From assembly GCA_032358165.1 (NCBI GenBank), contig JAALGY010000030.1, positions 1,426,001 through 1,490,000 of the forward strand: a stretch of DNA of 64,000 nucleotides, read 5' to 3'. Positions 1 to 64,000 of this stretch are shown here, one piece after another. Both the position numbers and the translations under genes were made by a program. Under the pieces are notes generated by a model. The model had not been told where the DNA came from and searched no databases. It saw only the letters and a list, made by a program, of their open reading frames with translations. This DNA is from Diplosphaera chodatii (Eukaryota > Chlorophyta > Trebouxiophyceae > Prasiolales > Stichococcaceae). Numbering within the stretch: position 1 is the stretch's first letter; each line of letters starts with the position of its first letter.

Positions 1-118
1 AAGCGCTCATAGCAGGTGACCGCTCAGTGACCTCACTGCGTGAGATCTTCGTGGCCACTTGTCTGTCAGGACTCAAGGGAGACAACACTCTCCAAGCTTT
101 ACACCACATCCGTTGCAG

Positions 119-1012
119 GTGCCTTCGTCATGGGCATGGGCGCCGGCGTGTGGTTCAACTCGGAAGCGTCCTTCCGCCCCAACAACGTCGCCAGCACAGA
201 GATGATCGACCGCAAAACGCCCAACTCGGAGGTCTGCATGGCCAATGGCTACAGCTCCATGGTGTTCGACCAGCGGATCTTCGTGTCGTTCAACCCGTGC
301 GTCCCTCCACTTGGTCACAGATGCTCCCATGATTGCTACCGCTTCATGCTGCTGCTCGAGTCGACGATGCTGCTTCTTCTGCGTGTCCTGTACCATACTT
401 GCAGTTCTTCTGTGTGGCTTTTTACGATCGTAAGTGGGTATGAGACGGACATGCGACCCGCTGCCCCGTCCTGCCCAGGTTCAACGTGTACGTTGCGCAG
501 CCAGAGGTGAAGCCAGGCTGTGTGTTGCGGCGAAGCAACGTACGGGAGCTTGAGTCACGGAAGCTGGTCGACTCCAAAGAGGTGGCGCCGGTCGCCAACA
601 CAGCAGCTCGATCCATGCCACCATCCATCTGCATGTCCGATCCCTTCAGTCAAAGCCAACCATTGCAGCAGCTTTCAGCAAGGTCACTGCTGCTGCACGC
701 TCCTCATGCAGGTGGAGGCGTGCAAGCGCAACATGAACACGTTTGCATTTGTGGGCGACCTTGAGAAGAGTCCCGAGGTGGGTTGCTGCGCAGGCGACAA
801 GGATGTTATTTGCTGTACCTTCATCTGCACGTGTTTGCTGGCATGCTAGATGCTCATGGTGGACGTTTCTGTTGCAGGTGTCATGCGTGTACCACTCAGA
901 GGCAGCGGAGAATCAGTTTCTGCAAAATCCGCGGAAGAGCGTGCTGGGTGATGGGTACCAAGCCCGCACACCGCAGGCACTCAGTGCCCCCGGCCTGGAT
1001 GCCCCGCAATGA
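119..1012 (+). CDS. DUF3172 family protein, plastid/cyanobacterial type (5' partial)
   Basis: Four exons join in phase: 119-296, 479-581, 712-777 and 878-1012 (stop). The start and any transit peptide lie in upstream exons outside the window, because position 119 follows a TTGCAG acceptor. The protein reads MGAGVWFNSEASFRPNNVAS, then FNVYVAQPEVKPGCVLR, CKRNMNTFAFVGDLEKSPE and VSCVYHSEAAENQFLQ. Asn-Val-Ala-Ser, 'FNVYV.QP...PGCVLR' and 'CK..MNTF.F.G' are conserved in the DUF3172 family of cyanobacteria and plastid-bearing eukaryotes. The biochemical role of the family is unknown to me. A glycine-rich hydrophobic stretch at the visible N-terminus could be a membrane segment. It converges with the CWC24 gene 240 bp downstream. 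Family assignment is confident; function is not claimed. Confidence 0.8.
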
Positions 1013-1252
1013 CAGCACCTCAGTCCTGCTGCAGACGGATGCAGAGGCTTGCATCAGGCAGCTGCAGCATATTTTGGATGGTCAGGGTCTACTCTGTGTC
1101 GGTCCGGTGTATATTATCTGTACAGCTGACGCTGCGCTAGCAGCTTGTTCAGAAAGCTCAAACTTCAAAAACCATGCACTACTCCTCACGACCTAAGCTC
1201 TCACGCTCTGCTTCTCAAAAGCCTGATGCTCGACAGTATACCAAGGTACCGG

Positions 1253-2854
<1,602 letters not shown>

Positions 2855-3302
2855 GTCAGCTGCAGCAACGCGCAGACGAGAAGGTTCTTGAGCAGCAGAT
2901 GCAAGACAGCTAGAATGAAGTTAGTAAAGGACTGGGCAGCACTGGCAATGCTGCACGGCACTTGATGTTCGTGAGGCGGAAGCAGCTAGAAAGCTGGAAG
3001 CTGATTACGTCATAGTGAAGCTCAGCGTCGCCACGATGCGAAGAAATTCAGCCATGCAGCCGGCACAGGTCAACACATCGTGTGCAGTCCAAGGTTTAGC
3101 TGCCAATCAGGTGATACACATTGGAGCTGACGTCCTGCACAAACCTGGGATGAATGCTGCACGTGCCAGGTGACTCACGGGAGGTGCAGCCCACAAATTC
3201 GGCCTCTAAGACACCTGCAACACGGTGCAGCACCACTGTGATCGGACTGCACATCCTGGACTGATAGTACATCCATCCTTCTGCCAGTCATCCTGATACA
3301 AC
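2855..3302. promoter_or_regulatory. Divergent intergenic region between CWC24 and SCO1
   Basis: This 448-bp gap separates two start codons facing away from each other, so it should hold both promoters and 5' UTRs. Two ACGT-core sites resembling bZIP-factor sites are visible: TTACGTCA at 3005-3012 and TGACGTC at 3128-3134. No clear TATA box was seen. Regulation by bZIP factors is inference only. Confidence 0.35.
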
Positions 3303-4948
3303 ATGGCACTCCGGAACCGCGCCGGCAGGCGGCTGGCCGAGGTGCTGCGGCAGCAGCTGCTGTCTGTCGGTCAAGATGGCGCAGCCATCGCTCGCGTCCA
3401 GGTATACTTGATCCTGTAGGCAGTTTTGCACCTGGCAGCATGTTGCGCCCCCATCAAATCACCAACTTAATACCTCGCCCTGCAGCATGAGTTGCCGGTG
3501 CTTTGTACGACAGCGGTGCATCAAACAGTGGCGGCACGCTCGTTTCATGCAGCCAGACTCATCAAGCAGGTACAATGAGGACACGTTTCAGCAAGCGGCA
3601 AATGCGCGCAGCGCCCTTGTATCTTTACTGAACAGTTGGCAACACTCAGCAGCCACTTGACACTGGACACGCTGATCTAGCAGGTTGCTAGGCAGCAACC
3701 GCAAGTGCTGCAGCACACATGCCGAAATATGACGACAGCAGCCTCCACCCGACCCAGAGGAGTGAGTGCATGGCTTGGGAAGAAGAAAACAGCATCTTGT
3801 TCTGAAACATCTGTGGCTGTTGTTGCCGACCCGGTGCTTTCTGCACGTGCAGCCAGTGTCATTCGTCAGCCTAGCGCTGACGGCAGCCACTGGCGGCGCG
3901 TTGCTCGTGTACTATAATCACCTCATGGAACAGAAGCTGAAGAAAAGTGCGCGGTGCCAGTATGCTTTACAGCACTGTCTGCTGTTGCCTGCCGCACATG
4001 GCGCAGTCTGCGGCTGCTGTCCTGCTGGAGGGTGCAGTCCTCAGCTCTACACACGCGTACTGGTTTGAAGCACTCTGATGTGGCGTACAGACGCCGCGGC
4101 GCACGACGCGGCGGTGGGCAAGCCCATGATAGGCGGCCCCTTTGAGCTGGTGGACCACGAGGGGAAACCCTTCAGCGACGCGGACCTGCGCGGCCGCTGG
4201 GCGCTGCTGTACTTCGGCTTCACCTTCTGCCCCGACATCTGCCCCGACGAGCTGGAGAAGATGGCGGCGGCCGTCGACGCCGTCGGTGAGCAGCGCCCCC
4301 CCTGCAGACGGCTCGCAAGGGTGGACTGTTCAAGCATGGCAGCGAAGCGATGGTATGCAGCCGGGGGGCCTCTGCGTCAGCAGACGGACAACATAGCTCT
4401 CCTTAACATCTTGTGTGTGTGGCTGATGCTTTGCGCCCCTTGGGTGCAACAGAGAAGGGCGGCGGGGGCAGCGTGCAGCCGGTGTTCATATCGCTGGACC
4501 CGGAGCGGGACACGGTGCCCCAGGTGGCGCGCTACGTCAAGGAGTTCCACCCCCGCCTCATCGGCCTCACCGGCTCCAGGGAGAAGGTACCAGGGGGTCG
4601 AGCCCGCTGTCCTCGTTGTGATGCTCGTTGCTCGACACTGGCCGCTTGTGCATATCGGCTGCCAACGGTCTGAGCACATGACCATGACCATGGCGTTGCA
4701 AGCCATGAGCCTGGCTGTGACCGACGTGCTGCTGCCGCCTGCAGACGGACGCAGCGGCAAAGGCGTACAGAGTGTACCACATGAAGACGGACGAGAGCGA
4801 GGACTACCTGGTCGACCACTCCATCATCATGTACCTGGTCAACCCAGATGGGGAGTTCGTGCAGTTCTTCGGCAAGAATGTGGATGCCCCCGGGCTCGCC
4901 AAGGCCATCCAGGGCCACATGGCCAGCTGGAAGCCGGTGGACGCGTGA
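3303..4948 (+). CDS. SCO1: SCO1/SenC copper chaperone for cytochrome c oxidase assembly
   Basis: SCO1 is an inner-mitochondrial-membrane thioredoxin-fold protein that delivers copper to the CuA site of COX2. Seven exons join in phase: 3303-3401, 3486-3569, 3684-3761, 3853-3946, 4091-4285, 4453-4586 and 4745-4948, giving about 295 residues. The Arg- and Ala-rich N-terminus ([18 protein letters not shown]) fits a mitochondrial presequence. One transmembrane segment follows ([19 protein letters not shown]). The copper-binding Cys pair is in [12 protein letters not shown] (CxxxC), and the conserved metal-binding His is in [23 protein letters not shown] and GLTGS are further family motifs. The gene looks complete and functional. 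Confidence 0.95.
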
Positions 4949-5139
4949 AGCGTTGGTCAGCTGGGCCGGGCTGAACCACCCAGTGTGCACTTGAGTGTGT
5001 GGTTTGGACGAGCTACAAATCAACGTTGTTGTTTGACCAGCCATTGGGATAACACTGAGCTAGCTATGTTTCAAGGCCCCAGGCAGCCATACTTCGGCCA
5101 CTACCCCAGCCACCGCAGCCAAGAATGCATTCTCTGCTC

Positions 5140-7403
5140 TCAGGCACGATAGGCTAACACACAGCTGGCGAGCAGCCACTCTATGGCCGCGTCCAGGTCG
5201 CAGTCCGCCTCCTCCAGCGCCTCCCGCGCCTTGGTCGCATCAAAACCCATGCCCTGCATAAAATGGGTATTGGTGTATATGCTGAGGCAGCTTACACTCA
5301 TACACAGGGTTTGCAATGAACCAGATGCTAGCACTATTGCCGCTTCACCAGTGACATGACCCCGTAGGGGATCAGGATCGTACTCCTGCACACTCACAGG
5401 AGTTGCTCCGAGGCAGCACCTGGAGGTGGGCAATGTCGCACGCCATCGCTGCGTCCCGTGCCTCTGCTGCCGCAGCGTTGGGTGGAGCCTCGTGCACATC
5501 CGCCCTGCTGCCCCGCCCCCGCCCAGAGCCCCTCGCCCTGCCTTTGCTGCCAGTCGGCCGCTTGCCAGCAGCAGCTCTGCAGTGCACATGGAAATGATCT
5601 CACTCTGTCCTGCCTCACAGGCAGCAAATCTATGTTGCAAGCGTGCCTGCCATTGCATCCCTCTGACGCAGCTTGCGACTGAAGCACAAGCCATGGAGCT
5701 CCAGCCTCGAGAGGAAATCCTCCCTGCTGCATTCTCGAGGAGGCGCTGGCAGTCCACAGCAGTGTGGCCCGAGCCTCAGAAGCATGGCCTCACAGTGATG
5801 GGTCTCGGGCGATGGTGCCGCCGCTGCGCGACCGCTTGGCGCCCGAGGGCTGACGCTTGGCGCCGCTGCCGCCCCCGGCGCGCTGCTTGCGCACCGCCAC
5901 CGCGCTGCTGCTCATACGGTGGGCGCCGTTCGACAGGTCCTGCAGTGGTTCTGCTGCATTACCATCGGCGCCCTGATCGCCTGCCTGCGCCTGCATGGCG
6001 GCAATGGGGTCCGTGGTTCCAACCATGCCATACTGCGCATGCATAGCTGAAGCGTCTTCTCATCAAGGAGCTCCAGGATATGAGCAGTCCGACTGCTGAC
6101 CAGACATGCATGAAGACCAGTCACAGCGGCACCTGGGCTGGCTGTAGCAGCAGCTGCGCATGCATCTGCTTCATGGCAGCCCGCAGCCGCTGGAGGAGTT
6201 CCAGCTTGCCGGCCCTGCTCAGCTGCGCCGGGTCATCGGCTGCAGCGACATCACAAGTATGAGGTGGTGCTGGAACCGGGAGGGCTGAGCACCTGGTGTC
6301 GAAGTCAGAGAATGCAAGATTGCTAATGCTGCAAGTCGGCGCACCCATGAGGCTGTCTGGCAGGGTCGCTGGCTGCTGTGCGCTGCCGCTGGGCTGCCGG
6401 TTGCGCTGCAGCAGAGCGGCGACCTCCTCCAGCTGCTGCTCTGCCGCCGCTACCTGCTCTGGCAGCAGCTCGTACCTGCAATTGTCAAGGCTGTTCAGCA
6501 AATGGCCTGGAGCAACCGACGGACAACGTCAAAGGTGCTTCAGCAGCGCAAGAGCCACTCACTGCTGCCTGGCGTCTGCCTGCCACTGCGTCTTCATATC
6601 AGCGGTCGGGTTGGCTGCAGTCAGCAGAGCAAACATTCAGAACGCGGGATGGCAAGTACGATGCGTGACTGCGTGTGTCTGAAGGGACAAGGTTGCGCAA
6701 GTGGTGCAGCACACAGTGAAGTGTCCCGCGGCTGTGATGAATGCAATACATCACTCACGTCCTGACCAGATGATGAGGCCCGCCTTGCGCTCAACGTCAG
6801 CCCGGGCGTCATTGTCATGCCGCACTCTGTCGATGTCCACCCTCAGGCCCGTGTACGCTGTGGCGCACAACCCACGGCATATCAGCGTCATGCGTCATGA
6901 CCGTGCCGGTGCCTGGTGCGGGCTGGCATGCGGCCATGCACGCCGTGTTGGCGGCGCAGGTCAGCGCAGGCGCCGGTTATCACCTGCCAGGGATTGCTGG
7001 CCCAGCAGGCGCTGCGTCTGGCCGTTGAGCTGCTGGTACAGCTTCCCCGGTAGCAGGCCGGTGCACTCGATTTCCTTCCACCGCCCCACGCCGTGCACCA
7101 TGAGGCACAGCCGCAGGACCGCCACCTCCGTCTTCGTCCACCCCGGCGACGGGCTGAAGTTCCATCTGCGTATCACATGCTGGCGCTCATCAGTACTTGT
7201 CACCCCTTGTAATTGTGCTGCAGGCGCAGGTAGAAACATGGCCCACACGCCAAGCGGACATGCAGTTTCAGAACCCACAGTGATGCGGCATCGCCGAGTC
7301 TTGGGCCTCTGTACTCTTTGCTGTTGTCGTTCATCGTGTCGTTTACCGGACCATGCTGCGGCAGCGCATCCAAATACGCCTTTCGCGCCTGCTGATCATG
7401 CAC
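5140..7403 (-). CDS. SANT/Myb-like domain protein with C-terminal UBA domain
   Basis: Exons join in phase from 7403 (MHDQQARKAYLDALPQHG; an alternative Met is at 7334) to the stop at 5140. After EYRGPRLGDAASLW comes a SANT/Myb-like module: PGWTKTEVAVLRLCLMVHG, VGRWKEIECTGLLPGKLYQQ and TQRLLGQQSLA. Next are YTGLRVDIDRVRHDND and AGLIIWSG, then a predicted coiled coil (LPEQVAAAEQQLEEVAALLQ), a Gln/Met-rich helix (RLRAAMKQMHAQLLL), and a basic region with KRQPSGAKRSRSGG. The last exon is a clear UBA fold: GMGFDATKAREALEEADCDL then DAAIEWLLASC. The SANT part resembles an uncharacterised plant nuclear protein family. The joins between the basic region (donor near 5791) and the UBA exons are the least certain, so a two-gene model cannot be fully excluded. 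Function is unknown; ubiquitin binding in chromatin is inference. Confidence 0.65.
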
Positions 7404-8026
7404 TGCACATGTTCACTGCGCAACACAAGAGCCTCGGGTGTGAGTGACGTAAGACAACACCGCGCACAGCATTGGGCACCAACAGCAAGTGTGCCATATC
7501 ACACTGGAGTCGATGGGCAACTGGACCAGCAACTGTTGAAGTCTTGAAGATGATGAACGTTGGCGCTGAACCCTTCACTCCCTTTGAATTCCGAAAGCAC
7601 ATGAACAGACGACGTGCATGTTCATGTGCACTTGTGCAGCGTGGACATCGGGCCAGCGCCCAGCGGGCGCAACAACGGCACGCACTTCCTCCACTGCGAT
7701 GTGAGCTGCATGACGGCTGCTTGAGTGACCACCGTGGCGTTGTGCGCCCCTCAGAGCGCACAAGTTCAGGCGTCCGACATTGGTTGCAGTCCCATGTACA
7801 TCCGACCGATGGAGAGCGAGTCGCCCGTCAGTAAGTCTGATGTCGCACACTTTTGGTAGCAGCTGCAACGTTTTTCCCAATGTCTCTCTAAACTATGTAC
7901 TTTTTCTAGACTGCAGCATGTTGTGCTGCCCCTCTGCTCACTAACCCGCCCCGGCAGAGGGCAGACGAAACATACTCCATTATGCTGATCCTTTCGCAGC
8001 AATCATCCCAGAGCTAAGACGCCCAA
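7404..8026. other. Intergenic gap, no gene recognised
   Basis: This lies between the 3' end of the VPS3-like gene and the 5' end of the SANT-UBA gene, both on the minus strand. It should hold the promoter of the latter. No convincing exon or motif was found on either strand. Confidence 0.5.
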
Positions 8027-11000
8027 CTAGTCGGGCCAGGCCTCTGTGCTGCTGTAGGGTTGGAGCCTGAAGTCGCGTCCGCTGACCGGGTCTGCATGGT
8101 CCTGTGCATGCTGGTAGCACTTGAAGCACACCAGCACGCCGTTGGGGTACACCGCGAACATTTTGTTGCCGATGCGGTTGTGGCACGCCTGGCAGGACCG
8201 CTCCGCGCTCATGGCCACCCGCCGCCCCAGCACCTGCAGCGGCCCGGTGCCACACATCAGTCTGCGTGTTCCATGCCGGAGCGCTGGCCGCCATGCTGAG
8301 CAGCTGCAGCACAAAACCCTTCCTGTGGTGCGGGGGGTGCGAGGGGTTCGGGGACCCACCTCCGCACGGGTCGCGGCTGCGGCCAGGTGCGCCGACTTTC
8401 GCAGAGTGCGCACCACGGCGGCCTGCCGCGCGCGGTGCTGCCGCTCCCCCAGCACCGCCGCCAGCGTCGCGTGCGCCTGCGCCAGCGGCGCGGTCGCCGG
8501 CAGCGCCGCCAGGACCGAGGCGGGGTCCAGGTGCTCGCCTGGCCAGCAGCAGCCACGGAGCCTTCAGCGCCAGCTCGGTTTTGGGCACCACGACAGATGG
8601 GCGCGGTGCCCGAGGTGCATCAGGCTTGCCTCGCCTTCCGCCAAACCTGAGCCAGCGTCGTCTGCGCTTCACACAGCACGCGCACCGGCAAAGCGCAGCA
8701 GGTGGCACGCCTCCGGCAGCATGTGCGCGTCCAGCAGCAGCGCCAGCAGCTGGGAGTACCCCGGCGGGCCCAGGTGGGCCTGGCAGTACGCCTCGGCAGC
8801 GGCGACGTCGCCCACCAGGAGCGCCAGGATGCGCAGCGCCGCCTCGTGCCCGCCCGCCTGTCCAAGTAGAGGAATGTACCCTTTGAACCGAGCAGGCACA
8901 TGCAGGACTCGACGGCTTCGATGGATGTGTCATCAACAGCCGCCGTGCAGCTGCGCTCGCCGCTGGTGAGCGAGTCCGTGCGCACCTTGGAGTGCAGCAG
9001 GACCTGCTCCTCCCACAGTGCGGTGCCGCGCAGCCGGGCCAGCAGCGCCGGGCCGTCCACCAGCCCGGAGCCCTGCAGCAGCGCCTGCAGCCGCGCCCGC
9101 AGCCCGCCCAGCCGCTCGGCCTCCGCCCGGCTCAGCGCATCACCTGCGGCGTGCCACGAGCAGCCGTCAGCCGGCAGCGCTGCGCTGCCTGCGGAGCATG
9201 TCCGCCTTTCAAACCGAGCAAAGAAGAGCTTGTGGTGACTCGGGTGTGCCAGTCACACCAGTGTGCAATTGAGGGTTTCCTGATGCACCTGGGTCTGCGA
9301 GCGCACGGCGCTTTGCTGGGCGGGCGTCCGGCGGCGGCGGCGGCAGCAGCTCCGCGGCGGCCGCCGCCAGCGCGGCTGCAAGCTCCGTGTGCAGCGCCGG
9401 GTCCCGGCTGCCGCGGTCCGCCACCAGGTGCTCCAGGTACTGCCACAGCAGGTCGCCGGGCCGCCGCCGCAGCAGCTGCAGCACCGCGTCCGTCGGCAGA
9501 TCCCGCGCCTGTCCAGATCACACAGCCTGTGCGCAACCCTTCCAGAGACCAGTCTTCCAGACCGGCTCAGCAGATGTATCAGCACATACAGCACTTGATG
9601 GCCACACACCCGCAGGACAGGCAGTGCTGCTGCCGGCTCCGCTTGTGTGAGCCATGGCAGGTTCTGCAGCGCCAGGGCGGCGCTGCAGCGGTCCGAATCG
9701 GCCAGCAGCGCAGCGGCGCGCTGTGCGGCAATGGCACCGGCGGCGCCACCCCCTTCCGACAGCTCCTGCAGACACCGGGGCTTGCTTCGTCCTGGCACCA
9801 CTGCCTCGCCTGGGGTCGAACAGCTCATGTGCACTGCCACAGCAAGGCAGCAGACACTTACAGTGTGCTCCTTGGCGGTCAGTGACTACCGTGGCATAAG
9901 ATGCTTGAGCTACAGACACACCTGCTATATGGGCCATGCTCACCTGCAGCAGGGCGAGCGCCTCCTCGACCTCGCCGGCGGCCGCCGCCAGGGCCGCCAC
10001 GGCGCCCAGCTGCCGCTCCGCCAGCAGCCGGTCCCGCAGCTGCGCTGCATCCGCCGCGCAGACGCCCGACGCTGCCAAGGCCTGCGCAACCACCCCCTGT
10101 CGCGACGCATCCGCATAGCCCGACCGCACAGCATCCAGCCCGGTGGCACCACGAGTCAGAGTTGTCACACGTGAAGCGTAAAGATAGCCCCTGCCACCGC
10201 TTTGCACCTCGATCTCTGCGCCAGCCCGCAGGTCGGCCAGCAGGTGCAGCAGCAGCGTGTCCACGCCGTCAGCGTCCTCCACGCCCGGCAGCTGCCGCGC
10301 CTGCAGTTGTGCAGACGGCTCAGCGCTGATATTCAACGACACAAAAGCATTACTGGGAGGGGAGGTCGCTGCCCTGACGAGCCGTGTCAGCGTGGCCAGG
10401 GCAGGTGGCATGGAGCACACAACCACCTGCACAGCCAACCCTATAGCACGAGGGCCAGACCAGCCCGCATGTTTCAATGGGCTGAGAGTTGCAAGCGCTC
10501 GAACACGCGGCTCACCCAGAGCAGGTAGTCGGCCAGGCAGCGGCGCGCCTCGGCCAGCAGGCGCTCCGCTGCGGGGCCGCCCCCCGGCACCGCCCGCCCC
10601 ACCGTCGACTCCAGCGGCGCCAGCGGCCGCGCCAGACTCCACCTGCGTGACAGTTGCAGGACGCGCGTGTGCCATTGCGCACCAGACACGGCGCAGCAGT
10701 ACTCCACTGACTTCATCGTGCTCAGGCATCCATCGAGTTCAACGCTCAACAGCGTCCTTGGCCTCTAATCACAGCAGCAGTTGCCAGTGAGCACACCGCT
10801 TGCGAGCTGGAGGCCGCAACGGCCATGCCGCTGTGCGGTGCGGCGCCAGGGGGAAGAACTCGCGGGGCTGCAGGTCGGCGGGCTGGCACCGCCGCGCCGC
10901 AGAGAAGGCCTCCTCAAACCGGCAGCCTGCATGAACATGATGCCCTCACCACCATGATCCACGGCAACTGCAGCTCGCATGTGAAGGGCCTACTTGATGC

Positions 11001-13287
11001 CTGAGCGTCAGCAGCATGTGTGCAGCTGCTCCGCACTGTGTATGAGCAAGAAGGCGGCTTCAGCGGCGGCAACGACTGCCCACGGCGCCCGAGCAGCGTC
11101 TGCAAGAGCCAGCGCTGCGGCGGCATTGCCGCCGCGCAGGAGCTGAGCTGCCTGCTCCTCCAGTTTGACTGCTTGCAGGAGCCACACCTACGCATCAGGG
11201 GCCGAAAGTGTATTTGCAGCCACACATGTCCGGCTCCGTGAACAAGCAGCCTTGGCCTGCAGCAGTGGTGCAACAGTTTTGGCACAGTGACAGCGATATG
11301 CCTGAGCACCACACAGGCAGAGTTGGTGGGTAGGCAGTGAGCAGCTCGCAACAGCACAGGTTGCATGGCCCAGTGATTAGCTGTTTCTGGGACGGGACCA
11401 AGCACACCTTTCGATGGCCAGACAGAGCAACGTTGCCTCCAGACAGCCCGTCCGCTGTGAACAGCATCTCGCCGGGGGCTGGGAAGCCAGCTGAGCCATA
11501 GCCAAGTCGCTGCACACATGCTGCACTGCCCCACTGGTACACTGATAAGCCCTGCGCCGAAATGGAATCGACTGCTGTGAACGTCCCTACGCCCTCATCG
11601 AACACACCTGCGCTTCATACCGTCAGCACTCAGGCGCTGCAGTGGCACCTCTTGTGCGGCGGCCACAACAAACAGGCCAGTGGCCGCGATTGCTGCCGGC
11701 AGGCTGGGAAATGTAAGTGCGCTTCGTGTGGGCTGCCCTGCTGCATCTACTATGAGGCCCACTTGGTCCTGCAGTTCCCCGAACAACGAACGATGATGTG
11801 ACAGGGCTCGTCAGCTGTAACAGCATCGTAGTACCTCATGGCAGGAGTACGCATCTCGCGTGTGGGTTGACCAGCAGGGCTGGAGGACGCCGCCAATAGG
11901 GCAAAGGTGGGTCGAAAGTGCACCATGAGCAGCAGCGCGAGCGGCACGCCGCCCGGCAGGCGGTGGATAAGTGTGGGCGGCGGGGCCTCCGCTGGCAGGG
12001 AGATCAGCGGGGTGGCAGTCCCCGCCGCCACATCCAGCAGCAGGTACTCCAGGGTCGTGCACGCCACAAGCCGCTGCCCCAGCCATGCCATCGACTGCAG
12101 GTGGCAGTGCAGCATGTACTCAAACTGCCGATAGGCTATGATTACAGGCAAACCCCTGGGGCTCGTCGCCCCACTTGCGCATCGCTGTGGGACTGGCCAA
12201 GCATGCAGCTCCCGACTAGCAATCTTTCAGCAAGCCTGAAGCAGGCAAGGCAGCGGTCTCCGAGGAAACATGGGACCTGCCCATGTGCGTTCGGAGCAAC
12301 AAGACATGAAGGTGTGGAACACGGCATAGCAGCTCACCTGGATGGGCAGCGTGCTGGGGAACTCCGCCTGGGCCAGAAGTTTGGCGGTCATGCCCACCGC
12401 TGCGCCTGTCAGCTGAAACACCATGACGCGGGTGGTCCGCCGGCTCGGCTTGATCGCCAGCGCCAGCCGCGGAGGCAGCCGGCCACGGCTGTCTGCCGCC
12501 ACTGCTGATATCCCCTGAAAGACCACCAGCAGCAGTGTGACAGATCGCTTGAGAGTATGCCGACTTCAGATGTTGGCCTTCCTCGCTGGCTTGGGTGCCG
12601 TGTGCCGGCATCGGGCCTGCACTGATGCGGTGCTGCTTCATGCTGGTGCGCGGGGAGGCGTCACCCTGATGCCGGGCAGGGGGTGCCCCTCCATCGTGTC
12701 GGCGTCCAGCAGCAGCAGCAGCCCGTCGCTGAGCGCCCCCAGCCGCTGCGCGTGCTCCAGGTGCAGCACCGAGGTGACCGGCTGCGGGCCCGGCACAACG
12801 CATTTGTGGGAGCACGCACATGCCTGCTGGCACCCGTTGCAGCCTCATCTCAGCAGCCGATGAGGCGGTGGACATGGCGCATGTCCAGCGCACTCTTTTT
12901 CCCCCAGAGCTCCTCGGCCCACCTTTTTGCTGATGTGCTTGCGGGCGGTCAGAGAGAGGTACGCCCCCGACTGTGCTGCGACGATGCGGTGCTCCTCCAG
13001 CTGCCCATCGCTGAGGCCCACATACAGCTTGGTGCCGTCTGCCGACAGTGCCAGTGCCGAGATGGTGGAGCTGCGGGCCTGCGCACAAAAGGCAGGGTGT
13101 CTGTCAGACCCTGAAGCACGCCTTGGCTTTCGATGTGCCTGACGGGCAATGATCAAGCCTCAACCGCAGCAGTGTGCAGGACACTACTTGCGCAAGACAA
13201 TTGCCTCACCCTGTGTTCGTGCACCGGCCATAGCCTGAAGGCTGTGCGCTGCCCGGCAGGGCCGCCACCAACGGCAGCGCCATTCAT
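8027..13287 (-). CDS. VPS3/TGFBRAP1-like CORVET tethering subunit (CNH domain, Vps39-type zinc finger)
   Basis: Translation starts at 13287 (MNGAAVGGGPAGQRTAFRLW, exon 13210-13287) and continues in phase at 13078 with SSTISALALSADGTKLYVGL and SDGQLEEHRI, the start of a citron-homology (CNH) beta-propeller. Further propeller exons include VTSVLHLEHAQRLGALSDGL and GISAVAADSRGRLPPRLALA. The middle is helical: LEEQAAQLLRGGNAAAALAL and FEEAFSAARRCQPADLQPRE, as in Vps39/TGFBRAP1 proteins. The C-terminus ends with a zinc ribbon: RSCQACHNRIGNKMFAVYPN then GVLVCFKCYQH, matching the CxxC...YPNG...CxxC signature of this family; the stop is at 8027. These proteins tether early endosomal or vacuolar membranes with Rab5-type GTPases. 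TGFBRAP1/VPS3 is favoured over VPS39 because of the C-terminal finger and propeller wording, but VPS39 is the main alternative. Confidence 0.75.
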
Positions 13288-14016
13288 GCCTGCTGCAGTG
13301 TGGTCACCGCAGCGCCATGCTCAGGCGATGTGACATCCCGAGAGGTCGCCAGCGTGCCACACAGCATGTGAGCCTCCGCCATGTGTCAATCATGTGGCAT
13401 GCGCTCCCCAACACCCATCATGCTATGCCGCTTGGAGCATTACCGCCAGCTGTTTGCACGGCGAGCTTTGATACTCAGGGCGAGGTCACTGCGTGCTTGG
13501 ACCCAAGGCCTCGCAATGGTCCAGCTCTATGCCGTAGATCAAAGAGAGGCGATCGTGGACTCGCTGTTGCTGTCAATGATCACCTCAATTCTGCTGTGCT
13601 CATTCCACTTTGGCCAGTGCAGAGGGTGGAGACGAGCAGATCAATGCAGCCTGCTCACTTTCCGACGTGCTGAGGTCCAAAGACAAGCAGTTTGTGGACC
13701 CACATGCATGTGCCTTCAGGGCAGCATGCAATGAAGCGACAGGGGATGCACAGGCAGCACACAGACTTACAGACCGGTGAGCAGGTCTCTTGATGAGACG
13801 AAAGCATGCAGAGGTGTGACGCTGAGAGCGCCAGCAAGATGCTGAAGCCTTCCCTCGTGCCTACACTGTCTTTGTACTGCAATCTTCGATTGGACCCAGA
13901 CGACAGACAGATGTTCAACCCAGCACAGGCATAACGTTCCAGGTTGTGGCACCTGCATTGCACAGCTCAGCGTGCAACACCAGCACTTCTACAGGCGCTA
14001 CCTGGGTGATGTACGA
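13288..14016. other. Intergenic gap, no gene recognised
   Basis: This 0.7-kb gap lies between the ALKBH8 3' end and the VPS3-like 5' end, both minus strand. Open frames here are short and have no recognisable domain or good splice context. Confidence 0.5.
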
Positions 14017-17000
14017 TTACAGTATGCTTGGTGCCGCTTTGCCACTGCATGTTCCTGCACTGCCAATCGCCGCAGCATCCCGCTGCATCAGGATGCACCA
14101 GTTGCTCTTGTCATAAAAGGCGTCCGCAACAGATGTGCCTGGCACCTGTGCTGCCAGCTGCTCCAGCTCCCCTTTGCGGAACAGATGGTAGTAGCGATCA
14201 AAGACAATGGTGTTCTTGACCGCATCAATGCGTGCAAAGGGTTTGCTGGTGATGCCACTGCCAGCCGAGCTGTTGAACGCCGGGCTCCTGCTGCCGCTCT
14301 CACTGCGTCTGCTGTCAATGCCTGATGGTGCTGTGCTGGCTGCACCGTTGCAGCCTGAATCCTTGCGTGCCGTAGGGTTGGCTGCACGGGGAGCTGCACC
14401 ATCACCTTGGCTAAGGCTGCTATCTGGGCTCACCCTCACTGTGCGAGCAGCCACTGCTGCCGCCTCAAGCCGGTGGAACGGCAGATGCCACGGCACCATG
14501 TAGTCCAGGCTGCCATCTGTGCTGCTGTCGTGACTGCTGTCGCCGTCCCTGCTTGTGTTACATGGTCGAGCTGCAGAGCTGTCATGTGGACCGTCAATGG
14601 CCATAGCGCATGTGCTGTCGCTGACATGACTGCTGCTGGTCGTGGCGCTGTTCGTTGTGGCATCGCTGGGCGGCTGCTGTATCCTGTGCCATTTTGTGAG
14701 CAGCTTCTGCTCCTCCTGCTCGAATGCCCACACCGTGACGAGCGCCCTGCCACCTACAGGGTGTAGTGCCGGCAGGTGTCTGCCGCTGAGACCTGAGGAT
14801 ATGCTACATCGGTGTCATGCAACTGCTCGTTGGGATGGCCCTACCTGGGCGCAGGATGTGACACAGCTGCTGCAGAAGCCGTTGCCGCCTTGAGACGCTG
14901 GCGATGTGATGCAGCACAGCAATGCACAGGACGCCGTCACAGCTGGCGGCTCTGTAGGGCAGTGCAAACGCATCCGCGACTGCCACATCTGCCTTCGTAT
15001 GATGCCCTGCACGCATGTCCACATCTTGGTGTTCAAGCCTGTGATAGCTGCTCGTAAAGATCAACATAGATCCCGAAAGCAGCAGCAGCTGCTGGCTGCT
15101 GTAGCAGCTTGACCACAAGCAGGGAGTGGGTGGCAGCAGCCAAACATGCGACAGTGGTCAGCTGCAAACCTGCTTCAGGTGCTAGGCGCCTCGCCGCCAC
15201 CTCGGCAAGGCCAATGCTGCGGTCAGAGCCCAACACCGCCACGTCCTGCCGCACCCCAAAGTACTTGCCGTTGCCGCAGCCCACATCCGCGATGACATCA
15301 CCGACCCGAAAGCTCTCCAGGAAGGCACGCACTTTTGGCCACACCGCAAACCTGCGCAGCAGGAGTAGTGCAATCTGCTTTATGCTGCTTTGCTGCATCC
15401 CTTCAATTACGTACATCGGCATCGGATCCCTCCAGCCACCAGGCTCTCATCACGGAGGCACGCAGGCCAGCCGCAACTTATCACTGTGCGGTGCAGCAAC
15501 ACACGCGAATCTCACCGGGTGGAGTGGAAGTGCGGCGCGATCTCGTTGTACACAGCATTCACGAACTGGTCCTCCAGTCGCTGGCACGCCGCCTCAGGGT
15601 CGGTCGCACCCGAGTCGGTCCCATTAGCAGCAGCCGCCAGGCCGCGCCCACCTGCTGCTGCCTGCACGACGGCGGGCCGCCCCGCTGCACCGCCCGGCCC
15701 CTGATCCGGGCCGCGGCCACTGTTTGCCTCTAGTATAGCTTCGCGTTGAACGTCGGCCTGGGGCGCAGCTGGTTGTGGCACAGCAGCGGCGCTGTGCGAT
15801 CCGCTGAGCTGGGTTGACTCCAGGGCAGGCGGCGTTGCTGCGGGACTGACGGTGCCCGCTGCCTGTGCTGCAAGCAGGCTCCGCGTCGGCGGCAGCTGCT
15901 GCAGCTGGCTGTCGCACTGGTGTGGCCATTCACAGTCGCACGGCCTGCCGCGCACCTGCACAGCGGTGCATGTGCCGTTGACATGCAAGGGGTAATTGTG
16001 ACGACACGCCTGTCCCACTGCACCATGGGCCTGACCTGTGCAGCTTCAGTGACCAGTATGGCTGCTTTAAGCGTGTTCAGCACCTGTCGAAAAGTGAGCG
16101 ACACCCGGCGTGCCCGCTCAACAACGCTGCCGTCCACAACATCCTGCTGCCTGTGGGGAATGTAGTGGTCCCTGCATATACGTGCAGCGCCTCTTGCATG
16201 AGGCTGCATGAGAGGGCTAGCTGGCAGGGCATGTGTAAAGTAGGTTCTCGTGGAATTGTCCTTCAGCTGGAGTTTTGTTTTGCAGTGCCTATCTGCATCA
16301 TGCAGAAGGTGCTCGGCTGAGAACACGTGTGTCTGCAATGCAGGTGCTGAGCTGATGATGCATGCTATGGAGTCAACTGCACACCAGGCGAAGCGCGACT
16401 CGCCAGAGAGGACCAGCAGAGAACGCCGCGGCAGGAAGACTGCTCGCCGCTGCTCCCCTCGCCGGAACTGCATCACCGCTGGACCCGCCAGGGACAACGA
16501 CAGGATGGGGCCTGCGCCACCAGCACTGGCAGGCTCATACCATGATTGCCTGAGGCCACCGTGCAGGGTCTGTGACGCCGAAATCATGCAGTGACGCTGC
16601 TCCGATCTGCCAGACGCACCCGTGAACGCCGAGTGCGTGTCAATGTGTGGCGACAGGCCGACCCCCGCGCCATACTCGTTGACCGTCAGCTGGTCGAGGC
16701 GCCCCGTGGCGCCGGCGGCCTGCAGCCATGGCAGCAGCGCCGCCACCGGCGCCGGCATGGGCGTGACGGGCTGCTTCGGGTCCACATCCCGGGTCAGGTA
16801 CCTGCACCAGCATGCAACTCCGTCTTGTTCTTGGTCCGCCGAGCATCACCAGCGTCCGCAATCTTACTCGCAGAGCTTGTTTGATGGCGTGTGAATGCCC
16901 CGAGAGAGGGTTCCCTGCAAGGAGCTGTCATGTGTGCGGAGGCACGCGGCACAATGAATTTGCATACCGGAACTCGAAGCCAAAGTGCTTGACGCGTCGG

Positions 17001-17611
17001 CGCGCCAGCGACTCCCAGGGCCCGGCCTCCACCGCGTGCAGCAGCTCCTGCGGATCACGCACAATGGAGCTCAGCGGCGTGATGCTGCGGCACGAGGCAG
17101 TCCTTCCTCAGCGCATGTGGTGCTTCCAGCTTGCCTCCTCCTGTGCCTCGGTGATGAAGTCGGTGATGAGGTCCAGGCCCGGCACACCGCACTCCTCGCT
17201 CGTTCGGCACACGTGCACATGCTCTGGCTCGGGCGCCTGGAAGCGCAGGACATGAGGGGGTCTGATCATGTACGCCGCTGGTGCACCGGCAACGAGCTTC
17301 AACACACAGCCGCCAGGACTCACCCTGCTCCTGCGCTTCTCAGCGGCGTATTTTGCCGTCAGCACCCGGCCGCCGAGGGCGGCGCAGGGCTGCTCGTGCA
17401 CAGCTGCCAGCGCAGCAGCGGCAGCACACTCCGCCTGGAAGCTCGCAAAGACGAAGCAGGCTGGCTTGTCTGGCAGCTGCGGCACGTGCACACTTGTGCA
17501 GCCGAGTGGCTCGAGTGCCGCGGCGATGGCGTCGTGATGGAAGCCCAGTCCTGGCCCTACGTTGCCGATCAGCAGGTGGCGTGTCGGCTGGGCACTTCTG
17601 CCGAACATCAA
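14017..17611 (-). CDS. ALKBH8: ALKBH8: fused RRM, AlkB dioxygenase and Trm9-type tRNA methyltransferase
   Basis: This enzyme methylates carboxymethyluridine at tRNA wobble position 34 and then hydroxylates the product. Start at 17611 (MMFGRSAQPTRHLLIGNVGP). Domains in order: an RRM (HLLIGNV, then CFVFASF); the AlkB lead-in GVPGLDLITDFITEAQEE and VKHFGFEFR; the dioxygenase core with iron ligands in GLSPHIDTHSAF (HxD) and a distal His in YIPHRQQDV, followed by the 2-oxoglutarate-binding Arg region RARRVSLTFRQV; a zinc knuckle PCDCEWPHQCDSQ; a low-complexity linker; and a class I methyltransferase with LEDQFVNAVYNEIAPHFHST, DVIADVGCGNGKYFG, GSDRS, DGVLCIAVLHHIAS and RYYHLFRKGELEQL. The stop is at 14017 after WCILMQRD. 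All catalytic motifs are present. The gene is divergent from Ap4A phosphorylase. Confidence 0.92.
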
Positions 17612-17992
17612 GCTGCATCAGCGGAGACGGTGGCCGGTGCAAGCTGCAAATGAAGTATGGGAGTGTGCAGCTGCACACGTGCACAGGTGCACAGCATGCA
17701 ACATTGACGACCCTTGCGACCCCGCGGATTGGCGAGTCCTCAAGTTGCCGCTGCAGAGCACTTGTCGCGCTACAATCATTGCGTGACGATCTTTGTCAGC
17801 CATCGTATGCAGGCTGCCCGCAGTGTCGCCGACCTTCCATTGGCGCGACTTGCACCCTGCGCAGTGCATGCCATTTGCTTCAGCGGGGTCCGTAGCCCAG
17901 AACTGCGGCCATCATTTAACGGCAGGCTGTCAGAAGCTCCAACAAGATGCCTCGGCAGCGCTACATGCCGCAGTGCAGTTGAAATCCGGGGC
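17612..17992. promoter_or_regulatory. Divergent intergenic region between ALKBH8 and Ap4A phosphorylase
   Basis: About 380 bp lie between two outward-facing start codons. The frame of the downstream gene is open upstream of 17993, so part of this could encode an N-terminal extension of Ap4A phosphorylase instead. No core-promoter motif was recognised. Confidence 0.35.
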
Positions 17993-19330
17993 ATGTCCCC
18001 TGCTGTCGATGCTGCCAGTGCCGCAGGCGCGATCAGCACCACGGGGGGCAATACCAAGCTGTGGAACCGCCTGCAGCATGTATATGAGACCGCTTTAGCG
18101 AACGGCGACGTGTTCAAGACGGACACTGACGACAAGGTGTTTCAGGATCCAGCGCTGAACGTGGGCTTTGTGCTGCGGGTGGCGGGAGCGCTGAACAGCA
18201 AGCCGAAGCCGCCGAAGTCAAACGACAGGCAAGCCCACGGCACAACGTGCCATTGCCGTTGCCTCTGCGACCTGACGCAGATTGAGAGATTTATTGTTGA
18301 TGCAGCGCCTGTGTCCATCCATGCAGTGGCACGCCAGCAAATCCTTTCTTGCCGTACGATGAGGCTCTGTGGGTGGCGCACCTGTCACCCACGCACGTGT
18401 GCCTGCTGAACAAGTTCAACGTCGTTGCGCACCATGTGTTGGTGGTGACTCGGGAGTTTGAGCAGCAGACCAGCCCGCTGAATGCTGCAGACTTTGATGC
18501 CACACTGCAGGTCCTGCAGGTTGGTTGTGCATAGTCACGATAAGATTTGAACTTGCCCCGCTGCTGCTGTGCAAGTAGGAGGCTGCTCAGCGCTGCAGAG
18601 CGCCACATGTCTGTATTACAGGCGATGCCGCAAGGCGGAATTGCATACTACAACTGCGGCCCAGAGAGCGGTGCTAGTCAGCGTCACAAGCATCTGCAGG
18701 TATTGCCGTTTGCGATGGTTTGCACTGACAAGCACCGCCGGACCGTGGGAGATACTGCCTTTCAGGTTTCATGTCATGCCTTCGTGATCTCAGAGCCGAT
18801 AATGTTCCGGCAGGTGGTGCCACTGCCACTGATGGCGGGGCTGCCAGCAATGCTGCCCTTCGGTGACATCCTGGCAGCTGCCACGGCAGATGCGAATGAT
18901 GGCATGGCAGACATCAAGCAGCTGCCCTATCAGTGCTTTGCAGCCCGCCTGCAGCCGAACACGTGGGTCCAACTGATTCCATTGCCCCTTGGCTGCGAGC
19001 ATGGTTGTGATGTCCAGCCTAGACTTGGTAATAATTGCTGAGTGCGCGGACAATCGCAGGGTATCCGGGGAGCGCCTAGCATCTCTTGCAGCAACAATGC
19101 TGCGGGAGTGCCAGCGGCGCCACAGCGATGTCGAGCAGCTGTCGTACAATGTGGTGCTGACCCGGGAGTACCTACAGATCATGCCACGCCGCACCGAGGC
19201 GTCTGGAGACGTTTCCGTCAATGGCTTGGGTGGCGCCGGCACCTTCTTTGTCAAACGACAGGAACAGCTGATTTATTTGGAGCAGAGGACGCCAGGCAGG
19301 GTGCTGGTTGATGTGGGGTTCCCGTGGTGA
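17993..19330 (+). CDS. Diadenosine tetraphosphate (Ap4A) phosphorylase / ATP adenylyltransferase
   Basis: This enzyme splits Ap4A with phosphate to ADP and ATP and is related to the HIT/GalT superfamily. Exons: 17993-18228, 18327-18519, 18622-18699, 18814-18962 and 19018-19330 (stop). Start MSPAVDAASAAGAISTTGGN is preferred because it begins the conserved block; the same frame is open upstream to 17714, so a transit peptide is possible. Motifs: NPFLPYDEALWVAHLSPTHV, LLNKFNVVAHHVLVVTREFE, GGIAYYNCGPESGASQRHKH followed by LQVVPLP (catalytic HxHxQ), and the C-terminal domain SYNVVLTREYLQIMPRR with VNGLGGAGTFFVK. The first intron most likely uses a GC donor (GACAG|GCAAGC); a GT donor 21 bases downstream is in the same phase. 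Confidence 0.9.
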
Positions 19331-19627
19331 CGCCGCGCCGTCATGTGGGAGCCACCCGTCTGATCCATGCCTGTTGTTGCAACACTGTACAGTGTATCTT
19401 GACACCGTAGTCCACCGGTCCATGTCAGAGGCTGCACGTTCCAAAGAGGTGACACTTGCAAGGCTTCAGAACCAAGAAGGTCGGAGTATGGTGCGTGCAA
19501 AACATTCTGACGCCAGATCAAGGCTTCGTCAGGTCTATATGGTGCTCGTGCCGTATGTGCCAACACGGCATTCAATTCGGTTCGAAAACACAATATAGTA
19601 ATGAAATGTCGGACTGATGGACTCTGC

Positions 19628-19843
19628 TCACTTGACGAGCGAATCTTGTAAGGTCCTAGGCAGACGCAGCAGCTCAATATACCTCAAAATGGTGGACTTC
19701 GTGTGCGCTCTATATGGTCTTGCCGGACATACTTCTGGCTTGTCAAGAACGCCGGTCATGACTTGACGATGTTTTTCAGCTTCGTCCAAAGTGATGCCTT
19801 CTTCTGTCCCTGTGCGCATTGCACAGTGAGCACTCGAGCGCAA
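19628..19843 (-). other. Possible coding exon(s), unassigned
   Basis: The minus-strand frame EGITLDEAEKHRQVMTGVLD then TKSTILRYIELLRLPRTLQD ends in a stop at 19628. Its composition looks like real protein rather than an antisense shadow. It may be the C-terminal end of the EB1-like gene just upstream or a small separate gene. It has no domain I recognise. The splice join to 20129 was not resolved. Confidence 0.35.
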
Positions 19844-20128
19844 TCCCCAATGTTGTAATTGTCATGTGTTGGCCAGTTGATTCGGTTGAAGTAGGCCACC
19901 GGGCTGTTGTGCCACAGCTGCTGATCACCTTGAAGCCATCGCCCATGTCGGTGCTGTGGCTCACCATCCCGTTTGGCGACTTGGAGTTGTATTCCTTTGC
20001 GCTGTCGTCATCGCCTGCGCTCAACATAAGTTTGTCACGCAAGGCCGTTGAGCACACCAAGTTTGCGGCTCCATGTGCTGCTTCTCCGAGGCTGATGGGC
20101 ACCAGGCAGCCGCATGCATGAGCCTCAC

Positions 20129-21295
20129 CCATGCGCTTGCGGCCGGCCTGCATGCTCTGGTGCTGCTGCGGCGACAGCTGCCGCGAGGGGGAGCGTGCCA
20201 GCGGGTCCCGGATCTCGCCGCTCTTGGACGCCGCCCGCCGCGCCTGGCGGACCACCGAATGTAAGCAGTTCAGGTTCGGACCTCGCTCATTGTTTGCCAA
20301 GGTTGGTGACTCGCCAAGCAAAGGTGACCATGCGGCGCTGATCGCAGGCCAACCGCACCTTGGCGTCATATGGCGGCATCTGCTCTCCGCGCGCTGCCAG
20401 CTCCACCTGTGGACACGAAGTCAAGTGGGTGACAGATGCAGATCCGTGCATATGCTATGCACATGACAGCATGACCCCTGACGCAGCGTGCGGACAATGT
20501 CCCTCACCTCCCATGTGTCGTAGCGCTGCTTGAACAGGCGGAACAGCAGCAGCAGGTCCATCTGATGGCCTTGCTGGCAGCGCACGACGTCTACATTCTG
20601 CAATTGCAATGCAAAAATGGGTCAGTCTCCCACCACTCTGCTTGCAGAGCCATGGCACTGAGCCAACACCCTGATGCACGACAGCTGAGCCCGCTCCCAG
20701 ATGCCTCACCCAGTCGATCTCCAGCTCCACGAAAGCCAGCTGCAGGATGCGCCAGTTCTTCTCCATATTGTACGCGGATGCCGCATTGTAGTCCACCTTG
20801 CGCATGTTGACAACCTCGGGAGACAGCGGGTTCAGCCGGTCCAGCAGCTGGCACGCCACAGCGCCATTGTTTGCCTGCGAGCAAAGTATGCTCAAGACGT
20901 TGTGGATCTTGTGTCACCAGTGAGTTGTGTCACGAAGTCCAGCAGTGAGCAGGCTTGCATCGGCAACCGCGGCCTTCCGCATGTCACGGCACCTGTGAGA
21001 TGTCGGTGAGCTCCAGGTCCAGCACGCCGTTGATCCATAGCAGCAGCTCGCGGCGGCCGACGGTGGACAGGTGAATGGGCGGCAGCTTGGTGCTGGGGCT
21101 CAGGGAGAAGGCGGAGTAGCTGTGCACTGAGTAGGTTGATGCTGGCGTCTGTGGCCGCGACCCTGAATAGCGTGCGCTGTTCGGGATGGAGCCCGGACTG
21201 ACCGCTGCTGGCCGTGAACCCTGCGACAGCAGAGTATGTCCTTCGTGAGAACTGCAAGCAAAGACGTATGGGCATACGAGGCAGCAGATGTTCAC
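20129..21295 (-). CDS. EB1-type calponin-homology (CH) domain protein, microtubule plus-end protein-like
   Basis: Exons: 20993-21295 (start at 21295 is provisional), 20710-20874, 20508-20597, about 20340-20406, and about 20129-20250. After a Ser/Pro/Tyr-rich N-terminal tail the CH domain reads VGRRELLLWINGVLDLELTD, GAVACQLLDRLNPLSPEVVN, MRKVDYNAASAYNMEKNWRI, LQLAFVELEIDW and GHQMDLLLLFRLFKQRYDT. This matches the MAPRE/EB1 CH fold ('W.N..L.L....I.Q...G...CQL.D...P......KV...A.....N.....LQ.......D'). A basic, Ser/Arg-rich linker follows (ARRAASKSGEIRDPLARSPS). I did not find the usual EB homology coiled coil; it may sit in unresolved 3' exons or be absent. The upstream start is also uncertain. 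Confidence 0.7.
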
Positions 21296-22523
21296 AACGA
21301 CCAGGGGGACTGGCTGGCGTGCTAGGCGGCTCCGTACCGCTAGGCATCATGCGGTGCACGCACAGTGAGATGGCTGAGAAGTAAGGTGTGCTGACAGTAC
21401 GGCGTGCATGTGCTGCAGCCCTCAGCCGGGCTGACTCGAGGCCGTTCCCAGACGAACCTCGCACGCCCCTGCCCGATTTGATCAGCAAGTTGCGGGCCGG
21501 GACGGACGAGAATACTGCCATCAAGCAGGGAGAACGCGGCTTGAGGCATGTGCCTGGCTGTTTGAGCGCTGTGCTGCCCTGAGCTGTCCGCGTGCATGAG
21601 CCTCATGCATGAGCCTTGGCAGCTTGAATGAGTATCGCCCGAGGAGGATCTTGCGACTGTTGAGGCACTGACGATCACAAGCACGTTGCAGCATCCGAGA
21701 CGGTCGCCGCGTCGTGTCATGAGCGATGCATGCACGGTTGGGAAGGGCGTTCCTGACGACATCTGAATGACTTGCGTCATCCAGTCCAACGTTCGAGCGG
21801 GCACACGGATTGGCTGACCTTGCTGACCGGTGTGGATGGCCCACTGTGCGACCTGGAGAACGACGGCATCGCTCAGCTGCCGGCGCTCACGCGCCCGAGG
21901 CTCGTTCTGCCAAGACTGTACGAAGCAGTTGGACTAGCACAGCACCGCTCACACCGCCGCGACGCCTTCTGCTGGTTCCGATAGCCAGAATGAGCCTTAG
22001 AATGTGTTGGATCACAAAGCACGGTGACTTGAAGCTCGATCATCAGGTGCAGAGGGGAGGGGTCTGAAGCATGTGCGCAAAGGGGCGAGGTGCACGTGCC
22101 TATCGTGCTATCGGAAAGGCGGGAAAGGCTCCCGCCAGCAGTGCGCAACTGATTTCTGATCTGACAGCTCAACATTGCCTTCGGGCGTTGCGCTCACAAA
22201 GTCACACTTCGTGTACACCAGCGCGCAACACGAGCTGAAAGCTTCTTAGGTTAGACAGTCGCTTGCTGCTAGCTTCATTTTATTGCCCCGCCGCCTCAAG
22301 GTCCTCATCGGGGTGCTGACGGGGCTGCCAACCACCACCGGCGGAGCGTGATAAAGCCACCCAAGGCGCGCTGTGTAGCACCTAGGCTCGCAAGCACTGC
22401 TTGAGATCGTGCATGCATGTTTGCGCATGCGTATATGGCGTATCTCCAGCGCCAAATTAGTCGGGGTTGGCGAGCTGTCGGTGCATGTTTTGAGATGGGC
22501 ACGTTTGGCCCGTGCAGGCCAGG
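21296..22523. other. Unassigned 1.2-kb region between divergent EB1-like and C2/MUN genes
   Basis: It should contain both promoters and possibly an upstream exon of the EB1-like gene (MMPSGTEPPSTPASPPG on the minus strand near 21350 looks protein-like but could not be joined in phase). No RNA gene or mobile element was recognised. Confidence 0.4.
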
Positions 22524-25500
22524 ATGGCGGAGGTTGGGATGCCCACGGAGGCTGGGAAGGACTCCCTGACGCCGAGTGTCAGGCTGAATCTGGGATCTGC
22601 GGCCCCGCTGGGTCAGGTGCGAGCGACAGAGTTTGTGGAGTGACGTGCACGTTGGGGCCGATTGCCAACAACAACATCGTGCGCTGTGTCTCTCCGAAGA
22701 AGAGGTCTGAAACAGAAATTTGCCACTGTCTGCTTCACGTTTGAGACCCAGCGGTTACCGCTCGGCAGATACCGGAGGGCAGCGTCGGCGGCAAGCCAGG
22801 CAAGGGCGCGGCCACGTCCCCCAGGAAGCCGTCCAAAGCAGAGGCGACCATCAAGATTTCGGCCGACGCTTCCAAGCAGTCACGTCAGACCGGACCGGCA
22901 GACAAACTGACAAAGGTGCCGGTCGCAGCCAGCAACGGCACAACGCCGCAGGTGCCACTCCTGCCGCGGCCGGCAGCTCAAGGCGCTGGGACAAAGCCCG
23001 GCACTGCACCGGCCAAGAAGGAAGAGCCCAACGTGCTGACCATGCCGCGCGATGAGGCGTGGCCACGCCTCCTGGCCTACGAGGTGACCCTGATTGTGCA
23101 GCCAGGCTTGTTTCGTGTAGTGTCTGCCCAGAACCCACTAGCGAGACTGTAGGGCACCCGCAGGGTCTGTGCATGCCTGCTGTTGCGCATGACATGTCAG
23201 TGACATCTTTCTGCCTGTGCATGCAGGCATGCCTGCAGGTGTGCATCAAGGCGACCATCGAGGGCGCACCCGAGGCCGTGGAGTTCCTACAGGACAGCTG
23301 CGCCAGCCTCAAGAAGGCCTTTGGCACGCAGCCGCTGCTGCTAGCCCCGACCACGGCGGGAGTTGCAAGCGCCGCCGCCGGCGGTGGCCTGCTGTCATGG
23401 TGAGCCAGCCTGACCCCTCTCCAGCTCTGTGACGCGGGGCAGCTGATGTTCATGGCTTGCAAACTTGCCGCCTGGCAGGACGCAGCCTGAGTAACCTGAA
23501 CATGATCCCGCACGTGAGCCTCCCCCTCTACTTGCCGTGCTCTAGACCACCGACTGGTCAATCTGCATGTCTGCCCGAACAGGGCCGAGGTGAAGCAGCT
23601 GTACACGCCGCCGGTGGAAGAGGCGGTGACACAGCTCCGGACCACCGTTGGCGGGTTCTCGGGCCTGGAGCTGGGCAAACCCGACCGCGTGTATGTCTCC
23701 CTGCACGCCTCCTCACAGCCCGGTCAGTATTCGCTGCTTCTGGTTTTCCGTTCTCGTGCCGTCGTCTGAAAAACACTTGCCCCAAGAGGAGCCGACATAT
23801 GTACAATCAGATAATGCCACTCTGTCTCTGCACTCACTCATGCCATGGTCAACATGACCGCAGAGGACCGGGGTGTTTGGACATCCCTTGCGGACTGCGA
23901 CATGAGCGATGCCGTGGGCATGGTGGCCGCCGAGCGTGGCGCTGTGCTGCAGGTGGGCTGCCGCTCTGTTTGCAAAGGCTTTGCACAGCAACCGGGAGCA
24001 CTGATAGGAAGGCGGCGATGGTTTGAATATGCCACTTGTGCCTTATGCAGGTGGAGGTGCACAATGAGCAGGGCCTTGTGGCCGCAGGAAACATGCCCAT
24101 TGCCAACCTGTGGCAGGTGCGGCTGCTCATGACAACCCTGTCTGGAAAGCCACCCATTGCAGCAGACAAAGTAAGTAGGATGCTGCCGCACGATGAACAT
24201 GACTCTCTGATTATGTTTATGCTGCGGAAGTGAGTGCCGGGGGCTGGCCCGCAGGTGACGGAGCAGCGCAACACCCAGGCGGCCGCCGGCAAGGGCAAGC
24301 AGGGGCTGTGGCGCTCCAGGCCCAAGGAGGCCCTGGCGGGCGGGGCAGTGCCGAGCGTCGAAGTCCTAGACAAGGACGGCAGCAGGCGAGCAACCTGCTG
24401 TTGATAGCTGTGCAACATCCATCTGGACGTCAGCTCTGTAGGCGCGATCAGGCCCCGTATCCCAGTGCTGCTGGTCGCCAATGAGTCAAACCTGGAACGG
24501 TCTGCTGGCTGCTAACCCACTGTTATGCGATGCTGCAGCGTGGGGCACGTCAGGCTGTCCACAACACTGCAGCAGCGCTCGATGACGGCGCCACGCCCCA
24601 TCGGCCTGATCATCAAGAACCCCTCCGTGCCCGTCAACGTCACCACCTGGCAGGTGGGCTTGAATACACCTCAGGTTGCAGGGGTGGTGCTTTGCATCCT
24701 GCTGCCGGCACAATACCAGCTGCCTGCTGTGCATGGCCATCAGGTACTGCAGCATATGTTTCTATGTAAGCCCAGCCTACTCAAACGTTGCAAGGCGACC
24801 CAAGTGCTGGCACCCATTTGCAGGTGTACGAGACGGTGCTGCAGACGGCGCTCACAGAGCAGCGCTGCGGCGCACGCACCCTGGCCCTGACCGGCTCCTG
24901 GCGCTGGCTGCTGCGCGAGGTGCACACTGTTTGTCGTAATCATCTCAGGCTTCCGGAGTTTTGCACATCTGCTCTTGATCGTGCAGAGACGTGCACCAGC
25001 CAGAACTGCCTGTGTAGTGGGTGCTGCGGTCTCCTCCACAGGTGGCGGCGCACTATGGCGTGCGGCCGACCTTCGCGGCGCTGTCGTTCCTGAAGTGGAC
25101 GGCGCTGCCCGCCAACCTCACGCCCACCGCGGACTGCCTGGCGATGCTGGCCCAGGAGCTGCGGCCGCTGAAGCGCGCCCAGTCCAGCCTGCTCAAGGAG
25201 GTCCGCGCCCTGCCTGCGGAGCTGCACCAACACCGCGCCTTCTGGCCGGGATTGGTGTGGGTGTTGTTGAGACCTGACTGCAAGCGAGGAGCGGTTTGCT
25301 GCCCCACAGCATGGTCCCCATCCACTGGCTGCTCTGGCATGTTCTACAGCCAAGAAACACTGCAAGCTGGTGACAACACAGGAGGTGGCCATCCTGAACG
25401 AGGTCGCGGCGGCGTGCGAGGCGCTGCTCGCGCAGACCTTCGAGGGCTACCACTCGCTGTCGGAGAAGGAGGCGTGCGGCATCCTGTCCGGCGGGGCGTC

Positions 25501-28500
25501 CGGCCCCGAGAGCCCCGCGCCCGCCATAGCCCCTGCCGTCCGCCTCTTTGGTGCGCAGCCAGCTCGCCGCCTGCGTCTGCAGCTGTGATCCAAACACTCC
25601 CAAGCAGCAAATGTAGCACCCCGTCGCGTGATCAGAAAGCACTGCCCCATATGTGACATGCAGCCACAGCTTGGCCCTCTGACCGCTGGCTCATGGGCAT
25701 TTGCAGGCATACTCAAGGAGGAGGGGCTGCTGCGCGACACCGTGTGGCTGCGCGACCGGCTGCGCATTGCCGCGCAGCGCCGCTACCACCGCCTGTACCG
25801 CAACTGCGTCAAGCGCATCACAGAGAACGGTGCGTCCAGGTTGCAGTAGACCGCCTCGGTGGGTATGTTGGGCAAGCAGCTTTCTACAGGGCCTCCACCA
25901 GATGAGGCACATCTCTGCGGCTGTAGGTCGACGTGCCATGCAACCACCTACCATCTGCATTGCTGCAGGCTACCTCGGCGAGAAGCAGCGCAGCACCAAG
26001 CTGGCTCCGATCGAGGAGAGCGGCAAGCTCACTGGTGACGAGCTCACCTACCGCCGCCTGGAGGTAAGCCCCACATGCTGCTGAGCTGGCCACACAGAGC
26101 CTGCCCTCACCTGCGTCGTTTTGAGCTCAAACGCCCAAAGGTTGCACATGTGTGCTGACTTGTACACATGTGTGGTGTGCAGGCGCTGTGCGAGTCGATC
26201 CGCGCGGAGCTGGAGAACGACAGGCTGATTGCGGAGACGGGGGTGTACCCGCCGGCGGTGGACCTGCCCGTCGTGACCGCGCCCGAGTACTGCCACGTAT
26301 GCACAACTGCACTGGGCTTGCTTGCTGCAGGTCATTGTTGCAATATGCCTGGCTGCAGCGCAACTCCCAGAACACGGCTGTGGCAGCGTGCATCTCGCTT
26401 TGCTCCCTAATGGCTGGCCTGCGCTCTGAGCTGCGTCCTGCTGTGGCGGTACAGGAACTGATCACCAAGATCACGGAGGTGCTGAAGGAGTCGCCGCCGC
26501 TCAAGCCCAGCAATGCGGCTGTGGACCTGCTGCTGGCCGTGGGCCGCCTGCAGGTGCGCCCCTGCACCTGGACGCACATGCAGCTCCTTGCAGAAGCCTC
26601 CGGCTGAACAACCGCCGACAGAGGGGTGGTGCCCAGTGCTGCTGTTCCCCGTTGCAACGTCTGTACCTTCGTCCCAGGCCCCTTACTGCATGTGCTTCCT
26701 GACAGGACTATGTCGCGACATCGGGCGCATCGCCGCCGCCTGGGGTGCGGGGACACCTGGACGGCCCAGCCATCTTCTCGCCGCACATCGAGCACTGGAT
26801 CGACACCTCCCAGGTGACGATACGTTTCCGCTGCTACACATGGCAGGGGCCCCTTGCCACACTGCTGTGGCTGTCATCATGAGCCAGGCAGCACTCAGAG
26901 CCGCACTCACGTGGTTCTTGCGGGGCGCAGGATATGCTGTGCAAGACGTGCCTGCAGCTGGAGCAGGAGGGGCCCGAGGGCTCGCCCACCGCAGGCAACA
27001 CATCCCCACGCAAACGCTCAGGTGCGGCCCCGCGCCCGCCCGCTGACCCACAAGGCAGATCACCCTGTTTACTATTGCCTCGTTCCAGATGACGAAACAT
27101 TGTCAGCATGGTGTGCCCGCATGCAAGCAGTTGCCTGGCAACGACGGGTATGGTGAGCGTACGGAGGCCCGACCCGCGGCATGTGCCCTGCGCAGCGCCG
27201 GCGGTGCTGCCGCTGGTGCCGGCGATGCTGGGCAAGCTGGAGGCGGAGCTGGCGCTGTACCAGCGCATCCTGACCTACTGGCCGCAGTTCGGCCCCTCCC
27301 TGGAGTACGGCATCTGCGCCGCGCTGCGCGACACCATCTCCGCCACCTCCCGCCAGTGCGGCCTGGTGCAGGTGCGGCCCCGCGCGCGCCCGGCCACGCA
27401 CGCGCCCCCTGACGCTCCTGCACAACGGTCTTGCAGCTACACATGGCACATCCATGGCTGGAAGAGACGTTTTGTTCATCGGCCCACCGTGTGCATGTGA
27501 CCCCATCGATAAAAGTTTCGCACAGGCTGAGCTCATCGGCCGCCTGCAATTCTGCTTGTCGTGCTGCACAGGGTGCTGCAGTGCTCACAGCAGGCACACG
27601 GCCAGGGTCTGACATCGTTCAGGAAGCCTGAAATCCTTGTGCCCTTCTTGCAGGCAAAGCCGCCGGCGCCGCCGGCGCCCCTGGTGCCGGACGTGCGCGA
27701 GTCGCCGCGCAAGCTGTTTGGCCGAAAGAAGCAGCAGCCGCCGCCGCCGCCCCTGCCCGCCCCCGTGCCCGAGCCGGTCAACAAGTGCGCGCCTGCTCAG
27801 GCCACACCGCACGGCCCCTGCTGGCATGGCGCCAGCTCCCTGTCTGCTTGCCTACAAATCTGCTGTTCTGTGGTGCAGCTGCCTGATCCATCCTGCAGCA
27901 GTAAGCGTTGTCACCACGGTCGCCCCCCTGCCGCAGGTCACCCAGCAAGCGGATGCCATGGCAGTGGCGCGCCCCCGGCGGCGACAGTTCTTCGGTGGTG
28001 CACGTGAGCAAACTTGCATGTTCATGGCCAGTGGATGCTGACTGAATGAGCTCCAGGTGTTTTCAAGCAAAGCTCAGTGTGCTTGGGGCCACGCTCCACG
28101 GTCGTGCCTGTGGCGTGATCGCTGCTGTGTGCGCTGCTCTGAGTACTGCCACCGTGCTGGCGCGCAGGCGGGCGTGGCGCCGCACGAGGCGCTGCTGCTG
28201 AACTCGCTGCGGCAGCTGCTGAGCGCGGCGCCGGTGATGGAGGCGACGATGGCGGGGTGGTGCCAGGCCGGCCGCCAGGAGCGCCGCCGCGCCTCCTCCC
28301 GCCCCAACTCCCGCGAGGGTGTGCCCATGGGCAACTTCTGTGTGGCAGTGCTATAGCAGTTATCAGGCTCACAAGGATTTTGCAGAGGGTCAGCAACAAT
28401 GACTTCGTGATCCAGCAGTAGTGACAGATTTGAGGCTGACCGCTGGTGTTGTGGGGTGGCTGCTGCAGGCAGCGACGACGGGCGGCCGGACGCCGGGGAG

Positions 28501-30087
28501 GAGCCCCACGGCCTCGGGGACTACAGCGACCCCGAGCTGGGCCAGCACTTCCTGCAGGTGCGGGGCCATGTGCTACACTCAGCACTCTCACACCCAGTTC
28601 GCATGAATGTGTCCAGTGCCAGTCTGGATGATATGACGGATTGCCTAGGCTCTCACGGTTGGCTGCCATCAGCACTTCAACAAAGGCATGTTGAGACCAG
28701 ATCAGGCTTACCAGGCTAGACTGGCAACCTGGCAGCCAGCATGCTACGAGCGGCAGACAAGGCTAGACTCCTACAGACAATCTGAAAGCGCTATCATACT
28801 GACGTCAACATGGGCGCAGGTGGTGGGCGAGCTGCGCAGCCAGTACGCGGTGGGCGTCAAGCTGGCGGCGCAGCGGCTGGCGACGGCGGCCTTCGCCACC
28901 CCCGCCACCGCGCCCGCCGCCATCCTGGACCAGCTGTGGGAGGCCATCGGCCCGGTGCTGGACAGCCGGCAGCCCTACTGGCAGCGCCTCCACCAGCCCG
29001 CCGACCCCAAGCTCAACTCCCAGCAGCACGTGCGCGCCGCTCGCCCGCTGGCTGTCCGAGCTGCACAGATGCTGTGGTCACTTAGCCTGTGGTCATGACT
29101 GGATGCATCCCAAGGTGCACCCAGGGCGGGAAGCGTCGCGGAAAGTACAAATTGGAAAAGTCAGTCTGACATGCAAAGACAACTTGCGCAACCTGCCGTT
29201 GCAGGTGTCGCCGCTGCTGAAGGTGCTGAAGGACACGGTGGCGGAGCTGGCCATCGCCGTCGACGGCCGCGTGCTGGTCGCGCTCACCCGGGGTGCGGCT
29301 TCCACTCATCGCCGCCTGTCTCGCACCTTGCATGGCGGTCATGTCAAGGATGCGGAAGCGCCATGTGCTCTGACCCGTGTGCAGAGGAACGAGGGCCTGG
29401 GCAGCAGCACACTGAGCATGTGATGTGGCGTCTGCAGGCTTGTGGGAGCTGACTGCCAAGGAGATCTTCGAGTACCTGGAGGGCCTCCAGGAGTCCTTTG
29501 ACAGCAAGGTGTGCTGAACTCTTGGTGATATGCCGTGATGCGATGTGTATACTACATGGTCTTTGTAGACCTGGCTGCGACCATGTCCCAGGATTAAAAG
29601 GTGCCTCAACCTGGTTGCAGCAAGGTCTGAATCAAGTCCTCATGTGCTGTGCTGTTGCTGCTGCAGAACGCATGGCGCAGCCGCCAGAATGCAGCCATGA
29701 TGCTGGATCATGTGGACCAGTTCTTCCGGGACGCCATCGGCGCCAGCCCCAAGTCAGGCGCCAGCATGCAGGTGCGGAGTCAAAGGAGTCAAGGCTATCG
29801 CGCACCCTGCCACAGCTGCTCGTGTGAATGTGCAGCGCTGGGGTGATTGCTGCAACTGCCTCGTGTGCATGGCTTTATATTTCAACTCACAACAGATGCG
29901 GAGCAGAGTCTCGACGTTGCTATGTGCATCGCTCTGAGGCTGACGCCGAAGCCCCGTGCCCCACGGTGTGCAGGGCAGCGTGCCGCTGCAGGAGCAGGAC
30001 CTGGAGCGGCCCTTCCACTCCAACAAGGCGCACATGCTGCTGGCTGCCAACACCTCCGGCACCAACATGGCCTTCAACCCGTACTGA
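22524..30087 (+). CDS. C2 and MUN (DUF810, Munc13-like) domain protein
   Basis: This is a long gene with more than 20 small exons. Well-resolved exons are 22524-22616 (MAEVGMPTEAGKDSLTPSVR), 22769-23083, 23239-23399, 23583-23722, 23864-23952 and 24051-24170. A C2-like block spans LGKPDRVYVSLHAS, DCDMSDAVGMVAAERGAVLQ and VEVHNEQGLVAAGNMPIANL. MUN-type motifs follow: FLKWTALPANLTPTADCLAM, LCESIRAELENDRLI with PPAVDLPVVTAPEY, AVDLLLAVGRLQDYVATSG, VLPLVPAMLGKLEAELALYQ, and near the C-terminus VLKDTVAELAIAVDGRVLVA, GLWELTAKEIFEYLEGLQES and MMLDHVDQFFRDAIG. The C-terminal half resembles plant DUF810/PATROL1 and animal UNC13/BAIAP3, which act in vesicle priming and exocytosis. A proline-rich insert (PPAPPAPLVP) lies near 27.66 kb. 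The end is AANTSGTNMAFNPY and stop at 30087. Several middle exon joins are approximate. Confidence 0.68.
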
Positions 30088-30465
30088 CGAGCATGCGCTG
30101 ACGGCAGCAACGCCGCCATGACCAGGACTGTAGCGTGTGAGTAGAGCAGGTTGATAGCATCGGAGGCAGGCAGGTTCGTAGGGTTGGTCAGGTCGTCGTG
30201 ATACTGCAGTGCTGTTGGACACTTGAGTTCGTGACAGATGTTTCATGGCCTGAGCCGACACGGAGCAATCAGGCATGCTGCTCATTCCGCAAGGAGTCTC
30301 AAGCTGCAACACTGATTGCCTTGACAGCTGATTGACGTGATTGCCCACTGCTTTGGGTAGCACTGACCATATCATGTAGCACTGACCATACCGTTGATTT
30401 CGTTGAAGCGTGCTTCGTCATCTGTAAAGCTTCGTGATCAAAACTGCCAGCTAGACCCATGGGTG
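30088..30465. other. Convergent 3' gap with a 15-bp direct repeat
   Basis: This lies between the stops of the C2/MUN gene and NAA10. GTAGCACTGACCATA occurs at 30357-30371 and again at 30376-30390. No gene was seen. Confidence 0.6.
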
Positions 30466-32185
30466 TTATTTGTGCTTGCCCTTGCCCTTCTTCCCCTTGC
30501 CCGACTTCTTGTGCTGGCTGCCACCGCCACCACCGCCGTTCTGCTTTGCATCACCTGGCGGCGAGCCGGGCGTGTCAGCTGGGTCCGGTTCGCTGCTGCG
30601 CTTGTCGTCCGCAGACGCTTCCGACGCGACTGGGGTCGCAGCAGCAGCTGGCTGCGGCTGCTCCTTGCTGTCTGGCCCAGAAGCGGCTGCCCCTGTTGAC
30701 GCATCCGGCGTGGCCGCGGCTGCAGACTGCAATGCGCAGCCAGCACAACTGCTCACCAGCCACGAGCAGCGGTTGCTACTTACGTGTCTCACGTGACCAA
30801 GGGGTGCTGCGGGCCACACGTGCTGGCGATGACAGCTGGCGACCGTCAGTGTGGGTCGCACCTGGCTTGGGTCCCTGGCTGCCTTCTTCTCCGCCAGCCG
30901 CCGCTGCAGCGCCCCCAGCCCACCACTGCTACTCGCCTGCACACATCACTGACCAATCATTCGGATTCCGAGACATGTCGACACCCAGCAGGCGGGGTGG
31001 GAGGGCTGCCTCCCAGCGACAAGACACCTGGCTTGCCATGTGATTGCATCATTGACAGCCTTGCTGCAGGCCATCTGCGTCGGTGCACCTGTGACTGCTG
31101 GTTCTGCTTCTGCTGGTCTGCCTGGCTGCTGGGTGCCGCTTTGGGGCTGAGCCGCTTGCGCATGTCAAAGGCGTCCTCCCCATCCGCATAGTACTTTGCC
31201 TCCACATCGTTCACCCTGCGCAGCAGGGCATCCACAGAAAATTTCGTGAATGCTTGCAGGCGGACCCAGAAGTCCGCAGATGCGCAGTGTGTGGTGAGCA
31301 CATGGGAATCCAATGTCAGCCTGCGCAGGGGGCCTGCAGCAGCAGCAGCAGCACGGAACATATTGCGCTGCGCACTGGTAGCCCAGGGACTGGGTGTACA
31401 GGTGGTGCGCCCCCTGGTTGGTCACTCGCACGTGCAGGGACACGTATTTGGCGCCAAACACGTCCTGCATCGCCTTGTCTGCAGCAGGGGGCGGCAAACT
31501 CTTGGACACAGCTGATGACTGGTCGATCATGTGCACCGCATTGTCATGAATCCTCCTGTGCGCTCCAGACGCTCGTGTTGCCCACGGTAAGCGTGCGACG
31601 CACGTGAGGCCTCCATGAGGCGGGTGGCAATGCCGAGCTTGCGGTGCGTGCGTGCGATCGCAAGCGATGTGATGTGCCCGTGCACCTCTGCCGCCTCCTC
31701 TTCCCTGCATTCGCGCGAGCGGTGAGACAGCGTCAGATTTGTTTCTGTCATAGCTGCACCACCTCAGCCATGTCTGCCAGTCTGCAGGAGGTCTCTGTTG
31801 CGTCATAGCAGCTTGCATCATGTCGACACATCAGCATGCTGGTTGTACGCACATCTTGGCCAGGACATAGCCGACGATCTTGCCGTTGTAGTCCTCAGCG
31901 ACGTACAGCAGCTGGGGCCACGACAGGATGTGATAGAAGTAGTACTGCGACAGCAGCACAGCATTTGCATGGCACAGTTTGGGGGGCATGCTGCGGTAAT
32001 GCATCGCATGCGATGATTCCGCATCCTCAATCGGTGGACGTTGCAAGCATTGTATATCGAAGGCATCTCACGTCAGTTATGCGTGTGGAACACACCTTGA
32101 GTTGGTAGTTTTCTGGCAAGCACAGCAAATTGCACTTCTGCATCGCCAGGAGGTCTGGCATGGTGGCCTCTCGTATGCACACCAT
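30466..32185 (-). CDS. NAA10: N-alpha-acetyltransferase 10, NatA catalytic subunit (ARD1)
   Basis: NAA10 acetylates N-termini of nascent proteins on the ribosome with NAA15. Start at 32185 ([20 protein letters not shown]), followed by [10 protein letters not shown], then [20 protein letters not shown] and [31 protein letters not shown], and the acetyl-CoA loop [10 protein letters not shown] (Q/R-x-x-G-x-A). [20 protein letters not shown] and [11 protein letters not shown] complete the GNAT fold. The exon [19 protein letters not shown] is the characteristic end of the catalytic domain. A long low-complexity tail follows (Ala, Pro, Ser, Asp) and ends very basic, [13 protein letters not shown], with the stop at 30466. 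The tail is longer than in animals and is the least conserved part. Confidence 0.93.
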
Positions 32186-32706
32186 GGTCGCCTCTATTCA
32201 AAATTAAGTCTCGCCCGGAATAGATTGACCAGGTGTTGCCGGCGCAGGCTTTGCTCGCAGGCCAAACTACCAGCACCGCGGCAGCAAGTTGTCGCTTCAG
32301 ATCGTGCACAGCACACAGGCAGATGTGCCGGCGGCGCCTTAGTTCGATGTGATCAGTGCAAGATCACGGTCAGTACAGCAGGCGGCAGGCAGCATTCGAC
32401 TGTGGCGAAGGTGAGAATGCGTGCCATCTGCATGCGGCAACATGTTCACTCAAGGGTGGGGGTGTTGCTAAGTTGCTCTTGTTTCGGCATAGGGGTTGTG
32501 CCCAATACCTGGGTCGAGATGTGCCAACTGCTGCATTCGTCGTAGCACACGCCATGACTTTACAAGTGGCTTTGTGAACATCCTGTGTATGGACCGAACC
32601 ATAAAAATCGCACACCACCTGCCGCAATGAAAGCATGCCAGCTTATAGCGCCGCAGGGCGTTAAAGCTGGGCAGACTCAGCCATGGACCCACTCCAGCAG
32701 CAGCAG
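32186..32706. other. Intergenic gap upstream of NAA10
   Basis: This should contain the NAA10 promoter and the 3' UTR of the GYF-domain gene. No coding signal or known motif was seen. Confidence 0.5.
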
Positions 32707-35700
32707 TCAGTCGTTGATGCGCTCCAGCGCCTCGTAGTTCACGCCAGAAGAGAAGCCCAGCTGCTGCCCGCTCAGCGACTTGCCCTTCTGCTTCTTCTTC
32801 TGGGATTTTGGCACCTGCGCAGGGCACCAAGGGGTTTCACAACTCATGTCAAGGTGACAAGTGACGCATGCTGTAGGAGAGCCTGGCGGGGCACTGCACG
32901 GATGATGCCGCATGGCAGCGTCACCTGATGTGGCTAGGGTTAGACCCTTTGGACCCGTATGCTCCTGGCTGGGCATGTAAGGAGAATTCTTGTGCAAGGA
33001 ACCATTGTCATCGTGGTGGGAGGGGGCGGCCGTACCTTGGCCCAGGTCTCGGGTGCTGGCGCTGTGGCGATGGTGGCTGCCGGCTGCGCCGGGGCGGAGG
33101 TGCCTGAGCCGCCCTTCTTGCGCCGCTTGGGCGCCTGCTCCTCCAGCTTCCGCCTGCAGTGCTTGCAGTGTTGGCCGTTGGACCCTTGTCCACGATGCAG
33201 GTGCAGAGCCATAGCCAGGTACCAGCTTTCACCCATCAGCCACCAAGCAACGAAAACTGGGATGCAGATGCCATGCCCAGTCGTTTACGCGCACAACGAC
33301 AGGCCGGGCGAGCGGGGGCGGGGAGCGCACTTCAGGAACTCGTTGGCGAAGGCGTCGCGCACGGCCTTCTGCTTCACGTCGTCCTTGAGGTACATGTCGA
33401 TGTACTCCAGGGTCTCCCCGGCGGAGGGCACCCCCATCAGGAACTCCACCAGCGTCAGGTCCGGGTCCCTGCGCAGCGCCAGCATCTGCTGCCGGCACCA
33501 GTCCCTGCAGGCACCCACCACGATGGGTACACAACGGCTTGGACTGCAGGTCAGAAGGGCTTTTGAATCCAGACCCAATATGTCGGGAAACAACCACAAC
33601 AGCAGGCACAGGCTGCCTGCAGCCCCGACTCCGCCGCCAAGATGATGAGGAGCTGCGACGAGCATCGTGCAGTTTGGCGAAGCACCTGAAGACTGGGCTG
33701 AGGCTGGACCCAGACTCGGCAGGTGCGGGTGCGGTGACAGGTGCGGAGGCGGCAGCCGCGCCGCGGCCGTTGCTGGGGGCCTGCTGCTGGGGCGGCGGCT
33801 GCTGCGGGGCGGCCTGCCGGGCGACGTCGCGGCCGGCGCCCGGGGCAGCCTGCTGCGGCGGCGGGCGGGCCGCCTCCGTGGCGCCGCCCCACGCGCCGCC
33901 AGAGCCCTTGGACTGCTGGACGCAAGTGAGCACGGTCACCGATGGGCAAGGGCTCAGCAAAGGTGTACAAACACGCCCATGGAGCACGGGCACCACGACG
34001 TGCCAGCGCGTCCCAGCTTTGGGCACGATGCGCATTCACATTTGGCACAATCGCTGCAGCAGGACGCGACATCAGCCCCACGGCGGCGGGGGCGGCACCT
34101 GGGCGCGCTGCGGCTGGGGGGCCGGGGGCTGCGGGGCGGCGGCCTGGCCGTAGTCCCAGAACATCTCCTCCTCGGTGGGGGGCGCGCCGCCCGCCGCGGC
34201 CTGCTTGGCCTGGAAGTCCGCCCGCAGCGCCGCCGCCATGCGCCGCTGCTCCGCAATCTCCGCCTCCTGGATCTCCTGCGCACACGGCCCCGCAACCACA
34301 GTGTCAGCCCTGCCCAACACTCCTGTAGAGTCCCGTGGAACGAGCTCGGTCGTGTTGACGGTGGGTAGGTCACGAGAGACGTAGTGCCACTTGAGCGCTG
34401 CTGCAAACACCCCACGAGACTGCGACGCTGCTGAGACCGCTGCACAGTGTGCACCAGCCATGTGCGGCGATGCGGACCGCAGCGGCGCGCACCATGAGGG
34501 AGCGCTGGCTGGCGGCGGGGGGCGACAGCGCGGCGCGGCCGCCCCACCCCGCGGCGGGGGCCGGCGGCGCGTACTCGGGCACGGGCACCGAGGCGCGGCG
34601 CCGCTCCTCCTGCGCCACCACCTCCCGCATGTCCACCCCTGCAGTGTTACACAACCCGGCATCAGAGCCCTCGTGCTGCACGGCAGCGCATCTGGTGCAT
34701 CAGCCAGCACACAGCGGCACATGGACACCTCTCCGACGGCAGGTGCTCATGTAACAGGACCATGTACATGTCAGCACCCTCGCTGCCTGCAGGCCGACAG
34801 CAGGCCCTGTTCCTGACGCGCCTGTGGTCGCGTTGCTGCCGGCGGCCACCTTGGCCCAGGCGGAGGCGGCGGGCTGCGCGGCCTGGCCCGCGGCCTCGGC
34901 GGCCGCGCGGCGACGGGCGGCGACGCGCGCCTCCTCCTGCTGGATCTCCCGCAGCGACTTGCCGGCGGGGGGCCCCTCCGTGGCGCGGGCCGCCCACGGC
35001 GCCAGCGGGGCCGCCCGCTGCGGGGCTTCCTGCTCAACACCCCGTAAGCGACGGTCAACCCCATGCAGGTGAGACCAGAAGTGTGAAGTCCGAGAGTGGC
35101 TTGTAGTTTTGGCCATGGCAACGGTGCGATGAGTGGGTCAGGAAGGAAGACAGCATACTGCTGGGCAAGCCGGCGTTGCAGACCTGGGATGCCTGGGCAC
35201 GAAGAGAGTCAAGCAGACCTGGTGCTGGGGCGGTGAGGGCGGCTGCTGCGGCCACTGGACAGGCTCCAGCGGCTCTTGCTGGCCCGTGGGGGCGGGGGAA
35301 CGCGGCTCAGGCTCCGGCTGCAGCTGTGGCGGGGGCTGCTGCGGGGGCGAGGGCGGAGCCGGCTGCCACTGCTGCGCCGGCGCTTCCTGCTGGGGGGCGG
35401 GGGCGGGGGCGGGCAGCCACTGCGAGACGGGCAGCTGCTGCTGGGGCTGCGGGGCACGAGCTCCCGGGCTGGGGGCGCCGCCGGAGGGCTGCTGCTGCAG
35501 CCACGGCGCGGCCGGCTGCTGCGGCAAGCCGCTGGACGGCTGGCGGTGCGCCTGCTGCTGCTGCTGCTGCTGAGGTGGCGGCTGGGGCGGCAGCTGGTGC
35601 TGCGGCGGCAGCCACTCGGGGATGGTGGGCCCCGCGCCACGGCCCTCGATCAGCTCGTCCGGCAGCTGCGGGTAGCTCGGCTGGGCGAGTCCCTGCCATG

Positions 35701-38700
35701 TGCATGCACTGGGAAGGTGGACACGTGGGTTCCGCAATGGCAACCTTGGGGCATCTTGCACATGCGCAGCATGTGGCATGGCAGCAGGAACCTGGAACTA
35801 TTGACCGCATGGTCACTGCACAGCAGAGGAAAACAGTGACCTGCTGTGAGGGTTGAGCGGGCGGCGGCTGCTGCCGCTGCTGCTGCTGCTGCTGCTGCGC
35901 TGTCTGCGGCTGCACCGGGGGCATGAAAAGCTGGAGCAGATCATCGGCATCATTGCCGCCGCCAGCCAGGGGCTGCGGTGCCGGGCTGGCACCCTGGCGC
36001 ATGCGCTCAAAGGCGGACAGGCGCGGCTTCTGCGGCAGAGGCCCGCCGGAGCCAAACAGCTCCTGGCTGGAGCCGCCGCTGTGCCAGTGCGGCTGGTGCT
36101 GGTGCAGCGGCGGCTGCTGCTGCTGCTCCTGCTGCGGCGCCTCGAAGAACGGGCGCGGGGGCTGCTGCAGGGGCGCCTGGGGCGGGCCGCCCGGCTGCAG
36201 CATGAGGCTGTGGGGCAGGCCGCCAGGAAAGCCCGGCTGCTGCTGGCTGTTCTGCTGCTGCAGATGCAGCTGCTGGTGCTGCAGGTGCCCAAACCCACCT
36301 GGCAACTGCTGCTGAGGCTGCGGCTGTTGGGGCGGCATCTGCAGAGCATGCTGGGGCGGCAGCGACATTGGCAGGGGGCCGGAGCCACGCCCGGCCAGCA
36401 ACTGCTGATGCAGAAAGGCCGCCGCATCAAAAACTCCCAACGGGCCGCTGCCAGTCTGCTGCATCTGCAGCTGTGGCTGGTTGCGCTGACCAAATGGCTG
36501 CTGCATTGATGGTGGCTGCTGCTGCTGCTGCTGCTGCTGCGGAGGTTGCTGGGACATCTGCTGATCCAGGAAGGAGCGCTGCTGCACCGGCTGTGCATGG
36601 GGCTGCTGCAAGGGCTCCAGAGGTGGCTGCTGAGGCTGCTGCAATGGCAGGGCCGGTGCCTCCTCTTGCGCCGGCTGCTGTTGCTGGACCTGTGGCTCTG
36701 GCATTGACGGCAAGCGTCCTGTGCTGCTGATGGCAGCCTGCACACCTGGCATGTCAGGGACTGCACCCGGCAGCTGTTGCAGCGGTGCTGACGCCTGTTG
36801 CTGCTGGGCGGGTGCGGCCTCCGCTGCTGACTGATCAGCGCTGGTTGTGGAGGCGGGCTGCTCGAAGCCAGGAGGAGGCCCTGTAGGTATACAGTGTGCC
36901 AATCGTGGCCTCAGGTGTCCGCGCTACACATGCATTGGCGTGCCATGACCCCTTGTCGTTGCACTACTGCAAGGTAAAGTGCGTATTGCATGATCCAATA
37001 CCTGTTGCGCCGCCCGCCCAGACCCGCATCATGACCGACAGGGGGCGGAAGTCGGCAGTCTCGGGGTCGGCTGCTGCGCGGATGGGCAAGTCTGCCGGGA
37101 AGAAGCCGTCATCAAACCATGCCAGGATGTCGCTGCGGGAGAACGGCCCCTGCAGCATCGGCGCAACTTGCGTGCTTGGTACATGCCTTAAGCAAGAGCA
37201 TGGCGCGATCAGGAGGGTTTTCAATCAGACATGGCAGCAATCAAGCTGCCGACCTATGGTTCCGGCACAACATGCTCCGCATGGCGTCACCTGCACATTG
37301 CCCTTGGGGTCGCGGTACAGCCAGTCGTCCTCATCTGGCGCAGGTGCAGCTGCGGCTGCCGCCGAGGCGGCAACCTCCACAGCTGCCTTGGCAGCATTGT
37401 CATCCTCAGATGCTGCTGGCTTCTTCTCGACCGCTTGCCCTTCTTCCAGGCTCAGGCGCTGTACATCTGGCGCGGCGTCGCCATCAGCCTGCCAGGTGTC
37501 GGCGCGTGCGGCCAGCTGACGCTCCACATTCACCTGCGCCACGAAATGCAGGATGGTAGAGCATGCAGATCCCAGCCAGGAGGACCACGCAGCTCTGCAA
37601 CACGACAGCCTCAAGCATACAGAAGCGCCATGCGCTGGCTGATACTGAATCTGACATGCGACTCAGAAGTCTCTCGGTGTAAGCATATTGACACACAACA
37701 AGCTCACGTCATCTGGGCCAGCCAGCAAATCCGCGTCATCGGTAATAACATCATGCGGCAGTGTCAACTTGCCCTTTGCTCGCAACTCATCCAGCACCTG
37801 CCATTGCAGGAACACATCGACTCTACAAGGTGTGCAAGTACAGGCGTTGTGCTGGTCTGCTCCTGTAGGCCAACTGAAGCATAGTGTCAGGTGTGAACAA
37901 CACAACTCTGGTGCTGTCTGCAGGAGGCAGCCAGTGTGATCCAACACCAGCCATTCTCTACCTGCAGTGCTTCCGAGCGCTCATAGCGTCGTGCAGCGGC
38001 TGCCGACTTGCTGCTGTCGCCGGGAGGGGAGGAGGCGCTGGTGTCAGGCGGCCGGGACGACGGGGCACTGCTGCTCCAGCGGCTGTGCGAAGGCGCGCCA
38101 ACTGGGCCTGGCGGCCCTGCAGTCCCCGAGCACATGCTGAGTCAACATTAGCAGCCTGACGGCAATGCTGCAAGCTGTGCAGGCAACTGCAAAGGGCAGG
38201 CCGAAGGGATGAGAAGCTGACAGACCAGCATGCATCATTCGAGGACAGACGGCAAGGGCATCTTACCTCGGCCGACACCCCGGCCGCGCCCCATAGAGAA
38301 GCCGCGCCCCCTGCCAGCCTCCAGGGGGCCGCCGCCAGGCGCGGCCGGCGCGCCGTGCCGCTCTGGGCCATAGCCGCCGTGGAACGCGGGCGGACCGCCG
38401 AAGCCGGGCGCCGATGGCCCGTGGCGGCGGGGGTCGGGGCCATGCCAGGTGCCACCGCCGCCGCCACCGATGCGAGCGTCCTGATCATGACCTGTGCACT
38501 TGCCGGCCACAATCAGCAGCAGCTCCTGCTGACAGGGCAGGCCTGATGGTGCACAGCACCAGGTATGATGCAGGTTTCGCCTGCCGCTGCAGTCCAGAGC
38601 TGCTAACCGCAGGTCATGACTGGATGGAGATGGGCACTGCGAGTGAGGCACAGTGATCAGGCACCCGAGCTGTTCCAGCGCTGCGGGCCGCCGCCGCCGG

Positions 38701-39859
38701 ACGTCCAGCGGTCCCCGCGCTCGGTGTGCATGCGATCCACCCAGCGCTCGGGCGGCGGTCCGCCGCCCGAGCCGCCGCCGCCGCCGCCACGTCCACCCTG
38801 GAAGTGAGGCCCCCCACGCGGCCCGCCCGGGCCCCCTGGCTTCTGTGGCGCGTCTATGCTCCAGCGGTCAACTTGATCTGTGCAGCAGGCAAGTGCGGTT
38901 TCGACCCAGAAACAGCATACATGAGGCATCAAGGACGAGAGGTACACACAAATGCTGAAGCCGAAGGGCATACTGCATGCAGCGCAGGAGCCAAACCACT
39001 GCTGCGATCAGCACATCCCCCTATCAGACAACAGAACTCATCAAGGACAGAGCTACTCTGTTGGGGGGCTGTCAGCTTGCTCACTGGGATGACTGCCGGT
39101 GCCAGGCTCATGATGGTGACGACCCAGAGGAAAGCCCTCGCCAGGCCACCCATTCGGTCCCGCGTCATCCTTGCCATGCGTGCTGTGGCTGTTCCACCTG
39201 CGGCGGGGCCGATGCACGCTCAGCAGCGACTGATGGTTTACGTTTCCTAAGCATGGACGGCAGCTGTGGAGGTATCTGCAAGTTTGGACGGCGCACGCTA
39301 AGACAGCACCTGGGGTGTGGCGGCCCGTCACGGTGGACGGGGACAGGACGCTCCTCGTCCCTCCACCCACGGCGACTGCCCGGTGGCCCGCCGTCCATGG
39401 AGGCACCACGGGAACCCATGCCATTGCCAGCTCCCACCGGCCCGCCCCAGCGGTCTCCCTGCTGCTGCTGACTGCCCATGTGCCCAAACCCGCCCGCCAA
39501 CCCCTCGCCACGGCGAGCGCTGCCTGGCTGCTTAGGACCATCATCCTCGTCCCGCCGATTGCTCGATGGGAGGCTCCGAGGCCCGTCCTGCAGGTGTCAT
39601 CCAGGACTGACGCAAACTTCTGCACTTCCGCAGGAGCATGTGAATAGCGACACCAGGTGCTGACCTGCCCGTCGTGGCGGATGATTGAGGAGTATCGAGA
39701 GTCAGTGACTGTCTCTCAAGAGCTCAGTCTGGGCAGCATCTTGACATCAGCACAGCTTACCACAAGGGCGGAGTTCTTGCTAGCATCGAGCAGCCATTGG
39801 GGCGTGAGCTTTCCAGGCGTTGACGGATCCCCGCCCAGCACTCCTGATGAGCTGCGCAT
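32707..39859 (-). CDS. GYF-domain protein (GIGYF/EXA1-like translational repressor)
   Basis: GYF proteins of this type bind proline-rich partners and 4E-type cap-binding proteins to repress translation. The likely start is 39859 (MRSSSGVLGGDPSTPGKLTP, then QWLLDASKN). Next come Gly/Arg-rich exons with MGSQQQQGDRWGGPVG and SGGGPPPERWVDRM. The GYF domain is split by an intron: DDWLYRDPKGNVQ joins GPFSRSDILAWFDDGFF, then PADLPIRAA and FRPLSVMMRVW. A very long Gln/Pro-rich middle follows (about 34.0-36.9 kb). The C-terminus has LALRRDPDLTLVEFLMGVPS, AGETLEYIDMYLKDDVKQKA and FANEFLKCAP, then a basic segment KRRKKGG and the end KKKQKGKSLSGQQLGFSSGV with stop at 32707. Many exons in the low-complexity region could not be bounded exactly. 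Confidence 0.82.
35551..36540 (-). repeat. CAG/CTG trinucleotide tracts encoding poly-Gln in the GYF gene
   Basis: Pure or near-pure CTG/GCT runs on the plus strand occur at about 35551-35572, 35879-35898 and 36515-36540. On the coding (minus) strand they read as CAG, giving Gln tracts inside the Gln/Pro-rich middle of the GYF protein. Such runs are prone to length variation between strains. Confidence 0.85.
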
Positions 39860-40495
39860 GCTGCTCAAACCTGTGCACGCCACCAGCGGAAAAGATGTGG
39901 TGCTCAGACCCAGCCCAGAGACATGTTTGTTCATAGTACCAGAACGTGGTTCGAACAGCTAGCATGACGCCAACCGCGGTGCGTGCGGGACAGCGTGTGG
40001 AAAGTCAATAGAAAGCAAGAACATTTAACCTGTTGTGCTGGATTTGGATGTGTCTAGCATGAGCTTCACAGACGTGCACGACAATGCCTGCTGCTGAGCC
40101 GTTAAGGCGTTTGCCGTGTGCCAGCAATGCCGAATGCTATCGATGTTGATGAACGACCTCACTTAGTGACTGAGGTAGTGTTGCGATGCTCCGGCGTGCA
40201 CGCCCTTGCCTGCAAATCGGCTGCAAAACCCTAAACAAGGCTGACCTGGCGTGACCTGGCACCGCTTGCTGGTCTATTCTGGTGTATCCAATCCTGCGCA
40301 GTGAAAACCGCCTTGCCTCACTGGTTCATGAGGATACGTCTGTCTTCCCGAAACAAGGCCGGTCCGGCTGCCATCGCTGACGATTGAGGACCCATTCTCG
40401 CACTTCGACTTCTCTGTTGCCTGGCTTGTTGCAATTTGCCATCGTCACCAGCAGACAGCACCGTTTACATCTGTGCACACTGAATATCCTCCAAA
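39860..40495. promoter_or_regulatory. Divergent intergenic region between GYF gene and TBCB
   Basis: This gap of about 636 bp lies between outward-facing starts. It contains a short direct repeat TGACCTGGC at 40243-40260. No TATA box or other core element was recognised. Confidence 0.35.
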
Positions 40496-41878
40496 ATGAT
40501 GACCGGCGCGGATATCGCGCAGCTCAAGGCGTACGTCCAGGGTCCTGACAGCGGCATGCAGAACCGCGATGCTGCAACAGTGCTGCTGCACGTGTCGCAT
40601 AGCAACCTCGCCGCACGCTTCATGGAGATTCGTGTCGACATGCATGTACGTCAGTGCAGTGTCATCGTATTGGCTTGCAATTCCGCATTGCCAGTGGCTG
40701 CGCGATGCCGCGTGCTGGTAAGGCGGTACAGGGCGAATCGCCACGAGCCATCTGTGCAGACCACGGTGGACGCGCTGAAGACGAAGCTGATGACGCACTG
40801 TGGCACGTCGCCCAGCGCGATGCACCTGCAGCTGAAGGACAAACGGGGCAGGCTGCAGGCGGACTTGGACCCCGCTCGCCCGCTGGGCTTCTACTCGCCG
40901 CGTGACGGGTGCAGCCGTCTCAGGCTGCCGGCATCATGCGTGGCCGTACGACCTTGCAACCGTTACAACCTGGTCGACAGCCCTCACGTTTTCACTGACT
41001 ATTTCACTGCAGGCACTGATGCAATATGCGGTGCACATGTGCAGGTATGTGCTGCACGTCATTGACACCGACCCACTGTCGCTGTCGGCCAACGGCTGGC
41101 TAGAGGACACCTCAAAAGTGCAGAAGTATGAGATGTCAGACCAGGCATATGCCGAACGGGAGAACACATACCGCAAGTTCAAGGAGCAGCGGCTGAGGGT
41201 ACGTACGCTTTTGTGTCATTCCTTTGAGCGGCCTCCGCATGCAGCCATGCATGACAAGCAGCTGAAGCGAGCGATAACTCTGGGAAAGCATAATTGAGTA
41301 TCAGCGGACATCCCAATGCACCTGCATTGTGCAGGACGATCCGGGGTGGACACTTGAGAAGGAGATGGCAAAGCGGAGAGGCGTGGCACACACGCCAGCA
41401 GAGCAGCGGCAGAAGACAGAGGATCCCGAGTTCCAGGCAGATGAGGCCGCTGGCATCAGCGTGGGCGACCGGTGCGAGGTGCAGCCTGGCGCGAAGCGCG
41501 GGACTGTCAGGTGAGCGCAGCCACACAGTTGAGGGTCCAGCCGCCGGCGGTCAGGCTGTGTCACCTTGCAGATGATGCGATGAGTGTCTGCGCGGTGGAC
41601 GAGGCAGAAGGGGTCTCAATGCATATGTTGAGGCGTCCACATGCCGATCTGCAAGTATCGGTGCATGCAGATACGTGGGTAAGGTGCCGGAGCTGCCGCT
41701 GGGCCACTGGGTAGGTGTAGAGTATGATGAGCCAGTGGGCAAGAACGACGGCAGCGTCAAGGGCAGCAGATACTTCAGCGTTGCGGCAGGGTATGGTGGC
41801 ATGGTGCGCCCCGGCAATGTCGCCGTCGGCAACTTCCCACCAGCAGAAGTGGAATTTGACGACGAAGACGAGATATGA
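40496..41878 (+). CDS. TBCB: Tubulin-folding cofactor B (ubiquitin-like and CAP-Gly domains)
   Basis: TBCB works with TBCE in the tubulin alpha/beta folding and dissociation pathway. Exons 40496-40645, 40760-40908, 41045-41198, 41335-41510 and 41671-41878 join in phase to about 245 residues. The ubiquitin-like domain runs from VLLHVSHSNLAARFMEIRV through TVDALKTKLMTHCGTSPSAM and LQLKDKRGRL, then YVLHVIDTDPLSLSANGWLE. A charged helical linker follows (YAERENTYRKFKEQRLR, then EKEMAKRRGVAHT). The CAP-Gly domain has VGKVPELPLGHWVGVEYDEP, VGKNDGSVKGSRYF (GKNDG tubulin-tail-binding motif) and GGMVRPGNV. The protein ends EFDDEDEI, an acidic tail with the C-terminal DEI-type motif described for TBCB-TBCE complexes. 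It appears intact. Confidence 0.95.
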
Positions 41879-42269
41879 GTGGGCAAGCGACATCCTCCTG
41901 TACACTACTGCGTCGTGGTGCATCACAATATACGGTACCTAGTCACATCGGCCAATCAGCACACCAATCAGTTCGGCAGCTCAGGACCACAGTCATCACT
42001 TGACGCACTTGTAGCTACCAATGCCACGTGCTGTCAACAGCCATCCTGGGTGCGGTGAAGAGCAGTTGTGCTCATACTAAGGTGTCATTCCAGCCATCAC
42101 GCTGCTGCGGATGCTAAGGGATGTATTCACACCCATTCATCGAAATACGGGCAAGCTAGCAGGTGCCACCCATCAGTCTCGTGTGCTGGCCAGGCTGGTC
42201 TTCTGCGCAGACTGATAGCGCTTAGCAGCTGCATAGCAGCCCACGCCCTGCAGAACATGCAGGGGATTA
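41879..42269. other. Convergent 3' gap between TBCB and the sugar transporter
   Basis: These are the 3' ends of two convergent genes. No gene or repeat was seen. The true transporter stop could fall slightly inside or outside this gap, because the last intron was not resolved. Confidence 0.5.
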
Positions 42270-44441
42270 TCAAACTATAACACAATCCAGATTGTCATGG
42301 CAAAGAGTGCCATGAAACATGTGAAACTGGTGCAGCAGTACTGATGTCTGACTCTGCTGCAAGCGCACCGCAACAGTGATGAGGTAGCCGCCGACGCTGG
42401 TAACGGTGTATGGGTTGCGGAAAATGAAAATAGACAGTGCAGTGGTGAACACGCCCTTTGCATTGCCCAGAACCTGCAGAGTCAGCGCGCTGGTGTACCG
42501 CGTCACCTGCGCAGCCATGTCAGCTTGGGTTGCGGGCGGCGGTCAGGAAAGCTTATGGTGCTGGTCTGGTGAGCTGTCCTTCGTTGCACTGGCCATGCCC
42601 CGTCTGGGGGTCTCAAACACAGAGGAGGCAGACGGAGTGGCGCACCAGGAAGTTGGTGAGGTTCGTGAAGTATGCCAGAAATGCGTTGAAGCCCAGCAGC
42701 CACAGGAAGTTGGGCTGCTGCCGCCCCATCTCCATCGCCTCCCTGCAGCATAGAGAGTTCAGTGTCGGTGGTGCGCAGGTAGACAGCACACATTCGATGC
42801 TTGCAACCTTACAACAATCAGTGCACCCCTTGATGGGCAAGCACAGCAAATAACACAGAAAGCTTTACCTGATGACAGTTGGTTCAAGGATCAGTACTGC
42901 TGGTATGAGGCAGAGTGATGCAATCGGCGCCATCCATCTGCAGGTCCGACAACGTATATAAGAGGTGACTGGACACCAGTGCAGATGTACAACTGGAGTG
43001 ATGGGTACGGCTGGTACAGGTTCCAAAGGGAGGAGGACCTGAGGAGATTCAACGAGTCCATTTTCTCGCTGGCATCCATCAGCAATATGCCCTGCACAGC
43101 AGCAAGCATAATTAGACATCTGTCTCGCAGCAACGCTGCAGCTCAGGAACCGGGATTGCAGTTGCATGTTTGGAGTCACAATAGTCTGATACCTGCAGCA
43201 CGGACTTCAGCGCGCGCATGGCGGTCGCAATCACAGCAGCTGAAAAGCCAGCCATGTCAAAGAGAGGCTCTGCTCCTGCAGGACCAAAATGATTTGCGCT
43301 TGGACCCGAGATTGGGGAGCACCGATCAGCGTACCCTGACACCGCAGCTTGGGAGATGACGACCAATACAGCCACAGGCACTACCTGTGGCGATGACGAT
43401 GCCAACGACGACCGGCAGCAGCGCAGCATACACGACGCCAGATTCACGCTTGCCCATCATGGCCACCGCCAGGACTGCTGTAAACACCGGTGTGGTGGCG
43501 CCGATTGCCTGCGCACCCATGGGAAGCCGTACATGACATGCAAGACCGTCTTTTGTCTACCATCTTGTCCTACGGCGAGCTGCATGTGCATGGTGCTATG
43601 TACTGGCGCTCAGCAAGCACAGCAGCCACCAGGCACCGCGCACCGCAGGCCTCACTGATGCCAGTTCCGCACAGGTGCCCGTGACACTGCAGTCCCCACC
43701 TGGCTGAAGGACACCGGGATGAAGCGCAGCGCCACGTTGCCCAGCACGACGCTGAGGCAGAACACCACGGCCAGCGCCGCGATCTTGCGGAACTGCTCCG
43801 GCGACTTGATGGGCTGCGGCGGCACGACGCGCGCGGCGCCGGCGCCGGCGCCCATCGCCGAGCACGCCAGCATGTGGCACAGCGTCAAGAACACCGGCTT
43901 GCGGAAGCCGTACGTGCTGAGCAGCCACTTGTTGAGGATCAGCAGCCCCGTGTTGGATGCATACCTGTGCAAAGGAGGTGGCACGTTGTGCAGCGGGGTA
44001 GTGCAGGCAGTTGAGTTTGCATGCTGCATCTGCACCTACTTCTGTCAGCATGTCACAGCTGCAGGAGAACGGCAGCACACCAGCTGAGGATGACCGTCAA
44101 CGTCATGATCCACGATGGGAAGGTGAAGTTGATGGGTCCGCCACCAAAGATGACGCTGCTCGATTTCAGCATCCTGCCACGCGCCGGCGCCTGTGTACAG
44201 CATCGGACGATGACAAGAGGGTCAAATGGAGCCACGATGACACCACCTGTGGGACCATGGTAACAAGGCTGACACAAATATGAAGTCAGTCGGCTGTCGA
44301 TACCTCCAGCTGCGTGGCCTCCAACATAGGCTGCCGCTCGATGTCGACCACATCCGGCTGCAGGTGCGGGCTGCGTGGTGACGCTGCTTCCAGCACCGGC
44401 GACCGGCCCGTGCCGAGCCCTGCTGCCCCAGCACTTGCCAT
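42270..44441 (-). CDS. Triose-phosphate-translocator-family nucleotide-sugar transporter (DMT superfamily)
   Basis: A ten-helix antiporter, probably Golgi, exchanging a nucleotide sugar for its nucleoside monophosphate. Exons from 44441: 44304-44441 ([20 protein letters not shown]), 44081-44190, 43700-43964, 43385-43508, 43193-43275, 43039-43091, 42869-42937, 42646-42742 and about 42270-42506. Recognisable blocks: [54 protein letters not shown] followed by [74 protein letters not shown], and [20 protein letters not shown]. These match the plant KT-type TPT transporters (including the UDP-sugar transporters) rather than plastid phosphate translocators. Substrate cannot be told from sequence. 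The C-terminal end after GGYLITV is uncertain. Confidence 0.88.
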
Positions 44442-44684
44442 GGCCCTGCGCTCCTTGTGCAGCAGCGGGCTCTGCCACTGCTCCGTCTGTCACAGCGCTC
44501 GCCGCTCTTTGGATGCCGTGATGCGCACCGGCTGCTGCGAAGCTGCTGCTGCTGCTGCTTCAGCAAGCGGCGCGACACGGCGCGACACGATCTGTTGATG
44601 CCCAGCTCTTCTGGCAGCACAGTGCTACCTGCCCAGCATCATGAGCAAGGCCCGCTGGCTACAACCTGCGCCACACATGGTCCT

Positions 44685-45136
44685 TCATCCAGCTAGACTG
44701 TGTGCATCAGAGCCTCGCCAGAAGAGCAGCAGTGCAGACGCAGGACAGGATCTCACCCTGAGGCTGGCAGATGCACCACCAACAGCTGCAACGCACGTAG
44801 CTGCTGCGTGCAGCTTCTGCACGTCCCTGCAACCAGACTGACAACAGTGATCCCCTGCCCTTGTGACGGTGCTGTACTTGGTCCAGCGGCAAAAAGCATA
44901 GTGTCAGACCGCATTCACCTGTGATCCACAATGATGCGCGCACGTCCGCTTTCGGCGTCAGCAGCCACTACCTCGAAGAGTACAGCGCCCCCAATGTACC
45001 CAAACAGCTGCTGCAGTGTGCCATTGAGAGCATCCGACACCAATGCTGCTGTGCACACGGCCGAAGCTCCCTGGACATGCCTGCGAGCATCGACCCGCGA
45101 GTAAAGGCTTGCGAAACGCATGCTGCTGACGCACAT
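44685..45136 (-). CDS. RPP14/POP5-like protein subunit of RNase P/MRP
   Basis: Two exons are resolved: 44919 to about 45136 and 44685-44826, joined in phase 2. The upstream start is unsure; MCVSSMRFASLYSRVDARRH begins the open frame at 45136 and there may be an earlier exon. The fold-defining part reads NGTLQQLFGYIGGAVLFEVV, then AADAESGRARIIVDHR, DVQKLHAAATCVAAVGGASA and SLRVRSCPASALLL. This follows the POP5/RPP14 pattern ('...LFGE.G......V......T..AILR......KL..SLTL......K...RV......'). The short tail WRGSDAHSLAG resembles RPP14 more than POP5. Recognition rests on pattern only, hence moderate confidence. Confidence 0.5.
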
Positions 45137-45895
45137 GTGAATGCGCTCAATGGGTCCCAGGTGCCTGGCACCCTAGCACACCAGCACAGGCGCGGGACCG
45201 CATGTTCCATGCGCATGAGCAACGTATGCATGTTCATACAGTCAGCACAGTCAGAGCAAGCTGAGAATCTGTGCTCCACGGCAGAGTTTTGCGCAATGTG
45301 CACCCTTCTGTCATGGTACAGATCGGATCCAGTCCATGTCAACAGTCAGTCATGCCGAGGACCAGACTTTCAGGAGGAGATGACGTCTATCTGGTACAGA
45401 AAGATATGAAGCTCACAGCTGCAGGGTGATGCAGGCGTCCACACCCGGCTCCGTGGCGTGCACCTTGGCTATCCTGACGGCCAAGACAACTACACAGCTC
45501 CGAAGCGGTTCGGCTTGAGTGCAGACGGTTGCCGATGCGTGCGGGCTAGCCTCCGGTGATCCAGTTGAAGCGCTCGCGATATGTTTCGGTGATCAGCAGC
45601 AAGCTGGCTGAGCAGGCGATTGGCGATGCAGCAGGCTGCAGCGTTTGCGTTCAAAACCCTGCGGAGCGAAGACCATCTTCCGAAGGTCTACACCAGTGCC
45701 AGCTTCTTCCCAGCCGTCCCTTCGAACTCTGTATGTGCACAGCTGACCTTTGGCACTGGGTGTGTTGGTGATAGTAGTTGAGCTTAGCTTGGCGAGTTGT
45801 GCACAGTCTTGTCCCTGAGGCAACGCGTAACGACGGTAGGCTGGGACGGACCTTGACACCTTTTGCAGTCAAACATCAGGACAGCACAGCCGAGC
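45137..45895. promoter_or_regulatory. Divergent intergenic region between RPP14-like and patatin genes
   Basis: This 0.76-kb region probably contains both promoters and perhaps the first exon of the RPP14-like gene. No convincing core motif was recognised. Confidence 0.35.
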
Positions 45896-48647
45896 ATGAA
45901 CGGCCCCAGCTCCGCTGGCGCGTACACTCAGACAAATGGTTCACACGAGACCGGACGTAGGCAGGCATCGCCGCTGCGGTCCTCCAGCTTTCAGGGGTAT
46001 GACCCAAACTCACTGCGGCGCATCGAGGCAGAGGTGAAGCAGTACGCTGCTTGCAACTGCAAACCCACTACATCCGTCACAAGCGAAACAGAATGACCAT
46101 GCGTATGTCAGGGCGTGAACTTGAGGCTTTGTAACACTGTATATGGTGCTGTGCGCAGGTCAAGTCCACACTCCACTCGCACGGTGACAAGAAACAAACG
46201 TGGACCTTCAGCAGCTCCGGCTGGCTCTTCGTGTGAGTGCGTGTCAGCGCATGATGCAGAATAGGTCCTGGCCTACAGTCTCGGCGTGTAACCTAGCCCT
46301 CTACAGCCGAGCACACCGCTTGTCGGCAGGCGGAGCAAGAGCAAGCGTTCATACAGTTTGCTGCGCATGTGGTGCAGGTACTTCTTCGGTGTGATCAGAG
46401 CGCTGAAGGACCTGAAGCTGAACGAGTGCGCTGTCCTCCTGGCCATGCACACTCGCGCATGTCAATGCAACATACTCGATGTGGCATTCCAGCAACTTCT
46501 GAGTTGCTGTCGTTGGCAAATGGCAGGAACATCCGGGTGATCGGCTCGAGCGGAGGCGCATGTGCAGGCAGCTTTCTTTTCCTTCCAGATGTGAGCAACT
46601 GCCGGCGCAAGCACGATGTCAGCGTCCCAACATGGAACGGGCCCTGTAGATATCTCTTGTGCACCTGCAAGCCGTGCTGCATGTTTCGGTCACAGGCAGA
46701 CATAGACGCGTGCGTCGAGTACATCAAAGAGTGCGCAAAGCGGGCGCGTGGGTCGTGGCGCGACGCGCTGCGGATATCAGAATATGTGCAGGGTGAGCAT
46801 GTCCGCAGGCTTGTTGCACTCCCTGAGCACATGGCGCGCCGCGCTGTCACGACTGCTGCAATGCGAGGGTAACCAGCAGTGACACTGGTGGCGTCGGCGG
46901 ACAGGCGCCATCGACAGGTTCCAGCCGCGGGGTGCGGCGCAGCGGATGGGCGGCAACATGGAGATCAGCGTCACCAAGCTGCAGCCGCCCTGGCGGGGCT
47001 GGCCGCTGCGCAACGTGCGCATCAGGCAGATGGTCAGCGACCAGCGCATGGGCGAGGTGAGCAGCTGCCGGCTGCCGCCGTCCTGTCAGTCGACTTGATC
47101 TGATTGGTTGAGGCATGGACATGTTGTGTGGTGCATGATGGACTGTGGTGATACTGAGCAGCATGTGATACGCTTTCATTGCATGTGTCCTGGCAACAGT
47201 GTTGTCATTCGCTGTAGGCCATTGTCGCGTCCGCGCGTATAGTGCCAGTCCCGCCGGTGCGGGTGAGTGGCGTTGGCGCCTGCATTGATGGCGTGTACAC
47301 AGACAGCCAGCTGGTCAGCAGCATCCTCCTGGGCCGCAGCTTCTTCACACTGCACCTGGAGGATGCCATCAGGTGCGGCAGAGTTGCATTTTTGTGCTGC
47401 TGCCGGCTTCGATGCCAATGTTCATATGCAAAGCAGGTCGGGAGGGTTTTGTGCATGCTACAGCAAATCACCTATGATGCGCCACTGAGACCTCTCCGAC
47501 TTTTGCGTGTGCAGTGTGTGTCCCTTCTACAGCTCTCGAGCAGACATTGTGCCCAGCCAGTATGTCAACCCAACATGGGCGGCGTACCCGCCTGAGCCGG
47601 AGAAGCTCGGGGAGCTCTACGAGCTGGTATGCATGATGTCCCATGCGGCGTGAGTGACATGGCAGGTCAATATCTCACTTTGGCAGGGTGACAGGCGCTG
47701 GTCGAAGCTGCATCCTGTGGCTGCAGGGGTACAGGGACTGCATTGCGTGGCTGCTGAAGAACGGCAAGATCCCATATGGTGTGGCGGATGCGGACGTCAG
47801 CGACACGGCCGACAGTGCGGGGGAGGTGCCGGGCTGGCGGCGCAAGCTGCAGGACACCCTGGCCAGCGTGCAGGCGCAGGTGACAGGCTGTGATTGCTGC
47901 CTGACGTCCATGGTGTCTGCAGCCCCCTCATCATTCGCTGGCCAGTTGGCCTGAAGTGGACACTTGCTCATGATGTCGAAGACTCTTTGGCTTCATGACC
48001 TGCAGATGGCAGAGGGTGCGGCTGTGCTACGAGACAGTGCGCAGGCGGCTGTCGGCTGTGACGCTGCCGCCGAGGAGCTGGTCTCAGGCGGGTCCTGTGA
48101 ATGACCAACCATGCCATGCATCTGAACAAGTGGCTGCCAGGTTGCGAGCAGTACATCCCCTCTGATATCCCAGGCTATGGCTGCTGCAGAAGCGGTGACG
48201 GGCTTCCAGTCGGTGGTGTCGCTGCTGGCGTGGTGCCTGATCATGGCGGAGATGATGCTCAACTCCTGCATCAGCGCCACAGTGGCGGCCTGGTCGCCTG
48301 TGCTGCCTGTGGACCGGCGGGAGAGCTGGAAACGCTTCACCGCTGTCTCGAAGTAAGGCGGCATCACCCATGTTTGCCACAGATCCTTCATAGCCCTGAA
48401 ATGTACCCTGCAATGACCATCATGTCAAGCTGCTGCGACTCAATATGGTTTGACGTGTCGCAGGTCCATGACATCGCCTCGGCTGTTCCTGAAGATAGTG
48501 CCAGCGCTGAGGTATGCCGTATATCTGCAAACATCAGTGCCATGCCAACTGCAGCGTGGCAGCAGTATCGTGCTTGTCAGTAAATTTGTGCTTGTCAGGA
48601 GGACGCTGACACACAGATGGTGCCGTGCAGTCCGCACATCGACCTGA
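45896..48647 (+). CDS. Patatin-like phospholipase domain protein
   Basis: Thirteen exons join in phase: 45896-46033, 46159-46232, 46378-46425, 46527-46590, 46696-46792, 46905-47056, 47218-47372, 47515-47626, 47727-47879, 48013-48096, 48174-48352, 48464-48511 and 48599-48647. After a Ser-rich N-terminus (MNGPSSAGAYTQTNGSHETG) the patatin fold begins with WTFSSSGWLFVYFFGVIRAL. The nucleophile elbow is IRVIGSSGGACAGSF (G-x-S-x-G) and the catalytic Asp is in GACIDGVYTDSQL (DG motif), so the Ser-Asp dyad is present. PFYSSRADIVPSQYVNPTWA, GYRDCIAWLLKNGKIPYGV and a late hydrophobic helix (VVSLLAWCLIMAEMMLNS) follow. It is probably a membrane-associated acyl hydrolase acting on glycerolipids; substrate unknown. 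It ends RRTLTHRWCRAVRTST. Confidence 0.82.
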
Positions 48648-48979
48648 AGGCAGAGAAGAACAGTGAATTCGCACGAAATCTCAAGGAGCACTCGGTTCTG
48701 TACAGAGTTTTGCAGTATGTGCTGCTCTGAGCACGACAATCTGAGCACGGCAGGGAGCAGCTACGACGGTTGCGCGTTGGCAGCCTGCTCTCCTTCCTAA
48801 GATGCGTATGTTTTGCATCGTAGCTTAATTCATCCACAGTATATCATGCGGATGCCATTGCAATGGGATCCAAACGTAAGGTTCTTGAACACCCTGCAGC
48901 GCTGCCATGCCCTGTCCTATGGGGACAAAGGAGCTGACTCAGGTTGTACAGTTTGTCTACCAGGCTTTCAGGCCTTCGT
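48648..48979. other. Convergent 3' gap between patatin and RFC3 genes
   Basis: About 330 bp separate two convergent stop codons. No gene, repeat or terminator-like motif was recognised. Confidence 0.6.
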
Positions 48980-51293
48980 TCAGCCCATCATGGTTATTGT
49001 CCACCCCTTGTATTCTGCCATGAATTTAGCCAGGAATGCCTGCAGGGTGCAAGGGTGTAAACGTGTGCTGCCAGCCACAGCTATGACCATCTCCCATGAA
49101 TGCAGAATTCCCAGTAACAGCAACATATTGTCAATGCACCTCTAAATGGAATATTGGCTTGGAGCCCTGCTGTAGCCGATGCTCGAATTGTGCTGCAAAC
49201 AGAGCCACCTGCCGCAAAGCATCCAGTGGCATTATGACCTTTACTGGTTTTCAGCACAAGCATGTATGCATCAACAGCACAGCGGCATAGCGGGCATCAG
49301 GCATGAGCATGTGCAGTTCGACATCTGCACCTTGTGCCGCAGCTCGTCGTCCAGCTTGCGCAGCAGCTCGAACGTCAAGTGACGGAAGATGACCTCTGGC
49401 GGTATGCAGTTGGTCAGCAGCTCATACAGCTTGCCCCGCACCACGTACAGCTGCTTTGGCGTCTGCTCCCGCAGCACATCGCCCACAATCTCCTGCATCG
49501 ATTCAGCAGCAGTGTGAAAACAACAGGACATACTGTGGCCCTGCTGACTGGCAAGATATGTTAAAAGTCAGTCCAATCTGGCTCTGCTCTTACTCTTGCT
49601 CACAGCACCATTGGTCTGGCGTTGCACCTGGATGTACAGCTCCCAGTCTGCCTGCATGACTGCCTGGTCGTCTGTGAATGGGTATTGCTGCACCTTACAT
49701 ACCTGCAACAGGTCAACACGGATAACTGAGCGCAGGTCAGGATTGCCTAACAATGCGGGCTCTTGTGTGACGTTTCACACACGCCATGGACTGTTGGAAG
49801 AGCAGGGTTGCACCTCTAGCGAAAGGAGAGCGCGCCGCATGTCGCGGTTGGCGGCAGCCGCGATGCGGTCGGCCAGCGGCTGCGGCAGCGTGAGGCCTTC
49901 CTTCTTGGCCACTGCCGCCAGGAGGTCCTTGATCTGAAGGGAATGCCGTCACAGCCTCAGCACAGCTAGAAGCTGTCAGCGGCATGTGTCACAGCAAGGT
50001 TGCATTGGCATCCAGGATGTGCTTCCAAAAAGAGGTGACAGCAAGGCACCTCTGGCGTCGTGGGCGCTGCCACCCTTACGCACAGGCATCTGCTGCGGAC
50101 CGGCTCAATGACCTGCGCAGGTGTTCGGAACCGTGAGCCTCACTCAAGCGCCAAACAGCAATGACTGCTAATTGGTGCGTGCGCAGATGCGAGGAATCGC
50201 CATCACACAATGCAGCGCATGTGCAGACTGGGCGGGCAGCAGGCCGGCGGCAGGGCGCACCCGGGAGGCGTTGTTGCAGCACAGCACCAGGCGGCAGGCG
50301 GCGGAGTACTTCTCCATGGTGCGCCGCAGGCTGTGCTGCGCCTCCTTCGTCAGCCGGTCCACCTCGTTCAGCACCAGCACCTTGTACCCCTTCCTGCCCT
50401 TCGAGTCGATGGGCCGGCTGCGCGCCATCTCCTGCCGCACCCGAGGGGAACGCGAGCGCATCAGCTGGCGGGGAGCACCACCAGGATGCGCACGTCTGCT
50501 TGTGTCCCCAGTGTGGGGACATGGTCGGCTGTCAGGCTGCTGATGCATACACTGTGTCTGCTGTGCTGGCGCTCAGGCCCCTGGTGCGCCGCTTGGACAT
50601 GCGCCTGGTGCCGTGCCCACCTTGATGACTTCCTGCACCACGTAGCGGTCGTTGTTGCCCGCGTCGCTGGGGTTCAGCTCCACGTGGTGGTTGCTGGACA
50701 CCGTGGTAAGGTCGATCTCCAGCTTGCGCGAGGGCAGCTCGATCGTCCACGGCCGAGTCTCCACCTGAGCAATGAGCTCCCAGGTTGGCGTGTGGACAAA
50801 CCGGCACCGACGTGCGATGTATGTAGCGGATGCATTGCTTGCAGAGGGAGACGAGCGTCCTCAGACCCTGAAAGGCCAGCTGACCTTCAAACGCTCAACG
50901 CCAGCGCCATAGATCTGCTTCAGCAACCCGAGGATGAGCGTCTTCTTGCCGGCACCGGAGGGCCCATAGAAGAGCGTGTGCGGGCAGTCGCCGTTGGCCA
51001 CCTGCTTGTAGGAGCGGGGCTTGATCCGGAAGGTGGCATGCAAAGCATGCACTTGCAGCTGCACGAGGCGCCTCTGCCTGTGCGGCGTGCGCACCAGTTT
51101 GATGAGGTGCTCGCCAATGTCTTGGTGCACAATGAGCTTGTTCAGCGCCTTGGGTCGATGCTGCATGGCGGACAGGACGCTCAGCGCTTTGCTGTACAGC
51201 ACTGCGAGGATGCATGCTGCCTCTCGATGCGTGCGCCTGCAACATGCACGTACATCAGACATGGACGACGGGTACCTTGTCAATCCACAGCAT
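48980..51293 (-). CDS. RFC3: Replication factor C subunit 3 (clamp-loader AAA+ ATPase)
   Basis: RFC3 is a small subunit of the pentameric complex that loads PCNA. Eleven exons join in phase 0: 51276-51293, 51095-51160, 50885-51001, 50621-50764, 50261-50431, 50050-50112, 49814-49933, 49628-49702, 49331-49492, 49140-49208 and 48980-49039 (about 354 residues). The first exon has only 18 bases (MLWIDK). Motifs: HRPKALNKLIVHQDIGEHL, P-loop TLFYGPSGAGKKTL, HHVELNPSDAGNNDRYVVQE, Walker B-like VLVLNEVDRLTKEAQHSLRR, CRLVLCCNNASR, arginine-finger motif VIEPVRSRC, then VQQYPFTDDQAVMQADWELY, RGKLYELLTNCIPPEVI and the C-terminal collar QFEHRLQQGSKPIFHLE and AFLAKFMAEYKGWTITMMG. It matches RFC3 of other eukaryotes along its whole length. 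Confidence 0.96.
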
Positions 51294-51933
51294 GTTTGGC
51301 GCCGACCAGTCTCGCCGTACACGGCGGTGCCGACCAAGCGCACCCACGAAACTCCCAGCACCACAATTTCAGCAAGTTCAGTACGATCGGACAGTGTCTG
51401 CCAAGGCCCGAATGCAGCACTTTGAACGCGATGCTCCCTGTCTGTGTGCTCAAAATCGACGACTTGAACACCCAGATGCTGGGACGTTATGTCCTGCACG
51501 TCGGATGATGGCCTACAGCATGAGCATGCACTCAACAAATCTGGTTGAGATCACAGTGGTGATTGGAAACCGCAGCATGCGCATTTCAGCTGCCTCATGC
51601 TGTGCCAGACTGCCCAGCATGCATGCGGTGCAACCATGGTATGTTTACGAGTTGCGCAGTACTTGCCTGGCTGCACTTGAGGTGCTCCACTTCCCATTCC
51701 TGCTTCAGTTGCTGCATTGCAGACGCAAGGCAGCACCTGACCTGGAACAACCAGGCGCCCGCATTGCGACGGCCGTCCCAAGAAGACGACTTGCTGGGGA
51801 GTCTGGGCTCCTATGCGGCCTGACAGTGTCAGGGTGGTGATGTGAATACACCACTGCCAGCAGTTCGGCAGCAGAGCGCCGGTCTGCGTGGGACAACACC
51901 AGTGTATTGGCAGAAAACATCAAATTTGTCACC
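51294..51933. promoter_or_regulatory. Divergent intergenic region between RFC3 and RPB1
   Basis: This 640-bp gap between outward-facing starts should contain both promoters. Both flanking genes begin with very short coding exons (18 and 39 nt), so first introns may also carry control elements. No TATA box was recognised. Confidence 0.4.
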
Positions 51934-54900
51934 ATGCCGATGACAGACAGATTCTCGTACTCAAACGCACCGGTAAGCATCATGGTGCAGCATGCGCTGC
52001 GCTGGTGTGCAGCGTGCCCATGCTTTGCATCGTGTAGATGTGTGTGCAGCTGCTTGTGCTTGTCACGTTTGTCCCGTGGAGGCGACTGACGTCCGGAACA
52101 TGTCGCATCGACTCCCTAACTAGCAGCGTGCATCATATTGACGCTCTGCTGGCGTTTCTGCAGGTGAAGAAGGTGAAGAATGTGCAGTTTGGCGTCTTCG
52201 ACCCCGACCTGCTGGTGAGTGCTGCAGCCGGGAGCGCACAGCGATGCAGTCGGCCCATAAAGTCGTCTGCCGTTACGCATAAGCCTGCAATGACAGCTGC
52301 CAGTCCTCAGGCCACTCATGCGGATGCCCATCGCTGCAGCGGCGGTACTCGGTGGTCAAGGTCGAGAGCTCGGACATGTACGAGCGTGGGCGGCCGAAAG
52401 CCGGTGGCCTCAACGACTTGGCGCTGGGCACCATGGACCGCCAGGAGCGGTGCACCACCGACTCTGCCAATGCGCAGGTGCCACTACAGACGGCGTGTGC
52501 AGAGTCCATGCATGAGCACGTTGCCTGTATGTCTGGCACTACACACTCTGCATGACGGTGGCTGTCAGGCAGGGCGTTGACAATGTGCACGCGCCTCCCG
52601 GCAGGACTGCCCGGGGTACTTTGGCCACATCGAGCTGGCCAAGCCGATGTTCCACGTGGGCTTCATCCGCACGGTGCTGCGCGTGCTGCGATGCGTCAGC
52701 TTCCACAACTCCAAGCTGCTGCTGGAGCCGGTGTGTAATACCCGTTCGCTGTCGCCTGTTTGATGTCATCTGCCAAGCTTGTAGTCCACTTGGTTTCTGC
52801 CATTGGTTCATCAGTAAGGGTCTGGCAGGGAAAGTTGAGCACATTTGCATGGTGCTTGCAGACTGACGTCAAATACAAGTTGGCAATGCGGGCAAAGAAG
52901 CCGGAGCAGCGGCTGCGCACCTTCCTGGGGTTCTGCCAGCCGAAGAAGGAGTGCCCGTACACCAATGCGCCGCAGCCCATGTACCGCATGGACGGCATGC
53001 GCATCATGATGGAGTTCCCAAAGCCCAAGGCAGACGACGACCTGCCAGCTGAGCAGGCCGATCGCAAGCAGGTGCAGAACATTGCCATTGCTCCCCAATG
53101 CGTGTGGTAGTCATGTTGTGGGGGCCGCCGGCCAGTGCCGCTGGTGCAGCCACATCCAGCAGGCTGCCTGCTGACTGTATATCACCCTGGGTCGTTCAGG
53201 AGCTCACAGCGGAGCATGCCCACGAGATCCTGAAGCGCATCAGCGATGAGGACTGCCGGGCGCTGGGCTTCAACCCCAAGTATGCGCGGCCCGACTGGAT
53301 GGTGCTCACCGCCTTCCCGGTGCCGCCGCCCGCCGTGCGCCCGTCTGTCATGATGGACGGCGTCAACAGGTGACGGCCCTGCTTGCAGTGCGGCTGTAGC
53401 CCAAGTGAGTGAGTGAATACAGATGCTGTCCAGTGGCAAGCTCGCAGTCTCTAGGATGCGTTGAGTACCACCCTGCATCCACAGCAAGCAAAGTGTCCTG
53501 ACCATTTTGGGTTGTGGTGCAGGTCGGAGGACGATCTGACGCACAAGCTGTCGGAGATCGTCAAGGCCAACATCCGGCTGGGCCGCATGGAGCAGAGCGG
53601 CGCGCCGCAGCACATCATCCAGGAGTTTGCGCAGCTGCTGCAGTTCCACATCACCACGTACATTGACAACACAGTGCCGGGGCAGCCGGTCGCGCAGCAG
53701 CGGTCGGGGCGCCCCATCAAGTCCATCTCCCAGCGCCTGAAGGTGGGTGGCGCTGTGGACCTCCCAGTGCACGCAGGCCCTTCTGCCAGCGTCCACTGCC
53801 ATCATGGCCAGGCGAAGCCATATACCCTCACTAACCGGCCCCAAACCCTCAGTGAATGGTCGATGCCATGCCGTGCGCAGGGCAAGGAGGGGCGGGTGCG
53901 GGGGAACCTGATGGGCAAGCGCGTGGACTTCTCCGCGCGCACCGTGATCAGCGGCGACCCCAACATCGCGCTGGACGAGCTGGGGGTGCCGTGGTCCATC
54001 GCCCTGAACCTGACGTACCCGGAGACCGTCACCGTCCACAACCGCGCCAAGTGCGCTACTGATGTGCTTTGCTCCTTGCTAGTGCCTGAGTTGCAGAGCG
54101 TCATTGGATAAAGGTTCATCATTCTGTGTCTGCTTTGTTGCAGCTCTGAACCTTGTGAAGCAGACATTGCCATTCCCTTGCAGGCTGCAGCAGCTGGTGG
54201 AGAATGGGCCACACCCTCCGGCTGGCGAGACTGGCGCCAAGTACATCATCCGAGATGTGAGTGGCAAACAGATGGCATGTTTTGTGTAGGGGTCACTTCT
54301 CTCGAAGGGTAATTGAAAGCTGAAGCAACACTTCTGTGCCCACAGGATGGCCACCGGCTGGATCTGCGCTTCTTGAAGCGTGATGCCGATCGGCACCTCG
54401 AGATTGGCTATGTAGTCGAGCGGCATCTTCAGAATGGCGATGTGGTGCTGTTCAACCGGCAGCCCAGCCTGCATAAGATGTCCATGATGGTGGGTCCTCT
54501 GACTTGATGATCTGTGCAAGCTGACTTCGAACAATCCAGGCCTGTGCAAGCTGACTTCGAACAACCCAGGCCTCAGCTTGTCCATCACTGCACAGCTATT
54601 GGCAATACCTTGTGCACTATACAAAGATTATCGGACTGCATTCATCACCAGCATGATGCTATGCCGCTGCAGGGGCATCGAGTGCGAATCCTGCCTTATT
54701 CCACGTTTCGGCTGAACCTCAGCGTTACATCGCCCTACAATGCCGACTTTGATGGCGATGAGATGAACATGCATGTACCCCAAACTCCAGAGACTCGTTC
54801 AGAGACCGAGAACATCATGATGGTGCCCCGCAACATCGTGTCGGCGCAGGCACGTTGGGAGTGTGCTCCCTGATGATGCATTGACCATCCCTGGTGTGTT

Positions 54901-57900
54901 GAAGGTGGTTTGGGTGCTGCTGCAATATATGCACCCCAACAGAACCCTCAGAACCATTACCTGGTGACTGCAGGCCAACAAACCGGTGATCGGCATCGTG
55001 CAAGACACGCTGGCAGCCATGCGGCTGATGACAAAGCGGGACACATTCATCGAGGCAGACGTAATGATGAACATCCTGATGTGGCTGGAGGACTGGGACG
55101 GCCGTGTGCCCATGCCGGCGGTCTTGAAGCCGCGGCCACTGTGGACTGGCAAGCAGGTGGGTGCAGATGGCTGATGACCTGTTGTACGAGCTGCCTGCAT
55201 GCAATGGCACACGCAGTGCTTGTGACGGTTGATATGAATGATGGTCTTGGTCACAGCATAGCCATCATTCGTGGACACTGCAGATCGTCAACCTATTCCT
55301 GCCGCGGGTGAACTGCCGGCGCTTCGCCTCATGGTACAAGGACGGCGAGCCAGCAGACATGTCGCCAACAGACTCCCAGGTGACCCGATACTCTGCAGTG
55401 AGTTTCTGCATCATGCACAACCAAGATATCCCATAGGGTATGACATATCAACCAGCCTGCATGTCAGTGCAACTTGGGGCTGTGCCACATGCAGGTGCTC
55501 ATCCAGGACGGCTACCTGCTGGAGGGCACGCTGTGCAAGAAGACGCTGGGCGCATCTGGCGGCAGCCTGGTGCATGTCATCTTCATGGAGGCCGGCCCCG
55601 AGGCAGCGCGCGCCTTCCTGAGCCAGTGCCAGTACACCGCCAACTACTGGATGCTGCAGCATGGCTTCTCCATCGGCATCGGTGACACCGTGGCCGACGG
55701 CGCCACCATGCTGGTCATCAATCAGACCATCAACCGGGTGAGCTGTGCTGGTGCAAAGTGCGCGCCCTCGGCACCAGCCCAGAATGCAGTGAGATACCCA
55801 GGAAAGTGGTCGATCCAGCATGCTCATGTGCGTGCTTGACCGATGTGCAGGCAAAGGAGGAGGTGAAGAAGCTGATCGAGAAGGCGCAGAGCAATGAGCT
55901 GGAGGCGCAGCCCGGGCGCACCATCATGGAGTCATTTGAGAACCAGGTGCACTAGCAGAACCAATGCCAGAGAGTAACAGTTGAGCTGATGAAGCACCAG
56001 CAGTGAATTGATGAAATTCCTGAGCCTGTGCGCACCGACACACTGTTGCGGTGTAGGGCCATCACCCTGAGCAGGTACCACCCCTGCTTGGCTGCAGGTC
56101 AATCAGGTGCTGAACAAGGCACGTGATGATGCTGGGCGGTATGCCCAGGCCTCGCTGCGCGACACCAACAACGTTGTGCGCATGGTCACGGCGGGCTCCA
56201 AGGTGCGTGTCGGCCTGCAGCAGACCCAGATGTGTTCCTAGGCATGCTCGTGCAAAGGTGTTGGAGCAGGAGGTGCCTGCACTTCCAGTGTCCTTCACAG
56301 GAACGACAGTTGACACACGTAGCTGAAAGCCATCTTGTGTCACGTGCAGGGTTCCTTCATCAACATCTCGCAGATGATTGCGTGCGTGGGGCAGCAGAAT
56401 GTGGAGGGCAAGCGCATTCCTTTCGGCTTCTCTGACCGTACGCTGCCCCACTTCACCAAGGTGCGTGCAAGACTGATGCTGCTTCCCGTGTTCTAGCTGA
56501 CCTTGGCATCTGATGTGCTTGCAGCAGGTACTGGACTGACATCCCTTGCCTCTCAACAGGATGACTATGGTCCCGAATCACGGGGCTTCGTGGAGAACTC
56601 CTACCTGCGCGGGCTGACGCCCCAGGAGTTCTTCTTCCACGCCATGGGCGGCCGTGAGGGGCTGATCGACACGGCCGTGAAGACATCCAGCACCGGCTAC
56701 ATCCAGCGCCGCCTGGTCAAGGCTATGGAGGACCTCACCATCAAGTGCGTGTGCATACGCTGCCCTGATGCATTCTCAGTGCAGGCTGGTGTCCTCTCAA
56801 GAAGCCCTGCTTGCAGCACCCAGCACATAACAGTGTTGTCAAGCGGTGTTTGCTTACTCTGGCCAGGTATGATGGCACGGTGCGTAATGCGGTGGGCGAC
56901 GTCATCCAGTTTCTGTACGGCGAGGATGGCATGGACGGCGCCGCCATTGAGAGCCAGAAGATCGATGCGCTGAAGGCCACCGAGGTACACGAATGGCATG
57001 CATCGGGGCATTGGCGCTGGCTGTGTGTGCACACCTGCAGTACATTTTGTCATGTTGGTGTGCAGGATCACAACCGTCATGGCGATGGTTTCTATCATAA
57101 CCTGTGAAAACCCTACACTACACAGGCACGCATGAGGGACCAGTTCCACATCTCGCTGGCCACCATGGATGCGGTGCCCAACTGGCTCAAGGCGGACGAC
57201 GCGGAGCGGCTGCGCTCCAGCATCGAGGCGCACCGCATACTGGACGGCGAGTATCAGGTGGGCTTCTGCGCATCCCATCGCTGCTGCCGCTGCACTGTGC
57301 GTTTCTTTGGCACGTTCGTGGATGCCGCCTGTGCATTGAGCCACATCCTCAACAACAGTTTCAGTGCTAACCTGTCCTGCACTGTTGGGAACAGATGTGA
57401 CTGATGATAAATGAACATACTTGTCACTTGCTGCAGCAAATACTGGACGATCACACCATCCTGCGCTCAGAGGTGCTGCCGACTGGGGATAATGGCGTCA
57501 ACTTGCCCGTCAACCTGAAGCGGTTGATCTGGAATGCACAGCAGCTGTTCAAGATCAAGCCCAATCGCAAGGCGCCCTCAGGTGCCCTTGACTTGATGTC
57601 TTGCCCTCTGGTTTGCAGCTGCTGACCCTCTGTTGGTCCGAGTCCAATGGCGTGCGCTGAGGCGGCATGTGTGTGCAGGCCTTGATCCGCTGGAGGTGGT
57701 GGAGAAGGTGCAGGAGCTGTGCCTCAAGCTGGTGGTTGTGAAGGTGGGCGGGGACATCTGGGTCGATGTTGCTTCAAGTTGTTATGTAGCATGAAGCTTA
57801 TGGCCACATATGGTTAGCAACTACTTTGTAGCAACTTGGGCCACCAACCTCTGCCTGCCCCCCGGCAGGGTGAGGACTCGCTGTCGACCGAGGCGCGCCG

Positions 57901-60900
57901 CAATGCAACCTTCCTGTTCCACTCACACCTGCGCGCGACGCTGGCTGCCAAGCGCGTGCTTTCCGAGTATCGTCTCACACAGGAGGCGTTCGCCTGGCTG
58001 GTTGGCGAGATTGAGACACGGTTCCAGACGGTGTGCGCAGCCAGTTCCTGCAGCGTGTGAAGCAACATGGACATCTGGCTGTCATGTTCATGCCTTTCAA
58101 GTCAGTTCGTGTGGCATCCCGTTGCCAAGTGCTCAGCTCCTGGAGGGGTCTGGACGATGGTGTTGCTGTTGGGTGCAGGCGGTTGCATTCCCAGGGGAGA
58201 TGATTGGCACCGTAGCGGCACAGTCTATCGGCGAGCCAACAACTCAGATGACGCTCAACACGTTCCACTTTGCTGGCGTGTCTGCCAAGAATGTGACGCT
58301 GGGCGTGCCCCGGCTGACTGAGATCATGAACATTGCCAAGAACATCAAGACGCCCAGTCTCAGCGTGCACCTGGTGCGCAACCTCCTTCCACCTGCATGT
58401 GACCCCTGTCGTCAACATGTGGGCTGTGGTGCTGATGTGCCTGTCTGCCAGTGAGTTGTGCAAGTAAACTGTCGACCGCAGGGTTGCAGTGCCGATGCCT
58501 GCTTCACCTGTTGCACCCCCTCTGAAGGTGGGCGATGCGGCGCGGGATCGTGAGGCGGCCAAAAACGTGCAGTGCAGCCTAGAGTACACCACGCTGAAGC
58601 GCGTCACCGAGGCCACCGAGATCTACTACGACCCCATCCCCGATGTGAGAACTTCGTCTGCTTTACAAGCCCATGCGCTATCTGCAGCTTGACGCAGATG
58701 CTGTGCAACATACTGTCCTCCGGGCGCCACTTTATTGGACACAGCCAACGGTGGTGTTCCCTGCTGCAGGACACGTACATCGAGGAGGACAAGGAGCTGG
58801 TGCAGAGCTACTTCGAGCTGGGGGAGGACGAGAAGACGCGCCGCATGTCGCCCTGGCTGCTCCGCATCGAGCTCAACCGGTGTGCTCCCCCCGGCAGCTT
58901 GCGCCTCCCGTGACACGGCTGACTCTGCCTACCACCCATCCCTCCTGCTTGCTTCGAATGCTCGGCAAGCTTTGTGCTTGTGGCGCCTGGGGCGCGTGGT
59001 CTATGTTTTGCAGCATTCAAGATTCTGATGTGTCACATGGTCACGCAGCGAGATGATGGTGGACAAGAAGCTGTCGATGTCAGACATCGCGGAGCGCATC
59101 GACAGCGAGTTCACCGACGAGCTGCACTGCATCTTCTCCGATGACAACGCTGAGAAGCTCATCCTGCGGGTGCGCCACCAGCTGTTGCGGTGTATGCGCC
59201 TTCACCCAGTCCACCAATGTCCGGGCCCACTTCAGGCGCCTTGTGCTGGTTGGCCGCCTGCACACTGGCTCGTGCATGCTCAACCACTGCTTGCCATCTC
59301 AACACTTGCTGCACATCGGTTGGTCGGACGTCATCAACAGACCTCATATGCCCCTGACGCTGACACCCCTTTCGTCTTGCAGCTGCGCATCCTGACGGAG
59401 GAGCCGGGCAAGGATGAGATGGGCGCTGCGCCGGAGGACCAGTTTGACGACGTCTTCCTGCGCCGCATCGAGGGCTCCATGCTGTCGCAGGTCGCACTGC
59501 AGGTGCGCCTGCTGTGCAATTTTTCTGGTTCTGTCATGCTGCATATGGTCGGGTCGGTATGCTGTGAATTCGTTGCTGGCGTGCTTCACTGGTCTGCCGC
59601 TGGGTACCTGGCGACACAGATGGCTTCAATATGCAGGGCATGGAGGGCATCCGCAAGGTCTTCATCCGTGAGGCCAAGCGGACCACAGTGGAGCCAGGCG
59701 GCGGCGCATACAAGACAGAGAACGAGTGGATGCTGGACACTGAGGGTGTGCAGCAGCAGGAACAGCGCTAATGATGCCCTGCTGCTGCTGTTTCAGCCAG
59801 GGCGCACCACATACCAACGAATAAGAGTAGTGATCAGAGCGGTGCCCGATGCTGCGACGCAGGCGTGGCGCTGCTGGCGGTCATGGCACATCCGGAGGTG
59901 GACCCCACGCGCACGGTGTCCAACCACCTCATCGAGATCATTGACGTGCTGGGCATCGAGGCCGCGCGCAACGCCCTGATGAAGGTGCCGTGGCCCTGCT
60001 GACTAGGCTTGGTAGCACTTTACTGTCGCGGCAACGTCTCGGCTGTGACGTGCAGGCCGAAGACATCGTCTGCAATGTAATACATGCAAATTCCTCTACA
60101 TTCCCACCACTTAGTTCTGGCATCTGCAGGAGATGCGCGGTGTCATCGAGTTTGACGGCAGCTATGTCAACTACCGGCACCTGGCCATCCTGTGCGAGGT
60201 GGGCCTGCAGCCTTGGATCACGCTGAGCTGGACAATGTATGTGCATACAATTTTGAATGTCTACGATGCCGTGTGAACTCATTGCACAGGTCATGACCTG
60301 CCGGGGCCACTTCATGGCGATCACGCGCCACGGCATCAACCGGACGGACCATGGCCCCCTGCAGCAGTGCTCTTTCGAGGAGACTGTCGACATCCTCTTT
60401 AGGTATGCCCAGCCTGTAGCCACACTCACATTTGCGTGTCCTCTCTCTCCCCGTAGCTCCATCTGGCAAGGAGGCGACTGTGTTAAACCGCCCCTGTGTG
60501 GTGCTGCGCCACTGCAGGGCGGCAGCGTTTGCAGAGAACGATGCGATGCAGAGCGTAAGTGACAACATCATGCTGGGGCAGCTGGCGCCGGTGGGCACGG
60601 GCGCCTTCGACCTGCTACTGGACGACGTCGCGCTCAATGACGCCATTGACGTGTCGCTTATGGAGGACGCCCTTGCCGCCGGCATGACGCCTGGTGCGCC
60701 TCCTGCTGGCCCCGCCCAAGCAGCTTGCCCGTCGCGGCTTCGCTGTTGCAACACTCTAGGGCATGATGCCTTGTGGATACCCTTTTTGATGGCATGTTCC
60801 TGCCATCAAAATACTCCTTTTCGCTTTGCTGAGCCTGCCCGCCATCTGCAGCACGAATGACGCCGGGCATGACGCCGTCGATGCGGATGTCACCGTCCGC

Positions 60901-63701
60901 CCTGGCGTCGCCAATTGGCGGCATGTCGCCGTTCTCAGCAGACGTCACTTTCACGCCCATGGTGCGAGCCGTGCCTGTTTTCAGTTAGGTCTTGTCATGC
61001 CCCTAGCTTGCTAGCCAAAAAGTCATGCTGCCAATGGGCACAGTGGATGCCCATGCTGTCATGTCCTGCACAGGCGGCAATGTCGCCCGGCCAGAGCCCC
61101 GGCTTTGCCCCCTTCAGCCCATTCAACCCGCAGAGCCCCTTCAATCCCACCAGCCCGGTATGTCCTCACTGTTCATGAGGTGTTACCACTTCGTCTGGTA
61201 CATCAGCAAGTGTTCCCATGCACATATCTGGGACGGGCACGGGTGCACTGCTGGCCTCCCAGCATCCATCCAGAAGCAGGGTCACTTAGCCAGCTGACTC
61301 GTGTCCGTGTGCTTTCCTGTTGCAGGGGTACAGCCCAACGTCGCCAGGGTGAGCAACATTGACTGTGTTTGCTGCTAGTGATGTGCTCTGAAGTGTGGTG
61401 TCTGTCAAGAGTCGCCCCATCTGGAAGCGTTGATGTTCCTGACGGTTCTCGATTTGCTTTGCAGATACTCGTGAGTTCATGTTCCGATTCCCTGCCAGTC
61501 TCTGACTCTTGGCGCCACATTCCATTGTGTGGCGCATGCCTGCAATTTCATTCCCTGAATCCTTGTGCACATGCTGACCAGCCTTGTCGTGCGGTGCTGG
61601 CATCGGTGGCATTGGTGACGCATGCAGCATCAGTGCACTCTGCCATGTGCTGCTCTGCAGCCCAACGTCGCCCGGTTACAGCCCGACGTCGCCAGCGTAC
61701 AGTCCGACATCGCCAGCGTACAGTCCGACATCGCCGGCGTACAGCCCGACATCGCCGGCATACAGTCCAACATCGCCAGCGTACAGGTGGCTGATGCCGG
61801 CATGCCATGCAGGGTTGCTTCGACTTTGGTGCACTGCTGTTTTCAAACCTTTGCACATTTCAACATGCCACGTTTATGCTTGAATTGCAGTCCGACGTCA
61901 CCTGCGTACAGCCCAACTTCCCCGGCGTACAGCCCGACATCGCCGGCGTACAGCCCGACTTCGCCAGCCTACAGGTACGTCTCGTGCGCTTGCTTGCTCT
62001 TGCGGCTGAGGCTGCTGCCAATGTGCCACTCTGACCTGACGACTGGCGACACTGTTCCCAATGCAGCCCGACGTCGCCGGCGTACAGTCCAACATCTCCA
62101 GCTTACAGCCCAACGTCACCAGCATACAGGTACAGAATACCAGCATGCTGTTCGATTGCTCGCCTTCGTGCCAGAGACTCTGAAGGCAAGTGCAGTTCTG
62201 GATGTGACGACCTGCGCTCGTGCCCCACTGCAGCCCCACGTCACCGGCATACAGTCCAACGTCTCCAGCATACAGCCCGACGTCGCCGGCGTACAGGTGA
62301 TCGACATCAGCATGCCATGGTACCCTTGGCACACAAGTCTCTCGCTTGAGTGCAACGGTCAGACTGAACCTCGTGCTCATGTTTACACTGCAGTCCCACC
62401 TCTCCAGCATACAGTCCCACATCGCCAGCGTACAGGTACTGCAGTTGCATTGTCATTGTGCGTTTCATGCTATTTGGGATTGATGACTGAACCAGAGCAA
62501 TTTCTGAAACTTGATTGTGTTTATTTGCAGTCCCACCAGCCCGGCATACAGGTGAGGGACCATCTGGTAGTCCGCAATCGGATCCGGTAGAAAACCTGGA
62601 CAGCCTTGCTGGGATACGTGCTGTGTCTCATGGCTTGGGCCACTGATGCGTGCGGCTGCACCAGTCGGGCGTGTTGCAGTGCCAACCCATGTCATGTTTG
62701 GAGCACTGCAGTCCGGCCAATGGAGGGGACGACAAAAAGGGCAGCAAAGTGGGGACATCCTACTCGCCGTCCAGCCCGGCATGGTCGCCCACCTCCCCCA
62801 GTGAGCCTATGTGCTGCCCAACACGCTGCTGCAAGCTTCACTCGGATGTGGGTCGCAACTCTGTTGCAGGAAAGCATTTCAATTCATGAAGCTTTGATGC
62901 TGTGCACTGCAGCATACTCGCCAACAGGCGCAGCGGGTGTGTCTGGCAGCGCCTCGCCAGTGTACAGCCCGACCTCACCCACGTGGGTTCTTTCGTACTA
63001 TCTATCATGTGATGGCAAGCGGCATTGCCACTGACTGTGATGTTTTGTGCACTTGTTGTGAGTCGTCAGCACCCGATGCATGGTCGCAGCAGAGGCAAGT
63101 CATTACAACCCTTGCGCTGTGCGTGCAGGTATTCACCTTCAGGCGGCTCCAAGAGTCCTGCCTACTCGTGAGTATGGCTTTCCTTTTGTGCACCCACCGA
63201 CCTGCCTTCATGCCCGTAATGTGCACCCTTGGCTCCTCCCAATTTACTCGGATGTCATCTGGCGCCTCTGACACCTCCAAGCCATTCATATGCAGGCCCA
63301 CAAGTCCGCAGTACAGTCCGACTTCGCCGCAGTACTCGCCTGCCTCGCCGCAGTACAGGTCGAGTTCCATGTACTGACTGCCTCACAAATGCTATGTCTC
63401 TGCATTTGCCCCAATCAGTGGCAGCAGGGTTGGGTCCACCGCTCGCTTGCCAGCATGTGTGCATATGCCAATGCCTGTTGACGTGTCAGTTTTGCTGCGG
63501 CATCTATTGGCTGGGCAAGATAGCTGAATGTCATCATGTGGTGGTTGCAACAGCCCAGCGTCGCCGGAAGCTGGGCCTCCTTCGGCAACGGCGTCCACCT
63601 CAGCGACGTCGTCAGCGCAGCCGGGCAGCCTGCAGGCCAACGGCGCGGCTGCCAATGGCGTGGCGAATGGCGGCGAGGCATTCAGCCCATCGCACAGTTG
63701 A
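51934..63701 (+). CDS. RPB1: RNA polymerase II largest subunit RPB1, with YSPTSPA/G C-terminal repeat domain
   Basis: The catalytic subunit of Pol II. Forty-eight exons join in phase from 51934 ([13 protein letters not shown], exon 51934-51972) to the stop at 63701; total 5,442 nt, about 1,813 residues. Blocks in order: [17 protein letters not shown]; clamp core [74 protein letters not shown] at about 54736 (three catalytic Asp for magnesium); bridge helix [20 protein letters not shown]; trigger-loop region [20 protein letters not shown] then [14 protein letters not shown]; and [21 protein letters not shown] linker rich in MTP/MSP precedes about 20 tandem heptads and a diverged distal CTD ending [10 protein letters not shown]. 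Clamp zinc ligands are partly lost: residues 71, 81, 108, 111 and the site equivalent to yeast C167 are Asp, Tyr, Ser, Asn and Thr. One intron (54850-54973) uses a GC donor. Stops between exons are intronic, so this is not a pseudogene. Confidence 0.97.
54511..54570. repeat. Two-copy 30-bp tandem repeat inside an RPB1 intron
   Basis: The unit containing CTGTGCAAGCTGACTTCGAA occurs at 54511-54540 and 54541-54570, back to back, differing at only two positions (T/C at base 1 and base 25 of the unit). It lies in the intron between the exons ending at 54489 and starting at 54673. It looks like a recent local duplication. Confidence 0.9.
61329..63358 (+). repeat. RPB1 CTD heptad-coding repeats, split by introns every 1-6 heptads
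   Basis: Exons 61661-61786, 61891-61974, 62067-62129, 62234-62296, 62394-62435 and 62531-62551 are 126, 84, 63, 63, 42 and 21 nt: 6, 4, 3, 3, 2 and 1 heptads. Each begins inside a Ser codon after a CAG acceptor and ends TACAG|GT. With the heptad of the 61326 exon, about 20 tandem YSPTSPA or YSPTSPG units result. Distal units are diverged: [29 protein letters not shown] twice, YSPASPQ and YSPASPE. Position 7 is almost always Ala or Gly in the proximal part. Confidence 0.93.
61465..61470 (+). other. 6-nt microexon in the RPB1 CTD
   Basis: TTGCAG|ATACTC|GTGAGT. The upstream exon ends TCGCCAGG (phase 2) and the downstream exon begins CCCAACG. Including the six bases gives GGA TAC TCC CCA, restoring the Tyr-Ser needed to keep the heptad register. 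Skipping it would stay in frame but delete exactly Tyr-Ser. Confidence 0.75.
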
Positions 63702-64000
63702 TAGTCAGCCTGCAGGATCCTGCTGCTGCTGCAGCGTGATTGGAAAGCAGTGCGGGCGGATGCTTGAAGCCAGCATGCCCGATGTCTTTAGCAGTAGAGC
63801 CTGGTGCCGAGTCAGTAGTGTGTTGGGGAGTTTGGTGTGTCGTCAACATAGCATAGCTGGGATGATGCCCCAGTTTTGACATGCATGTGGCTGACAGTGG
63901 GATGCCATAGCACCGCAGACGCAGGCTACAGTCTCGCAAAAGGAACAAGTGCTGTCACTTTTGCGGTTTGACTGCCTTGAAGCGGAGTCGGACGTAATCA
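63702..64000. other. RPB1 3' flank
   Basis: This is the presumed 3' UTR and flanking sequence of RPB1. I saw no further gene and no clear TGTAA-type algal polyadenylation signal. Confidence 0.5.

Follow-up and report, generated by a model that had tools for sequence, protein, structure and literature searches.

Early in chlorophyte evolution, the largest subunit of RNA polymerase II (RPB1) would have lost the two zinc centres of the clamp, a reading to which we assign a probability of roughly 0.8. In the RPB1 of Diplosphaera chodatii, canonical ligands are replaced at both sites, and among the matches listed site 2 is missing from almost all chlorophyte RPB1s in which it can be read. From these sequences we infer the absence of zinc, a clamp held by packing and a single origin of the loss.

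RPB1 gene of Diplosphaera chodatii

The window (the whole stretch of 64,000 nucleotides analysed here) contains an RPB1 gene that was rebuilt exon by exon. Its core consists of 33 exons up to position 60693 and encodes 1470 residues, with the exons of the C-terminal domain (CTD) further downstream; a probable TGA stop codon, read in a single open frame with the CTD unspliced, lies at 63699-63701. Splice sites are GT-AG throughout the 33-exon core with the exception of one GC-AG intron (54850-54973, after exon 11), which is likewise GC-AG in the second copy of the gene described below. The 1470-residue core shows 100% coverage against RPB1 proteins, with up to 85% identity among the matches listed, and the window RPB1 nests among green-plant RPB1s in trees made of RPB1 sequences. 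The features used here are the following:

51934..63701, + strand: RPB1 gene (Pol II largest subunit), exon-by-exon rebuild
52340..52477, + strand: exon 3, with C68 (52451-52453) and D71 (52460-52462; canonical Cys)
52605..52730, + strand: exon 4, site 1 part, with C78 (52608-52610) and Y81 (52617-52619; canonical His)
52605..52730, + strand: exon 4, site 2 part, with C106 (52692-52694), S108 (52698-52700) and N111 (52707-52709), the last two being canonical Cys positions
52862..53071, + strand: exon 5, with C143 (52934-52936), C149 (52952-52954) and the shortened C148-C167 loop
52961-52963, + strand: T152 in exon 5, in the place of the canonical GGCG ligand
54673..54849, + strand: exon 11, with the catalytic NADFDGD motif
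61329..63353, + strand: CTD region, 24 heptad-like units, mostly YSPTSPA, in intron-separated pieces

The gene has both the catalytic motif, in exon 11, and heptad-like CTD units. The CTD units represent a motif count over three frames rather than a spliced model, and six of the 24 start with C, apparently at exon starts.

Altered zinc sites of the clamp

Site 1 of the window RPB1 reads C68/D71/C78/Y81 in place of the canonical Cys-Cys-Cys-His, and site 2 reads S108/N111/C149/Thr in place of four Cys. The residues named in the sequence-only reading (C68, D71, C78, Y81, H84, C106, S108, N111, C143 and C149) are all recovered exactly in the spliced translation. That reading was mistaken in describing the alignment to canonical RPB1 as free of gaps, since the loop between C148 and C167 is mostly deleted. 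Counted from the residue equivalent to C148 up to 'PQP', this loop has 8 residues in the window RPB1 and 11-74 residues in 208 of the 209 canonical rows among the matches listed; its shortness indicates that the fourth ligand of site 2 went with the deletion of the loop and the presence of Thr. A different route to a short site-2 loop is seen in P0193, a canonical MMETSP protein from outside the green clade, in which the loop also has 8 residues and the Cys pair is retained within a CWSC motif.

The three exons that encode these residues (exons 3, 4 and 5), at the coordinates proposed by the sequence-only reading, are flanked by AG acceptors and GT donors both in the window and in the second copy on contig C21. 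A rescue of the ligands by alternative splicing would be unlikely, because S108, N111 and the loop sit inside contiguous exon sequence and because D71 is located 15 bases ahead of an exon end that both copies share.

Two copies of the gene under purifying selection

When the D. chodatii assembly, which comprises 85.6 Mb in 55 contigs, was searched with PF04997, a second RPB1 gene was located on contig C21. The 27 window exons placed on C21 align without gaps and are flanked by AG and by GT or GC (the exon with the start codon having no acceptor). These 27 exons correspond to the 1234 codons on which the comparison of the copies is based, exons 28-33 and the CTD lying beyond the C21 stretch compared. 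The two copies differ by five amino acids and 214 synonymous changes (dS 0.297, dN 0.0018, dN/dS 0.006), without any stop codon, and the altered ligand codons are identical in both. RPB1 is under strong purifying selection. This selection and the sharing of the altered clamp across a whole clade (see below) uphold the earlier claim that both canonical zinc sites are lost in a functional RPB1.

A second, canonical RPB1 copy had been named as an observation that could overturn this claim. Such a copy is indeed present, yet its clamp shows the identical ligand losses, and a six-frame search of the genome, considering the best candidates only, found no canonical RPB1 paralogue. Each RNA polymerase large-subunit gene examined is present twice (C24/C21, C27/C26, C19/C25, C13/C22 and C29/C30), which, with RPB1 copies at a dS of about 0.3, suggests a duplicated or hybrid genome.

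Distribution of the altered clamp among RPB1 proteins

Three protein searches provided the best 120 rows each of 7975, 122 and 154 passing; distant eukaryotes are thinly sampled among the matches listed. Together with the window RPB1, the 281 others of sufficient length for the alignment make up 282 rows. Among these matches, all eight ligands (CCCH CCCC) are found in 210 of the 282 rows, including P0097, and site 2 is lost in 53 rows with both sites readable. Nineteen rows were left out of the counts: P0030, P0130, P0153, P0170 and P0179, which are clade members with an incomplete N-terminus, seven giant-virus-like rows, P0196, P0198, P0173 and four polar-bear isoforms with a gap. The 53 rows were first chosen by their non-canonical state, and the tree of all 282 rows then added only P0097 to their clade. 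Thus, 53 of the 54 chlorophyte-clade rows in which both sites can be read, among the matches listed, are devoid of site 2, the exception being P0097. This recurrence and the agreement of the two genomic copies put the change far beyond chance. The loss reported for 'this lineage' by the sequence-only reading is real, but its scope was drawn far too narrowly.

The rows with a lost site 2 include, by name, Elliptochloris, Parachlorella, Coccomyxa, Micractinium, Trebouxia, Symbiochloris, Apatococcus, Prototheca, Chlamydomonas eustigma, Chlamydomonas schloesseri, Volvox, Dunaliella, Haematococcus, Polytomella, Scenedesmus and Tetradesmus; Tetraselmis, Picochlorum and Chromochloris also belong to the group (names being our reading of the record tags). 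The first-branching rows (P0089, P0092, P0121 and their kin) are tentatively taken for mamiellophytes. Both sites are kept in Chara, Marchantia and Arabidopsis, as well as in Mesostigma and Chlorokybus (the latter two by genome tags), and the sampled streptophytes keep them in general, a few damaged or gapped records aside. In two grass rows, P0173 and P0198, site 2 is altered or damaged, and these rows resemble faulty gene models or defective copies. Another row, P0196 (1455 residues), has CDCY at site 1 and a lost site 2; this fast-evolving protein, in which no heptad CTD was seen and whose tree position is unreliable, looks, from its sequence, like the RPB1 of a chlorarachniophyte nucleomorph.

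At site 2, no ligand Cys is left in 33 of the 53 rows, one is left in 19 and two in Elliptochloris. The first ligand is replaced by Ser (37 rows), Gly (14) or Ala (2); the second position holds Asn (18), Thr (18), Ser (15), Cys (1) or Gly (1); the third holds Asp (25), Cys (20), a gap (5) or Asn (3); and the fourth holds Thr (35), Ser (8), Asp (5) or Gly (5). The loop has 8 residues in 48 rows and 7 in the other five. Judging from these residues, site 2 is gone as a Cys4 site in the chlorophyte clamp.

Site 1 is more varied. Its first Cys (C68) is kept in 53/53 rows and Asp71 is present in 51/53, the pair formed by the second and fourth ligands being D+Y in 49 rows, D+H in two (P0026 and P0027), C+H in two and C+Y in none. 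The third ligand is Cys in 37 rows and is replaced in 16 by Ser (8), Thr (7) or Asn (1); C78 is retained in D. chodatii. In the 16 of 53 rows (among the matches listed) that have lost C78, site 1 is probably metal-free; in the other rows, a modified site formed by Cys, Asp, Cys and H84 is conceivable. Two trebouxiophyte-like rows, Apatococcus (P0011) and P0211, display a full CCCH site 1 despite a lost site 2, a pattern that would imply reversals or a retention of site 1.

Phylogenetic position of the rows lacking site 2

Trees were built from the sequence behind the clamp, so that the trait itself does not shape them. They are quick trees without bootstraps, and those of 90 and 37 rows use hand-picked canonical rows. 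The chlorophyte clade comprises 59 rows in the 90-row tree (SH-aLRT 99) and 25 rows in the 37-row tree obtained with a mixture model (support 98). In the 282-row tree, P0097 alone joins the 58 rows that lack site 2, five of which are incomplete, in one clade (support 0.992).

P0097 has the complete set of eight ligands and a loop of 25 residues, yet it lies inside the chlorophyte clade in every tree, and a grouping of the site-2-less rows that excludes it is rejected (AU p 0.0044 and 0.00083). This position means either that site 2 was lost more than once or that P0097 regained its clamp. By parsimony on the 37-row tree, site 2 requires two changes if P0097 is included and one if it is left out; site 1, for which the states intact and not intact were distinguished, requires four changes and is thus labile.

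Predicted structure of the clamp

The first 338 residues of P0004, which is the closest protein among the matches listed and has the same ligand pattern, were modelled with AlphaFold2 from a 17-row alignment. The models are weak, with a mean pLDDT of 62.0 for P0004 and 61.7 for an Arabidopsis control run with the same rows. In P0004, the block-mean pLDDT reaches 79-90 over residues 101-170 (clamp head, site 2), compared with 75-85 for the clamp head of the control. The helices at 94-104, 121-127 and 132-143 and the strands at 158-162 and 165-169 have counterparts in the control, whose loop 150-168, missing in the alga, has a pLDDT under 50. The best PDB matches are RPB1 chains of Pol II, with a TM of about 0.6 over the query and an rmsd of 9-13 A. 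The predicted models agree with a clamp-head fold retained after excision of the loop. For site 1 the prediction is poor in the alga as well as in the control (block means of about 40-55; residues 68-86 and 73-86, respectively, score under 50), and the models are uninformative on this site and cannot show the absence of metal.

Zinc sites of other polymerase subunits in the same genome

Genes for other subunits were identified by motif, without a tree. The putative largest subunit of Pol III (RPC1; C27 and C26) carries CTTCGQTLQDCTGHFG, CICKTC and CPHCG, and the putative largest subunit of Pol I (RPA1; C19 and C25) carries CATCGLRYQHCPGHFG, CTCLHC and CANC, with intact ligands in both copies of each gene. 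The RPB2-like gene retains CEKC and CLNC, and the RPA2-like gene also retains its site. The intact sites of Pol I and Pol III make the clamp loss specific to the largest subunit of Pol II among the genes examined. In the RPC2-like gene (second-largest subunit of Pol III), the C-terminal zinc motif reads CEHC...CPST in both copies (C29:492113-492214 and C30:470726-470833), one of the four expected Cys ligands being Thr. The RPB9 family (PF02150) had no match in a six-frame search of the genome that ignored introns, a result that does not imply absence of the gene.

Weighing of alternative explanations

An origin of the ligand changes in sequencing error, in mis-splicing or in the decay of a gene copy is practically negligible as an explanation. 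The loss of site 2 is common to both genomic copies and to 52 other rows, the ligand codons that might have been misread are the same in the two copies, and the 1234 codons compared have the dN/dS and the lack of stops given above; on the C21 residues and this dN/dS, we rule out sequencing error, a pseudogene and a rescue by a canonical second copy. Several independent losses within Chlorophyta, in the first-branching group and in the rest, with P0097 bearing the ancestral clamp, form an unlikely but credible alternative that draws on the nesting of P0097 in every tree built and on the extra change that it adds to site 2. However, the loop of 7-8 residues common to the losing lines, often resembling TG.PQP.Y, looks like the product of a single event, and P0097, with its longish branch and similar identity to streptophytes and chlorophytes, could have had its N-terminus replaced. 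Because the losing lines share this one short loop, a single loss of site 2 would be the preferred history, although it does not account for P0097, and several losses are conceivable.

A clamp in which only site 2 is metal-free, site 1 still binding zinc or another metal through changed ligands such as C68, D71, C78 and H84, seems unlikely. Aspartate is a possible zinc ligand, rows reading CDCH exist (P0026 and P0027), and among the 53 site-2-less rows C68, Asp71 and H84 are present in 53, 51 and 52, respectively. Against this, the substitution of C78 by Ser, Thr or Asn in 16 of the 53 rows would leave at most C68, D71 and H84, and H84 is equally conserved in canonical RPB1 (205/209), where it is not known to be a zinc ligand in the structures. 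More generally, H84, C106 and C143 are conserved in 205, 197 and 190 of the 209 canonical rows and in 52, 49 and 52 of the 53 zinc-less rows among the matches listed; with conservation about equal in zinc-binding and zinc-less RPB1s, the compensation by these side chains that had been suggested finds no support. The earlier interpretation is supported as far as the loss of canonical ligands in both sites is concerned and unsupported for the substitute side chains, the absence of zinc itself being read from sequence. That the lineage shed zinc sites to reduce its need for zinc appears very improbable: the damaged motif in both copies of the putative RPC2 gene would fit such a saving, but the putative largest subunits of Pol I and Pol III, RPB2 and RPA2 retain their sites in the same genome. 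With these intact sites in other polymerase subunits, we judged a general saving of zinc unlikely.

A scenario for the loss of the zinc centres

In the reading that we prefer, an early loss of both zinc centres in chlorophytes, the CxxC pair of site 2 (clamp head, Zn6 in the numbering of PMC8020760) would have changed mostly to Ser or Gly followed by Asn, Thr or Ser, and most of the loop bearing the fourth Cys would have been removed, directly joining a beta hairpin that may need no metal. Site 1 (clamp core, Zn8) would have passed from Cys-Cys-Cys-His to Cys-Asp-Cys-Tyr, probably with Asp first and Tyr second. This order is suggested by the occurrence of D+Y, D+H and C+H but never C+Y, and it also implies reversals in Apatococcus and P0211. 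In several lines, the third Cys of site 1 would later have disappeared as well. Ordinary packing of side chains, together with contacts within Pol II, presumably keeps the clamp fold in place.

Comparison with other systems

Canonical RPB1s (yeast, human and Arabidopsis) and the algal protein share the same core, catalytic motif, CTD heptads and predicted clamp-head helices and hairpin; they differ in the Cys-Asp-Cys-Tyr site 1 of the alga and in its missing site-2 ligands and loop. Site 2 is lost alike in nearly all other chlorophyte RPB1s among the matches listed, most of which also have the D+Y pair, C78 being kept in D. chodatii. In zinc-ribbon ribosomal proteins, zinc-free paralogues keep the fold without the Cys ligands, and the swap of paralogues saves zinc. 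The fold would be kept in the same way in the algal clamp, but in this case no canonical RPB1 paralogue was found among the best candidates of the six-frame search.

An Asp/Tyr site 1 is also present in seven giant-virus-like RPB1s (P0199-P0202, P0266, P0272 and P0281), which read Cys-Asp-Thr/Cys-Tyr and, unlike the alga, keep a complete CCCC site 2. They form a deep, separate branch of the tree, and three of the seven have intein-type Pfam domains; we infer their viral nature. No relative of these proteins turned up when viral contigs were scanned twice. The RPB1 of African swine fever virus is reported to have two zinc motifs (PMC10881513). We tentatively suggest, at somewhat less than even odds, that Asp/Tyr could be a defined and recurrent metal-free replacement of site 1, which would have arisen in early algae and either separately or by gene exchange in the giant-virus-like RPB1s. 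With a single origin at the algal base, Asp/Tyr would have reversed to Cys/His at least twice (Apatococcus and P0211).

Mutants of the plant Pol IV subunit NRPD1 in the same clamp domain are reported to nearly phenocopy null mutants (PMC6753494). Changes in this clamp region thus nearly abolish function in Pol IV, whereas they are the normal state in the algae.

Significance

According to PMC8020760, the clamp zinc ligands are invariant across Pols I-IV of eukaryotes, and their substitution in yeast Pol II is temperature-sensitive or lethal, for which that paper cites Donaldson and Friesen (2000). As far as the sampled sequences go, the chlorophyte clamp loss is clade-wide and contradicts this stated invariant; in the open-licence literature, we found no report of green algae whose RPB1 clamp has lost its zinc ligands. 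A large algal clade living without these ligands would show that they are replaceable. If the Asp/Tyr reading is true, zinc-free, half-zinc and zinc-bound clamp designs would exist as a natural series within one algal group. Species in intermediate states would allow one to ask whether the role of zinc lies in stability, in assembly or in the binding of clamp-associated factors. The question is testable in a tractable group, since the altered clamp is found in Chlamydomonas schloesseri, C. eustigma and Volvox. Finally, this clamp may be useful as a character that marks chlorophytes and possibly nucleomorphs of green-algal origin as well.
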